Shown here piece after piece: positions 1 to 64,000 of a stretch of DNA of 64,000 bases. Below the pieces are notes generated by a model. The model saw only the letters and a list, made by a program, of their open reading frames with translations, searched no databases and was not told the DNA's origin. The stretch covers positions 496,001 to 560,000 of the forward strand of contig JAMYHL010000003.1 in the NCBI GenBank assembly GCA_025531455.1, read 5' to 3'. The stretch is from Apiotrichum sp. Y4204 (Eukaryota > Basidiomycota > Tremellomycetes > Trichosporonales > Trichosporonaceae). Position 1 is the stretch's first letter. Every line of letters starts with the position of its first letter. Both the position numbers and the translations under genes were made by a program.

Positions 1-134
1 AAAACCTTAGTGCTCTTCCGTCGTCATCGCACCGCATCGCGCACCGAAGCGACTCACCGACATCATCCTCGCCATCACATTCCGTCTCACCACCACCCAC
101 TCGACTTTACTCGCCTCGCGCATCCTCCGCGCAC

Positions 135-3100
135 ATGTCGTCTGCACCATCGGTGTTCCCCGTACGTCGACGCCGTGCCCGTCGTTGATTGCTGACACTG
201 CGGCCACTTTTGGATCCTCGGATCTCTCATTTCCTCGTTGCTCGCTTACCCCCTACTCGCTGTTGCTGCGTTCCCTCGACCAACTCTGTCACATCTCGCC
301 CGCCGACCATCCTGCAGCCCATCGCCCCGTTCAGCTTCACGCTCGGCACGGGCAACGCGCTGCGCAAGGCCAAATCCGTCCAGAACTGCAGTGGTGAGTA
401 ACTGAGTCACTGTGGGGCCCGCCGGGGAGCGGGAGTGGTTACCGACCATCAACCGAGATGGAAGTCACACCCCGCTCTCGTTCAAGACACAGCCGACCCA
501 GCAATGCAACAGGCTTGATCCAGCAGCTGACACTCCCAGCATGTCGTCGACGTAAGACCAAGGTGCGTTGTGCTTCCCCCGCCTGACACCGCGGTCACGC
601 CGACGCACGAGCCCCGCTGCGGGGGGGTCCAACGTCCCTATGCTCGTGCTCGTGCCCGACGCGTCGTCTCCTTGCTTGACATCGCTGACAGTAGTGTGAC
701 CGCCTCTGGCCGTGTACGCCGTGCAAGGACCGCGGCGAGGCAAAGCAATGCGAGCAGTACATCAAGGAACCGAGTGACCGGCCAACGTGAGTGGGAAACC
801 GGCCGCTCAGCTGACACCAAGGGGCTATACCCATGTGCTCGACACCTCCATCCTCGCGAATCGTGTCGCCCAGCTCGAGTCGGTGCTCTCGCGGCTCCTC
901 ACGCGCGTTGACAATGTGGATGCGTACCAGGATTTGCTACACGAGTGGAAGGATCCTCTCCCGGTGTACAAGCACAAGGACGACGTGGGTCATCCCGCAA
1001 AAAGGGAGCGGTCCAACACGGTCACATCGAAACATGCCGGCGGTAGCAGCGACGACGGAATGGACCTCGACCGTACCGGTGCATCGACGCAGCCCGTAGG
1101 CGCGCCCACTGGATGCAGCAATGCATCGTCCAGTGCCCGTCCACTTGAGACGCCGGAATCCGCCACACTGCCGCTCTCCGTCCCCAGTCTCCCTGCAGGC
1201 CCGCTTGCTGCCCCTCGCCAGTCCGTGCCGACGCTCCTCCCCACCCCGCCAACCAACATGTACGCACCGAGTACTGGCACGCCGTCCACGGGCCTGAATC
1301 TCTCGTACCTTCCGGATAACGAGCCGTGGATCGCGTTCGACCGCAACCGCCCGTCCTTCCCAATGCAGAATATCGGCAGCACGAACGGCAACGGCAGCAC
1401 CGAACCAGCGAGCAAAGCGCCGAGCGTCCACGAGCACGACGCTGCTCTCGCCCTCGAGGGCATGGCGCTAGGCCGCGACATCTCGGAAAACCTCCCCGGA
1501 CTGCCTCGCGCCAATGCGCTGGCCCCGCAACGCGAGAACGACGAGCCGACACCGGGGTCCCCGCTCACCTTCTCGTCGTTCATACAGCACAAGCGATCCA
1601 TGAAGGATGCAGGCGGGCTCAAGTCGTTCCCGGCCGTCGCGCGGCTGCCGAGTATCATTGTTGGCAAATATGTCATCACGCACTTCCTGGAACAGTGAGC
1701 TGCCACGGTCTTTTTCCAAGCTGACATCAGTGTCGACTTTCGCTGGCGATGCTTGCACCGTCCGACGTTTGAGGCGCAATACAACCAGCTATCCGGCCGC
1801 TTACGTTCCAAGTCGGTCGACTTTTATCGGGAAGAGCTGAGCACGCTGGCGCTGTACGCGACGTGCCTTGCTGTCGGCATACACTTCCTGGACGAGGAGG
1901 GATATCGGGATCTCAACATGACTGAAGAGCAGGCGGAGGACCTCGCAGCGACATGCTGGGACGTGTCGTACCAGGCCCTCGAGGCGTCGGACTGGATGCA
2001 GGTGCATGATATCCGCTCCTGTCAAACAATCATCATTGCAGGAATCTTCCTCTCCAGTGTCCGCCGCGCCAACCAGCACTGGACGCTGCTCGGCTCGGCA
2101 ACAAAAGTCGCGATGGCGCTTGGCCTCTCAAATGTTCCCGACGAGGAGAAGATCATCTCCGGCGAGATCAAGCGCGTGCCTCCGCGATGGCGGAGCACGA
2201 TCGACCGCGAAGTCGCGCGCCGCGTGTGGTACTGCCTGCTCGAGCTTGACTGGCTGTTCTCCATGGAGTATGGGTTCCTGTACCTCATCTCGCCCGAGAT
2301 ACACCAGACGACCGAGCCGGCAAACATCAACGATGTCGACATTCGCGAGAACGAGCCGATCGTGTCCCGCCCACGGGAGACGTACACCGACATGTCGTAC
2401 TTTCTCCAGCGCCTACGCCTCTTCTACCCGTTCCAGAAGGTCGTGCAGAAGGCGCGCAAGGCGGGCCGCATGCGCTACGCGTTTGTGATCGAGGCGAACG
2501 AGGAGCTGCAGAATGCGATCGCGACATCGCCAGCGTTCTACCGCCAGACCGAATCTGCAGAGGCTCTCGACGCGCACCAGCTGTATAGACTGTGAGTTAC
2601 TTAACGTGTTTATACTAACTCTCAGAAAACGCGAGAGCCTGGCCCTCAGCGAGGGCGCAGACTTGCGACTCATGCGCCTGCACCGGTTCTACTTCTCCGA
2701 AGCCTGCATCAATCCGCGGTACCTCCTGTCGAAGCAGGTATGCTTGAACAGCGCGCGTCGACTGCTCGACATCAAGGACCGCCCCGAGGGCGGGCACTAC
2801 ACGAATGCACACTACTGGGCGCACACGTACTGCATTTTTGCCGCCACGACGGTGACAATCATCTACCTCAACTATGCGCTCCCGCAGGAGCTGGACGACA
2901 TGAAGGCGTACAGCAATAGCGGGATTCAGCAGCTGCGCGAGTTGAGCCGGCGGCGGCGGACGGATCTCGGCGAGACGGCGGACACGCTCGAGTCGCTCAT
3001 GAATGTGCAGCTGAGCCGGCGGGCGGAGAGTGCCGAGCCGGAGCTCAAGCGGAGCATTGCGGATCTCGAGGGAGATACGTGGGAGGGCTGGCTTCCGGTG

Positions 3101-3306
3101 AGTACAAGCCACCGAATCAAAAGGACAAATCCTCATTACAGCCGGACCTCATTGCGCTTGCACGCCTCAACCCAGCGTTCAACCTCGCCCCGCAGCAGGA
3201 CGGGACGACGCCGCTCCCGACGCTCGGCGAGGGGCAGGACTCGGGCCTTTTCTTCGAAAACCTTCTCGACGACCTGCAGTTCAACGAGAGCAATTTTATC
3301 ATGTAG
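135..3306 (+). CDS. Zn2Cys6 fungal-specific transcription factor
   Basis: Nuclear DNA-binding regulator of the Gal4 class. Exons 135-161, 318-393, 540-562, 695-786, 822-1694, 1731-2591, 2626-3097 and 3142-3306 join without frame breaks to 862 residues. The zinc cluster is seen only after splicing: Cys 33, 36, 43, 49, 52 and 61 fit C-x2-C-x6-C-x5-C-x2-C-x8-C, with the basic run RRRKTK between the second and third Cys. A coiled-coil-like linker (LESVLSRLL) follows, then a long Ser/Pro-rich region. From about residue 364 the fungal_trans middle homology domain starts (VDFRWRCLHRPTFEA), with the typical RVWYCLLELDW stretch. The start at 135 is chosen because its frame joins the cluster through a phase-0 intron (162-317) and the downstream frame has no ATG of its own. 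That first exon is the least certain. Target genes are unknown; no neighbouring pathway points to a role. Confidence 0.85.
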
Positions 3307-4213
3307 GAAAAAGGGATGTTGGGGATGGTATAATATTTGTATGCATTTTTTGGCATTGTACGAGATATGAGATGTTGTAGGAGGTCTTGGATCTTGGATC
3401 GTGCATCTGATCTTGGATGCGGATGGTGGAATAAGGTTTGCGTTTTGCCACCCGCCGACATTACTCCAACTCGGCGCGGTGTTGTTGCCACTCCTCTTCA
3501 TCTCAAGGTATCTATAAATCATCCACGGCCCGTCTTCATCATGGTGCATGGAGGATAAACCGTACAGTCGTGGCCGGGTTAACACGGTGGACGGTGGCGA
3601 GACGACTGGGAATCTCCGCCCATCAGCCATTCAGCTGCCCACTGCCCACTCAAACCTCTCTACGCGCCGCGATCTGGATCTTGCCGCCCAACACATGTCG
3701 ACACCTGCTGACGGCCAAGTGTTTCCAGCAAATCTCGTGTGACGAAAGAGTGGTATGGGGAATTGGGATATCTGGGATCCTGCAAAGCCTGCAAAGCCTG
3801 CAAAGCCTGCAGACAGCGACGCGGAATGTGCGCTGTGTGCTGTCCATTGTGTGAGATTTGAGAGAGATTGTGAGACATTCGAGCGAGTTGCTGCGCTCGG
3901 GGCGCCAGGACACGCAAATGGGAAAACAACACAAAAGAGAGGTAGTGTAGTGTCGGGCTGTTTTTCTCTCATCCTCACTTATTTTCTTTCATTCTTCTCT
4001 TTTTTTACTCATCATCATCTGAACTATCTCTCTGACTCTTTCTCTCTCTCCCACTCTCTTCGCCGCGAGGGATATCCCTCCTCTCCGAGTCCTCAATTCC
4101 GAGCGCCGTGCCCGACCCCGACATCTCCGACAAAGGACCCCGGTATCCCGGACCTAGGCGCGACCTTCCCCGCACGACCGCCAGCACGGCCGCACCCACG
4201 CAGAGCAGGTAGG
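3307..4213. other. intergenic, promoter of the next gene
   Basis: No gene seen. It holds the 3' end of the transcription factor and the promoter and leader of the hypothetical gene. A strongly pyrimidine-rich tract (about 3960-4075, CT runs on the plus strand) sits just upstream of the chosen ATG, as is common before fungal transcription starts. A 9-bp tandem repeat lies at 3781-3810. Confidence 0.6.
3781..3810. repeat. short tandem repeat, 9-bp unit TGCAAAGCC x3
   Basis: Three perfect head-to-tail copies of TGCAAAGCC are followed by a partial fourth (TGCA). In the plus frame open through this region it would read as repeated Ala-Lys-Pro, but that stretch is probably untranslated leader. Confidence 0.9.
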
Positions 4214-5143
4214 ATGAGCGCGCCGCCGAGCCCGTCGCCCGCGCGGAACGGCGAGATGCTGGGTGACGCCCCGGATCCGGCGGTGGCGGTGGCGAAGGAC
4301 GCGGCGCCCGCAACCGAGGCCACATGCCCGACCTCTATCCCGATCCCCGCTCCCCACCCGCCTCACCACTCCCAGCCCTCCTCAGCGCACTCGCACTCGC
4401 ACTCTCCCTCCTCGCCGCACTCACCGCACTCTCCCTCCTCGCCGCACGAGCTGCGTCCGCTCGCGCCGCGCGCCCGCCGGCTCTCAGGCCTCGGACTCTG
4501 CCTCGCCAGCGTGCCCGCCGTCCCCAGCAGCCTGCGCCCACCCAGCGCGCCGCCCACGCCGCTCAGCGCCCTCGCTGCCGCATCCCTCTCCAGCTCGCCC
4601 GTCACCCCGCTCGTGCCGCACACGCCGCAGACCCCGCTGTCCCCACACTCGCACTCGCACTCGCCGCAGTCTGTCGACGGCATCGATATCGCCAAACTCA
4701 ACCTCCAGCCCGTATTCACCCCGCCTCCGGGGTCCCAGCCGCTTCCGCCGCTGCCGCAGAACGCGCATCCGTGCCCCGGCCCCACCAGCCCCGCCATGCT
4801 CCCCATCCACAGCCACCACCACCAGCACCACCAGGGCCAGTACCAGCACGTGCGGCGCGCGTCCACCGCGTCCTCGATCCACTCTACGGGGTCGGGACAC
4901 GCCTCGCCGCTCCTAGCGCCGACGCAGCCGACCGTCGCGGAGACGGGCACGCGGCTCGCGCCAGACGTCTCGCACGCGAGTGGGCAGCTCGAGCGCCGTT
5001 CCCCCCGCCCGCGCCTCGTCCGCCTCGACAGCTTTGGCGGCGAAGGCCTCGAGGTCAAGCCGTCCTCGCGCCGCGGGAGCGAGTGGGGCGACGAGGTCGA
5101 GGAGCCCGGGACCGTCGCCGAGCCGCAGCCGCTGCGAGAGTGA
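4214..5143 (+). CDS. hypothetical Ser/Pro/His-rich disordered protein
   Basis: Single-exon frame of 309 residues opening MSAPPSPSPARNGEM. The composition is dominated by Pro, Ser, Ala and His, with repeated SHSHSPSSPHSPHS-type runs, a short His-rich patch (HHHQHH) and a charged C-terminus (EWGDEVEEPG). I see no folded domain, signal peptide or membrane segment. Two short segments look less random and could be interaction motifs: VDGIDIAKLNLQPVF and RLVRLDSFGGEGL. The frame is open upstream to 3755, but the CT-rich leader lies there, so the ATG at 4214 is preferred. The stop overlaps a possible donor (GAGTGAGC at 5138), so a further exon cannot be excluded. The high GC of this stretch opens other frames too, so the gene is only moderately supported. 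Function unknown. Confidence 0.5.
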   Translation: MSAPPSPSPARNGEMLGDAPDPAVAVAKDAAPATEATCPTSIPIPAPHPPHHSQPSSAHSHSHSPSSPHSPHSPSSPHELRPLAPRARRLSGLGLCLASVPAVPSSLRPPSAPPTPLSALAAASLSSSPVTPLVPHTPQTPLSPHSHSHSPQSVDGIDIAKLNLQPVFTPPPGSQPLPPLPQNAHPCPGPTSPAMLPIHSHHHQHHQGQYQHVRRASTASSIHSTGSGHASPLLAPTQPTVAETGTRLAPDVSHASGQLERRSPRPRLVRLDSFGGEGLEVKPSSRRGSEWGDEVEEPGTVAEPQPLRE

Positions 5144-5570
5144 GCTTTACCGCGGAAGTAACGATCTCCCGATTCGCGGCGACGATTGTACTGTGGATTC
5201 GACGCTCTGCTCCACGACACTCGCTCGCAAGCCCGCAAGACGGTGCTTCCTGTTCCGTTCCGTTCCTTCCTCATTCCGGTCGTCTTTGTTACCATAGCTC
5301 ATTCCACATCACTCCCGCTCCACCGCTCCATCCTCCGGTTCTTTTATTCCCTTCGTACGCTGCAGCACTGTACCATGCACCTGTTCTCTAGAATGCGGAC
5401 TGACTTGCATTATGGGGAATGAAGAGAGATCCTTTGAGCTGTTCCGTTGATACGCGCAGGATTAGTGGAGCATTCGCCAGGCCTGGCCCTCCATGCCGTT
5501 GAGAGACAGACACTTGATGAAATACATACAACCCACAGGTCTATCCTCCCACTGACACCCACACCCGATG
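5144..5570. other. intergenic between convergent genes
   Basis: Spacer between two converging genes, the hypothetical protein (+) and the DNA ligase (-). It presumably carries both 3' UTRs. Nothing else recognised. Confidence 0.5.
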
Positions 5571-7280
5571 CTACACGCTCCGCTCCCCCTCCTCCCAGAC
5601 ATGTTTGAGCCTCGGAAAGCGGAGCGAGGGCTTCTCGCCCTCGCGCACCGTCTCGCCAAAGTACTCGACCGTGATCTGCTTCCCGACCTGCCATCAGTCA
5701 TTCAGACCAACCCATTCTCCCTTTACTCACAATCAGCCCCGGATCCCGCCCCCACTGCAGTCTCTGCTCATTACTCATCCCGCTCCCCACGCCAACAGTA
5801 ACGCCCCCATGCTCGATCCACAGCTGCGCGCACGCCTCGTACTCGCCATACGCGCCGCCAATGCTCAGCCGCTGCACCGACGTGCTCAACCCCGTGACGC
5901 GGTACTCGCCGTCCTGCCACTGCTTGAACTTGTACATGTCGGATCTGGGGTCAGCCTCAACAGTTGTAGTCACGTACGTTCGGCGGGGGCGGTACGGCCT
6001 GTCGGCGCGGAAGACGAGCCCCTCCCACCCCTCGGAAGCCGCGCGGTCGACCAGCGCATCAATCCCGTCTTTCTCTAAACGCGTCTGCTCCAGCGCGACG
6101 ACCGACGCCCCCAGCTCGGCACACAGACTGCGCACATCGGCCTGCCGCGCGCTAAACGGCCGCCCGCCGCCGGCGCTAAACTCGTCCCATCCCAGTGCGT
6201 CGAGAACAAAAAACGTTGGGGAGGCCATCTCGCGGTCCCGCCGTATCGCGCCGACCGCGGCGTGGAAGTCTTCCCGTCCGCCGTGCTCCGCGTCGCTGAT
6301 GACGCACACCTCGCCGTCGAGCACCAGCCGCGCATGTCCTCGCGCTTCGACATTCGTAGCCCACGATCGTAGCGCCGAAGAACCACTCAGACGCACGAGC
6401 TCGCGTTCCAGCGCACCGAGCGAGCTGAACGCGTTTCCCTGCCGCGAGAGAAAGGTAATGTCCTGTATTTTTCCCTCGTAGATATCCAGAATGGCAAGAC
6501 ACCGGACGCCGTCAAGTTTGCGCGAGACATACCACACGGGCGGCCCTTCCTTGCGTTTCGTCCTCCACAGCTCGGCGAACGGCGGCGCGATCGTCTGGCA
6601 GAGCGCCACCTCGAACTTTTCCAACCCGAGCTTGGCGGCCCCCAACCCCGGGTGCTCCTTTTGCTTTCCTTTCTCCCCCTTCCACTCAACCTCCCTGAGC
6701 ACGCCCGCGCCCCAGCCGGCATTCAGCCCGCGGTCGAGCAAGCGGCAAAACGTCTCAAACCCCTCCTTATCAGCCAGCACGCCGTGGCCCGCGAGAAAGT
6801 CGCCCAGCCGTTCTTTCGCCGCGTTCCCGCTCTGCGCGCTCAGCTCCGTCAACGCAGAGAGGAGAGAGTCGGGGACGCGGGCGTCGCTCGCCTCGTAGTC
6901 GTAGGTGGCGAGGAACGTCCGGAGAGATTTAGACGTCAGTCCAAACCGCCGGCTCGGGGCATATACGCTGGACGTCAATTTCCCCGACCATTACTTCACA
7001 GAGCAGCGCACAGCACGCACTATTCCAGCAGGGGCCGGAGGTCGGGATACTCCTTTATAATTTCCATCTTCCCCTCGCGGGCATTCACGCCGGCCGTGCG
7101 CTGCCGGAGCTCGGCGCAGCGCGCGAGCTGCGCGCGGACGGTGGTTTCGGGGTTTGGTGGGCGGCCGCGCTTGCGGGCGGGGACGGGGGGAGGTGGGGTG
7201 CTGGAGACGCTAGAGATACTGGAAATGGCGCGGGTTGAGGCCGTTGCTGGGCGAAGTGCGCGCAGTGCGCGGAGCGGCAT
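5571..7280 (-). CDS. ATP-dependent DNA ligase, probably mitochondrial, with AT-hook
   Basis: Seals DNA nicks through a lysyl-AMP intermediate. Exons (minus) 7280-7021, 6967-5731 and 5687-5571 give 537 residues. The nucleotidyltransferase motifs are in order: motif I KLDGVR with the adenylated Lys near residue 237, motif III FFVLDAL, motif IV EGLVFR and motif V MYKFK. The last exon completes an OB-like domain (VGKQITVEYFGE...LRFPRLKHV) of the DNA_ligase_OB_2 type. The N-terminus (MPLRALRALRPATASTRAISS) is rich in Arg and Ser with no acidic residue, as in mitochondrial presequences. It is followed by RKRGRPP at 36-42, an AT-hook core. It is far shorter than LIG1/Cdc9-type replicative ligases and lacks their N-terminal DNA-binding domain. 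Mitochondrial location is inferred. It ends tail-to-tail with the hypothetical gene. Confidence 0.9.
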
Positions 7281-7720
7281 TGTCGATATGGATGTGGGAT
7301 GCGATGCGAAGATAAGCAGTTTGCACGTTTTGTATTTGTTTTGCCGGTTGACCTCCACCTCCAGGATGGCAGTACTCGACGCCAACGGTCCCCCAAGACA
7401 TGCTCATCACCGTAGCACCTCTGCAGCGTACCGGCCGTTTGAAACTCGATGATGTGGTATGCATGGAGGTGCGTGGAGGTGCACCGTCTTCGAGATCAGT
7501 CTCCCAATAAGATATGACTCGAGATCAGTAAAATCTTCATCTTCTTCTACAAAACCAGAGTATTTCATGTGATCGATACGGTATGTACAGAGCAGCTGTC
7601 GCCCCTCGCTCGCTCGCGATGGCGCTCAAATCAACGACACGGGACGCTGACGGCTGTTTCAGCAGCACGGCCAGAGGGAACGTACGTGGCACTCCATGCA
7701 TCACATCATACTGCCCTCAA
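7281..7720. other. intergenic, ligase promoter
   Basis: Upstream region of the ligase gene and 3' flank of FIP1, both on the minus strand. A short direct repeat of TGGAGGTGC lies at about 7464-7482. No gene seen. Confidence 0.5.
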
Positions 7721-10282
7721 CTACCTCCGCTTCGCGCGCGTGCTCCGCCGAGGCGCCTCCTCCTCGACACTGCGGCTGCGCTTCCGCCTCCGCCGGTCGT
7801 CCTCCTCACCACTCTCCCACCCGTCCGGCCCAAGACCGCCAGCGGGGGTGCCGGAACCCGACTCCTGGCGCTCACCACGCTCGGCGCGCTCGGCACGCTC
7901 AGTGCGCTCGGTGCGCTCGGCGCGGCGTGCAGACGTGCGGCGCGTCTCACGCTCCCCGTAGCGGTCGTTTTCGCGCTCACGCTCACGATCGCCGTACCGG
8001 TCGCTCTCGCGCTCGCGCTCGCGCTCGCCCGCACGCTCGTCGTACTCGCCCTCCTCGTCATTATCACGACGCGTCGAGCGCTCACGTTCGCGATCGCGGC
8101 GCTCGCTGCGGTCCCCATAGCGGTCGCGCTCCTCACGCTCACCGTACCGGTCGCTCTCCCGTTCGCGCTCACGCTCCCCGTACCGGTCCTCGCGGTCGCC
8201 GTACCGGTCACGCTCGCGTTCGCGGGATCGCACCTCGGGTGTGCCGTCGCGTGACCCTGGCGCGGACGCAGTGTCGCCGTAGTCGAGAGAGGTGGAGGCC
8301 GCGGCAGCAGCTGTCTCGTGCACGCGATCCTTGTCCTTGAACCGTCCGGCTTTCGGACCCTTGGGTACGTTTCCCACGACAGCTCCGCGTGGTCCTAGTG
8401 GCGCAGCCCCGCGGCCGCGTAGCGGCATCCCCATGCCTCGACCCACTGCCGCACCGCCGCGTGCCGGCGCCGTCTGCCCACGAGCAGCAGCGTTCGGTGT
8501 CTGTGCCTGCGGTTGAGGAGTGGCCGTCTCGGTACCATTCTAAGAGTCAGCAATGTATTCTCTACCCAGTTGCACTGCACTCACCCCTCCGTTGTCAGAC
8601 GACACGGCGCCCTCCTCATCACCCTGCCCCTCGTTGCCCTGCATCATTCCACCCATCATGCCCATGCCTGGCATGCCCTGGTTCTGCATGGCAAACATGA
8701 CGGACGGATCCATACCGCCCATGGCCATCATCTGCTGTTGCATTTGCTGCATTTGCTGCTGCATCTGCATCTGCTGCATCTGCGGGTTGGCCGGGGTCGG
8801 GAGATGGAGCATGTTGGCCACCTCAGGTGTCATATTCGACATGGGCGCCATGTTGGCCTGGTATCAGTAAATCTGTCAACTGAACGGCCCATCATGTGTG
8901 AAGCCTTGAGCGCTTTGTGTACAGTGTGTATAGCGTCAAAAGGGGAAGCCCAACCGGGCAGAAAGCGATCCTTATCGCTGGAGGATGTGGAGAGCGAGTC
9001 GGATGCTCGATGAATGCGCACCCAGCAACAATACTCACAAGTGCCAACCTGCCCTGCTCCATCTCTTGCCTGTAGCGGAGGAACTTGGGGTACGTGACCT
9101 CGTCGAAGCCGTAGTTGAACCAGTCCGAGATGTCACTCCCTGGGCGGCGCCACATCTGGCCCGATCCCTCAAACTGCGCAATGTCGACGTCGTACACGGA
9201 CGTGCCAGTGGACGGGATGATGCCAGTCGGCTGGGTCGGGTCGATCTTGGGGTCCGACGCGGGGCCGGTCTGTGGGGGAAGATTGGAGTGCGGGAGCGCG
9301 ACGGTCGGCGGCGGACCGTTGCCAGGTGCAGGCTGCACCGGTGTGGAATCCTGCGCAGCGGGGACTGGTGTCGCGGCTTGCTGTGGAGTCGCGGCCGCAG
9401 CTGCCGCGGTACCTGGGCGCGCGGCAGGCGTGTAGTCGGTCAACGCGTCTGGAGTCGGTGCGGCTGGGATAAGTTTGAGCTGTGTTCTTCAACTCACGCT
9501 TCGGCGCCGTGCGCTGTGTGCTCGGCGATACTACCGGAGGCGCATTGGTGGTGGCCGTGTGTGCCCACTTGCCAATGCCAATGACGTTGGATGTCTGGGG
9601 CGGCTGCGGTTTCCTTCCATGTGAGCTTAAGGAAGGCAAAAGCATCACTCACCGGAGGTCAAGGATGCGCTGGGGGCCAGAAGTCATGACGAGCTTAATG
9701 TCATCATCCGAATCGTCGTCGCTGTCATCCTCATCTTCCTCCTCTACGCCGCCGTCCTCGAGCGGCTCCTCGGCAACGGCTGTGGACGGGTCGATGCCGT
9801 ACGCTGCGAGCGAGCTGGGGTTAGGCCTGGAACTAAACCACACGATCGAGGTAACTCACGCAGCCATAGACGCGCTCAGGTTTTTGTTTGCTGCTGTCAG
9901 TACGATCCCGAGGTTTGTAGTGATCCGGAGACGTTCTCCTTCACCTCCCGTTTCCGACATTGCTTCCTCCACCTTCGACGATTTGCGCTCCCAGCCGCCG
10001 CGGGAGGACATGTAGAGCCCACAGTTCGCAGATAACGCCAAACAAATCTCATCTAATGGGTACTTCCAGGTGCAAGACGGTAAAACGGACAAAGACACGC
10101 TGCCGCTGCCGTTGCCGCTGCCGTTGCCGCTGCCGCTACCGCTGGCGGCGCGAAGTGAAGCCGCGATCAGTGCACCCACACTCACAAGCTGCATCCTTCC
10201 CAGCGACGTCCTCGACCTTCTTCTCCTCCGGCGGCGGGGACTGCTCGCCGTAGAGGAACGCGTCGTCGTCGTCCATGTCCAT
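7721..10282 (-). CDS. FIP1: pre-mRNA 3'-end processing factor FIP1
   Basis: Subunit of the nuclear cleavage and polyadenylation factor that tethers poly(A) polymerase. Seven exons (minus): 10282-10186, 9893-9860, 9826-9653, 9613-9498, 9463-9039, 8857-8585 and 8539-7721, about 645 residues. An alternative acceptor at 9625 would add four. The N-terminus is acidic (MDMDDDDAFLYGE, then an Asp/Glu run). The hallmark Fip1 motif lies in exon 5: WRRPGSDISDWFNYGFDE followed by VTYPKFLRYRQEM. A Met/Gln-rich segment follows (QMQQMQMQQQ, GMPGMGMMGGMM). The C-terminus is an Arg/Glu/Asp mixed-charge tail with about seven copies of DRYG[DE]RE, like the RD/RE-rich tail of animal FIP1 and unlike the short yeast protein. 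It shares a 362-bp promoter with TPT1. The 34-nt second exon is the weakest junction. Confidence 0.92.
10098..10145. repeat. hexanucleotide microsatellite in FIP1 intron 1
   Basis: About eight imperfect units of CCGCTG/CCGTTG (plus strand) lie inside the roughly 290-nt first intron of FIP1, which is long for this genome. In one minus frame it would read Gly-Ser/Gly-Asn repeats, but the exon model skips it. Confidence 0.85.
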
Positions 10283-10644
10283 TTCGGGGCGGGAGTGGAT
10301 GGGATAGAGATGGAGATGGAGGAGTTGATGGTGATGAGAGTGGTTTTGATGTCGAGCAGAGAGGGCGAGAGTGATGATTGGAATGGAGCACAAAAGAGAA
10401 GCGCATCAGAAGCCAACTGAGAGATGGCAGGTATTAGCGGAATCAAAACATTGTATTGTTCACGTGGCTCCATTAACAGACCTCCGATATTCAATTAGCC
10501 AAGGTTTGTAATCCCCGCTTTCTTTGTGCAATCATCCTGGGGGGGGGGGCCCATGCAATGTTTACTGGATTTCTAGTCTCACACACTTTGCCACAAACTT
10601 CGACTCTGTTAATCTTCATTTCCCTTTGCCACCGGCCACTCCCT
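10283..10644. promoter_or_regulatory. shared divergent promoter, FIP1 / TPT1
   Basis: The 362 bp between the start codons of two divergent RNA-processing genes. It contains an 11-nt G run (10539-10549). No clear TATA box. Confidence 0.55.
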
Positions 10645-11618
10645 ATGCCGCGCCCAAACGACAGTCCCGACGTTGCCGCGTCCAAGACGCTCTCCTACAT
10701 CCTGCGCCACGGCGCCGAGAAGGAGGGCCTGCACATGCGCGCCGACGGCCTCATCCGCCTGAGTGATGTGGTGCGTCCCCTAATATTATGTTCCCTGTTC
10801 TGACGCCAGCTCGCCCGCCCGAAGATGAAGGCAGTGGACGAGGCGACGGTCTTTCGCCTCGTGGAGGAGAATGCCAAGAAGCGCTTCGAGCTTGTGTTCG
10901 GGTACGATCCCTCGCCGCCGAAGCCGAAAAAGCAAAAGGCGCCGAAGAAGAAGGCGCCGAAACCGGTCGAGGCACTCGGAGAGCAGCTCGCGGCCGTGGC
11001 GATCCCCGACCCTGTTCCAGAGCCCGCAGTGCCGAAATGGGAGGAACTCGCATTTGTGGTCCTCGACCCCTCCGAGGCGGGGACGACACCCGAGAAGGGC
11101 GAGTGGTACATCCGCGCGTCGCAGGGCCACACGCTCAAGGTCGATGAGACAATGCTTCTCGTCCCCGTGGCCGACGACGAGAACGGGCGCGCGCGCGCCG
11201 GAATGCTAGTGCACGGCACGCAGTGGAAGCTGTGGGATGTGCTGAGTGCGTAGATTATCAACGTTTGTGCTGACGCCAGAAACGGACGGACTGTCTCGCA
11301 TGCAGAGGCAGCACGTGCACCTCGCCCCGGCTCTCCGTGACCACCGCATCAGTGAGATACATATCCAATGTCAGACTGACAATAGCGCCCCGTCCAAACT
11401 CGACGCTCCTTATTTTCCTCTCTCTTCCTGCCCTCCTCGCCGCTGGCGTGCCAGTGTACACGTCCGCGAACGGTGTGGTCCTCACTCCCGGCGACGCAGA
11501 TGGCAGGGTGCGCCCGGAGCTGTGGGCGCGCGCCGTGCGCGTCGACCAGGGACGCCGCGTGCTTGTTTGGGAGAACGGGAAGGAGGTTGAGCGCGAGCTG
11601 GCCGAGGACGAAGAGTAG
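10645..11618 (+). CDS. TPT1: tRNA 2'-phosphotransferase
   Basis: Last enzyme of tRNA splicing. It moves the 2'-phosphate left at the ligated junction to NAD+, giving ADP-ribose 1'',2''-cyclic phosphate. Exons 10645-10770, 10810-11245, 11280-11351 and 11386-11618 sum to 288 residues. Family signatures run along the protein: SKTLSYILRHGAEKEGL with the R-H pair, DGLIRLSDV, WYIRASQGHT (the R-x-x-x-G-H active-site element), LVHGT, LSRMQRQHVHLAP and, near the end, PVYTSANGVVLTPGD. All core KptA/TPT1 elements are present. A Lys/Pro-rich insert (KPKKQKAPKKKAPK) with an Ala/Glu-rich continuation separates the N-terminal winged-helix part from the ADP-ribosyltransferase fold and makes the protein longer than the yeast enzyme. 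It may act as a nuclear or RNA-binding basic patch, by inference. Confidence 0.95.
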
Positions 11619-12060
11619 TTTCATAGACGTGTATATAGATTGTAGACTACTTGTGCAGGGCTTCAGTTGCATCAGCCAAGGGCCGTGTATTGAGCGAGAG
11701 ATGACTCCCGTCAATAATGTCTCGTAGGCGTAGCAGTCCGCTGATAAAAACTGAAGATGAGATATGGCCTAGTCAAAGCGCTGTAACAGCGGTCAAAGAT
11801 GATGATTGGTAAAAGGCTTGACGGAGGAGTGATGTCCTCGCACCCGCCAGCCTCAGTTTAGTCAACGAGCTCCCAAGTCCAAAATTTATGCACATGTGAG
11901 TGGTCGTGTGCCCCTCGCATCCCGACACTGCCCATCCTGCACCTAACCGCATCTAAATCTATCCATACATGCAACAGTGGCCCAAGGGACCAATGATAAT
12001 GAAAGTGTGCAGCGCCCACAGGACGCTCCACATGCGAATCCTCGCCTACCGCTCGGCGGC
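11619..12060. other. intergenic between convergent genes
   Basis: Joint 3' flank of TPT1 (+) and the purine phosphoribosyltransferase gene (-). No gene seen. Confidence 0.5.
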
Positions 12061-13102
12061 TCACGGCTTGGGGTTGTCGACGCGCAGCGCGTCGTGCTCG
12101 TCAATGTCGCCCTCGCACTCCCAGGGGTATGCGAGCCAGACATCAGGCGTGTCGACCGCCGAAAAGTACTTTACGTCCGCGGGGATGTCGCCAGCCTTGG
12201 GCTTGAGCCTGTTGTGTGAGCTTTACAATTCAAGAAGCTTGAAAGTCGGTTACGGTTACTGTTACTCACTTGTTGTGGACGACGAAAATGGCAAGCTTGG
12301 TGGATTCGCGGAGGCGCTCGCGCTCGGCGGGGTCCTCGACGGCCTCGAGCTGCTTGACAATGTCCTTCTGCAGCTCGCGGATGGTGTACACGAGCGTCGT
12401 GCGGGTGTCGTCGACCTCGTCGACAATCAGGATGCGGCGGCCGAGGAGCCCGCCGTGCGCGAGCTTTGTGCCGAGCGTCGAAAAGTCGATCCACTGCGTG
12501 CGCACGACCTCGGTGCCGCAGACCTCCTCAATCTGTGCAGGTCAGTATAGATAGATTGGACTTTGGATCCATTTACTCACACCACCGAGCGACTCGTACA
12601 GCGTCAGACCGACGGCCTGGATCGGGATGTTGCGCTTCTTGCCGTTCTCCTCGGCCTTGCAGAAGCTGCGCAGGATGCGCGCCGGGATGAAGCCGCCGCC
12701 GCCGATCGCGATGAAGAGGTTGGGGGCTGGGGTCAGAGGCTATAACGAGGGATGACAGTGGCTAGCATGGGGCCAGAGTAGATGCCGCTCATGTCGCGCG
12801 ACACACGACTGGACTCGGGACTGCGATGCTGGGCCGCAACTAGTGCGCGCCATCGCACAGCACATCACACCAGCCATCGCGGCGCCAACCGCATCCACAT
12901 CCACGCCCTGCATGCCGCACCGCATCGACCATGCCGTTCCTCGCGCCCTTGGCACTCGCCGGCATCCCGCCAGGCGCCAGACTCACCAAACTCCTCCATG
13001 ATGCGGGGTGCGGAGGCCTTGATGGCCTTGTGCACGTCGTTGTACGACAGGCGGAGCCTGGAGTCAGCGCCGGATGGGCCTGAGGACGTACATCTGAGGC
13101 AT
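12061..13102 (-). CDS. purine (hypoxanthine/xanthine/guanine) phosphoribosyltransferase
   Basis: Salvages purine bases by joining them to PRPP in the cytosol. Five exons (minus): 13102-13092, 13057-12987, 12726-12581, 12532-12270 and 12208-12061, exactly 212 residues, close to yeast Hpt1/Xpt1. The first exon is only 11 nt (MPQ plus two bases). The protein reads on as LRLSYNDVHKAI, then FIAIGGGGFIPARILRSF, QAVGLTLYESLGG, VVRTQWIDFSTLG and the PRPP-binding loop ILIVDEVDDTRTT. It ends VWLAYPWECEGDIDEH, the typical C-terminus of the fungal HPT1/XPT1 group. Sequence alone cannot say whether hypoxanthine-guanine or xanthine is the preferred base. Intron 2 (12727-12986, 260 nt) is unusually long here. 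The upstream spacer carries an 18-T run. Confidence 0.93.
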
Positions 13103-13564
13103 GGCGGGCGAGTGAATGCGGGGGGAATTAACGATTGAGAAGAGCGAGCAGAGACGCAGAAATGCAGAGACAGAAGACAGGAAAGAGAGATGTCTGAGAT
13201 AAGAAGTGACGCTAGTCACAGTGACGATGTACGCGGTCTATTCGGGGCAGATTTTTCAGACTTTTTTTTTTTTTTTTTTCTCTACAGTGTGACATGTCCG
13301 ATCTCGTCGGAGCGCGGCGGTCGCCACCGATGACACCGGACATGGCGCGAAACACGAGATAGCGAATCATGGACAAGTCGAATGCACACGGCGCTCGGTG
13401 CGCGGTAGGTCGTGTTCGTCACTCGGGGCTCGGCGCGGGGCGGCGCATCGCAGCGGAGCAGATCGCAGGGCACGGGGTATATGTATGCATGTGCACACTC
13501 TATGGCTCGTACTCTGCCGACGCGCCGGCCGCCACTCCACCGGCTCCCTCGCTCCCACACCCTT
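13103..13564. other. intergenic with poly(T) run
   Basis: Upstream of the purine phosphoribosyltransferase gene and downstream of FMC1 (both minus). A homopolymer of about 18 T lies at 13262-13279; on the minus strand it is a poly(A) tract, which could be a promoter dA:dT element. No gene seen. Confidence 0.55.
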
Positions 13565-14205
13565 CTACTCTCCTTCCTTCTTGTACTCGACCGGCGTGTC
13601 GAGGCCGACGCGGCGCGCCGACGCATTGATGCGCTCCGCCTCAGACATGCCGATTGTCGGGTTGTACCGTTTGACAAGCTCCTGTTGGTGTTAGTCGGGC
13701 TGGGAATGCATGTTCTGATTTCTGGCGTCGCTCAGGATACTGTTTCTGCCTTCAGAACTCGTTTCGTTCCGAACACCGCCCGACCCCGCCCACCAGCAAC
13801 AGGACACTGCACATCCCTCCCCTCTCTCATCTCTCTCGCTCTCTGCCCCTCGCTCCACTCACAGCATGTAACCTTGCAGCCCGCAGGAAATCCCGGGCCT
13901 CCGTGATCGCGCGGTCGACGAGCTGCGGCTGCGGCTTCTTCACCGCCTCGTCGATCATTGATCGCAGCTCCTTCTGCACCAGCGGGTTGCGCGTCGCGCG
14001 GGGTTTCGGGGACTGCAATGTCAGCGATGATCAGAAGTAGATAAATCTTGGAGCTCAGAGCTGCCTCGCGACTCAGGTGGGCGGAGCTCGCGTCTGCTCA
14101 GTCGAGTTTGCTCCCATTCTTCGCTCGTTCACCGCCCTTCAGACTTACCCCGAGACGCAGCTCGCGCAGGAGAGAGCGGTACACGTGTGTCGTCGGCTTC
14201 TGCAT
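13565..14205 (-). CDS. FMC1: FMC1-like LYR protein, mitochondrial F1-ATPase assembly
   Basis: Small matrix protein needed for assembly of the F1 sector of ATP synthase (role known from yeast Fmc1). Exons (minus) 14205-14149, 14012-13863 and 13681-13565 give 107 residues with clean phase-0 joins. The N-terminus MQKPTTHVYRSLLRELRLG is the family's LYR-type start (YRSLLREL). The middle (NPLVQKELRSMIDEA...EARDFLRAARL) is helical. The C-terminus ELVKRYNP, EAERINASARRVGLDTPVEY is the diagnostic Fmc1 ending. The start at 14205 is the only Met before the LYR element. It shares a 227-bp divergent promoter with IST1. Confidence 0.85.
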
Positions 14206-14432
14206 GGCGGTGGGGTGTGTGATGGTGAGCAAGGTGCGAATGGTAGCGAACTCGAGTCCGTTGTTCGGACCTGAATTCGGACGCTGGAGACGAACATTTT
14301 GGTTCCGTCCCACCTCTTGCGTCGTGTGACGACATTGCCGCTGCTTGGATCCTCAGCCGCCACCGGGTAGGTGTCCATCAATACATCGAGCTCTCCAAAC
14401 CCCATCCACATCCTCACTCCCATCCACTCACG

Positions 14433-15424
14433 ATGCTCCCCTGGAACCCGGCGCGGACAAAAGTGCGTACCATCGAGCTCTGGGACTGATCGTTGCTTAC
14501 CCCCAGGTCCAGATAAAGCTCTCGATCCAGCGCCTGCGCACGCTGCAGGAGAAGAAGCTCGCGCTGGCCAAGAAGGCGCGGCGCGACATTGCAGACCTGC
14601 TACAGAAGGGGCGCGTCGAGACCGCCAAGCTGCGTGTCGAGGGGTTGATCCAGGACGATATCTATGTGGAGCTTCTCGAGCTGCTCGAGGTACGACCGGG
14701 GGATTTATTCGTGCTCACGCCAGCTCTATGCCGAGATGCTGCAGGCGCGCTTTGGCCTCCTCGACGCCCCCTTGTATGTCGACTCCGGGGATATAGCTGA
14801 TGACAGTGGCAGTGGCAATAGCGAGAAGCCCGAGTCGAGTATTGCCGACGCGGTGTGTGCGATCGTGTACGCCGCCCCGCGCACCGAGCTCAAGGAACTT
14901 CATGTGCTGCGCGAGATTCTGATGCACAAGGTGGGTGCAGTGGCGGCGCGAGCGTACCCAGCCCGACGGTGGTCTGCTGTTTTTTGCCTCCTTCTGCAAT
15001 TGCTTACTCTGTTTAGTATGGCCGCAACTTTGCGCTCTCCCTCCAGCCGTCCGACCCGCCGCCCGCGTCCGTCCCGCCGCGCATCCTCTCCAAACTCGCA
15101 GTGTACCGTCCCCCCGCAGCGCTCGTTGACGCGTACCTTGCCGAAATAGCAAAGGGCTATGGTGTGCCGTACCAAACTGCGGCGGAGATCGAGGCCGAGG
15201 TCGAAGCGGGAGACGAAGAGGAGAAGGATGAGGGGAGCGGGAGTGGCGGCGAGGGTGGTGTCAAGGAGGCGATTGCGCTCGCTGTCGAGGGGGATGAGAA
15301 GCGCGCGTCGACGTCGCCTTCCCCCGCACCTGTTTCTGCCTCCCCGCGCACGATTGTGGTCAAGAAGCCGACCGAGGACGACGACCTCGCGGCACGGTTC
15401 GCAAGGCTCAAGAAGGTTGGATGA
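14433..15424 (+). CDS. IST1: IST1-like ESCRT-III-associated protein
   Basis: Regulates Vps4 and ESCRT-III in endosomal sorting and membrane scission. Exons 14433-14462, 14507-14689, 14724-14930 and 15017-15424 sum to 275 residues. The Ist1 domain begins at once: MLPWNPARTK, VQIKLSIQRLRTLQEKK, KKARRDIADLLQKGR, ETAKLRVEGLI with DDIYVELLELLE, ARFGLL and, from the last exons, YAAPRTELKELHVLREIL and YGRNFAL. The C-terminal part is acidic and Ser/Glu-rich (EAGDEEEKDEGSGSGGEG), likely flexible. It ends LAARFARLKKVG, a helix reminiscent of the MIM1 motif (consensus around LxxRLxxLK) that binds MIT domains of Vps4, by inference. The start is the only ATG in frame in the short first exon. Confidence 0.93.
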
Positions 15425-15614
15425 AGGGGTTGAGTGTACTTGGGATGCATGGTCCCGTTTGGACTGACAGTGTATATGACCCTGACCCAGCGTGTGGTGT
15501 ACTATACAAAGGTGGTCTACAATGCCTGACAGGTTGCTGCTCTACTTATGAATGGCTACGGTTGGGACCACACCTGTTGAAATCAGCGAGCTCGTCTTCG
15601 TTTCTAGCTTACGA

Positions 15615-16133
15615 TCACTCAGTCAGACTGAGCCCCATCTCGCGGTGCACACGCGTGACCGTCGATCCAGTGGCGAGCGCGTACTGCCGTCAGCTAATCT
15701 CCGCGTGTGTTAAGCTAACGCGGCCGATGAGCGCCTGCGCGCCGTCCTTGATCTCGTTGTAGGTGTGCAGCAGGCGGATGTGGCGGTTCACGATCGCTGT
15801 GGCGTCGCGGTCGCTGTCGGTGAGCAGAGAAACGGTGGCGAAAGAAGAATGACCAAGTGGCTGGAAAGAGCGGAAGCCGAGAAGGAAGGGAAGACCAAGT
15901 ATGAGATGAGACCAAGAGCAATCCAGAATCGACATCGAGAAGGAAAACTCCACTCACCCCAGCTGAGCCTCCAACGCCGCCACTTCCGCCTCGAGGGCCG
16001 CGACGCGCGCATCGGACGCGGTTTGTGTCTGCTCGGCCTTTTCGGTGTGGTCCTGGGTGTTAGAAGCCGTTGACCGGATCTACCGAATCACATGTTCATG
16101 ATACGGTCGGCTTACTTTTGATGTGGTTGTCAT
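15615..16133 (-). CDS. SWI5: SWI5/SAE3-type DNA recombination mediator
   Basis: Small partner of Sfr1 that stimulates Rad51/Dmc1 strand exchange (known for the family). Four exons (minus): 16133-16116, 16052-15958, 15813-15720 and 15683-15615, exactly 91 residues. After MTTTSK a heptad-rich helix (ARVAALEAEVAALEAQL) gives a coiled coil. The conserved Swi5 core is HIRLLHTYNEIKDGAQALIGR, ending TRVHREMGL; it corresponds to the LHxYNxxKDxxQxLIG signature. No single open frame longer than about 60 codons covers this gene, so automated callers may miss it. It tails towards IST1 (190 bp) and diverges from the TatD-like gene. The leader (about 16145-16235, read on the minus strand) is pyrimidine-rich. 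Confidence 0.88.
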
Positions 16134-16715
16134 TGCTCTGATAGCTGCTGGGAGAGCTGTTATTTCAATAATGAGAAGAGAGATGAGAGAGGATGGGTGA
16201 TGGAGAGAAGGAAAGAAGATGAAGAAGAGAAGATGCACCGATACGAGTCGTTTGCAGAATGGGCAGCTCGGCCGAAAGGAAAGAGTACGGTACAGAAGGA
16301 AGACACGTTACAACATGCCACTGCAAGCTGAAGGTGACGAGAATCGCGTGGATCTTCGTCAACTGCCTCTGTGATCTGTGCCGCCGTAGCGCTTTTGCGG
16401 CCATCCAACCGCTACCGCTTTCACTTGCCGTCACTTCCCTCCGCGCCGACGCAAAGCTCGTCTTCTTGATATCATGGTGACATGCAGTACTTAGTATACC
16501 CAGAAGAAGCGCCACCTGGGTGTGACATGCATATCTTACCCCGAATGTTTGTCGCGTGCCACTACAATGTGATGCTCCAGCAGCAGCGTTGGATGACCTC
16601 ACACCTCCACCTTGTGGTCAACCTCCACTCTGCACCTCCATCAACCTTCCCTCGGCCATCGCGTCTATCTTCACTCTGCCCAACCTCTCTTGAACCCCGC
16701 TTCTCGCTTCACACA
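16134..16715. promoter_or_regulatory. divergent promoter, SWI5 / TatD-like gene
   Basis: 582 bp between two start codons. Pyrimidine-rich tracts face both ways: about 16145-16235 on the minus strand for SWI5 and about 16610-16710 on the plus strand for the TatD-like gene. No coding frame judged real. Confidence 0.5.
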
Positions 16716-17772
16716 ATGTCCAGCTCGGCTCCAGAATGGGAGAACATCTCCCTCCCATCACCCGACATCCTCAGGCACCGTGAGCGAGCCGCCTCATCCC
16801 CAGTTCTAACGCCAGTGACCGACGCGCACTGCCATCCGACGGACAGCACCCGCGGCGTCGAGGCTATCCGTCTCGGCGGGCTAGCGGCCATGGCGACGCA
16901 GGATGACCAGGACGCAGTTGCAGCTCTTGCGGAGGACAGACCGTGGCCCTCCAGCTCAGGCGTGGGGATTATTCCAGCATTCGGTGCGTCAGATGACCGT
17001 GTCCGTTGATCTGACACCAGGCTATCACCCATGGTTCGCCCACCGCTTCACGCTCTCTGATACAACAAAGGAGGAGCACTACCGCTCCATTCTCTCTCCC
17101 CGAACAGACCAAGAGGATGAATTCGCGCACTTCCTTCCCCTCCTCCCGGACCCAGAACCCTTCGCCCCGCGCCTGGAACGCATACGGGAGAATATCGCGG
17201 CCGTCCAGAAACGAGGACAGAAGGCAATCGTGGGCGAGATCGGGGTCGATAGCGGCGCAAAGGTCCCATGGCGCTCTGGAGATTCTGGCGGTCTAACGCC
17301 GTTCAAAACATGCATGGCGCACCAGAGCGCGATTGCGCGCGCGCAGATCGACCTCGCCGTGGAGCTGGCCGTGAGCGTGAGCATGCACGCGCACGGCGCG
17401 GTCCTCCCTCTCCTGTCGGACGCGATGAGCGGGCACGGGAAGCGCTTTTCGCGGACGCATATCTGTATTCACAGCTGCACGCTCGCGCCGAACGAGGTGG
17501 CATTCCTCGCGAAGAAGGGCAATTTCTTCTTCTCGCCGTCGGTGGCGATTACGGCGGGCCGGAAACGTGGTGATGACGCGGTGCGGTCCATTCCCGACGA
17601 CAGGGTTCTGGTCGAGAGTGATGCGGGCGATGTGAAGCAGATGGAGCGGAGAGTATGGGCCGCGGTCCTGTGGGTTGCAAAAGTGAAGGGGTGGGAGGTC
17701 GAGGACGTGTGGGGTGATCAGGAAGGGGCGGTCCACATCTTTGAACGGAACTGGGAAAAGTTCTTGTTGTAG
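16716..17772 (+). CDS. TatD-family metal-dependent hydrolase (Scn1-like)
   Basis: Predicted metal-dependent hydrolase or DNase of the TatD/amidohydrolase TIM-barrel group. Exons 16716-16983 and 17021-17772 (37-nt intron) give 339 residues. Metal-binding TDAHCHP sits at 35-41. GYHPWFAHR follows directly after the splice. IVGEIGVDSG carries the conserved Glu of strand 4. Later come HAHGAVLP, ICIHSC, FFFSPSVA and, near the end, VLVESDAGD, the TatD Asp strand. The barrel elements are in the usual order. The nearest recognised group is fungal Scn1/Cut9-interacting proteins, by memory of motif spacing, so substrate and pathway are open. The start at 16716 follows a pyrimidine-rich leader; upstream in-frame ATGs lie within it. 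Confidence 0.9.
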
Positions 17773-19418
17773 ATTACACTGTAGAGGTCTATGTGGCCTA
17801 GAGACATATCAGAAGTTAGCCTGTGAAGGAAGTCACTGCACTGCGGTGTTGGGTTCGATGAGGTGAAGAGCACGGTGTATTGCCTCTGCCCCAAAGGGTT
17901 AGAGTTACTGACGTCTTAACGAAATGTGGGTCTTCAATTGTTCTCATTTCTCCGCTCCTCTGACCCACCTAACCCCTCTGACTCTCCTTTTCGATATTCT
18001 TTGCCTTCATTCGATGCTGGCAGCACCAGCCCTCGTCCAGCATGTCTCAGTACAAGGTGGTATGGTTGAGGGACGGCTCAGTAGATTACAATGAGCTCTC
18101 AAACAGCACTCTGCTCTCCATCTCGTTCTGCTCTCTCAACAACCAACCATCAGCCGCGACAGTGTTGCCCTTCCCAGCATAGGTGCCTTCCCCATCTGCC
18201 TCCTCTCGATGCTCCGTTGTCGTAGTATTCAATGTCGTCTGCTTCCACAAAGCCTCGATCAAGGCCAGCCAGGTATCGGCCCCGCTTCGGAGTCCGGAGT
18301 CCTTCAGTCCGGAATCATCAGTCCACGTGAGCTTCCCGTGGCCACACCAATTCACCAAGATCCCAAGATAAGGTCTTCTTCTTAGCCTCTTGGCTTTCCG
18401 GTAATCTGTTCCGAGTGCGGCCGCAGAGCCCTCGCCTATTGGTATTGCCGAGAACATCTCCCACTCCACCCCCACCGATCATCACGGCACCAGCGGGGCA
18501 CAGGATGCCATCCAATCCATTATCCCCACCCTACACCCCGCTCGACACGAGAGATCATTGCGAGTGAGAGAAAGCGGCCGTGCGGCCGTGCGGAGATGGA
18601 ATGGGGACGAGTCCGAGCCACTACTAAGTCAGCAAAAGTCGGTGGCCAGTGGACGCCCCGGCCACTCTGCTCGCAATCTCTCATCTTGGGATTGTTGTTG
18701 CTCTCCATCCCACTATTGCATCTTCAGCGTTGTCCAGCTCACGGAACGAAACAAGGCCAGCGTCAAGCTCGCACGCTCGCACGCTCCACTCTCTCCCGTT
18801 GTTGTATCGCATTGCTCGCCAGCCGTACCACTCTTCCGCACCAGGCATTGCCCAACCCCCCAAGACGTGCTCTTCCCCACACTCCACACTTTCGCTCAAA
18901 CCTCCACTTCCGAACATCCCGACGTTCGTCTCTCCTCCCGCGCGCGCCTATCTGCGTCCCTTTTTAAGAATTACTCCGTCACGGTCCAGGATCCAGGATC
19001 CCAGGGGCTAGGAACTAGTCGCGCGTACTTTTGTGAGTGGTTGGATTTTGGGGGTCTGAAAAACGAAGAATCAAGCGAGGAGAGAGACGGAAGATTGCGC
19101 GATGATGCGTGACTGCAGACACATGCAGAAGGAGAAAAGCCATGGTGTGCGCAATCTCTCTTTCGCGATTGCGAGATCACAGAGTAGATTATCTGGAAGA
19201 AGAGAAGAGAGCGTGGTTTTTGCATGCCTATCAAGCTGTAGTGATAGCCAAAAAAGGTGTGCGTTTGTCGCTGTCGATTATGGACCCGATCCCATTGGAA
19301 CCGCTCCGAGCACCGTGCGGGCAGGGTGGTTACTGACTGCCAGCACAGCGAGACACCCAGCACCCCCACCCCCGTCCAATTCCCCCGGTCACTCTCCCCC
19401 TCCCTCCCCATCCCCTAA
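17773..19418. other. long intergenic region upstream of pyrophosphatase
   Basis: About 1.65 kb without a convincing gene. A minus frame at 18086-18475 is open but shows no recognisable family and lacks splice-supported neighbours. Near 18570-18590 a short GC repeat (CCGTGCGG twice) occurs. The last 60 bases (19360-19418) are almost pure C/T, probably the core promoter of the pyrophosphatase gene. Confidence 0.5.
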
Positions 19419-19487
19419 ATGTCCGTCAACACCACCCTTCGTCGTCTCCACACTACCGTCTCCCATCTCTCAAAACAGTCGCCAAAA

Positions 19488-21086
19488 ATGTCAGAGTACA
19501 CCACCCGCGTCATCGGCGCGCCCAACTCGCTCGAGCACCGCGTCTACATCGAGAAGGACGGCAAGGTCGTCTCGCCTTTCCAGTGAGACCTGGCGGAAGT
19601 GGGTGGAGAGAGGAGGGTTCGACGTTGGCGGGCTTTACGCTGCGCTTGGACGCCAGCACGACAGTGAGGGAGCTCTAGATGGCGACCGAACGTGTGTCGC
19701 GCTGCTGCTTTGCACCTGCTTGCTATCACGGATCGATCCGAGGTCGCCTATCCGAACGTGTACCGAGCTGCGGGCAGCCACTTTGCAGCCCGGTCGGTCT
19801 CGTTCCACTTGATCCTCATGATCATCGACTTGGAGTCGACGCTCCACGATGCTCAGCGCATCAGTTGGCGAGCACACCCGGCGCTCCACCATCGAGCACG
19901 CTGTCGCACACCGCCAACTTTTCCTTCTTTCCTCCACTTCCCTCCACCTCGCGAGAACCCGCTAACATCAGCGACATCCCCCTCTTCGCCGATGAGTCCC
20001 AGAACATCCTCAACAGTGAGTCCGCGCGTCGTGCGTCGCTAATATTCAGTGATTGTTGAGGTTCCCCGCTGGACCAACGCCAAGATGGAGATCTCCAAGG
20101 AGGAGGCCTTCAACCCCATCCTCCAGGGTGAGCTGGAGTGGAGTGGAATGGTGGCACTGTGGACGTTGCCAGAGTCGTGATCGTGCTCGCCCAGGCGCAG
20201 TGGTTGCCCAGCGGCTGCGTCTGTGTTGCGTTGTGCATTTGCAGCGCTTAGCAGTCAACTTCACTGACGGCGCGTCTCGCCCGTGACACTGATCCATTTT
20301 CCTGGATGACCCTTCCGAACAAACACTGACAACCCCAGACACTAAGAAGGGCAAGCTCCGCTTTGTTCGCAACTGCTTCCCGCACCACGGCTACATCTGG
20401 AACTACGGTGCCTTCCCCCAGACCTGGGAGGACCCCAACCAGAAGCACCCCGAGACCGGTGCGAACGGCGACAACGACCCCCTTGACGTCTGCGAGATCG
20501 GTGAGGCTATCGGCTACACCGGCCAGATCAAGCAGGTCAAGGTGCTCGGCATCATGGCGCTCCTCGACGAGGGCGAGACCGACTGGAAGGTCATTGTCAT
20601 CGACGTCAACGACCCCCTCGCCGCCAAGGTCAACGACGTCGAGTCGCTTGAGCGCCACCTCCCCGGTCTCCTCCGCGCGTCCAACGAGTGGTTCCGGTGA
20701 GTTTTGTCGCTCTTTTAATCAAGACAACTACTCACATTTTCCAGCATCTACAAGATCCCTGACGGCAAGCCCGAGAACGTCTTCGCCTTCTCCGGCGAGG
20801 TCAAGCCCAAGGTTAGTAGACGGCGACTGTCGCGTTCAAATTGTCCGCATATTAACTCTTTTTACAGAAGTACGCCGTTGAGGTGATCCTCGAGTGCCAC
20901 GAGGCGTGGAAGAAGCTCATCACCGGCAAGACGACCCCGGGCAAGATTGCGCTCGCGAACTCGTCCGTCGAGGGCTCCAAGGACCGCCAGGACTCCTCCT
21001 CCGTGCCCCCCGCCAGCCCCAAGCCGGCCGCCCCGATCGACCCCTCTATTGCCAAGTCGTTCTTCATCTCGTCCGCCTCGGCCTAA
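19488..21086 (+). CDS. IPP1: soluble inorganic pyrophosphatase
   Basis: Hydrolyses pyrophosphate to two phosphates with Mg2+, pulling biosynthesis forward. Exons 19488-19582, 19972-20015, 20050-20127, 20339-20696, 20745-20811 and 20868-21086 sum to 286 residues, the size of yeast Ipp1. Motifs: [23 protein letters not shown] strand ([14 protein letters not shown]), [16 protein letters not shown], the metal-binding signature [11 protein letters not shown], and [15 protein letters not shown]. The ATG at 19488 has A at -3. An upstream ATG at 19419 is in frame with no stop between and would add [19 protein letters not shown] plus four residues, a mitochondrial-type leader. It has T at -3 (weak context), so one gene may supply both cytosol and mitochondria. 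Introns 1 (389 nt) and 3 (211 nt) are long for this window. Confidence 0.97.
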
Positions 21087-21393
21087 GCCGCCTTGTTGCG
21101 ATAGAGAGAGAGAGAGTAGGGTGGCGGAAAACGGAAAATACATATGTTTATATGCACTGGAGTGAAGCTGTCAAGTGGAAGTGGAAGTGCAAGTCACACG
21201 GGACTGACCTGCGGAGCTGTCTCCAAGAGTGGAGGAACTGACAAGCCGGAGATCTGACGCTGAAGATGGGCAAAAGTATGAGGCTGAGGTCCCATTGTGA
21301 GGCACAGTGCGTCCCGAAAGGATCAACCTCACCACCGCGTCTAATACGAATCCTGCATGGTATTGTACATATGAATCCGGCCCCCATGGCACA

Positions 21394-23076
21394 CTACGGA
21401 CTGCTCATCTCCATCTTGACGAGGCCGCGCTCGATGCGGTTCCTGCGCTCAATCTCCGCCGCGCGGCGCTCGCGGTCGCCCGGCGTCTCCCCGCCGTTGA
21501 GGAACAGGTCCTCGAGCAGGCGCCCAATGTCCGGCGTCGCAGTATACTGCTTGTGCACCTCGCCAAGCACGGTCGTGGACTTTGTCTTGCCGTCGACGTG
21601 CACGAGCTGCTCGAGGAACGTGGTGGGTACACCGGGGTTTATCTGGAGTAAGAATAGGGGAGCAGAATTCACTCACGTTCATGACGATCGCGTTCGCGCC
21701 CTCGCCCATCACGAGCTTGACCTTTCCGCTCTTCATGACGCACAGCGTGCCGATCCGGCCCTCGGGCGGCGGCGCTTCCGACTGGCGGCGGCGGCGGAGC
21801 TGCGCAGGCGACGGCTTGACCTCGGGCTTGACTTCGGCGGCGTCCATGGGGGTGTCGCCGTCGGCGTCGGGCGGCGGGGCGGGCGCGACAAAGCGCGGCA
21901 TGTGCGCCGGGAACTGGAAGGTAAACAGCTTGTCCTCGGGGTTGTCGTTGCCCTCGACAAAGACAAAGTCGCCATCCATGTCCTCCTCCTCGTCCTCGCT
22001 CTCGCTCTCCGAGAGGTCGATCGCGTGCGCGGCATTCACGTCCTCGGTGTCCGGCGTGCCCGTGTCGCTTGTCGCTCCGGATGTCGTCGCGCGCACGCGG
22101 CGGCCGGCAGCATCGCGGTCCTGCTGCTCGTCTCCGGGAATCATCTCGTCCCCGACTCGGGTCATTGGCGGCGGCACTCCGGCGTTCGGGTTCGGGAGGA
22201 TCGAGCCGGTCATGAGCGGGGAGATGGGCTCGGCCTTGACGTTGAGCGCGGGCGGCTCGGACGTGGCCGCAAGGGCGGCGCGGCGCTCCGCCTGCCGCTT
22301 CTTCTTCGCGTCCTTGATCTTAGCCTTCTCTGCCTCCTTCGCCTTGGCCTTTCCGCCATCGAGGTCGCGGTCGCGGTACACGCTCGTCGGCGCCGACTCG
22401 GACAGCATGGACACGGCCTCCATGTCAATCACCCCCGTGCGGGTCCCGTCCTCGTTGTCAGAGTACACCTCCACACTCGTCATGTCCGGCTGGTATCGCG
22501 CCGGTGCCGGCGGCGCAATAACGCGGCGCGATGCTGCAAGTCAGCACACGATTAACTTTGGCACTCACATCCTGCCCGGGTACCGCCAAATGGGCCGGCT
22601 GCGATGGTGTTCAGACTCGCGGCTGGCGGCCGGCCTCCCCGCGCGCCGCCGCGCCCCCGCGCCCGCATAGCAGGCCGCCCGCGCGCCGCGGGCGTAATGT
22701 CGGGCTTGACGTCCTCTTGCGTCGCGGTACGGCGGACGGGCATCTTGGGGCGGAACTTCATCTTTGGCGGGCCGCCGCTGGCGCTCGCCTCCCCGCTGGG
22801 AATGACGGTGCCGCTTCCGGGGCGGCTGGAGCCCGCGGACACCGAGGCAGGTGCGGAGGGTGCGGAGGGGGCGGACGGCTGGGAGGGTTGGGACGGTTGA
22901 GACGGTTGGGGAGCGGCAGCGTCGACGTCCATCGCTTCTGGGGCATCGTCACCCGTGCGCGATCCCTCGGCGCGCGAGTCCTCGGGCTGCGACTGTGCAG
23001 CGGCGACGAGGGAGGCGCGCGGCCGGCGCGGGCCGGGCATGCGCGGGAGGCGGGGCTTGATGTCGCGGCCGGACAT
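21394..23076 (-). CDS. RPC53: RNA polymerase III subunit C53 (RPC4)
   Basis: Subunit of Pol III that with C37 acts in initiation, termination and reinitiation. Exons (minus) 23076-22569, 22533-21677 and 21642-21394 sum to 537 residues. The N-terminal half is basic and low-complexity (KPRLPRMPGPRRPR, repeated PSQ and SAP, RGRGGARGGRPP). It is followed by a Lys/Ala helix (KAKAKEAEKAKIKDAKKKR) and an acidic run (SESESEDEEEDMDGD). The conserved RPC4 domain is C-terminal: KLFTFQFP, IGTLCVMKSGKVKLVMGEG, VPTTFLEQLVHV and LGEVHKQYTATPDIGRLLE. Those four blocks in order are diagnostic. The antisense strand is open over long stretches because of GC bias. The start is the first Met in the frame, opening MSGRDIKPRLP. 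Confidence 0.93.
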
Positions 23077-23493
23077 TGTGTTGTGAGAGAGAGTGTCGAG
23101 GGAGGTGTTGGATTGTTGGAAAGTGTGTTCAACAGTGTGTCGTGATGCAATAATTTTGGATGGACGGACCACGTGGGAATGTTTCCCACGGTCGTCAGGG
23201 TTGTTGCTGTTAGTGCTGACGATTCCCCTGCTGCCCCATGTCGATCCAATTCAGACCCGTCTGGCAATCCTTCCTTTTCCCCTGCCAATCACTGTTGATC
23301 ATGCCACTCCTGCCGATCCAGAACCCGCCGATCCAGAAGCCAGAAGCCAAACGTCGTATGGAGAAACATCAAGTGTGAATGCAAAATTGCTACAAAACAG
23401 CGGCCAGCGCAGAGCCATCCCAAAGCGAGTGGGCCCATGGAGAATAAATGAAAACTATCAAAACAAGAAATCAGGTACGTGTCTCGTACCCGT
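23077..23493. other. intergenic, RPC53 promoter and DUF1996 3' flank
   Basis: Both neighbours are on the minus strand. No gene seen. It contains a degenerate GATCCAGAA-type direct repeat at about 23305-23340. Confidence 0.45.
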
Positions 23494-25439
23494 CTAGTGG
23501 ACGTTGCGTAGACGGCGGCGGCGCGAACGGTGGCACGACTTGCTGTGCCCGCCGGTCTCGTCCTTGCTGTTGCCTGTTGGCGGCGGGGGAGTGGCAGCTC
23601 CGCTCTGCTGAGGAGCAGCGGAAGCGGAGGCGCTGGCGCTCGGCTGAGTGGTAGACGAAGAGGGCACCGCGACGAGGATGGGGCCTCCGGGGCCTCCGGG
23701 GCCGGCACCGGCAGCGGCGTCCCCCTTGGAAACTTCCGAGACTGGGGCCGCCTCCTCGCTGCATGGGAAGCCGAACCAGGGAACGTTGGTGTTGCAGTGG
23801 CGGTTCTTCTTGACATTGGGCACCGCGGCCTTGATGGACGCGTCGAGCTTCTCCTGGGAGATGCGGCCACTTGTCGGGACGCGCTCCTCCCACGCCGTCT
23901 GGCGCCAGTTCTCCATGCCGTAGCCCTTGGGCTTGTCGTTCACGCCCTCTGTGGAGTGTGAGCTGGATTTCACGCCTAACCGATTCTCGTACTCACTGAT
24001 CTCGACGGCGTTCCTGTCGACCTCCTCCTGGGTGCCGATCATGACGGTGGTAATGTTGTTCTTGATCTTGCGGTCCTTTGCCCACTCGGCGATGAGGGTC
24101 TCGGTCGAGGGTATGAGGTTGGAGACGTTGCTCGTGTCAACGCCGGGGATGACCATGGGCGGGCAGAATCCCGTACCGTAGACGTGGTCGAAGAACTGGA
24201 GATTGGGCGACGTCCATCCGGGCTTCTTGTACCAAGGGCAGTCCTTTGGCTTGGTCGTCGGCCCGTCCCAGTCCCACACGGGGTTGCAGCCTGGCAGGTG
24301 CTCGAGCGGGCGGTAGAACCCGACCTCCTCGGACGGAATCTGGCTCTGCAGGCGGCAGTTTTGCAGCTTGAGATCGGGCTGGAACTGCAGGTGGTCCTTG
24401 AAGTGGGAGCATGACTCGAGGTTGTCACCCACACCCCAGCAGTGGTCGATGGCGCCCTGGAGCACGTCGACGTCCCATCCAGCGACAAAGTCACCTGTTG
24501 ATAAGCACAACTCCACTGATTCATCCAGCTGATCCACTCACCGTGCCAGGTAATGCCCGTGGTGTCACCATTAGACATGACGACGTTTGTGCGGTCTGCG
24601 CGCCACTGGGCCCTCATCTCATCGGTGAGGTACGAGAAGGTCTCGATAAAGATCTGCGGGTAGTTGATGGGATGCGACTCGGGACAGGTGCGCGCATTGG
24701 TCTGCCACAAGCCGTGGCCGTTGACAGGCCAGGACATGTGCGAAAAGTGGTCGTCAGAGTCGAGCGACTGGTTGGCCCACCCGCAGTTCGGGAACCGGAT
24801 GTTCATCTGGATGTATTCTTTTCCGGGGGGGTCGGGGTGATGCGTGCCGTTGGGGAGATACTGCCCATTTGTCGATTTGCCAAGGTACGCATCCATGGTG
24901 AGTTCGACGCCCTGTGTCTGCTTGGCGCCGGCGTCGCGGCGGCCACCGAGGCCCGAGACAATCCGCATGCCAGGAGGGAACGCCGTGATCGGCCCGGTGC
25001 TGTTGCGCAGCTGATAGTAGATACGCACGTACGACTTCATGGGCGAAAACGTGCCGTTCTGGTTGATAAAGTACATGACGGGCGTCCAGTAGTTGGACTT
25101 GTCGGGGATGACCTTTACGGACGTGCACTCGGACTTCATCTGGTCCTCTGGCGAGTTGAGGATGTCTGCGTGTAAGGAAAAGTGTGTTTGTGGCATGTGG
25201 CGGTCATGTCGCTTCAACTAGGCGTACTCACCACGGAAGCCAGAGGCCCCAAAGACCTGGTGGACGTGCCCGCCCACCGTGCCAGAGTTCATGATCGGGT
25301 CCATGCGCGACCAGGTGATGGCACCCGAGTCGCCGAGGACGAACACCGAGTCGATACCGTTCGACACATCCTGGTTCATGTCGGCCATCACGCCCACGGC
25401 GCCCAGCACCGTCAGGGCGAGGAGCTTGAGCTTGAACAT
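23494..25439 (-). CDS. secreted DUF1996 domain protein
   Basis: Extracellular protein of unknown function carrying the fungal DUF1996 domain. Exons (minus) 25439-25232, 25165-24542, 24494-23997 and 23948-23494 sum to 594 residues. The first 19 residues (MFKLKLLALTVLGAVGVMA) form a clear signal peptide. Domain landmarks: SRMDPIMNSGTVGGHVHQVFG, TSVKVIPDKSNYWTPVMYF, MRIVSGLGG, FPNCGWANQSLDSDDHFSHMS and CPESHPINYPQIFIE. Several Asn-x-Ser/Thr sites are present. After the domain comes a Ser/Ala/Gly/Pro-rich tail (GAGPGGPGGP, SASASASAAPQQS) ending in a basic patch SCHRSRRRRLRNVH. There is no obvious GPI signal, so it is probably free or wall-associated. A TATA box lies 73 bp upstream of the ATG. Confidence 0.93.
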
Positions 25440-26609
25440 TGTGTCGGGTGAGAGTAAAGTTAGTGTTCGAGTTTTGTTCTTGTTCGTTCCGGAAACCAAC
25501 TCTCCTCGTTTCTTATATACATCTGCACCATCAGCCTCGGGAGGACTTCTTTACGTTGATGCTGTTGCGCGTTTTGCAGCTATGCAAGCTCATCAATCGC
25601 TGTAGACCTGCAGACTGCTTGCAGAAGGACATATTGTGTTGCACGAGGGGCGACACGCGCGGCCACTCCGAAACAGACAGGGATCTAGCTGAGATCTCCG
25701 CCTCTGCACGCGAGTTCCAGCCGCCTCTTTCAAGATCTAATGCCGTTTGTAGGGCATCCCATTGTGCATTGCGCTGCTGGCCGCTGAGATCTTGGTGTGC
25801 GGGATGCAGTTCATGCAGAGTCCTAGCGAGCAGTGGGAGGGACGGATAAGGCAGGGATGAAGTAGGGAACATGTAGGAATCTGGCCGACGACTGTGTGAG
25901 TTGCAGCATATTATCGGTAGACTTTCAGGCATTCCAGGTCCCAAGTATCATCCTCGATGCGTTTCCCCTCCTCTGGCGGGCGGCGTACTCCTTCACCACC
26001 CCACTCTTCTAACAAACCCGAGATACCGGGCAAACCTACCGTTGAAGAACAGACACAATCTACCAGATACGGAGTATTGGACTTGGGGGTACGGGCTAAT
26101 CTAATTAGAGATCTTGTAACACGGCCGAAACGAGCCCTCATCGCGGAAAGCTGGCGGAGTGGTTTCATCACTCGCTGTCCCCTCAGGCCGGGACCATACC
26201 CGCATGGAGAATGTCCTACGGTGCTTGACAAACCTGATACTTCCGCTGCATCTTTCCGATGCTTCGGGCGCGCTGACACGGGCCTAGACGCGATTGAGCT
26301 CCCATCATAGTTTGAAGTAAAGTGGTGTTGTGTGCTCTTGCAGAACGAAAAGAGAGCATGAAGCAAAGCCTTTTGCCCCCTCGATCTGGTTATACGGTCA
26401 CCCGATCTGCTCGGAGTGGGTGACACTTCGAGAACTCGGCAACGTTCTCTGAAGCCTTGTCTTTACTCGTTGGGGAAGTACACCAAGGGCTCACTCTCCG
26501 TCGTGCCGAGACGTCAGCTAGAACTTATTATTTTCTATTGAGGCATGCAAACAATCCATAGACAATACCAAGACAACACACTGCTAAATAACCCCGACAT
26601 TTGCTCCTT
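25440..26609. other. intergenic, promoter of DUF1996 gene
   Basis: 1.17 kb between two minus-strand genes. The DUF1996 TATA box is at its left end. A minus frame at 25911-26426 is open but unlike any family and is not called. Nothing else recognised. Confidence 0.5.
25512..25519 (-). promoter_or_regulatory. TATA box of DUF1996 gene
   Basis: TATATAAG on the minus strand, 73 bp upstream of the start codon, a strong match at a suitable distance. Confidence 0.7.
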
Positions 26610-28205
26610 TTACTGCTCGTTGACCCAGACCGCGGCCGCGCCCATGCCGAGACCGATGCACATGGACGTGACGAGGATCTTGCCGCCGGAGCGCTTGATG
26701 GCGTTGAGGCCCGTGGCGACCTGGCGCGCACCGGTGCAGCCGAGTGGGTGGCCGAGAGCGATCGCGCCGCCGTTGACATTGACCTTTGCCGGGTCGAGCT
26801 GCAGCTTGTTGACGCAGTAGACCATCATGGACGAGAACGCCTCGTTGATCTCGTACATGTCCACATCCTCCTTGGACAGGCCGGTGAGCTCGAGGACAGC
26901 GGGAATTGCAATGCTCGGTCCAATACCCATGATGCGGGGCGCGAGGCCAGACGAGACGGTCGCGACGTGCTTGGCGAGAATCGGGAGGCCGAGCTGCTGC
27001 GCCTTGCGGCGCGTCATGAGCAGCACGAACGCGCCGCCGTCGGTAATCTGCGAGGCGTTGCCGCCAGTCGTCTGGCTAGGCGGCCACTTGGGGAACGCGC
27101 CGCGGATCTTGGCGAGGCCCTCCTTGGTCGTGCCCATGCGGATGCCGTCGTCCTGCGACACCGTCTTGGAGCCGCGCGACCCGTCCGCGTTCTTGGTCGG
27201 CACCGTGATCGGCACAATCTCGTCGGCGAACACACCGCCCTTCTGCGCCTTCTCCGCACGCTGGTGCGAGCCCGCAGCCCATGCGTCCATCGCCTCGCGG
27301 GGAATGTTAAAGTCGCCAGCCACATTCTCCGACGTCCATCCCATCGGCTGCACACAGTCGCGGGCCACAGGGTGCGCCATCGTCTCGTCCGCGAGCTTCG
27401 GTGCGCCGTCGTCCGGGCTGGAGGTGAGTATGGGTATACGCCAATCTGGAAATCCGGCTTGCTACTTACTTCGAGGTCATGCTCTCAAAGCCGACGGCGA
27501 GGCCCATCTCGATCTCGCCGTTGCGGATCTGGTTGGCAATCGTGCCGCACGCCATGAGGCCCGAGGAGCAGAAGCGGTTGATCACCTGGACGGGGACGGT
27601 CTCGGCTGCGGGGTCAGTTGGCGGCTTTTGAAGAAAGAGCCCAGAGTCCAGATACTACTCACGGAAGCCGGCAGTGAGGGCGGCGGCGCGGCACGCGTAC
27701 GGCGCGCCGGGGGTGAGCACGGTGCCGACGCAGCTGCCTGTCAGTACGAGATATGGTCTCTGTGACTCACATGTCGCCGAGCTGGGCGGGGTCGACGCCA
27801 ATGTTCTCGCGCGCGGCCTTGAGCGTCGCGATGAGGAGCTCGTCCGAGCTCGTGTCCTTGTATCCGCCCTTACGCGCCTTGCAGAGCGGCGTGCGCTTGG
27901 CGCAGGTCACGACGACTGTTGTCAGCTATCTGCACGGTATATCCGCGCCATATGCTACACCCGGGGCAAGGGTACCGAGATAGGATGTGTGTCGTGCAGC
28001 GGATCGCAACACCACAGCTGAGCTGACGTGATGAAAACGCTTTGATGCGCTCTGATCGTTGCAATGTCTGCGCCGCCTTCGCTCCACTCTCACACCGCGG
28101 GCATAGTTCTCACTCACTGTCATCGGGATGCTGGGCAATAAGGCGGTCGCGCGCGCTAGGCGAGCCCGAGAGGTGGCCGGAGACAGTCTGGATGCGGTTC
28201 GCCAT
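26610..28205 (-). CDS. POT1: peroxisomal 3-ketoacyl-CoA thiolase
   Basis: Last step of peroxisomal beta-oxidation: cleaves 3-ketoacyl-CoA with CoA to acetyl-CoA and a shortened acyl-CoA. Exons (minus) 28205-28118, 27915-27771, 27733-27663, 27605-27470 and 27417-26610 sum to 415 residues, like yeast Pot1. The N-terminus has RIQTVSGHL at 4-12, a perfect PTS2 for Pex7 import, and there is no C-terminal PTS1 (ends WVNEQ). Catalytic elements: VINRFCSSGLMA with the acyl-accepting Cys, YEINEAFSSMM, GGAIALGHPLGCTGAR with the His, and SMCIGLGMGAA with the second Cys. The 202-nt first intron splits the leader from the enzyme body. A TATA box lies about 70 bp upstream. Confidence 0.96.
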
Positions 28206-29971
28206 GGTTGAAAGTGTTAGGGAGGTGTGAGAAAGAGAAACCAGAGGGGAGGCAGACATACACACATCCACACATATATAGTTCTTGTGCCCGTGTGCTC
28301 GTCAGCCGTCCGGTTGCCATGCAGACCGTAGCCGTAACCGAGTGAGTCGCGTCGCTGCCTGGAATGAGCGCAAGTCCCCGCCGAGAGTGAAAGGAACCTT
28401 GGGTCTGACCGGAGACTTCGGCGCCGGCGCCCTCCTGACCTGCGATTGGGGCCCCGCCGGAGTAGACACCGCCGCGACTATCACCTCGCACCCCTCCTCA
28501 CAGTGGACCACCCGGGCACCCGGGCTACCCCCGCCAACCAGGAGGCCAGGAGCGCAGGAGCAGGTCCCGGTTATGCATGCCAGATTACGCAGCGGTACAA
28601 GTCAGAAAGCGCGCACGCGGGTGGAGTTTGATTACTGCGTTTCTTGTGTGGGGGAGTGGGGTTTCGCGGCCGTGCAGCTGCGGTGACTTGTCGGGGGTGA
28701 GAGTCGCGGCCGTTATCGGCCTTCGGATCTTGCCTGATTCTGTATGACTCCACTTTCTGGATATCAACCACGTGCAGGATGTGGAAGCGTGGACTTGTGG
28801 AAAGCGTGGAGACCATGAGATATGCGCGCGATCCCCTCTTGCCATCCTTCGATATCCTTCATGCCCCATTTCGGCCTCATATGGTCTCCAAATGTCCCAA
28901 AACTCCGAAGGACGGGTGACCCATAGCGATCATAGGATCATAGGCATCGACACCAGCCGCGGTGCGGGCAGCCTAACTGTGCCAAGCCTTTTTATCTGAC
29001 CCCGATCGAGTTCAGCGCATGCCAAGTTTTGGCTACTCGGAACATGACCGTCCCGGGCCCTGTGCGGGATCTCGGGAGAGCTGGTGACGTCGTGGAAGCA
29101 ATGAAAGACGTTGCAACCCCCAGGAAGTAGCCATTCATCTTGTTTTGACTCTGATGGGCTGTGGCAGAGAGAGTGGCAGTGATCAGCTCGGTGGCAATGA
29201 ATGGCAATGAATCGTTGTACAGTAGTACAAGTGGCACAGATCGCCATCGAGTTGAGGCACAATAAACACCCAGTAAGATGCAGCGCATGCAACATATCAA
29301 ATCCGTAACCTGCAAAATGCTGCTGCAACCGCAACCAAAAAGCCCCGGATACGACACACAAGTAGCTGCGTCTGATGCCTCGAAACTATGTGTACACAAA
29401 TTGTCTCTATGATTGGCGATTCTACTAGAACTCTGCACCTGCCGGGGGAACCGTACAACGAGGGCGGAGATACTCACGCCACGACGTTGCCGGCCCAGCG
29501 ACGGCGCCAGCACCCGACGCAGGCCACTACGAGGCGGGTCGGGATGCACACAGTGCGTATGGGTGGGGATTATAGTGTGTAAAATTATACAAAAGTGACC
29601 GGCTGGGCGGTGTGGTGTGATGAATAAAGCCGACAGTGTTCAAGAGTTTGGTCGCTGGCCGGTCCCTTGGCGGCAAGTTGGATACTGCAGCGCCGGAGCG
29701 ATGGTGGCCAGGTTAAGCATTTGGCTGCTCGATGGCGCCACTCCATTGCGTCGGCTGCGATACAATGGAGCGAGGGCGGCGGGGAAACGACATAAACGGT
29801 GCGAAGCCCAGTGTTCTCAAAGCGGGTTCGGGTCGCAAACAAAGTGTCCTGTGAAAGTGGAAAGATAAAGAGTGGAAGGTGGGAGACGGAACCCCAAAGA
29901 ATGCTGAGAGAGGGAGAGAAACACGGATGGGAGGCTTCGTGTCCAGAGGGCGATGATGCGAATCATGAGCC
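28206..29971. other. long intergenic region, thiolase promoter
   Basis: 1.77 kb between two minus-strand genes. It contains the thiolase TATA box and the 3' flank of the secreted Thr/Cys-rich gene. I found no coding frame with family features and no RNA gene. Confidence 0.5.
28274..28280 (-). promoter_or_regulatory. TATA box of thiolase gene
   Basis: CTATATATG read on the minus strand, about 70 bp before the start codon. Confidence 0.6.
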
Positions 29972-30707
29972 TTACCAGCACCACTTGGTGGTGGTCGCCT
30001 GGACGGTGGTGGTAGCGTACGTCGGGCAAGGGTTGGTCTTGGTGATGGGGGGACCGTTGGTGGTGACACAGTCGGTCTTAGTGCGAGTGTAAGTGCTCCA
30101 CGAGGGAACGATCTCCGTCCTGGTGAAGAGGCACTTGGTAGAGGTAGAGGTGACAACGTGGGGGGTAGTCTTGGTGATCCACTCGGTCTCGGTAGTGGTG
30201 GTGGGGACACACGAAGGACCAGGGGGAGGAGGCTTGTGAGGCCACCAGAAGGTGCGGTCCTGAAGAGCACGGGGAGGGAGACCACGCTGCATGCGCTCCT
30301 GGTTGGTCATGTCATCGGGAATGTCGTCCTTCTTCCACTTCTTGGTGCACTGGGTGTGCCAGTTGGTACAGGTAACGGTCCTGGAGGGAGTGGCAGTGAC
30401 CCAGACGATGGGAGTGCGGGTGACAGTGGTAGTCTTGGTGGCCCACTCGGTCTTGCAGTCGACCTGAGTGCGGGTGGTGGTGGTGTGGCACTTGCCCCAG
30501 ACGACGCAGGTCGAGGTGGACGGAATCTCCGAGGGAACGCGGGTCACGCTGAGTGTGAGCGACAGAACAAGTTTGACAACAGTTGACAACTTACGAGGTG
30601 CAGGTGGCAGTGACGGTGCCACAGTAGACCGGGGGCTTCTCCGGCTTGGGAATCCAGAAGGTGGCGGTCACCAGGGGGAGAGTGAGAAGGTAGGAGAATG
30701 CGAGCAT
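29972..30707 (-). CDS. secreted Thr/Cys-rich protein, unknown function
   Basis: Exons (minus) 30707-30595 and 30548-29972 give 229 residues. The start MLAFSYLLTLPLVTATF is a signal peptide. The mature part has 12 Cys and very high Thr and Trp content. It falls in two similar halves, both built on TEW[AI]TKTT and spaced single Cys (DCKTEWATKTTTVTRTP; ETEWITKTTPHVVTSTSTKC). Between them lies a basic, Pro-rich linker (KKWKKDDIPDD, GLPPRALQDR, HKPPPPGP). It ends TTTKWCW. An even Cys number and dense Thr suggest a disulfide-bonded, O-mannosylated extracellular or wall protein, by inference. I recognise no named domain. No GPI-type C-terminus. Confidence 0.8.
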
Positions 30708-33700
30708 CGCGAGTGAGGGGGAGACTGGTCGGCAGAGACGAAGAGGGTAGAAGGTTGAGGAGATAAAGGTTTCTCCTACAAGTCCAAGTGCCAGGCAGCC
30801 GGAGCGATTTTGAAGCTCGGAGAGAACAAAGGAATGGAATGGGGTTGGGGGAAGAAGATTCCTGGCCAGCCGGTCCGTCCTCTTATCACAATGGGAACAC
30901 ACGCTTGGCACGGTGTGTGTGCTCCAGTTCCATGTCCCTCGACGCAAGGACGCAAAGATGCAAAGCTGCATCTGTGATCCCCAAACAATGGCTGCCCTGG
31001 CTCCAAGGGTTCCAAGGTCCCAGCCGTTCTCCTCGCTTCTCGTCCACGGACCTGGGTAACATGTTGTCACATATCTCGCGGGACACTCCCACCCTTCCTA
31101 GTCTCTGACAGACCTGGTTATGTCATGCCGGCAGCTGGAGGTACGTACCGAACAACAAACGAGCTCAGGAAAGCTGAACAGGAATCCCAGTTCCGCCTTG
31201 GTCACCTGGGCGATAACGACAAAACAGCCGATCCACAAGAGCCCTCGGTCTGATAGTCTCTGCCTCTGTGCCGACTGGGTGTGGTTTCGGTAGGTCGGAA
31301 CAAACAACGTCACTTGTTAACGACACCCGTGCCCTGACAGGTTACCCAGCTCCCAGACAAAACACACAGTCCTCTGCGCCAAACCTCTGCTCTGCTGGCC
31401 TTTGGCAGGGACACGGGTCCGGACTCCCATCTTCACAGCTTCCCAAGCCCACGCCCATGGCGAGAGCAAATATGCTGTCCCACGATCCGGTACAGGTACA
31501 CTGCGCGGCAGTCCTGGGCCGTTCCTCCAGTGCCTTCTGAACTTTCCAGACTGTGAGCGCACTTCCACCGCAAGGCGACCAGAGAGTCGGGCTTGTTCTG
31601 TCCCTGTCTGTAGTTTCATTGCAAGACTAGGTTTCTGGATGTGGTCTGCCTCTGGTAACTTGCTATATTGCTTGGCACCAGCTGAGTCAAAAGCAAAGAC
31701 GGGACCTAGTGCAGCCCGTTTGTAGGTTGGAACGCCGGCTTGGCCTTTTGTGTGTGTGGAAAACATGAGGGGCATTTCGGCTGGCGTCTCAACAGACGGC
31801 TGAATGGTTTCGTATCAAGCCACCCGGGCGTGGCCTCCCGCCGGCACCAGCATCGCAACAGCCGCAGACGGTGGCTGTAAAGTGATTGCTGCATGCAGTA
31901 TCGCCCACAGGATCGATAGCATTCCCTGAACGAAGACCAGCAACATCCGACGGCCCGGCTACGGAAGCGGGATGACATGCACAGGATAGCTGGTGGCACC
32001 CGCGGCACACACAAAATATGCCCTCATGGCTCGAGGCCCTCACAGTCCCTTGCCTCGCGGTCAGGATCGCAGAAGGGCAGAAGGCTCCTTCGATCAGGAG
32101 GCGCGTCGCACGACAGAAGTTTTTTTTTTTTCCCCTCTGCGTAAGCAATCTGGGCCGATGACGAACGCCACGCGTATCTGAACCAGGCTAGGCTGGACTG
32201 CAGCTATTCGGTGTTTCTGGGCTTGGACTTGGTTCGGCACATAACAAGCATAACGTTATTCAGATCCCATCCCACCTTATATCCCGGTCCCGGTTCCTGT
32301 GCGGGAGCCTGTTTTGACCCTGCCGCGAAGTCGAGGACCTACTACTACTGTAGGAGCTTCGCTGCGCACAACATTTCTCATCCGCCATCTCAGTCCACCC
32401 CAGATCACCCCACGACACACGCTCGGTCCTTCCGACCAGCAACTCGATTCAGGAAAGGGGTACAGCCATGAGAGGCCTACACGGCCTGTGCATGCCAGCG
32501 GTTACGAGAGTGACTCTCAAGCCACCGGCCACTGCTGCCATATCTTGACCCTCATCCTCTGCTCAGCTTGGCAGGGGACTAGGCAGCCCGCCCTTCCCGC
32601 GACAGTTGACGTAGAGGTGGCGCCGAGGCTCGTAAGCTTGAGACAATTGAGCGCACACCTGCCTCCGCTCCGGACTAACTGCATGCCAATGTTGTAGGTC
32701 TGACACAATTCACTCTCTCTATGGCAAGCATGACAATCCCGGGCAAACTTCACCTACAACTTTGTCCGCCGGCCCTGTTGTCTCTTTGGGCTGTCCTCTC
32801 AGGATATTACTGTGGCTGTCAGGTAGGGACGCCACCACGCCACCACAGATGCATAGACGCAAAGGGCGGTGTTTCATGAACTTGGTGGCGTTTCCCAAGC
32901 CGCGGTTCCCGGCGAGGTGTGTAGTTGGAGGAGACAGACCAAAACACGCCCCACCGTCCGAGTCCTCAACTCGATAAGTCCACGCGGAGCAACTCTCCGG
33001 GGATGGCTAGACAAACAAGACGTTTGCCGAGGTTTAGACCGGCCGGCTTGACCGTGTGGACGGATGATGAGCAGGTACGCTAGTTGCCGAGCGAAGCCGT
33101 TGATCCCGTAAAGTGGGTTGGTGGTAGACAGATGCAAGCATACGTTGTCATGACGTACAGGACACGAAATGCCCTACGCGACTCACCGAGGTCGCGAAAC
33201 CTGTGCGCTGCTGGACAATTTCTAACATGTACAACTACCTGCACTACCTGGGAGGGGAGTTGGAGCTTATTGTCATACTGGAACGTTCTAACGAGGCACG
33301 GGGAGGCCGAAAGCTTTTTATTGATCGAGTCCTGGTGCTTGTTGTCTTCAAGCAGTAGAAAATAATGTGCCTCCAAGTGCCTCTCCCACTGATACAGAAC
33401 AGCTTGGCCGCGATAAGCGATGTGGTCCGAACACTATCTTGATAGCTCGCATCTGGGGTCACGCAAAAATCAATCGCATGGTTCCCGTCCCTGTGTATCC
33501 TTGTCCCGAAGGTATGGCACATCGTCGGACCATGGGCGAGATAAACGCAAGGACCACCCTCCTGTGCTCCTGAGCTTCTGAGCTTCCCAGTCTCGAGGTC
33601 TCAAGGGACAAAGCTACAGAGTCCACAAACGTGTTTCCTCTCCCTGCCCGCTGAGAGCAGTATGCCTGCCAGCTTTTCCAAGTACTCGCCAGTGGCCAGT

Positions 33701-34403
33701 AGTCAGTTGAAGGGACGGCCGACGCTGCCGCTGGGAACGACCGTCGGGAGCGGCCTGCCTCACAACCATTCACGGGAACCAGTCTCCTCGGTGCGGCTGT
33801 TGCCTCCTTGCTTGTGGGCAGATCCAGTCCGAATCTTGGAATGCATTTTAATCCGTTTGGGGAGACTTTGGGGCAAGCAAGCCAGGATGCACCCATGTGG
33901 TGCTCACTCAACACCGAGCGCCCGCCGGGCGGACCTGACCCCGAGCCGCCAGTGCCTGGTCTATCTCGGCACACGACTCGCAAAGGCACTGCCGGACCTC
34001 GGCGTGCCTCAGCCCTGTTCCACGCCAGCGGTCCAGAGCACCGCACTGGTCCGTGGCTGTGCGGACATCTGGGCTGGACGGAGTGGGAGACAAGGCACGG
34101 AGGACGCGTCGAGATAGAGTTGGACGGAAAGATTTGAGTTTGAGGAGACTCTGGTGGCTCTTTGCCACCTGGGGGAGTCGCGGACCCACACACCCGGTGT
34201 CGATTTCGGCATCTTGTGACCATTGAACCGTTGAACGGTCGGCCATCTCCGCGAGCCGCGAACGAGTGACCCTTCCATCATCGGCCCGCTCCGATTCCCA
34301 CGAGCACAACACCACATGCGCACAATACGCTGTGCGCGATTGGTGTCGTATTGTTCTAGCTATCGCACCAATTGCACCACAAGGTCTCTCTACACGTGAA
34401 GCC
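30708..34403. other. 3.7 kb region without a recognisable gene
   Basis: The largest empty block. It lies between divergent genes (Thr/Cys protein on the left, IlvD dehydratase on the right). It has a T run of about 12-13 near 32118-32130 and a TATA-like TTATAT near 32277. Several overlapping frames are open in 33.4-34.2 kb on both strands, but they match each other only through base composition and show no domain. It could hold a long non-coding RNA, a decayed gene or simply large promoters. Confidence 0.5.
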
Positions 34404-36375
34404 ATGATGTTCGCTTCTCGGGATGCCAGCGGGGAGCCGTCGGGTCTTCGGGCAGGTAAGCTGTTCGGCTGTAGTTTAGTCCTGTGCCAAAGGGGTGTTT
34501 GACCCTAACCTGTTCAGGACTGACAAACTACGGCGACGACGAGTTTGCGCTCTTCCTGCGCAAGGCGTTCATCAAAGGGGCGGGATATTCTGACGACGCG
34601 CTGGATCGGCGCATTGTCGGTGTTGTTGACACTCAGGTATGTCTCACTCTGACATGTGCTTGGCAGGATACGAGTTGACATCCGAAGAGCGGCTACAACC
34701 CATGCCACGCGAATGTCCCACAGCTGCTCGACGCAGTCAAGCGCGGCGTGATGCTGCAGGGCTGTCTGCCAGTCCTGTTCCCGACGATCTCGCTGCACGA
34801 GTCGTTCGCGCACCCGACCTCGATTTTCTTCGAAATCTCATGAGCATGGATACAGAGGAGATGATCCGCGCGGCGCCGATGGACGCCGTGGTCCTTATCG
34901 GGGGATGTGACAAGACGGTTCCGGCCCAGCTCATGGGCGCCATCAGCGCTGATGTTCCCGCTATCCAGCTTGTCGTCGGGCCAATGGTCACCGGCTCCCA
35001 CCGCGGGACACGCGTAGGCGCGTGCACTGACTGCAGGGGATACTGGGCAAAGTACCGCGCCGGGGAGATTGATCTCGAGGAGATTGGGAATGTCGGAAAT
35101 GAGCTGGTACCGAGCTCTGGTGTGAGTCCACATAGGACTGTCTCTTCGTGCTCATGGCCAGACTTGCGGGGTGATGGGGACAGCGTCCACAATGGCATGC
35201 ATCACCGAAGCGCTTGGCATCTCACCGCTGGGCAGTGCCTGTCCCCCGGCAAACGGGTCGCAGCGGCTGCGCGTCGCGGAGATGACGGGACGGCTGGCAG
35301 CGAAGGGCATCCCGCGCCCAAGCGAGGTGCTGAGCCGCAAGTCGTTCGAGAACGCCATCACTGTCCTCCAGGCGATTGGGGGAAGCACCAACGCGATCGT
35401 GCACCTCCTTGCTATTGCCGGACGCGTCGAGGGCCTGGATCTTACGCTGGACGACTTTGATGCTATTGGGAGGCGTACCCCGCTCCTCGTGGATCTCAAA
35501 CCGAGCGGCGCAAACTACATGGAGGATTTTTACAGGGTGAGGATGAACGGGAGCATCATGGCTGATACCAGGCTGGGGGTGTTCCAACGCTGCTTCACGA
35601 GCTCCGGCCCCTCCTCCACCTGAACGCTAAGACAGTAACGGGCCGGACCCTAGGCGAGGAGTTGGATGCCCAGCCACCGACATTCCTGCAATCCATCGTC
35701 CGGCCTTTCACAGACCCCATTGTAGCCATCGCCTCCCTCATTGTCCTCCGCGGCAACCTCGCGCCAGACGGCGCCGTGCTCAAGCAATCGGCCATGTCCG
35801 CGACGCTCAAGCGCCACAAGGGGCGCGCCGTGGTGTTCAAAGATGCGGACGACATGCTCGCCCGTATCGACGATCCCGATCTCCCCGTGGACGCAAGTAG
35901 CGTGTAAGTGCTTGTTGCAAACTACACTGACTACACTGACATTATCAGCCTAGTCCTGCAGAACATTGGGCCCGTCGGACACCCCGGCATGCCGGAAGCA
36001 GGCTACCTCCCGATCCCGAAGAAGCTCGCGCGCGCCGGCGTGAAGGACATGCTGCGAATCTCGGACGGGCGGATGAGCGGCACGGCGAGCGGCGCGGTCG
36101 TGCTGCACGTTGCGCCCGAGGCGGCTGTTGGCGGTCCCTTGGCTGTCGTGCGGGACGGGGACGAGATTGAGCTGGATGTCGAGAGCCGGCGGCTGGAACT
36201 GTGTGTGCCGCGAACTGAGTTGGAGGAGAGGTTGGCGCAGTGGAGGGAGGTCCATCAGGATGGGAAGGGGAGGAAACGGCCAAAGAGAGGATATCGGCGC
36301 CTGTACCATGACCACGTCACGCAGGCCGACACAGGCTCAGACTTTGACTTCCTCCGGAGCGATGGTGGTGACTAG
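34404..36375 (+). CDS. IlvD/Edd-family dehydratase with one apparent frameshift
   Basis: Family enzymes dehydrate dihydroxy-acids or sugar acids with an Fe-S cluster and Mg2+ (Ilv3, 6-phosphogluconate or aldonate dehydratases). Exons 34404-34455, 34518-34636, 34688-35121, 35162-35536, 35572-35903 and 35949-36375. Motifs: LTNYGDDEFALF, SGYNPCHANVPQ (cluster Cys), LIGGCDKTVPAQLMGA (Cys), ACTDCRGYW, TCGVMGTASTMAC (Cys), AIGGSTNAIVHLLAIAG, GNLAPDGAVLK, GPVGHPGMPE and RISDGRMSGTASGAV. In exon 3 the frame breaks near 34826-34831. Reading on from HESFAHPTSIFF meets TGA at 34841-34843, whereas the family continuation RNLMSMDTEEM lies one frame over, as if one base were missing. Everything after is intact. 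Either a young pseudogene or an assembly error. It resembles sugar-acid dehydratases more than mitochondrial Ilv3; substrate unknown. Confidence 0.83.
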
Positions 36376-36508
36376 CAGAACGGAACGACAGCACAACACA
36401 ACATGTGAATTGCATAGGAAGTACAGCTCGTGCTGCGCAACAAAGCCCGAGCGCTGTTGGCTGCCGAAGTGTTCGCCCTTCTCACCCTGCCCACATGATG
36501 AGGTTAGA

Positions 36509-38168
36509 TCAAGAGGGTATATTCCGAGGGTGCTGGTCTTCAATAAGCAGACCCATATCCTCTTCCTGGCGGTATCGGCGGCGAGGGAGAGATTGTTCCG
36601 GGGTTGGAGCTGATGGGGGTTGCGTAGATGGTGCGGCTGTCGTCGACGACGTAGCTGGAGCAGCGGTGCTCGACATGAGATCTGTCGATGAAGCTCTCCC
36701 TATGTTTGACGGAGAGGCTTTTGAGCCATCGTGGGTGACCACCGGTGCAATATGGTCGTTCTTGAACGGCACCACCGGGGGTTCATTTTGTAAGCTCAAA
36801 GACGAGGAGGACATCATGCCTTCCTGGAGGACTCGCCTGAGAAGTATCAACTGCACGTTCGTCCATCCTGTAAAGCACTTACGTATCAACTCCTTTGTGT
36901 TCAGCTGTCGCTCGTCTTCTGCAAAACAGCCATAAGCCGCAGGCGATAATCAAGAGAGCGACGACACTGCCAACCTAATGTCAACCTTAACCGGTCATCA
37001 GTTGGTAAACCTTACAACAGCTCCAGCGATTGCGCCCGGTGAGACCTTTCTTCTCCCTTGAGCTGCTCTCGCCATTTCTGAGGTCGACGCTGGTCCATCA
37101 GCTGTCGTTGATTCAGACAATGCCGGCGTGCTTGTGAGGACGTCACCTGACGCCGATGAAGAAGGGATCGAGTTGGGATCACTACAGTAAGAGAACTTGT
37201 CGGACAGGTCCAGGTGGGAACCACTTACAAATAATACAATGTCGCAGGGTTGAACTCAATCGGAACGGCAGTCGTATTGGATTCTACTCTGAGGGCATAC
37301 TGGATCTCCGGATCGAGTGACAGAAAGAGGAGGGTCACATTCGAGAACGCTGAAACCGTCGGAAACAGCGGGAAATATCGCTCTGTTGAGGACATGCTCA
37401 GTATCGCGGTGACCGGAGCCGTCAAAGTAGTCGAATTGATGGCATTCCCGCTCAGCATCACAGCTGACACGCCAAGACGAATAGGATACTCTCTTGACAT
37501 GGAACTCCTGGTCGTATCTATAAGTAATCGGTTAGCGGCCGGTGATACTTGAAACAAACGCCGTCGTCCGCTCACCAGGCTGTCCTGCGGAAGTTTGCCG
37601 ACGGTCGATCGCCATCCCGCGTTCTGGATTGCTGGTCATCGTCATTGTCGACATTTCCTCAAAGCTTTGCCTTGTAAAGCAATCAGCAACATAAGGAGTT
37701 TGGGGAGACTCACGCCCTTGTTTTCACTGTAAATGTCAGGGTGATCGACTTCAACTCCACTTCCTCTTCAGGATCAAGTGAGGTGACTTGAAGAATGGTG
37801 CTCCAGTCGTACCCCCCCATGTCTCTCAGAATGGATGCAGTTGACAACTGCTCGCGAGTGGGGTAATAATAGTCTCGGAAGTTATAGGAGTTCCATTTTG
37901 CCTGGGATGATCCAGATGCAGACACTTGCAGGCCAGAGCCGACCCACGGAAAGATGATGAATGCCCCCGTCTTGTTGGTGACCATGGTGCCTGTGTCCTT
38001 CTCAAATCCCGTTGCTGGAAGCCGTGGAATCCACCCTTCGCTGTAATTAAACATTGGATGAAGCGCCGGGAATGTCATCTTGTATTCGATGTTGTGGTAT
38101 GTTGAAGATTGAGCGAGGACTGTCACGGCCATAGCCACCGTCACCATCAGAGCTCGAAGAAACAGCAT
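36509..38168 (-). CDS. single-pass membrane protein, receptor-like, paralogue A
   Basis: Six exons (minus): 38168-37714, 37670-37576, 37517-37229, 37181-37016, 36974-36883 and 36836-36509, exactly 474 residues. Signal peptide MLFLRALMVTVAMAVTVLA is followed by an extracellular domain with several N-glycosylation sites and a beta-rich look (GAFIIFPWVGSGLQV, NVTLLFLSLDP). Then come a Ser/Thr stalk (SSSASGDVLTSTP), a transmembrane helix (GAIAGAVVGSVVALLIIACG, about 329-352), a CRRR stop-transfer and a roughly 120-residue Ser/Thr/Pro cytoplasmic tail ending with RYRQEEDMGLLIE. It forms a divergent pair with the next gene, sharing gene structure and sequence. No named domain recognised. The layout resembles orphan receptor-like membrane proteins of basidiomycetes and wall-stress sensors; function not known. 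Confidence 0.8.
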
Positions 38169-38817
38169 GGTCGATTGAGTGGGATCGAGTGGAGTACGAC
38201 GGTGATGGCCCGTTCGATGGATGAGGATGTAGCTTCATGATTGACAACAGACCACTCAATCGCTCCATCGCCCACTTCGGAGGCTCACATGTTCGTTCAT
38301 CAGTGTACTTCTGAGCCCCACCCGCACTAATGCACCGCGGTGCCCGTAAGAATTCACACGGATGATGTGCCTTGCCCTCGGCACAAGGCCAAAGTTTTGA
38401 GGGAACTAGAGATCTCGGGCACAGAGGCATTGTCATCGAGACAGACACACTGTACCTGCATCGATCTCGGGAGAGGGCTACTTGTGGGCTGCTAGCCGTT
38501 GATACGGTTCATGGTTTAGTGAGGCGAACCATCTACATCAGAACGCTGAAACCACTTCTCAGGCACAACAACGTTACGCTCTGAGCTTGAGGTCTCTCTT
38601 GCGGGGCTTTTTGGACCGTGTGCCCCAAAGAAAGCTGCATTCACAGCGCTGTACTGTCCATGCGGTACGGCTAATCCTGGTGTACTTGTACCTCTTGCAC
38701 TGCAGCGATAACTTGTTGCGTGCACAGCAATGACATCTCCACTGGAGTACTGGAGGACAAATAAGTCAGCCTTTGCTTTGTGGTTCATGTGAGATTTTAC
38801 TGATAACAAGGCGCGCG
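38169..38817. promoter_or_regulatory. shared divergent promoter of the membrane-protein pair
   Basis: 649 bp between the start codons of the two paralogous membrane-protein genes. No TATA match was found at a convincing distance. It is the only place where co-regulation of the pair could be encoded. Confidence 0.5.
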
Positions 38818-40770
38818 ATGACCGGCCGTTCGACCTGGAAATTTCTACTTGTCTCAGCTTTTCTCCAGACTGCCAACGCACAGTCTCACAATGCCACCAT
38901 TCCGATTAACCTCTACTTCAACTGGACTGTCGACCTCACCGAAACGGGCCTGCGGCCTATTGGCGCGATCAGTCATGCAAGTGTACAAGTTCACTACCCA
39001 CAATACCCGCCATCACCTTTCGATACATACGACGATCTTCAATTTTACCAGGATAAGGATACGACGCTGGCGGTGAACTGGCACGGCTCCGCCGTTTTTG
39101 TCAGGGGGGCATATCCTCCCGAATCGGAATACACCATATCTCAGTACAAAGGATCGGAACCCCGCCATTCAGTAACTGCGATTCCATCAACGTCCTCAAA
39201 CAACGTCAATGCAGAGTTCATCTATTTCGCCAACAACACATATTATGGCGATAACCTCCCCAACAATGGCGCAGACCTTAGGGTCACAAGAGGCGGAAAT
39301 CAGCTCGCTCAAATCGATTCGTTTACCACCACTTTAGGCATGATATCTGACGCGTATGTACATGTTTGTGGTAACTCCCGACAAGACTCATCAATATAAC
39401 ATCGCAGTCCACGGTTTGAGGACGTTCCGCGTTCCACTCTCCTATTTACGAAAGACGGTGATGTTAACACCGATGCGACCGGGGTACTCCAGTTCAACTT
39501 ATTCCAACACTTGGACGGACAAGTGGCCGCCAATGTATCTCACACAACATGCGCGACTTGTGAGTATGCTTGCCATGCACAATACCCAATATAATATCAC
39601 CGAACCCTCACCAAACAACATTGTCTCGAGCCACATACATTGTCATTACTTTGTCAAAACCCAAGGTCCACCTGCTGACTGGCGAGTGGGACAGCAACCA
39701 GTTGCTTATCCTTCGTTGTGCTTGTCCTCGGGCGACGAGCTAACTATCAATGCTCCTGCCAACACGTCGTTTCTGGATATTCGTGGGCAGGTTCCGGCTC
39801 GCGATTTTCATCCAGAGCCAATCCTGTACTTCCGTCTCAAGCAGCAGCGCGGTGTCGTTTATTCAAGTACGACAAGCTTATCCAGGGACATCAAGATGTT
39901 CCCTGCTCAGTACTGTCTGGCTAATGTGTCACTGCTTCGGTTGACACTGGACCCCACGCTCAGGCACGTCATTACTCTATCTGCAGGCAATGGATCGTTG
40001 CCACTCCACAGTGCAGCATTTTACTCTGCTATTTGGTTAGTTATCCAACGAGAGACCAGGCTGACTGCTGGCAGGGACGGGAAGATTCGCAATGGTATGG
40101 AGGACGAAGCCAAGCCACCAGAGTCACCGGCGTCCTCGACACGTCCGGGAGTTATTGCAGGTGCCACTGTGAGTCCGACATGCTCCCACCCATACTCGAT
40201 GTTTCGTCTCGTTCGATTCCTAACAGCAAGGTGGGCGGTTTGCTTGGACTGATACTCCTTCTAATTGTGGTAGTCTTTATGAGACGACGGTCTCGTAGAC
40301 GCGCAAGCAAATCCAATGGCGCCGACAAGGAGCGACCTTTCGAGATCGATGGAGCCTGTCATTCAGAGTCATCCGACATCACAACAGGCCGAAGCTCTGG
40401 GGAACAACCAATGAGGTGAGCATCTTGGGATTCACATCCTGACAAGTACAGCAACACTGTTGTGAGACCAGCTTTGCAAACGGCTGCACCCACCACAAAG
40501 GATGGAGCTACGGCCAGAGGACGTCGGCCCATGGTTCCGATGAAATCGCAACAATCGATGGGAGGGCAGTTGACGCCCTTGCCTTCTCAGAGCACAACGT
40601 CGGCCGCTTTGGCAGCAAGCACCTCAGCAAACGAACCATGGGACGTACCAGAGGACGAGGCGGAGAGTGAGGACGACATCGATCTGGTTCCACCGTCCTA
40701 CAATCCCGAATGGGGCGCGGCGGCGCGAGAGCGTGGAGTTTATCATGATGATCGCAGGGTAGAACCCTAG
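38818..40770 (+). CDS. single-pass membrane protein, receptor-like, paralogue B
   Basis: Six exons: 38818-39353, 39408-39559, 39666-40035, 40075-40168, 40231-40415 and 40452-40770, exactly 551 residues. Signal peptide MTGRSTWKFLLVSAFLQTANA, then an ectodomain rich in N-glycosylation sites (NATIPIN, YFNWTVD, FANNTYYG), containing WHGSAVFVRG and ANVSLLRLTLDP. A short stalk (SPASSTRP) precedes the transmembrane helix: GVIAGAT, then VGGLLGLILLLIVVVF (about 378-400). A strong basic stop (MRRRSRRRASK) follows, then a 150-residue tail with an acidic cluster (EDEAESEDDID) and VPPSYNPEW, a PPxY motif that could bind WW-domain ubiquitin ligases such as Rsp5 (inference). The acceptor at 39665 was chosen because only it keeps the frame. 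Paralogous to its divergent neighbour. Confidence 0.82.
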
Positions 40771-41677
40771 TGTCAACGCGTCGATATCAGATAAAAGATG
40801 CTTATAGTCTTTTATGGTCTTTTACTTCACCTTCACTCCTCTTTTCCAAATTGTAGGCAACGTGAATAGAGCATGTCGCACTACAGTGTTCATGCTCAGT
40901 ATGGGTTTGCTTGCACAGCTTTGCAGTGAGATCAATCTGGACATGGTCCGCCCTGTCCAAGGGTGTTGAGCAGTGTCAGCGCGTCAGTCCTGAGAGCTGA
41001 ATGTAAGCTCGTGAGGAACGGAAGGTACAGTACCTTGTGGTGCCGCACAACATATCTCGGGGACTGTCAAAAGGGGATGTTTTAGCGAGGTTTCCACAAT
41101 GTCGCCGTGGGGTTGACCTGCTCACACTCGGCTGTTCTCATTCACGACTTGGTATCTGAAACAACCCGCAATCGGGCTGTGACATTGTTTCGTGACCAGC
41201 GAAACACCGGAACTTAGAGGAAACACTTGAGAGCGGAAACTCCTACACTTATGGGCAGCTACGCCAATGTCCATGTGACGCTGAAGACCTTCATGGACCT
41301 GTAACACCTGTGTCACAACATCACCAGGCGGGGGCGAGCTACGGAGGATGTCGTCAAAGACATCCATGTGTGGTTGCAATCTCCAGATCTGGATCTCCAG
41401 CTCTCTATCCTGTACATCGTTCGTCTGGGTAGGTTTGGGGAGATCGGAGAGTTACAGGTGCCCTAGAGCGCAAGGAACCTCAACCCCCTGGTGAATCACT
41501 CACAGGAGATGTACAATGAGTATCTCTCGGCAGGAAACGTCCGAGAACCGCAAGTCTGCTTCCTCAAGGTTCCGGTTGCCGCTTTCTTGAAACGGTTTAA
41601 ATACCGAACATGCAGCGCGACAGATCTCTTGCACACATTGCCCAGCTTCTGCCCAAGCTACACTCCCAGCCCGCAAT
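40771..41677. other. intergenic, promoter of GH18 gene
   Basis: About 0.9 kb. No gene seen. It holds the TATA-like element of the GH18 gene at its right end. Confidence 0.5.
41596..41603 (+). promoter_or_regulatory. TATA-like element of GH18 gene
   Basis: TTTAAATA inside the near-palindrome CGGTTTAAATACCG, about 75 bp upstream of the start codon. Confidence 0.5.
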
Positions 41678-42754
41678 ATGCGTGTCGCTAGCTTGGCCAC
41701 TCTTGCGGTGGCGCCTCTATTTGTTGCTGCCAACCCCATTCCCGATGCGGACGCGCCAGTAACAGTCATTCCGAACGCGCAGCATGCAGATATCCCAGAC
41801 CCGAAAGCAGCAACACCGCCATGTGACTCTGCAGCACCGAAGCTCGACCCGCGCGCCGCAGCGTTCGGCCTCCCTCGACTCGTCATCTACGCGCAGTCTC
41901 TATACCGCGACAACACGCTCGTGTCGCTCCTTCCTCTTCTCGAGTCACAGAAGGTCGCTTTGACCCACCTCATTCTCGCCGCGCTTCATATCAATGGCGA
42001 TGGGAAGGGGGCAATCCACCTCAATGACCACAACATCGACGACCCAATGTTCAACGACCTCTGGCAGCAGGTTGACCAGTTTCGCAAGGCTGGCATTCCT
42101 ATTATCGGCATGGTCGGCGGTGCGGGGCCAGGATCGTTTGCGAAGGACACGCTCGACGCGCCGGACGAGGAGACCTTCCGCAGATACTACACGCCGCTCG
42201 CCGATGCGGTCCGCAAGCACAAGCTGCAGGGCCTTGACCTTGACGTCGAGCAGAAAATGAGCCAGGGGGGCATTGAGCGTCTTATCACAACCCTGCGGAA
42301 GGACTTTGGGCCCAGGTTTATCATAACACTCACCCCCGTTGCGACCGAGCTCTCAGGCGGCGGCACCCTTTCGGGCATTGACTACATGGCGCTCGAGAAG
42401 AAGCTGGGCCATGAGATTGCGTGGTACAATGCGCAGTTTTATAATGGGTGGGGATCCATGGTCGACACGAGCCAGTTTGACGCCATGATCAAACACGGCT
42501 TCAAGTCCGGCCGCATCGTCGCTGGGTCGCTCACCAACCCGCGGAATGGCAACGGCTACATCCCGCCCGAGGACATCCACAAGACTTTCTCCCAGCTCCA
42601 AAACAAATACGGCACCCTTGGCGGTATCTTCGGATGGGAGTACTTCAACTCGATGCCCGGCAACTCTTCTCGGCCATGGGAGTGGGCGGAAAACATCACT
42701 TCCTTCCTCCGCCCCAACTTCAAGCCAGAGCCAAACCCGTGCCCGATCATGTAA
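41678..42754 (+). CDS. secreted GH18 glycoside hydrolase
   Basis: Chitinase/endo-N-acetylglucosaminidase superfamily enzyme, 358 residues in one exon, rare in this window. Signal peptide MRVASLATLAVAPLFVAA is followed by a short Asp/Pro-rich pro-region and the barrel from RLVIYAQSLYRDN. GH18 elements: THLILAALHIN (strand 2), IPIIGMVGGAGPGSF (the SxGG-type strand 3), and LQGLDLDVEQ, matching DGxDxDxE except that the first Asp is Gln. The catalytic Glu and the Asp two residues before it are kept. Later come YNAQFYNGWG and GGIFGWEYFNSMPG with the C-terminal Trp. Likely acts on cell-wall chitin or on N-glycans as the endoglycosidase branch does; the substrate cannot be chosen from sequence. Confidence 0.9.
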   Translation: MRVASLATLAVAPLFVAANPIPDADAPVTVIPNAQHADIPDPKAATPPCDSAAPKLDPRAAAFGLPRLVIYAQSLYRDNTLVSLLPLLESQKVALTHLILAALHINGDGKGAIHLNDHNIDDPMFNDLWQQVDQFRKAGIPIIGMVGGAGPGSFAKDTLDAPDEETFRRYYTPLADAVRKHKLQGLDLDVEQKMSQGGIERLITTLRKDFGPRFIITLTPVATELSGGGTLSGIDYMALEKKLGHEIAWYNAQFYNGWGSMVDTSQFDAMIKHGFKSGRIVAGSLTNPRNGNGYIPPEDIHKTFSQLQNKYGTLGGIFGWEYFNSMPGNSSRPWEWAENITSFLRPNFKPEPNPCPIM

Positions 42755-43641
42755 CGGCAAAGCCCACGCACATAAAGGTTACCCAGCAGCGCGCGCCCAC
42801 CCAATATGTAGATGTAGTCAGATGTATTCGGACCTTGATGCCCTCCCAAACCGTCTTCTGTTTCGTCAATGATGACTGTCGCTGTGGAAAGTAGAGCTCC
42901 CACAAGCCGGAGAACAGTACGAGCAATGCTGAGGAGCACATCTTGTCGGACCAGTCCCAGGGCTAAAAGGGCAGTTCGTCCCAGCCCGATTCAACAAGCA
43001 TGGAATGGAACGTATCTTTCACGCCGCGCCGTTCGGCGCCTTGCTGGTCTCAGGTAGACGGGTACTTCACCGTCTCAAAGTCGTTCCGCATCAGGCGACA
43101 CTTGCTCCAGCGCCTTTGGGACCTCGTTGCGTGCGAGGGATATCCGAGCTGAAGGACACTACTAAACAGGATACGGGCAAGCGGGGGTGTGATGTGTCGA
43201 GCCAATGAGTCGCGTCGTGTACGGCAGCCGGAGGCTTTCGGGGCTGATAAGATCGGAGGATCAAATTCAGGAGGTTGATAATGGGCAATGTCAAATTCAT
43301 GTCGTCAATCCGGTTGTGATCAGCTCATGATGCTTACCGGGTGTTCTTGAATGCATCCTCGCAAAACTGTCAGCTTGTCAGTACGTTGCCTCAGTGTTCT
43401 GCGAGACGAAGAGAGAAGTAGGGGCCTGAAAGGGATGTGCAACAAACGTGGCTTGGAGGTGTTCGGGACGTTCGGGGGATATAGGACTGCCGGGCTGCCG
43501 GTTTGCCACCAAACTTCGGAAGAAGCGGACTGATAACCCGCGCCACTCGCACACACAGAGCTCGCACACACACAAACCACCAAAATCATCTCATCATCAG
43601 CAGCAACGACCACTCCCGACATCGTTCTCCCCACCTCCACA
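42755..43641. other. intergenic, bZIP promoter
   Basis: About 0.9 kb. No gene recognised. The final 90 bases (43550-43641) are C/A-rich, consistent with the leader of the bZIP gene. Confidence 0.5.
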
Positions 43642-44431
43642 ATGGTCCGCGGCCGCAGCATCGATAAGACTCTGCCCGTGACGCGCTCGCTCACCGCCGC
43701 GCGGAACTACCGCGCCCGCAAGGCAAACCATCTCGTGCGTCCTGCTGGAATGCTGTTTCTCACACCAGAAATATCTCGAGGACGAGGTCGCCCGCCTGAA
43801 CGAGGAGAATGCCGCGCTGCGGGACGAGGTTGCTGCACTACGTTCCGGGACTGGCTGTTCCTGTGCAGGGTCGGATACGCGCCAGATGGAGGTGGTTGCC
43901 GAGGCGAGGGAACAACTCGTCGGCGTGCTCCGGACTCTCGACCGCGAGATGTTCAGTCTTGGTGGCTTGGTGGGCAAACTTGAAGCTGTGATGGCTCCGT
44001 CTCAACGGAATGACGCACTTCATGCATCCCTCTCGACTGAACCGAGCCCGAAACAAAGGGATGCAAATGGATCGCGCCCCGTCACCGACAATTCTCAGCA
44101 TCCTCATCCCTCCCGCCAAAGCTCAGTGCCCCCATCGTCTAGACTCTCCTCACCCCGCTCGCCACCGCTTCGCTATCCACCGCCACGACCAGGCCTAGAC
44201 CCGAACTGCTGTTCTGGCCTCTTTGACTGTTCCACACTCCTCGACGCCCCAGTGGATGTGCGGCCCGTGAACCGCGTTCGGCCCAGCTCGAGTCGGGGGC
44301 AAAGAGACGGGATTGGGGTGGCGTCGCCACCGCAAGAGTCGCTGCGCTCGTCCACGAATGGATCATCGTCGAGGAACCCGGTGGACCAGTGCTGCCTCGG
44401 GCTTGTGGAGTGCTCCGACTTGGGCAGCTAG
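43642..44431 (+). CDS. bZIP transcription factor with duplicated Cys motif
   Basis: Exons 43642-43734 and 43769-44431 (34-nt intron) give 251 residues. Only splicing completes the bZIP: basic region SLTAARNYRARKANHL, then a leucine zipper with Leu 34, 41, 48 and 55 in exact heptads (KYLEDEVARLNEENAALRDE). The basic part resembles Yap-type factors (AxxxFRxRKxxHLxxLE) with Tyr in place of Phe. After the zipper comes GCSCAGS, then a second helix (EAREQLVGVLRTLDREMF). A Ser/Pro-rich linker leads to two copies of a short motif, NCCSGLFDCSTL and QCCLGLVECSDL, the second at the very C-terminus. Such Cys elements could sense redox state or bind a metal or Fe-S cluster, as in Yap1 or HapX; this is inference. 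Targets unknown. Confidence 0.88.
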
Positions 44432-46822
44432 CATGCAACCCGGCCTGCCACCGAGGAGGGTGGACAACATGTGTTCACCGCACATTAGACAGACTCCCAA
44501 CCGATGTCCCAACACACCCTTGACCAAGACTACACGATCCACAACTTTTGTCCCAGCAACCTCTTGTCAGTTCATGTAGCCGTTGATCCGACGTATCGCG
44601 CAGCAAGATTGGCTCATGTCCCCTCGCTTCCATGGCCTGGCCTTGCCCGCCCCCCCTCGTTTTGAAGCTGTCCTACGGACCCGCGATTCCTTCCGCCCCC
44701 CGGAACGACCAATCACCACGACCATTCACCATCCATGGAAGTTCTTTTTTAGACGCAAGTCTTTGAGTTAATAGACGAAAGGCTCCAAGACATTAGACGC
44801 AGCTCACCAACCTTGACGGGGGTGTCGTTTGGTGCTCGTGTCCAACATGCATTACGCGCGTGTAATCAGTGTGTTCATCGCGTGGGTGGAGCATGATTCC
44901 AAGTTTGCTCGGTAAGAGAGCGCACAAGCGACAAGCAATACGTAGCGGAATGACAGCGCGAGCGCCGAAAGCGGCTCCTGGAATCATTCTTCGGTTGCGG
45001 CGCTTTTCCCGACCACTCGTCTGGACCTCCACGGCAATCGTCCAGCTCAAATGCGGGCAGTTGCAAGCGGAGGTATGTCCGAGACGCAATCTGTAGATCT
45101 GGAGAGTGTTCACGGACGACTTTGCAGGTCGTTGTCCGGGGCCAGCTGGGGCCCTCGCTTGGGGCGGCGATGCGATGCGATGCCATTGCGATCCAACTGT
45201 CCGAGCGATCGGCGCGGGGCTCAGACAGATGCGGAGATTGCGCAGACGGCTGATGGTGGAGACATGGAGACAATTGACAAAGACGGACCGCGGCAACTGC
45301 GTCCCCACACCCCACATCTGCAGCCCCGCTCGCGCCGACGAACAAAGAACGATGAATAGCCTAGTCCAATCGGTTCATGTCGTTCGTCTCTGGGGCCTCG
45401 GTAAGCGGACGCCGCGGCCTTAGAAGCTTTGACCGGACTCTTTGCGACCCGAGTCCTTGGTAAAGGCGCGTAATACAGTGATCCCACGATCATCAGGTGG
45501 CATACAGGCTCTAGAGTCTTCATTTACCAACGCGTTGGTCGCCGTACAGTATCTGCAGTATCCGCAGTATCTCTCATTTGAGACCTGCCCCACCCCTAGT
45601 CTCCGTATTTCGTAATCTGTCTCCCCCGTGATACAGAGCGAGAGCGCACGCATCGCCGCATCAAAGGTCTCAGAAAGCGTCACGAGGGACATGAACCGGA
45701 TCATGTAGCACCCACTCAGTGATCCAGTGAACTGCATTCCATGACTGCGTCACGAAAGCATCCAAGTGTTCCAAGAGGCCAAGAGGTCATGAGCTGTCCG
45801 TAAATGAGCCAAGCAATGTGCAATTGCCCCATCAGCCTCGGAGACAACTACCGGTCATGTCTGTTTGGAAAAACAGGCAGAATGGTGTCTTTCGTGATTC
45901 AGCTAGTGGTGTATCGCGGTATGTGGTGACCATCAGTGGTGGTTGCTCGAGGGAGCGACGACGTATCTATCGGCCATGCCGCCGCTTCGAACACATCAGA
46001 CGGTGTTGGAGAGCGATTAGAAGCCACTGGAGCCATGGGATCTCTATTTGTCCAATTCATCCAGTTCCGGCTGTGGCTAAGAATGGAGAGATCATGGCCC
46101 GGAGAACCTAGAAGGTCGGGGGCGATCTGATGCCTCCTCTCTCCTCTCGTTGCTCATTGTCCGTCCCGGGCGGCCAGGGGAGGGGAAAATATAGACTCTC
46201 TGACCTGACCTGGGGCATGATCGCATGACAGGCATCTGACCAGCATGGCGTGACGCTTGACAGTTTGACAGGCACTGGTCGCTGGCCGCTTGCAGCTTGC
46301 AGCTTGCAGCTTGAGCTGTGGGCCACATGGGTTGACCCTGTTTAACTGTTTCCGTATTCCCATCTCGCCGCGTGTCGGCGAGGACGCCGGATCGTTATCT
46401 CTCTCGTACGCCGCGAACGCCGGGCCGTGAGCCGCACTACAGGTCTGATTGCGACCCTGCCCCTTCCATCCCTTCCGTTCTTCCCGATTGCAGGTAGTGT
46501 GCCGAGACCAAACTAGCAGAGCTAACTGTGTTCGCCGCGGAGGAGCATGCAGCAGTCGATGGGGAGGTAAACTAACGAAAGTTCCAGCGGGGCTCGCATG
46601 GAGCCCTCGACATTATTCTTAAGAACCCCGCGTCGAGGACGATCAACATCCCCCACACCCCCACTCGCAACCCGACTTCTCCACACTCGGACACGCAGCG
46701 CCTGCTCGCGATCGGTTCCTCGACAAAACAGAGCTTCGACACGCTCACGCGACCACACATCCCTGCTTTCGACACACACACCTACCCAACCCAAAGCATC
46801 CACCACCGCTGCATCTGCCAGC
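44432..46822. other. 2.4 kb intergenic region
   Basis: No gene found on either strand; the open frames present are short and featureless. It contains two small direct repeats: GCAGTATC-type units near 45547-45575 and four GCTTG units at 46288-46316. Probably the promoter of the UNC93-like transporter plus unknown content. Confidence 0.5.
46288..46316. repeat. short tandem repeat, 7-bp unit GCTTGCA
   Basis: Three perfect copies of GCTTGCA and a partial fourth (GCTTGAG), in intergenic DNA upstream of the UNC93-like gene. Confidence 0.85.
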
Positions 46823-48813
46823 ATGACGTTCTCCGAGAACATTGGTACGCGCCTCGCGTCCATCAAAGTCGGCTCTGTGCGATGTGAGTAGCATGTCGTG
46901 GACCTCGAGCGCGATCCACCTGGTGAAAAAATCTCTCGGCCTCGCACTTCGCGTCAGCCAATGATAAACCAGGGTAGTGGAACCCACAAACATCGCCTGA
47001 CCAAACCCACCAAGCATCTAGTAGATCCATGGAAAACCAGCTAACATGTAGACAACTCGCCATGGACTCAGGTAGCTATCCTGGGCTTCGTGTGTTTCCT
47101 CTCGCCCGGTCTCTTCAACGCTCTCTCCGGCCTCGGTGCCGGTGGTCAGCAGGATGTCTCCCTTGTTGACACATCCAACGGTCTGCTCTACGGTGTCTTT
47201 TCTCTCACAGGTTTCATCGCTGGTTCTGTCAACGTGAGTACAAATGTGGACAGTCCCTGGGTGGCAAGCCACTTCCTGAGCACGGCCCGGTGTTCTCTGA
47301 ATCTCGCACGGACAATCGATGCGTGTTGGGTTGGTGGGATCCGTGCCTATTGTGGGAACGCCGGCACATGTCCGCAGAGTGCGCACGCCATGTCTCCGTA
47401 GCGTGCCGTCCCCGACCTGCCCATGCACAACAGCAAATGTTCGTTGCAGGACTCGGCCAGAACGCCGCATTACGTGGTATGCGCGCTATGCGCCAAGGTT
47501 ATCGGCTGTTTCCGCCGATAACCGATAACCTCCACTCACGAACGCACTCTGGGGACACACAGTGCTGACATTCGCAGAACGTCCTTGGTCCCCGCCTCAC
47601 GCTCTGCATTGGTACGATGGGTTACTCGATCTACGCTGGTTCGCTCTGGGCATTTGACGTGCACCACAACCGTGGCTTTGTGATTGCTGCTGGTGGCATT
47701 CTCGGTCTGTGTGCTGGTCTGCTATGGACAGCACAGGGTGCCATTATGATGTCTTACCCCGAGGAGAAGGACAAGGGACGTGCTTTCTCCGTCTTCTGGG
47801 CCATCTTCACCTTTGGTGGTGTTGTCGGCTCGCTCATCGCCTTTGGTCTCTCCTACGACTCGCCCCTTCCCAAGACAGCTACCTCGGTGTACATTGTCTT
47901 TGTCATCCTCATGATCTGCGCTGTCGCGGTCTCGTGGTTGGTCCTGCCGCCAAACTATGTCGTTCGTGGTGACGGTACCCTCGTTGAGCTTCAGGCCTCC
48001 ATGTCGTTCAACGATGAGATCAAGGCCTTTGCCAAGCAGTTCAAGGACTGGCGCATGCTCCTCCTCTTCCCCATGTTCTTCACCTCCAACTACTTCTACT
48101 CGTACCAGGGCTCAATCGTCTCGTACATGTTCTCTGGCCGTACTCGTGCTCTCTCCTCGTTCCTCAGCAACCTCGGTGCTGTCATCGGAGCCGTCATCAT
48201 CGGTGTCATTCTCGACCGCACCCCTGGCTCGCGTCGCCGTCGTGCCATCACCGGCTGGACCTTCACCCTCATCGCCATGTGTGGCGTCTGGGGTGGTGGT
48301 ATCTACTTCCAGCACGGCTGGAAGCGCGCGCTGAGCCCCACCGACCCCACCTGGGCTTACGACTTCACGGACAAGCGTAGCCGCGGTCCCCTCGCCCTCA
48401 TGTTCTTCTACTACTGCGTCGACTCATTCTACCAGGGCCTCGCGTACTACACCATGTCGTCCATCACCAACGACCCCTTCAAGCTTGCCCGCATGGCCGG
48501 TTACTACAAGGGTGTCCAGTCCGCCGGTGCCGCCATCTCGTTCGGCATGGACGCCGTCCACACGCCGTACATGACCGAGGTCATCGTCTCGTTCGTCATC
48601 ATGCTTGTCTCGCTTCCCCTGTGTCTCGTCGTCCTCCTCAAGGTCACCGACACCAACAACACCGAGGACAACGTCGTCAAGGTCGACAACCTCACCGAGG
48701 GCGACCTTCACCACATTGCCCTCCCCAAGGGTCACCACGCTCTCGACGACCGCGTCGAGGAGGAGAAGGGCACCGCCCACATGTCGGAGGTCCGCAAGTC
48801 CGACTCTCTCTAA
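46823..48813 (+). CDS. UNC93-like major facilitator protein
   Basis: Membrane protein of the MFS superfamily, UNC93-like (DUF895) branch. Exons 46823-46883, 47052-47233 and 47578-48813 sum to 492 residues. About eleven hydrophobic helices can be followed, starting with VAILGFVCFLSPGLFNALSGLGAGG, a typical opening of this branch (PGxxNAxxGLGxGG). Further: GPRLTLCIGTMGYSIYAGSLW, AGLLWTAQGAIMMSYP, GRAFSVFWAIFTFGGVVGSL and a basic loop DRTPGSRRRRA. The soluble C-terminal tail is charged (LPKGHHALDDRVEEEKG). Codon choice is strongly biased to C-ending codons (GTC, CTC, ACC), suggesting high expression. The 344-nt second intron is long here and carries an inverted repeat with GATAA motifs. Substrate unknown; fungal members are often called ion or nutrient transporters without proof. 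Confidence 0.93.
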
Positions 48814-50611
48814 GTGGTCGTCCGTCTCCTCTCCGGTTTATTACTTTCTTTTCCTCTCGTAATTAAATCCCTCTCATGGTGATACCGGGTGATCACTCGT
48901 GCGCATCGCCTCGCGGCTCCCCGAGTCGCGCGTCGTGCGTCGCCACCCTTGTAACGGAACAGTAGCGGCTTTGTAGCAGGTTAGTAGTGAGCAGGTTAGC
49001 AATACAGCTCGGTTGTCGGGATGTAATTCTTTGCTGGGTCAAATTGGTCGCAGCTCGGGGATCAAGGATAGTCGGCGACAAGCGAGCACCCACGGCCCTA
49101 GCGTGAGCGACAAGCCATGGGGACAATATAAACATGGAACGACGGATACCCTGCGTTTCAGAGCCAGATACGGGTCCAGAGCAAAGTGGAGCGACTAGGA
49201 CGCAGGTCTGCCGCTTCCGCCGTGCCGCGGCACCGTCCGCATTGACGAGGAAGATAGCTAGACCGCGATAAGCGTCAGGGCCTCTATCGAGGGACAATCA
49301 CGAAAGCACACCCGGATTGCTCTCGGGAGATAACACCAAGTCCCCACGGGACGCGGTCTCTCGACAATAGATACCAGGTACTGGCAGTTGGACTTGCAGG
49401 TCCCCCCTCAGCCTTTGACCTCATTGACCTTGTTACCCTCGGCCCCCGCCTTGTTTTGCCTTGGAGCACCCGGGCTGAACGAACTCTGTCTGCCATTATC
49501 GTCGCTTGCGCCACCGTTTAGAGTCTCGTGACTCACCCGAGACCTGAGGTGGAAAGGTGACTATCCCCCACGGTCAAGAAACATACGCGGGCCTGACGCA
49601 CAGCCATGGAATGCGTTACGTGACCTCCGCGATCGGCGACGCACCGCCCACAGACTGCCGATCAAGGAGATCGACACAGCGATCCGAGTGATCAGCCCGT
49701 CTATCCGACATATGCTTGCTGTGGGGGAATAGATCGTCGCCGTACTTCGCTTCGCCCGGTATTGGTTGACGACAACCCGCCTCTGCGAGCTCAGAGCGTC
49801 CATTCTCGCCATTTCCTGGGAGGGTTGAAGTAGGCCGGTGATCTGACATGAGGGGCTTTTTATTTACGTCACTTCTCGAGTCGTTTGGCATCGTTTGTCG
49901 TATGTATGAATTCACGTGATATGGGCGCGTACCTGGCGCGTCTGAAGCTTTGTATCTGGACCGCAGGCTGCGAGCGCGGGGGCCCGAGGTCCACCAGCCC
50001 AGGCCGTACTTTGGCTCTCCTCTCCCGCTCTCCAGCTCTCTAGACCGTCGAGGCGTAAGCTTCCGAGCGTGAATTGCCGCGGCAATTTCCCTTTCATACG
50101 ACATCACATGTCGGAACATGCCGATTAGGACACGACAGGGCCGACACGCTCCACTCCCTTTGTCCTCTTCTACTTTGCCTCGCGCTCTTCTACTCAAAGT
50201 TGACCGTTGTCAGGCAATTGTCAGGAGACATCCTGAGAGTGGCGATCATTACCCAGAACGCCGAGGAGGCTGAGCTAGCAGCCGCTCACTCATTCGGGAT
50301 GCCCACCAAATCCGCTAAGCCGTTGATCCGTGGGCGCTTGATGTGCCCTCGCCTTCTGGGGACCCGGACCCGAGGCACTGAAGAGCGCCGGCCCCACACT
50401 TTGCTCTCTGCGCCGAGGCCTTCAGGCGTAAAGTGGGTTCGGAGCTTGAAAAACGTCTCTCTCCAGGCGCCGCACCCGGCGGAAAGTGTAGAGCGCTCTC
50501 TGCTCTTGCCCGTTGCTTTTCCAGCAATGCCAAGCCACCCCACCAACGATATAGATTCCAACTTCTTAAATGCACCAACAGTTCTTTCATCATCGATAAC
50601 CACCTCTCACC
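48814..50611. other. 1.8 kb intergenic region
   Basis: Spacer between two plus-strand transporter genes. No gene seen. A GATATAGA element about 55 bp before the permease ATG may serve as a weak TATA. Confidence 0.5.
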
Positions 50612-52172
50612 ATGGCCACCGACCGCGAGTACTACCCGGAGAAGGGATCACACGACATTGAGACGGTGGGCGGATATAGCGCGGGAGACCACGGGCAGCA
50701 TCCCATAAACGGCGCCCACGAAAAGTATGCCTCGGCCGCACGGGTCGAGGTTGCAGCTGCGGACGGAGGAGTCGTCAAGGATGCAGTGTTCGGCGACATT
50801 GATGGGAACGGACCGAACTTCCGCAGTGTGGGTAGACCATCCCCTGTGAGTGGCTAATACCAGGTCGGACTGGGCGGCACTTTTGTCCTCATGACCAAGG
50901 CCAACGTCGGCCTGGGTATCCTCCAAATCCCTTTCGTTTTCCAGGCCATCGGTCTCGTCCCGGGTATCATTCTCCTCATCCTGATGGCCATGCTCGTCGC
51001 GTTTACGGCCACATACATCCAGTCGTTCAAGCTCAACCACCCGCACGTGTACGGCTACGGTGACATTGGTGAGGTGCTGTTTGGTCGTTGGGGCCGCGAA
51101 ATTTTCAGCGGCATCTTCACGATCAATTTCATCTTTGTGTGTGGGTCGGCCATTGTCGCCGTTTCGACAGCCCTGAACGCCGTCAGCAACCACGGGACGT
51201 GCACGGCCGTGTTCATTGCGGTTGCGGCTGTCGCTGGCTGGATGATGGCGTCGATCAAGACGCTCGGCAAGATTACGTGGCTGGGCTGGGTGGGCATGAT
51301 CTCCATCCTCGCTGCAGTCCTCACCCTGACTGTGGCTGTTGGCGTCAACGACCGCCCAGCCAAGGCGCCGCAGACCGGACCTTGGGACAAGAACATTCAG
51401 ATTGCCGCGAAGACCACCGCCGTCAAGGGCATCGGCGCCATCACCAACGTGCTGTACGCATACGCTGCGACGCCGACGTACTGGGGCATCATCTCCGAGA
51501 TGCGCGACCCGCGCCAGCACAACCGGGTGATGTTCCTCAGTATCGGCCTCTGCTGCATGCTGTACATTGTCATCGGCTCGGTCGTCTACCACTTCTGCGG
51601 CCAGTACGTCTCGTCGCCTGCGCTGGGCTCCGCCGGTCCCCTCATGAAGCGTGTCTGCTACGGCCTCGCCATCCCCGCGCTTCTCGTCACACTGTGCATC
51701 TACGCGCACATCGCCGCCAAGTTCCTCTTTGTCCGTCTCCTCCAGGGTACCGAGCACATTTCCCGGCCGACGAAGCGCCACTGGGTAACATGGTTTGCCT
51801 GCACGATCACCGTCATGGGCTTCGCCTACATCCTCGCGAGTGCGATCCCGTAAGTTTCAATGTTGTGCCGTGGCGCACCTAGTTAGTATGGTCAGTGACT
51901 GACAGCCCAGAACATTCGACGCGATTGTCGGCTTCATCGGCTCGCTCTTCACCCCGCAGACGACCATCTGCGTGTTCCCCCTGGTTTGGTGGCAGGACCA
52001 CTGGCGCCACCGCCCCCGGTCCGAGCGCAACGTCGGCATGGCGATGCTGCAGGGCTTCATTCTTCTCTGTGGGCTGTTCTTCATCGTCGGCGGCATGTAC
52101 GCTGCCGTCAAGAACCTCATTGAGACGAGTGCGACCAACGGCCCGTGGACATGTGCCGACAACTCATCCTAG
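50612..52172 (+). CDS. AAAP-family amino-acid transporter
   Basis: Amino acid/auxin permease family (Aa_trans), found in plasma or vacuolar membranes. Exons 50612-50827, 50864-51849 and 51911-52172 sum to 487 residues. A hydrophilic N-terminal tail of about 75 residues (GGYSAGDHGQHPINGAH) is followed by TFVLMTKANVGLGILQIPF, the family's first helix with the G-x-G-I-L-x-x-P core. About eleven helices follow, including ITNVLYAYAATPTYWGIISEM (TM6-like), CYGLAIPALLVTLCIYAH and FDAIVGFIGSLF. This spacing fits fungal neutral amino-acid permeases such as Neurospora mtr. The donor GTGGGT at 50828 was chosen because it keeps the frame. Substrate inferred only at family level. Confidence 0.95.
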
Positions 52173-53391
52173 GCGGGAGGAGGGACAGGACAGGTTTATG
52201 CAAGAAGTGAAGTCATGGTACGGCTGTCAAGGTATATCACGAGATATCTCACTTGTGGGCGCGATAATCTTGGAAGAAGTTGTTATTATTGTGGTAGAAG
52301 GTAGCATTGCAGGAATGTAATCGCGAAAGATTGAAGTGATACTGTTCCGTGGACGAATAGCCTAGTGCTACGCTTGCTCCGAGTCGGGACAGCACTGATG
52401 ACACAATTATGGCGCGTTCTGGATGGCAAATCTCAACATCTCAACTGAAAGAACGGCGCAACTGAGAGGAAGGAACGGTGCAATGGGGAGAAAGAAGCGG
52501 TTGGCTGTTTGTGTTCAGTTCCCGACGGATGTCAATACACGGCCCGGGCCAGATGTGCTTAAAGATTCCTGCGCGCTCCAGCGCTTGGCTATCAGGTGTC
52601 CCAGGTCGCCCTCAATGATCCAAGCGACTCTTCCTGGCCCGCAGCGCCCCATTCAGTCCATAGCCGCTCAGTCGGGCCACAGTTTCCGAAGACACCCGTC
52701 GCCGAGGATGAGGCTTAGTCAAAGGGTCTCGACCTTGCCCCGCAGTAACCACGACTGACCGATGTAGCCACGACCAACCACCCACCACACTACCCACAAT
52801 CTTCCAGGTTACAAACCGGGGTATGCCCGTCTGCAGGCACCGTCTGTCCCGATAACCATATCTTTCGGTCCTACCCAGATCCATTCCGCATATCGCCAGT
52901 GCCGCCGGGACAGCTTACTAGGCCCTTACTAGTAGCCGCCATTGATTCCTATCTTGTTCCGAGAACGCCACTTGAGAAAGCCACTTTGCTCGCGCACCCC
53001 ATTCAATCGATTCGGACCATACCGCGGAAGCTGATCTTACCTGAGCCATTCCCGAGCCGACGCGTCCGTGGCCGAAGCTGAGGTGGATATGGTATCCAGG
53101 AGTTGGTTCGTCCCCACGCCGGCCGGATTATACACTCTGCTACTTGGCCTCTTCCCTCTTCCGCGGGGTTGCGGCCCCGGAACGCTTGTCCCCATAGCTA
53201 TGGCCTGAGGTTCAGGATATGTAACTACACGTATCTATAATGCTGTGTAGCCGGCGTTGTCGTACAGCTTCGGTTTACCCGGTGATACGGCATGGGCTCA
53301 ACATCGCCCGACCAGCGCGAGCGAGGGCCACGCGCGGCGTGCCGCGCAGGGCAAACGAGCACCCCGGGGTCAAAAAGCAAAAGACATTAAT
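52173..53391. other. intergenic, permease 3' flank
   Basis: 1.2 kb with no convincing gene. A tRNA follows at the right end. A palindromic-looking stretch with GCGGGG/CCCCGG elements occurs near 53160-53185. Confidence 0.45.
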
Positions 53392-53462
53392 TACATCGTA
53401 AGGGAGTCGAACCCCTGCCGCGTCGATGGCAACGACGCATGATACCGTTTCACCAACGATGT
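53392..53462 (-). tRNA. tRNA-Gly (anticodon GCC)
   Basis: 71 nt including the discriminator A (plus-strand T at 53392), no intron. On the minus strand: acceptor ACATCGT pairs with ACGATGT (7 bp); D arm GTGAAACGGTATCAT; anticodon arm CGTCG-TTGCCAT-CGACG with anticodon GCC; T arm AGGGG-TTCGACT-CCCTT. The internal B box GGTTCGACTCC fits the Pol III consensus and the A box region is TGGTGAAACGG. T-rich terminators (TCTTTTG, CTTTTT) follow just downstream. The A1-U72 first pair is unusual for tRNA-Gly, which normally starts G1-C72. Confidence 0.9.
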
Positions 53463-54005
53463 TTTAATGTTTTTCAGACTTGCGTCTCATCCATATATCA
53501 CAATCTTAGGGACCTGAGTCGGTATAAATGGTCTTTTACTGACGAAGGTCTCCGTTATCAGTCCAACGATCCCTTATCACTGGCTTTACCGACAAGGTTA
53601 TCCACAGCTCCAATGCACCCGTGATACAATAGGGACTGGACAGCCCCAGTGGATCCGCGCTCCGAGTGTTCCTGGTCATTGTCGTTCGACGTGAGGCCTG
53701 ATCCCGAACCTTGGTTAACTGACACCTTGGCCTGCAGCCTGCACCACCTTTGACCCACGAGGTTCATTGACCAGCTTCACCTTACAGCTTGCCCTGTAGA
53801 TGTAGCCTTCACCTTGTAACGGGACGTGACTATAATCGGCGGAGTTGGCGACAGTTGCGGCATTCTTTTCCTAGTCGCTGATCAAGATTGTCAGTAGGAT
53901 CAGAAGCCAGGGGACCCGAAGGGGCTATGGTCGGCGAGTTACAAGCCACAGCAGAGCTAAGACTAGAGCTTACTATACATCACATTCTGCGCAAAAAGCA
54001 ATCAA
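53463..54005. other. intergenic, tRNA 5' flank and PFK 3' flank
   Basis: 543 bp, no gene seen. Confidence 0.45.
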
Positions 54006-57000
54006 CTACGTAGGATTCAGGTTGGGCACTGGACAGTCATCATTGACGCCTGCGATGGCGTAGCTGCCGTAGCGCGCGCGGACTGGCCGCTTGGGCTTCT
54101 TCTGGACACGATCTCCGAGCACGTTTTGGACGAGACCAGTGCGGCCACCGAGGATCTCGACGAGGCGCTTGATGTCGCTCCACCACACGTCCTCGCCGCG
54201 GCGGAGCTTGACGTTGGAGTGCTCCATCACCTCCTGCATCGTCGCGTACAGGACCTTGGAGCCGCGGATGGCGATCATCACTGCCGTACTCGGGTCGCCT
54301 TCACTCTTGGCCTGTCGGCGCGAGTGGAAGGCAAGTGGGTTGGGTGTTGCATGGCGCTCGAGGAACTTGATCGCCAGCAGGGCCATACGCGAAGCACGCG
54401 TGCGGTCCAACGGCGAAGGAAGCAGGCCTTGAAGCGTGTGGCCAAGCTGCGCGCTCCTCGCGTCGAACAGCTTCTTCCCCTCTTCCTTGAAAATCTTGGT
54501 GACAATCTCAGTGCTGTACACGTTTGACGCCTTCTCCGAACTGATTCCAAGTCAGCTCGTGTGTCGCCGCACTCTCGCTTCGAACTCACCGTATAACCAG
54601 CCGACCCTCTTGCTGCCCGTTCTCATCGAGCTTGTACCGCTCTTTGAGGAACTCTGCGTCCTCGAGGAGCGTGCGCAGGTTGATACCCTCTTCGGGAGTG
54701 TACACCAGCACAGCACCGGTGGCCAGGGCACCCAAGGTGGCAAGATAGCCACTCATACCGCCCTGCGTTTCGACAACAAACACTCGGCTACGCGAGGAGC
54801 TGGCGCTCTGCTTGATCGCGTCACACTGCAAGGGTTAGACAAACGCCTCAACCAACCACTAAAATGAATAAGGCACACTACACTCACGGCCTCAACAAGA
54901 ACATTCAGGGATGTATCGCTGCCAAGCGAGAAGTCCGTTAGGGGAACGTTGTTCGAAAGTGTAGCAGGGAGATGGATCATCGGGATCCGCAAGGCGGGGT
55001 ACTCCTTTCGTCCCTTCTCCAGCATGGTGACGGAGCTGTACGCTTCAAAGCCGCCGATGATGAAAAGCGCGTGGATCTCGTGACGCTGGAGCGCGACGGC
55101 TACGCCCCCGATATCGATACTCGGGAGTGTGCGGTTAGTACCGAGCTCGGAGCCGCCGCGCGTTGTCCAGTTGTCCACACGCAGCCAGGACAGCTCGGAG
55201 ACACTCCCGTCAAGAAGGCCCTCGATACCATTGTAGATTCCCAGCGGCGTGTGTCCCCGCGAAAGGCAGTACCGCGCCGCCTGGCGGGTGGCGGCGTTCA
55301 TTCCTCCAGCTGGAGCACCGATGCTACCACGTCAGCATGACATGCAGAATAGTGAGAAGAGGTTGAGATCGACCTGGATAGACCTGAATGCACGCTCAAC
55401 CCAAGGCATGCAAACGTCTTGTCTCTGGGTGGAAAGAGCAACTCACTGGATGATACCGATACGGAGACGCTGTTCCGGAGGAAGACACTCGGTGGCGCCA
55501 ATCGAGCTGCCGACCTTGAATGCCTCGAGCATGTCGCGGAACTCCGAGTCGCGGAACGACACGGCCTTGGCAAAGTCCTTGGCCTCGATGGCGGCCGCGA
55601 CGGCTTGCGTCTTGGCGACGGCATCGAGCAGCGGCACCTTTGTTATCTTGTTCTCGCTGATGCCGATCATGTATGACGGCGTGTCCGGTGTGGCCTCAAG
55701 CAATGCCTCTACCGCCTTCACGCCCTGCAGCGCAGCCTGGATGTCAATATTACATTAAGCTTCGGGCACTTACCAGGATACGATCCTCGGCAGACGGCCG
55801 ACCTCCGCGCTGGGTGTGGCCGAGTGTTGTGACGCGGGTGTCAAAGCCGAGGCGGTCGACGAGGATCTGCTTGACGTGTTCGGCTTTGATGGGTTTAAGC
55901 TGCCGGTCGAGCGCGCCCTCGGCGACGATGACGATGCTCTTCCTCTTTCCCACGTCGCGATGGTGCTTTAGCGTCGCACACATGTCCTCCTCCCAATTGG
56001 GTCCCGGCGGGTCCTCGGGGATAAAGATGAAATCGGCTCCCGTCGAGACGCCGGCCATGAGCGCGAGCCAGCCGCAGTGGCGGCCCATCACCTCGATAAC
56101 AAATGCGCGAGAGTGTGACGAGGCAGTCGACGAGATGGAATCGACAGCTTCACACACCCTGTGCAGGGCCGTGCTGTTGGTCAGCACAATCGTCCGAGAC
56201 GGGGGATGACTTACTCAGCGCCAATAGTAAGGTCCGTCATCGACATATCGTTGCTAGATTGTCAGTATCAATAACACTATTCCACCCAGCCGCCGATTGT
56301 CCCGACATACTCGATGGAGCCCACAAGGCCGACAATGTTCAGGTGGCGGTGCTCCTCCAGCTGATCCTCCTCGATTTCGCCGGTATCGTACAGCTCTTGA
56401 ATCAAATCCGGCCACTCGCGACGCAGCATATCGGCACCGGTGAGCGAGCCGTCGCCTCCACACACTGCGAGGCAGTCGATGCCGAACCGGATCAGGTTGT
56501 GCGCGGCCGTAAGGCGTCCCTCGTGCGTCCGGACTGGGTGTGAGCATCCATCCCATCACACAACTCACAAGATGGGCAGCGCGACGATCCAATGAGTGTT
56601 CCGCCCTCGCCCTGCCATCCGCGTGTGTCGTCCCAGCCAACTCGGACAATGTACCGTCCCTTGAGGGACTTGCCGCCGTCGCTCTCCTCGGGCCTGAGCG
56701 GGTGGTGCTCCGCGAACGTGGCCGCCATCTCGTCAAGATCGCCTTCTCCCGCTCCGTCGCGGAGCAAGCCGCCGTATCCAAACGAGAGAGGAGCGTTAGA
56801 GAGCGGGGCGATGGAGTCGGGGTCATTCGAGTCAAATGGCATGGGTGTCCACGACTGCGATGAAAAGTAATGGCCTCCCCTGTCGTCGTTGTCCTCGTCA
56901 TCCTCCGTCGTCAGCTTCTCTACCATGTTCGCGAAAGAGACGCTGCGCGGGTTGAGGGAAGGGGTCACAGAGGTGGATGCTTCCTTCGAGGACTCTGGTG

Positions 57001-57530
57001 TCGAGTCGGGCGCGTTGCCGCGCACGAGGCCCTCCCATCCCTCGCGGATAATGTAGGCCTCGCAGCCACTGTTCTGTCAGTCACGGGTTTCACATCAGCC
57101 TGTATGCGGCGATCACACAAGGTGGGCGGCCCAACCCTGTGCAGCGTTGGGATGATTACACAGCCCTAGCTGTTTGTCAAGCCATCAACTGCTACTCACC
57201 GAGCAATACCATAACGGACAACAGCACGGACTACAGTGTCAACCAGAACTCTGGGGCTTTCCATCCATCCAGAGACTCACCCGCAGAATTCATGCCAGCC
57301 GAGTCGCCGCCGGAAGTGAGCACGGCGATCCTCTTCTGCTGCGCCGTGCGGCGCGCCACGCCGCCGCCGCCGCCACCGCCAAAGGCGCCAAAGTCAAAGC
57401 TGGCCATCTGGTCCGGGGACGCAGTGCGGCGCTGGGCGACCGGCGACGCGAACTGCACATGGCCGTTGGGGCGCGCCGGCGAGTCGGTGTTCGCGGCAGG
57501 GGTCATGGACCGCGGGCTTGCCTCGTCCAT
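54006..57530 (-). CDS. PFK1: ATP-dependent 6-phosphofructokinase
   Basis: Phosphorylates fructose 6-phosphate, the committed step of glycolysis. Ten exons (minus): 57530-57281, 57230-57200, 57068-56569, 56533-56311, 56253-56215, 56173-55774, 55736-55447, 55323-54888, 54825-54590 and 54540-54006, exactly 979 residues, the size of the duplicated eukaryotic enzyme. N-terminal catalytic half: [66 protein letters not shown] and [17 protein letters not shown]. The C-terminal regulatory half begins [16 protein letters not shown] and keeps IGGFEAY and [12 protein letters not shown]. Between WEGLVRGN and [13 protein letters not shown] there is a Ser/Asp/Glu-rich insertion of about 120 residues where yeast has only a few. 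The N-terminal 70 residues include a Gly run. Codon use is ordinary for the window. Confidence 0.97.
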
Positions 57531-58696
57531 TGCGATGTCGTGATGGATGGATAGGGGTGTTCGATGAGAGGTGGATTGAGATGGACTGAGACGGGACGGT
57601 GAGATGTTGTGACGGGAGGAGATTGATGTTGGGGCCCGCTGGATGGATCGTTTGAGATGGTGGTGTGGGCGATAAACACGAGTGCAACGTTTGATCGGAC
57701 TGACAACGGCCGCAGTCTGCTAGTCTAAATCGCACAGTGCACAACAGACCCACTGCACCACAGCAGCAAGGGGATTCAAATCTGGACTTGCATGCAGCGC
57801 GCAGCATACACATACCTGAGGATCGAGGCCAGACCTCACCTCCCACAACTAGTTCGCTAGCCTGCAAGCTGCAAGGCAGCTTAGCGGCTGACAAGAGCCA
57901 GAGAATCAGAGAATCACAGGATCACAGGATCTTCTGGGGATGGATTGGTGCGCATTGGTGGGCATTTTGGTTTGGGGGCTTGTAACCGATTGTGCCTGGG
58001 CGATCACCAACCAGCTGATCTGCTGAATGGAATGAGAGCTGCATTGGCAGCAATAATGATGTCATTCCGTCACTCTACAAGCCGTGCTCGCGGATAGAGC
58101 AGCTCTGCTCACTCTTGCACGTTCGTCGTCAGTGCAGCTGTGTGATCTGTGTGAATCTGCTGAGCAGGTCACATGCCGTGTGCAGAAGCAACAGCGTACA
58201 GGCGCACACATGCGCACACATACCATGTTGAACGTGCTGTGTGAACAGGCTGTGTCCGCTTCGGAGAACCAGCGATAGATAGCTTATCGTGCAATTGAGA
58301 GGTTGGGACTGTGGCGTCAAGGCCCCGAGCGTTTGTGCAGAATCGTTTGTGCATTCTGCTGCGAACCGCGGTCAACCATGTTCCAGATGGGCATGTGGCA
58401 ACCAAGCTGCAGATGCGGGCCACACATGGTCTCCTGTCTTGCGGGCCAGGCGGTGCACCTCACAGTGCAGTGTGTTCGCCGCGCTCATTACACTCCGCTT
58501 TTGAGGCCCCGACAGGCACGCCAATGCTTGGGCAGAGGTCACATGAACGCTGTTGCATCCCCCACTCTTAGTTCGCTTCACACCTGACTGTTTCAGGCAT
58601 TCGAACAGCACATCCAGACCTGCATCATTCATAGTCATGACATGCCCTGTATTTGGCAACGTTACTATATTACTATCGTGTCTCATGTCTAACACT
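57531..58696. other. intergenic, PFK promoter
   Basis: 1.17 kb between two minus-strand genes. No gene seen. Short direct repeats AGAATC/CACAGGATC at about 57900-57932. Confidence 0.5.
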
Positions 58697-60877
58697 CTAG
58701 TTCTTCTTGAACTGGTCCCTGCCCTTGGCGTCCTCCTTAACCCAGATGCTGATGCTCTTCGAGGGAGACTTGAACTCGGCCCATCCGTCGTCGCCAATGA
58801 CCACCTCGCCCTGGTGCCAGCCGAGAACGTCCGTCCACTTGCTGCCGGCGTGCTCCTTGCCGACCTCGACGCGCTTCGTGCCCTCATCATTGCCATTGCA
58901 GAGCACGGCGACGAGGCCGTCGTGGTGCTCGTCGCCCTTGCGGTACCACGCGACAGTGTTGGCTGCGGTCAGCGGGGCAAGCAACAAACAATTCTCACGG
59001 TGGTCCCAGTACTCGACCATCTCGCCGTACGCGAAGAGCTTCCGCGCGCGGATAATGTCCTCGAGCTGCGAGACCGGCGGCTGGGGGGTTTCGCCACCCG
59101 TTCCGTACAGGTCGCCGTAGAAGACGCAGGGGTAGCCGTCAGGGCGCAGGAGGATGAGTGCGTAGGCAAGCGGCTTGAACCACGGTGCTACCCAGTTTTC
59201 CAGCGACTGGCCGACCTGCGTGTCGTGCTGAATGTCAGGGGGGTGCAGTTGGTGAAGAAGCAGGTAAATCACTTGGACCGCTCCTGCGATTCACTCACGT
59301 TGTCAACGAGGGTGACGGCGTCGACGGGACGAGCCTGGACAAGGGTGCCGTCAAACACCTTACGAAGGTCGAAGTTCTCCGCGGCATCGCCAGCCTCCTT
59401 GAAGTTGCCCTGCAGGGGGGTGTCGAAGACCGAGAACTGCGAGTCCATGCCGTCGAGATATGCGCACAGCGACTCGACCGAGTCTGGTGTGTGAGCCCAA
59501 GGCCACCCGAATGGCATCTTTACACACGCGGCCCGGGTTGTTTCACACCCAGTCGCCTGCTTCATCACTCACCCTTCCAGAACTCGCCCACGCAGAAGGA
59601 CTCGGGACGGCCCTTCTGGTCCGCGCGGACGTGCTTGACAAACTCGTCAATGAAATCGCGCTGGCTGTCAGTCACCATGACCTGTGTTGCTGCAGCTTAC
59701 AGAGATATGCTTGACGGCATCGAAGCGGAAGCCGTACGCTCCAGTCTCGTCAAGGATCCAGTCGCCCCAGTTCCTGCGGTCAGTTACGCCCGAGAAGCCG
59801 GATGGATACGCACTTGAGGTCCTCGAGAACTTCAGGGTGCTTGTGGTCAACTGCTGGGTTAGTGGTATATTCCCATGAGTGGCCCATATTGGCATGCGGT
59901 CTGGCTCACTGTCGGCCTGCGGTGTCAGTTCAAGCGAGTCTCAGTCTCACTCACAAACATGAGATAGTCATAGTTGGCATTCTCAGTGTCGACGTCGTCC
60001 GCCCACTCCTTGCCGTCGCCCTGGATGCGGTAGATGGCGTTGGTCCCGGTCTTGGCGTCGTAGTCGACGCCGGTGAAGTGGTTGAAGTTCTGAATGTCAG
60101 TATGGGGTTGCGTCGTGAGGTTTGCCACTGTGATACGCACCCACTTCATCGGAGAGTACTTGTCACCACGGCCGGGGAATGTGAACCTGACGTTAGAGGG
60201 GATTGTCTAGATAGGGGCGTCCCCATACACTCCCACACTCACTTGGTCCAGCCCTCGATGTCGGTCATCTCGCCGACGTCCTTGGTGCGGTTGCCGCGGT
60301 CGACCATGGTGGCCTTGAAGAGCTCCTTGTCGTCCGCACCAGCCTTGTGGTTGAGGACCGCATCAATGTAGCTGATGATACCGGCGTCCTTGGCGGTCTT
60401 AATCGCGGAGAGGAGCTCCTCCTTGGTGCCCCAGTGCGTCCCCTTGGCTCCCTTCTGGTCAAACTCTCCAAGGTCCCACAGGTCGTAGCTGTGTATCAGC
60501 TCTCCATTCGTGCTACGTGCGCAGTCGTGGAGCGCGGATTGCAGATCACGACGACTCACATGTCGTATCCTGTTCCGTCGGGGCTGCTACCCTTGGTCGG
60601 CGCTGCCATCAGCGTTGTTCTCTCCGTAAAACGCCTCCCGTCCCACATCACTGGGAGCCCGGCCCATCACTCACGCGGGATCCAGCAAGCGGTGATACCT
60701 ATGTCGGCGAGATGCGGCACCTCCTCCTTGTACTTGTTCCAGTGCGAGCCCTTGGGGACATACCACTCGAAGAACTGCATCATCGTAAAGTTTTCTGCCG
60801 TCAGCACTGGCAGACACGCGGGCGTGCTCACCGGTGTGGCCCTCGCCGTGGCGAGACATATCAGCACGGGACGCCAT
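58697..60877 (-). CDS. intracellular alpha-amylase, GH13 (bacterial liquefying type)
   Basis: Cleaves alpha-1,4-glucan bonds. Twelve exons (minus) from 60877-60832 through 60794-60675, 60602-60560, 60488-60243, 60186-60141, 60089-59955, 59916-59910, 59850-59814, 59773-59701, 59660-59573 and 59483-59299 to 59227-58697 sum to 518 residues. No signal peptide (MASRADMSRHGEGHTGEN), so cytosolic. GH13_5 opening NFTMMQFFEWYVPKGSHW, then YIDAVLNHKAG (region I), GFRFDAVKHIS (nucleophile Asp), CVGEFWK (acid Glu) and VTLVDNHDTQ (third acid). GYPCVFYGDLYG precedes the C-terminal beta domain. Exon 7 is only 7 nt (GCCGACA) yet needed to rebuild LMFADIDHKHPEV. Relatives in pathogenic fungi are needed for alpha-1,3-glucan or glycogen priming (known from AMY1); here that role is inference. 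A sugar porter lies further upstream. Confidence 0.95.
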
Positions 60878-61170
60878 CTTGTCTTGAGCTGAATGGGTGG
60901 GTGAGATGGAGAAGAGAAAAAAAAGTTGGCAAGTTGGACAAACGTGGAATGCCGCATGCTGAAGCTTATAAAGCTCACGCGTCCAGAGGGCGGGACGCGT
61001 GAAGCTCACACAAGCTCACAAACTCACCATGCAGGCCTGGGAGGTTTCACGTTCGTTCCTTGCATAGCTTGTATCCTTGCGTTCCACTGTCGTTCCATCC
61101 CAGGATCCCAGGAGATTGCTGAATCTTTGCATCGTTGGGAAGCCCAGAGATCCCGAGATCGCATGCTTCG

Positions 61171-61211
61171 CACAGCGATGCTCCCATCTCACAGCGATGC
61201 ACACAGCGATG
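61171..61211. repeat. CACAGCGATG repeated three times
   Basis: Perfect 10-bp copies at 61171-61180, 61190-61199 and 61202-61211, in the amylase upstream region. Confidence 0.85.
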
Positions 61212-61862
61212 TGGTCACCACAGCCACTGCGTACTGCGGGGCGGGCCCAATCGCCCTCTTAACACCCTCAATCGACCAGGGTATAGTGGGTGAATGCACG
61301 AACATGCCGCTCGGCGGCTCGCTGGACCCTATTGATGACGATGGGCATGCATGGGGAGTAAAAACAACAGCGCGAAGCGCGAGCACAGCGCGCACCCCTC
61401 ACGCGCCACGCGCTCTGCTGTAAACGAAGCCGGCGAAGCCGTGGAAACCGTGGAAGCCATCAAGGGCATCGAGGCCGCAAGGCCGATGTGCGACACTGTG
61501 GGCCCAGACTGTCTCCCGTCCAGGTACCATACGCGCCCAATCCCTGTTGGATCCCTGGTTCCCCAGGTCCCGCCCGGTCACTGACGTCAGAGGCGAAGCG
61601 GCAACAGCATCAACAGCAATTGATGACGAGCAGCAATCAGTCTATCCGCGCCTATCGCACGTTTGCATGAGCTCGAGGTGCGCGAGGTGGTTGTGCTCGC
61701 CATGCTCGAGATCACTGTGCTACTTCCGATAGCGTCTGATTGGGCAGTGGATTATGGCAAGGACGGGTGTAGGCTCAGCCATAACGTACAGCTGCCGAGC
61801 TTATGTTCTCATTGTGCAGTACTTTTCATTTGAGCGTGTCGTAAAGAGACACGTATCGGAAA

Positions 61863-61892
61863 GAGACGCGTACTGTAAAGACAACGCGTCTC
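61863..61892. repeat. inverted repeat GAGACGCGT / ACGCGTCTC
   Basis: Perfect 9-bp arms separated by 12 nt. Each arm contains ACGCGT-type MCB sequence. Imperfect AAAGAGACxCGTA copies flank it on the left (from about 61852). Confidence 0.8.
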
Positions 61893-63430
61893 ATAAAGAA
61901 AGATTGTTTGGCGCCATGGGGCCAGCCACGATCGCCGTGCTTATCACTGTGGGATTGGTCCGACACGTCCCCAATGGGTCCGACACGCCCGACACGAAGC
62001 TTATCATCCATTGCATGAAACAGCCGACGCCATTGCATCACACTTCACACTTCATCCATCGCTCTCTTCATTATCATACCAAGACTACCTGTGCCACGCG
62101 TGCGGGGCCTCCGGATACCTGCTAGAGCTCCCCGCCGCAGCGATGCCGGGCTCGCAGGGTGATCGACTGGACGATGCGGAGCCTGACTGCGCCTGATGAT
62201 GTGCTCTGGGTCGAACACACCGAACATTGAATCGCTCGCACTGGATCGCGTGTCACATACGCCAGTGCTCCAGTGATTTAAACTAACCGCTGACGCCGAG
62301 GGAGCGACAGTTTCTGTGCAGTATTGTACACGACACACATTCTGCGTGGCGTTTCATCCGTTGAAAGTTATCAAGTAACCTGTAGACCATACACCAAACG
62401 TTCAATTCACAACCAACGACTCAGGTCATCTCCGATCTCATGGCCCCGCCCCGGGCTGCGATCCGCCCGATGTGCGAGGGGGAAGGGCAGAACGAGCGCG
62501 TAAAGACTTCCGGTTTACTACTGATATCCGATCACAATCACGGGCTATGAGCCACCCTCCGTCCGAAAGTCGCCACTGACAATGCTCCTTACCGATGAAA
62601 GTTGTCTCTCAGCGACACCGGAAACCTCGGCTGCACTTAGGGGCTACCTGTGGCTCATGGCGAGCTGGACATTGGGAGGTTGCCGACCGCTGTCGCAAGA
62701 TCGTGTAAATCGTCTCGCCGTTTCGACATCACAGAATGCTCGCCTTCCTATTGTGGGACGCGATTTGCCAGGAGATTGTCTCCTGGCTAGCAGGATGTTT
62801 GTGCAATACTGTTTCTGCCGCCACCGGTTCTGCATCAAAGCTTACAAGACATGATTCACCTGTAGCCTTAATGACCACAGGTACGTATCCAGGCCCGGCG
62901 TTCGGCATCTCGCGCATCATCACAGATACATTCATCGTCATTGTGTCTTGTACAGCGAGCGAGCGCGCGAAGTGCGAAGAGCGAGCGAACGAGCGGAGAG
63001 CGATGGCCCAAGTAGCCGCCTTTCAAAGAGCAAAGCCGGTCATCTCGCGCAGACATACCTTACTAATGAGATCGGCCTCATTGCATACCTCGCTTATATG
63101 TGTTCCGTGAAACGCTTCTTCGCTTGAATCAGACCAGTCGCCTTTGCCAAGACACTGAGCAAGAATGACTTCTGCAGGATGGCCAAAGGAGAACCACAAC
63201 GGTTGCGACCGCCCAATGATGCCTCCTACAGCATGGAATGCTCGCCCGTATGTGCCAAGTGACCAACGTCATGTGCCGAAAGACGATCACTTTTCAAGAC
63301 ACCATACCTAGTGCGGCAACAAGCGATGCACCTCCCACATGCCTCCTGCAGCAGTACATTCCTCGGGTAACTACGGAGGATAAACTACGGAACTATGGAA
63401 CGGTTGCGACGACAGCGGCTTGTTCAAACT

Positions 63431-63468
63431 TCTGAAGACGACTGCGGATGGCCGCAGTCGTCTTTGGA
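63431..63468. repeat. strong hairpin downstream of sugar-porter gene
   Basis: Thirteen perfectly paired bases (63435-63447 with 63452-63464) close a 4-nt loop, ATGG. Four further pairs, two of them G-U, extend the stem outward. It lies about 140 bp beyond the sugar-porter stop codon, possibly within the 3' UTR. Confidence 0.8.
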
Positions 63469-63606
63469 GATTGGGAGCGAGGAGCAATGTGATTAGAATA
63501 CGACATACTTCCTCACAAACGATAGTAACATATGCACTTGAGACCGAGCCAGACAAGGGCAGTGGGGCATCAGCCACCGTCAAGACTCGAGAAATGGGAG
63601 TCCAGA

Positions 63607-64000
63607 CTAGTTGATCCCGGCTCCGCCGCCTGTGGGGTTCATCGTGTTCAAGGATCGGTTAGCGCCATTTACGTGGGGCCCGCCCGCGGCCTTCTCGCGG
63701 TCCATGCCCATGCCCTTCTCGTGGGCTCCGAACTGCTGGTCCGTCTCCTTGTGCTGTACCTCGGCGGCGACCTTGTCGAGGCCGATCTGCTGCGCGATGC
63801 GCTCGCGGCGGGCAAGGTCCTCGGCACCAGACGTGTCATTCTGAGGTTAGCCGTATGGCAGAGGTGTATAGACTCACGAAGATGTGGTCAACTTCCTCGA
63901 GAGACAGACCCTTAAGCTCTGGCAGGATGAAGATGGCGTAGAATAGACCGACAAGACAGAAGCACATGAACACGATGTAGGTCTTGTATCCTATGTTGTC
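63607..64000 (-). CDS. MFS sugar porter, C-terminal end (partial)
   Basis: Only the 3' end is in the window; the gene continues past the right edge. Two exon pieces (minus), 64000-63878 and 63840-63607, are split by a 37-nt phase-0 intron. The upstream piece gives the last transmembrane helix and the sugar-porter terminal signature: YKTYIVFMCFCLVGLFYAIF, then LPELKGLSLEEVDHIF, matching the PETKGxSLEE(V/I)D element. The cytoplasmic tail follows (DLARRERIAQQIGLDKVAAE, KAAGGPHVNGANRSLNTMNP) and ends GGGAGIN. Family is secure; the sugar carried cannot be told. Confidence 0.87.

Follow-up and report, generated by a model that had tools for sequence, protein, structure and literature searches.

The window analysed here, a stretch of 64,000 nucleotides from Apiotrichum sp. 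Y4204, carries a head-to-head pair of genes for single-pass membrane proteins, A and B (Table 1), which may form a polymorphic surface-recognition locus held as one functional unit under long-term balancing selection. The probability of this reading is put at about one half. It is suggested by a second copy of the pair in the same assembly: the two haplotypes differ far more than the collinear flanks do, synonymous sites included.

Both genes were rebuilt with six exons and GT..AG introns in phases 2-1-2-0-2, as the first-pass annotation had described them. In each gene intron 1 lies within an Ala codon, intron 4 falls between GAIAGAV and VGS in A and between GVIAGAT and VGG in B, and the motifs NVTLLFLSLDP and NVSLLRLTLDP are both present. 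For intron 5 of B the most likely acceptor is at 40451 rather than 40466, since the second copy, on contig C6, has no AG at the later position; this gives a protein of 551 aa, and the phase is the same either way. An earlier B model of 546 aa was used in the Pfam and PDB (ectodomain part) searches, one genome search and one protein-database search. The architecture is consistent with the description of the proteins as receptor-like. Each shows a single strong membrane-spanning segment (the best window of 21 residues is 331-351 in A and 379-399 in B) as well as a Ser/Thr stalk and basic stop-transfer sequence, and the predicted N-glycosylation sites (five N-X-S/T sequons in A, seven in B) all lie ahead of the membrane segment. 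A signal peptide had been claimed for both; that of A is a clear hydrophobic N-terminus, while that of B is only likely, its N-terminus lying outside its three most hydrophobic windows. PPxY occurs in B and not in A, within the tail sequence PPSYNPEW, which we take to be of the WW-domain-binding type; EDMGLL in the A tail is presumably an acidic dileucine-like motif. The predicted eight-strand beta sandwich for the second ectodomain module of B is of low confidence (pLDDT 57, pTM 0.53), and the first module gave no usable fold (pLDDT 38).

Table 1. Features of the A/B locus (positions in the window)
Feature	Positions	Strand	Remarks
Gene A, single-pass membrane protein, 474 aa	36509..38168	-	start 38168, end 36509
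Gene A exons	38168-37714, 37670-37576, 37517-37229, 37181-37016, 36974-36883, 36836-36509	-	rebuilt model
Ectodomain of A, exons 1-3	37229..38168	-	haplotype comparison
Tail exon of A	36509..36836	-	EDMGLL also in C6 copy
Shared intergenic (divergent promoter) region, haplotype-specific	38169..38817	.	649 bp
Gene B, single-pass membrane protein, 551 aa	38818..40770	+	rebuilt model
Gene B exons	38818-39353, 39408-39559, 39666-40035, 40075-40168, 40231-40415, 40452-40770	+	
Ectodomain of B, exons 1-3	38818..40035	+	haplotype comparison
Second ectodomain module of B	39668..40033	+	predicted 8-strand beta sandwich, low confidence
Tail exon of B	40452..40770	+	PPSYNPEW also in C6 copy; similar sequence downstream at both paralogue loci
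Hyperdivergent island	36509..40415	.	500-bp-bin identity to C6

Judged from their sequences, A and B are very probably paralogues, as had been proposed; profile comparison, intron phases and further paralogues all point this way. Their global identity is low (103/436 aligned residues, 23.6%). A profile-profile comparison of the two ectodomains gave an E value of 8.9e-5 with a probability of only 59.6% over 118 aligned columns, and in this alignment the split Ala codons of intron 1 fall in register. On C6, the homologues repeat all five intron phases of A and B; their gene models were made knowing A and B, and their GT/AG sites are separate sequence.

The second pair is collinear with the first and intact, in the same 48.9-Mb assembly, the window pair being on contig C106. 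The A homologue (C6:15356-17050) is 51.6% identical (242/469 aligned residues) and the B homologue (C6:14489-12573) 63.6% (336/528), and both pairs have open frames and the same tail motifs. The expectation that the two genes are conserved as a unit is thus borne out in the second genome copy. The flanks match C6 at 90.6% over 23.8 kb (part of the A tail included) and at 90.2% over 12.2 kb, about 36 kb in all. With two genome copies present, the strain could be hybrid, diploid or dikaryotic; assembly size, G+C and two-copy content suggest a Trichosporonales hybrid. In one survey hybrids of that group average 40.5 Mb and genomes of the group reach 42.4 Mb (PMC7026411), and the assembly here is larger. 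At least two pairs are present in the genome, those on C106 and C6. That they are old tandem duplicates, a different one retained in each genome copy, rather than alleles, would give old divergence without selection, but is very improbable: both pairs have the same neighbours, 100-bp bins around both stop codons match C6 at 82-90%, and no third pair or relic is found among the matches listed (candidate lists of 40 and 41).

Divergence between the copies is concentrated in a narrow island. Eight of 80 500-bp bins (36500-40499, all in the island) are at 55.5-77.0% identity to C6, the other 72 at 82.5-98.6%. Identity drops to 55-67% in both ectodomains and the promoter region between them, and rises again through the tails. 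The A ectodomain (residues 21-279) has 43.0% amino acid identity and differs at 38/63 4-fold sites (0.60), and the B ectodomain (residues 22-352) has 56.1% and 54/89 (0.61), while the tail exons have 68.8% in A and 85.4% in B (4-fold 7/52). Together the ectodomains differ at 92/152 4-fold sites (0.61) versus 142/971 (0.15) in six neighbouring ORFs (Fisher p 1.3e-31), and after Jukes-Cantor correction the 4-fold distance between haplotypes is about 7.6 times that of the flanks. These six were chosen from 13 neighbouring ORFs for having clearly more synonymous than nonsynonymous differences; the seven dropped all had lower 4-fold values (0.02-0.08), and their omission therefore works against the island's excess. 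At least two of the seven are probably real genes (DUF1996, ilvD). The decay at the edges is clear, if uneven, on the B side: 4-fold sites differ at 9/11 within codons 1-60 but only at 3/26 and 5/27 within codons 421-540. In A it is weaker, codons 361-474 still giving 5/17 and 10/25. The 649-bp promoter region and its 866-bp C6 counterpart have no 11-mer and only two 10-mers in common, so the co-regulation of A and B that had been suggested is unproved. The mating-response motif ACAAAG is found once in the promoter region of each haplotype, but not on the same side in the two, with about 0.2 expected per strand, and was not used.

The extreme synonymous divergence makes the haplotypes look old; on these figures their age seems to exceed by far that of the genome copies. 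The equal 4-fold values of A and B would fit a co-inherited pair; near saturation, they do not prove equal age, and one of the two genes may be under selection with the other merely linked. In neither gene does dN reach dS (0.55 against 1.56 for A; 0.35 against a saturated value for B), so both haplotypes are still constrained. The much lower divergence of tails and flanks is probably due to recombination or homogenisation. A single introgression or gene replacement from a distant species into one parent, involving ordinary surface sensors with no role in recognition, could produce near-saturated synonymous divergence within 90% flanks in one step. We consider it unlikely: replacement would have to be confined to ectodomains and promoter, with identity climbing back across some 0.5-1 kb of tail sequence, where a recent event should leave a sharp-edged block. 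In addition, G+C drops from 58-59% in the flanks to 51% in the island for each haplotype, and since it is equally low in the two, neither looks foreign to the site.

Ser/Thr stalks, PPxY tails and N-glycosylation sites are common in wall sensors and endocytic adaptors, which, with the high dN of the ectodomains, counts in favour of ordinary fast-evolving proteins of these kinds under weak constraint or at a local mutation hot spot. This account is nevertheless improbable, as the synonymous and intergenic excess over the flanks is beyond the reach of weak constraint, and nothing similar was seen in one measured paralogue or in 13 two-copy control loci, a biased set. The controls (including three WSC loci, two CFEM loci and STE3, whose copies are 96.4% identical) range from 85.9 to 96.4% between copies; the bias arises because a pair was measurable only when both copies matched closely enough, and 7 of 24 loci had no partner. 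Kre9/KNH loci were left out of the set, and off-register repeat matches at 74-80% were set aside for the CFEM pair. Beyond the pair itself, divergence was compared over 36 kb of flanking DNA and at 13 further loci. The first-pass annotation had also offered wall sensing and cargo adaptation as roles, but an island made up of hyperdivergent ectodomains and promoter makes allele-specific recognition appear the likelier function. A and B have no WSC or Mid2 domain in Pfam (E up to 1), and were not classed as wall sensors of that type.

We infer balancing selection, recognition and contact-dependent signalling from the comparison of two haplotypes of this one fungus. An identical genomic signature would be expected if the surface pair were the target of an extracellular antagonist (a killer toxin, a competing microbe or a host defence), negative frequency dependence then preserving old alleles; divergence centred on the exposed parts and promoter, with constant tail motifs, agrees with this as well. 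We regard it as rather unlikely, as a single toxin receptor does not call for two adjacent paralogues and their promoter all to be highly diverged, and we know of no antagonist of A or B. Under the recognition reading, an inverted duplication would have produced the two paralogous single-pass receptors, and each genome copy would carry a different, very old haplotype made up of the two ectodomains and the bidirectional promoter between them. The ectodomains of A and B on a given cell might bind each other, or the A or B of a partner, at hyphal or cell contact. Whether or not the co-inherited alleles match would be signalled inward through the constant tails, probably as altered endocytosis and ubiquitin-dependent turnover, and fusion or adhesion would be allowed or blocked. 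Frequency-dependent selection would let haplotypes persist far longer than species. The assembled strain may have lost the recognition function. A more specific version is put forward only tentatively: that the head-to-head receptor paralogues are a basidiomycete self/non-self locus, independent of STE3, with ancient trans-species ectodomain-promoter haplotypes, common tails and a layout convergent with that of a pair in Tetrahymena.

In the Tetrahymena pair, MTA/MTB, the type-specific region of the head-to-head genes is described as taking in the putative promoter (PMC3608545, PMC10901506). In both systems head-to-head membrane-protein genes combine variable ectodomains and a putative bidirectional promoter with more constant terminal membrane/tail exons. 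The likeness is one of layout, and the mating role of MTA/MTB has no known counterpart for A/B. Unlike MTA/MTB as described, A and B have one transmembrane helix instead of five and no furin-like repeats by Pfam, and only two pairs (a lower bound) were found in place of a germline array of incomplete pairs. Membership of that system is excluded by protein type, as a terminal exon with several transmembrane helices is lacking. In Neurospora, linked genes with transspecies haplotypes are reported for doc (PMC4831770) and haplogroups for cwr-1/cwr-2 (PMC9550227). In genetic arrangement A and B resemble doc-1/doc-2 and cwr-1/cwr-2, being linked, apparently co-inherited genes with highly divergent haplotypes. 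However, CWR-1 is described as a polysaccharide monooxygenase and CWR-2 as having eight transmembrane regions, whereas A and B are single-pass paralogues; they have no AA11 monooxygenase match in Pfam at E up to 1, and protein type excludes them from cwr. Allele differences at the het genes of Aspergillus fumigatus are reported to reach only several hundred bp past the coding region (PMC11138114), and the A/B haplotypes are similar in apparent great age and in a footprint of a few hundred bp past the genes. The het genes are described as acting in post-fusion incompatibility, while A and B are predicted surface proteins. A further parallel is STE3 of the Trichosporonales MAT locus, a membrane receptor with deep trans-species alleles described on the STE3 side (PMC6730849), but A and B belong to a different protein class. 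STE3 matches occur only on C13 and C51 (contigs that may join into longer chromosomes), and the pair was not assigned to the basidiomycete P/R mating-type locus.

The mechanisms of somatic incompatibility in basidiomycetes “remain completely unknown” according to a 2021 paper (PMC8229728). Comparison of the two genome copies inside a single assembly points to the A/B pair as a specific candidate recognition locus of a basidiomycete, one that can be tested, and the same comparison is applicable to other fungal hybrids, where it may reveal more loci. If the interpretation is true, head-to-head genes sharing a type-specific cassette of ectodomains and promoter arose separately in fungi and ciliates.

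No report of the locus was found among the open PMC papers listed, subscription papers being outside this scope. Among 5.8 billion proteins, 7994 candidates were scored for whole B and none matched at E up to 0.01, and its tail (440-551) had no match at E up to 10 (912 candidates); the lack of a close orthologue may reflect missing gene models. The best PDB sequence match to the B ectodomain (E 0.063) is not a convincing relative, and Pfam searches of A and B (E up to 1) gave only weak, below-cut-off matches at or beside the transmembrane segment. The pair had been taken to constitute an undescribed family. Its paralogy stands, but the family is not limited to the pair: by tblastn the second ectodomain module is common to at least two more genes of the genome, L031/L034 and L015. 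Introns 1 and 2 of L031 and L015 match A/B in position and phase, as does intron 5 of L031; neither gene showed intron 4, and L031 showed no intron 3. A likeness of these genes in the first ectodomain module was noted by eye only. The paralogue L031 has seven matches at E up to 1 among the same 5.8 billion proteins. Five were examined, and two environmental proteins (P0003 and P0004) were judged informative, having membrane segments and PPSYNPEW or PPAYNPEW tails. Tail ends of the form PPxY[N/D]PxW are thus present in two environmental proteins and downstream in both paralogue loci. Over 479 codons the L031 and L034 proteins share 97.3% identity, and the two genes differ at 20/307 4-fold sites (0.065).

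Genes A and B, which lie head to head and are predicted to encode single-pass membrane proteins with an ectodomain, a Ser/Thr stalk and a tail, were rebuilt from the DNA. The identical intron phases described in the first-pass annotation were recovered in both models, and its further claims of an Ala codon split by intron 1 in each gene, an intron inside each membrane segment, an LDP stretch common to the ectodomains and a PPxY motif in one of the pair were all borne out. The signal peptide it gave to B is likely, but the N-terminus of B lacks strong hydrophobicity. The last acceptor of B was set at 40451 by comparison with the copy on contig C6, which leaves the phase unaffected. A and B are identical at 103 of 436 aligned residues. 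Comparison of their ectodomain profiles, each built from two haplotypes, gave an E-value of 8.9e-5 and a probability of 59.6% over 118 columns, with the intron-1 Ala codons in register; structure predictions for parts of these ectodomains are weak.

Coordinates of the A/B pairs, their neighbours and the genes used for comparison (window positions unless a contig is named)
Feature	Position	Strand	Remarks
Gene A	38168-36509	minus	474 aa; five GT..AG introns, phases 2-1-2-0-2
Gene B	38818-40770	plus	551 aa; five GT..AG introns, phases 2-1-2-0-2
A copy	C6:15356-17050		484 aa; open frame, phases 2-1-2-0-2
B copy	C6:14489-12573		559 aa; open frame, phases 2-1-2-0-2
TatD-like DNase	16885-17769
DUF1996 protein	24042-25217
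ilvD-type dehydratase	34630-36375		N-terminal domain matched in 35126-35542 (Pfam)
GH18-like protein	41678-42751		Pfam score just under cut-off
MFS/UNC-93-like transporter	47569-48810
STE3 genes (L048/L049)	C13:119249-120186, C51:28274-29208		copies 96.4% identical over 3.5 kb
Very long CFEM protein	C10:99178-105564, C102:485285-491683		2264 and 2306 codons; one open frame each

Protein searches of the 48.9 Mb assembly, in which the window is C106:496001-560000, found one further A/B pair, likewise head to head, on C6. Window positions 13544-53475 are collinear with C6:1-40000, the stretch compared, and the GH18-like gene accompanies the C6 pair too, at 94% identity. Outside the pair the two contigs are about 90% identical: 72 of 80 bins of 500 bp show 82.5-98.6% identity to C6, and the remaining eight (36500-40499) show 55.5-77.0%. 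The least-identical bin outside this island, at 44500-44999, has 82.5%. In 100-bp steps, identity drops from 99% to 64% across about 500 bp of the A tail, and recovers unevenly across about 1 kb of the B tail. Between the haplotypes, amino-acid identity is 43.0% (A) and 56.1% (B) in the ectodomains and 68.8% and 85.4% in the last exons, while the two promoter regions (649 vs 866 bp) have no 11-mer in common. The GC content is 51% in the island and 58-59% outside it in both haplotypes. A level about 7 points below the flanks extends over 36900-40300 and C6:12900-16600, and all four A/B genes have a lower GC3 than the six neighbouring ORFs measured.

At fourfold-degenerate sites the haplotypes differ at 38 of 63 (A) and 54 of 89 (B) positions in the ectodomains, and at 14 of 41 and 7 of 52 in the tail exons. 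Neighbouring reading frames differ at 142 of 971 pooled sites, a figure from six of 13 ORFs, the others having lower values; against it, the ectodomain total of 92/152 gives p = 1.3e-31 (Fisher's exact test). The related gene L031/L034 differs at 20 of 307, its protein being 97.3% identical over 479 codons. In the ectodomains the nonsynonymous distances are 0.55 and 0.35; the synonymous distances are larger, close to saturation or past it. Given this excess and constraint, the haplotype sequences appear to be much older than the split of the two genome copies and constrained since; being near saturation, synonymous sites reveal neither an exact age nor the relative ages of A and B. Introgression of the pair is a possible source of such divergence, as is a polymorphism driven by an antagonist.

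Main blocks of thirteen other two-copy loci are 85.9-96.4% identical between copies, in a control set biased towards alike copies (7 of 24 resemblance loci had no partner in the compared set). Seven controls were chosen by resemblance to A or B, mostly in the membrane segment; the others are three WSC loci, two CFEM loci and STE3. The very long CFEM frame holds many CFEM modules in both genome copies, with at least 21 matches on C10. An ancient trans-species polymorphism of STE3, following mating type, is described in Trichosporonales (PMC6730849). If this genome belongs to that order, the close identity of the STE3 copies makes them the same type, and opposite mating types do not account for the island. 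These sequences suggest that both parents of the two-copy genome shared one mating type, in which case they may have united otherwise than by a standard cross. We infer that the fungus is one of the Trichosporonales hybrids, for which parental amino-acid divergences of 7% (T. coremiiforme) and 17% (T. ovoides) are given (PMC6642101); the genomes in one survey are listed at up to 42.4 Mb (PMC7026411), vs 48.9 Mb here.

Allele-specific recognition at cell contact is the most likely role of the pair, read from two haplotypes of one genome; it fits old, co-inherited, haplotype-specific ectodomains with less diverged tails. Both haplotypes retain a dileucine-like motif in A and a PPSY motif in B. 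Motifs of these types act in endocytic sorting and in the recruitment of WW-domain ubiquitin ligases. Recognition could be signalled by keeping or removing the receptors, which would then allow or halt fusion. The layout matches that outlined for Tetrahymena MTA/MTB (head to head, variable ectodomains and promoter, less variable membrane and tail exons; PMC3608545, PMC10901506), and the evolutionary pattern is like those outlined for the fungal allorecognition loci doc (PMC4831770) and cwr (PMC9550227) and for the het genes of A. fumigatus, with their narrow footprints (PMC11138114). Membership of A and B in MTA/MTB or cwr is ruled out by protein type. Likened by layout and pattern, not by sequence, the pair would work like these systems rather than be one of them.

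The family is wider than the A/B pair, as a common module, introns and tail ends recur elsewhere. Among 24 chosen loci, the second ectodomain module is also found in L031/L034 and in a further related gene, L015 (tblastn E 3e-4 to 9e-3), and in a whole-genome search A matched L031 at E 5e-7, membrane segment included. Exon reconstruction placed intron 1 (phase 2, split Ala) and intron 2 (phase 1) at matching places in L031 and L015, and intron 5 (phase 2) in L031; L031 showed neither intron 3 nor intron 4, and L015 showed no intron 4, so these introns either set A and B apart as sister genes or have disappeared from the other two. PPxY[N/D]PxW ends occur in B and, downstream, at the L031 and L015 loci. 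Two environmental proteins found by protein search with L031, P0003 and P0004, carry such ends as well; given these two, the family probably reaches other organisms. Both have a similar membrane segment, with tails PPSYNPEW and PPAYNPEW, and P0004 also resembles the second ectodomain module.
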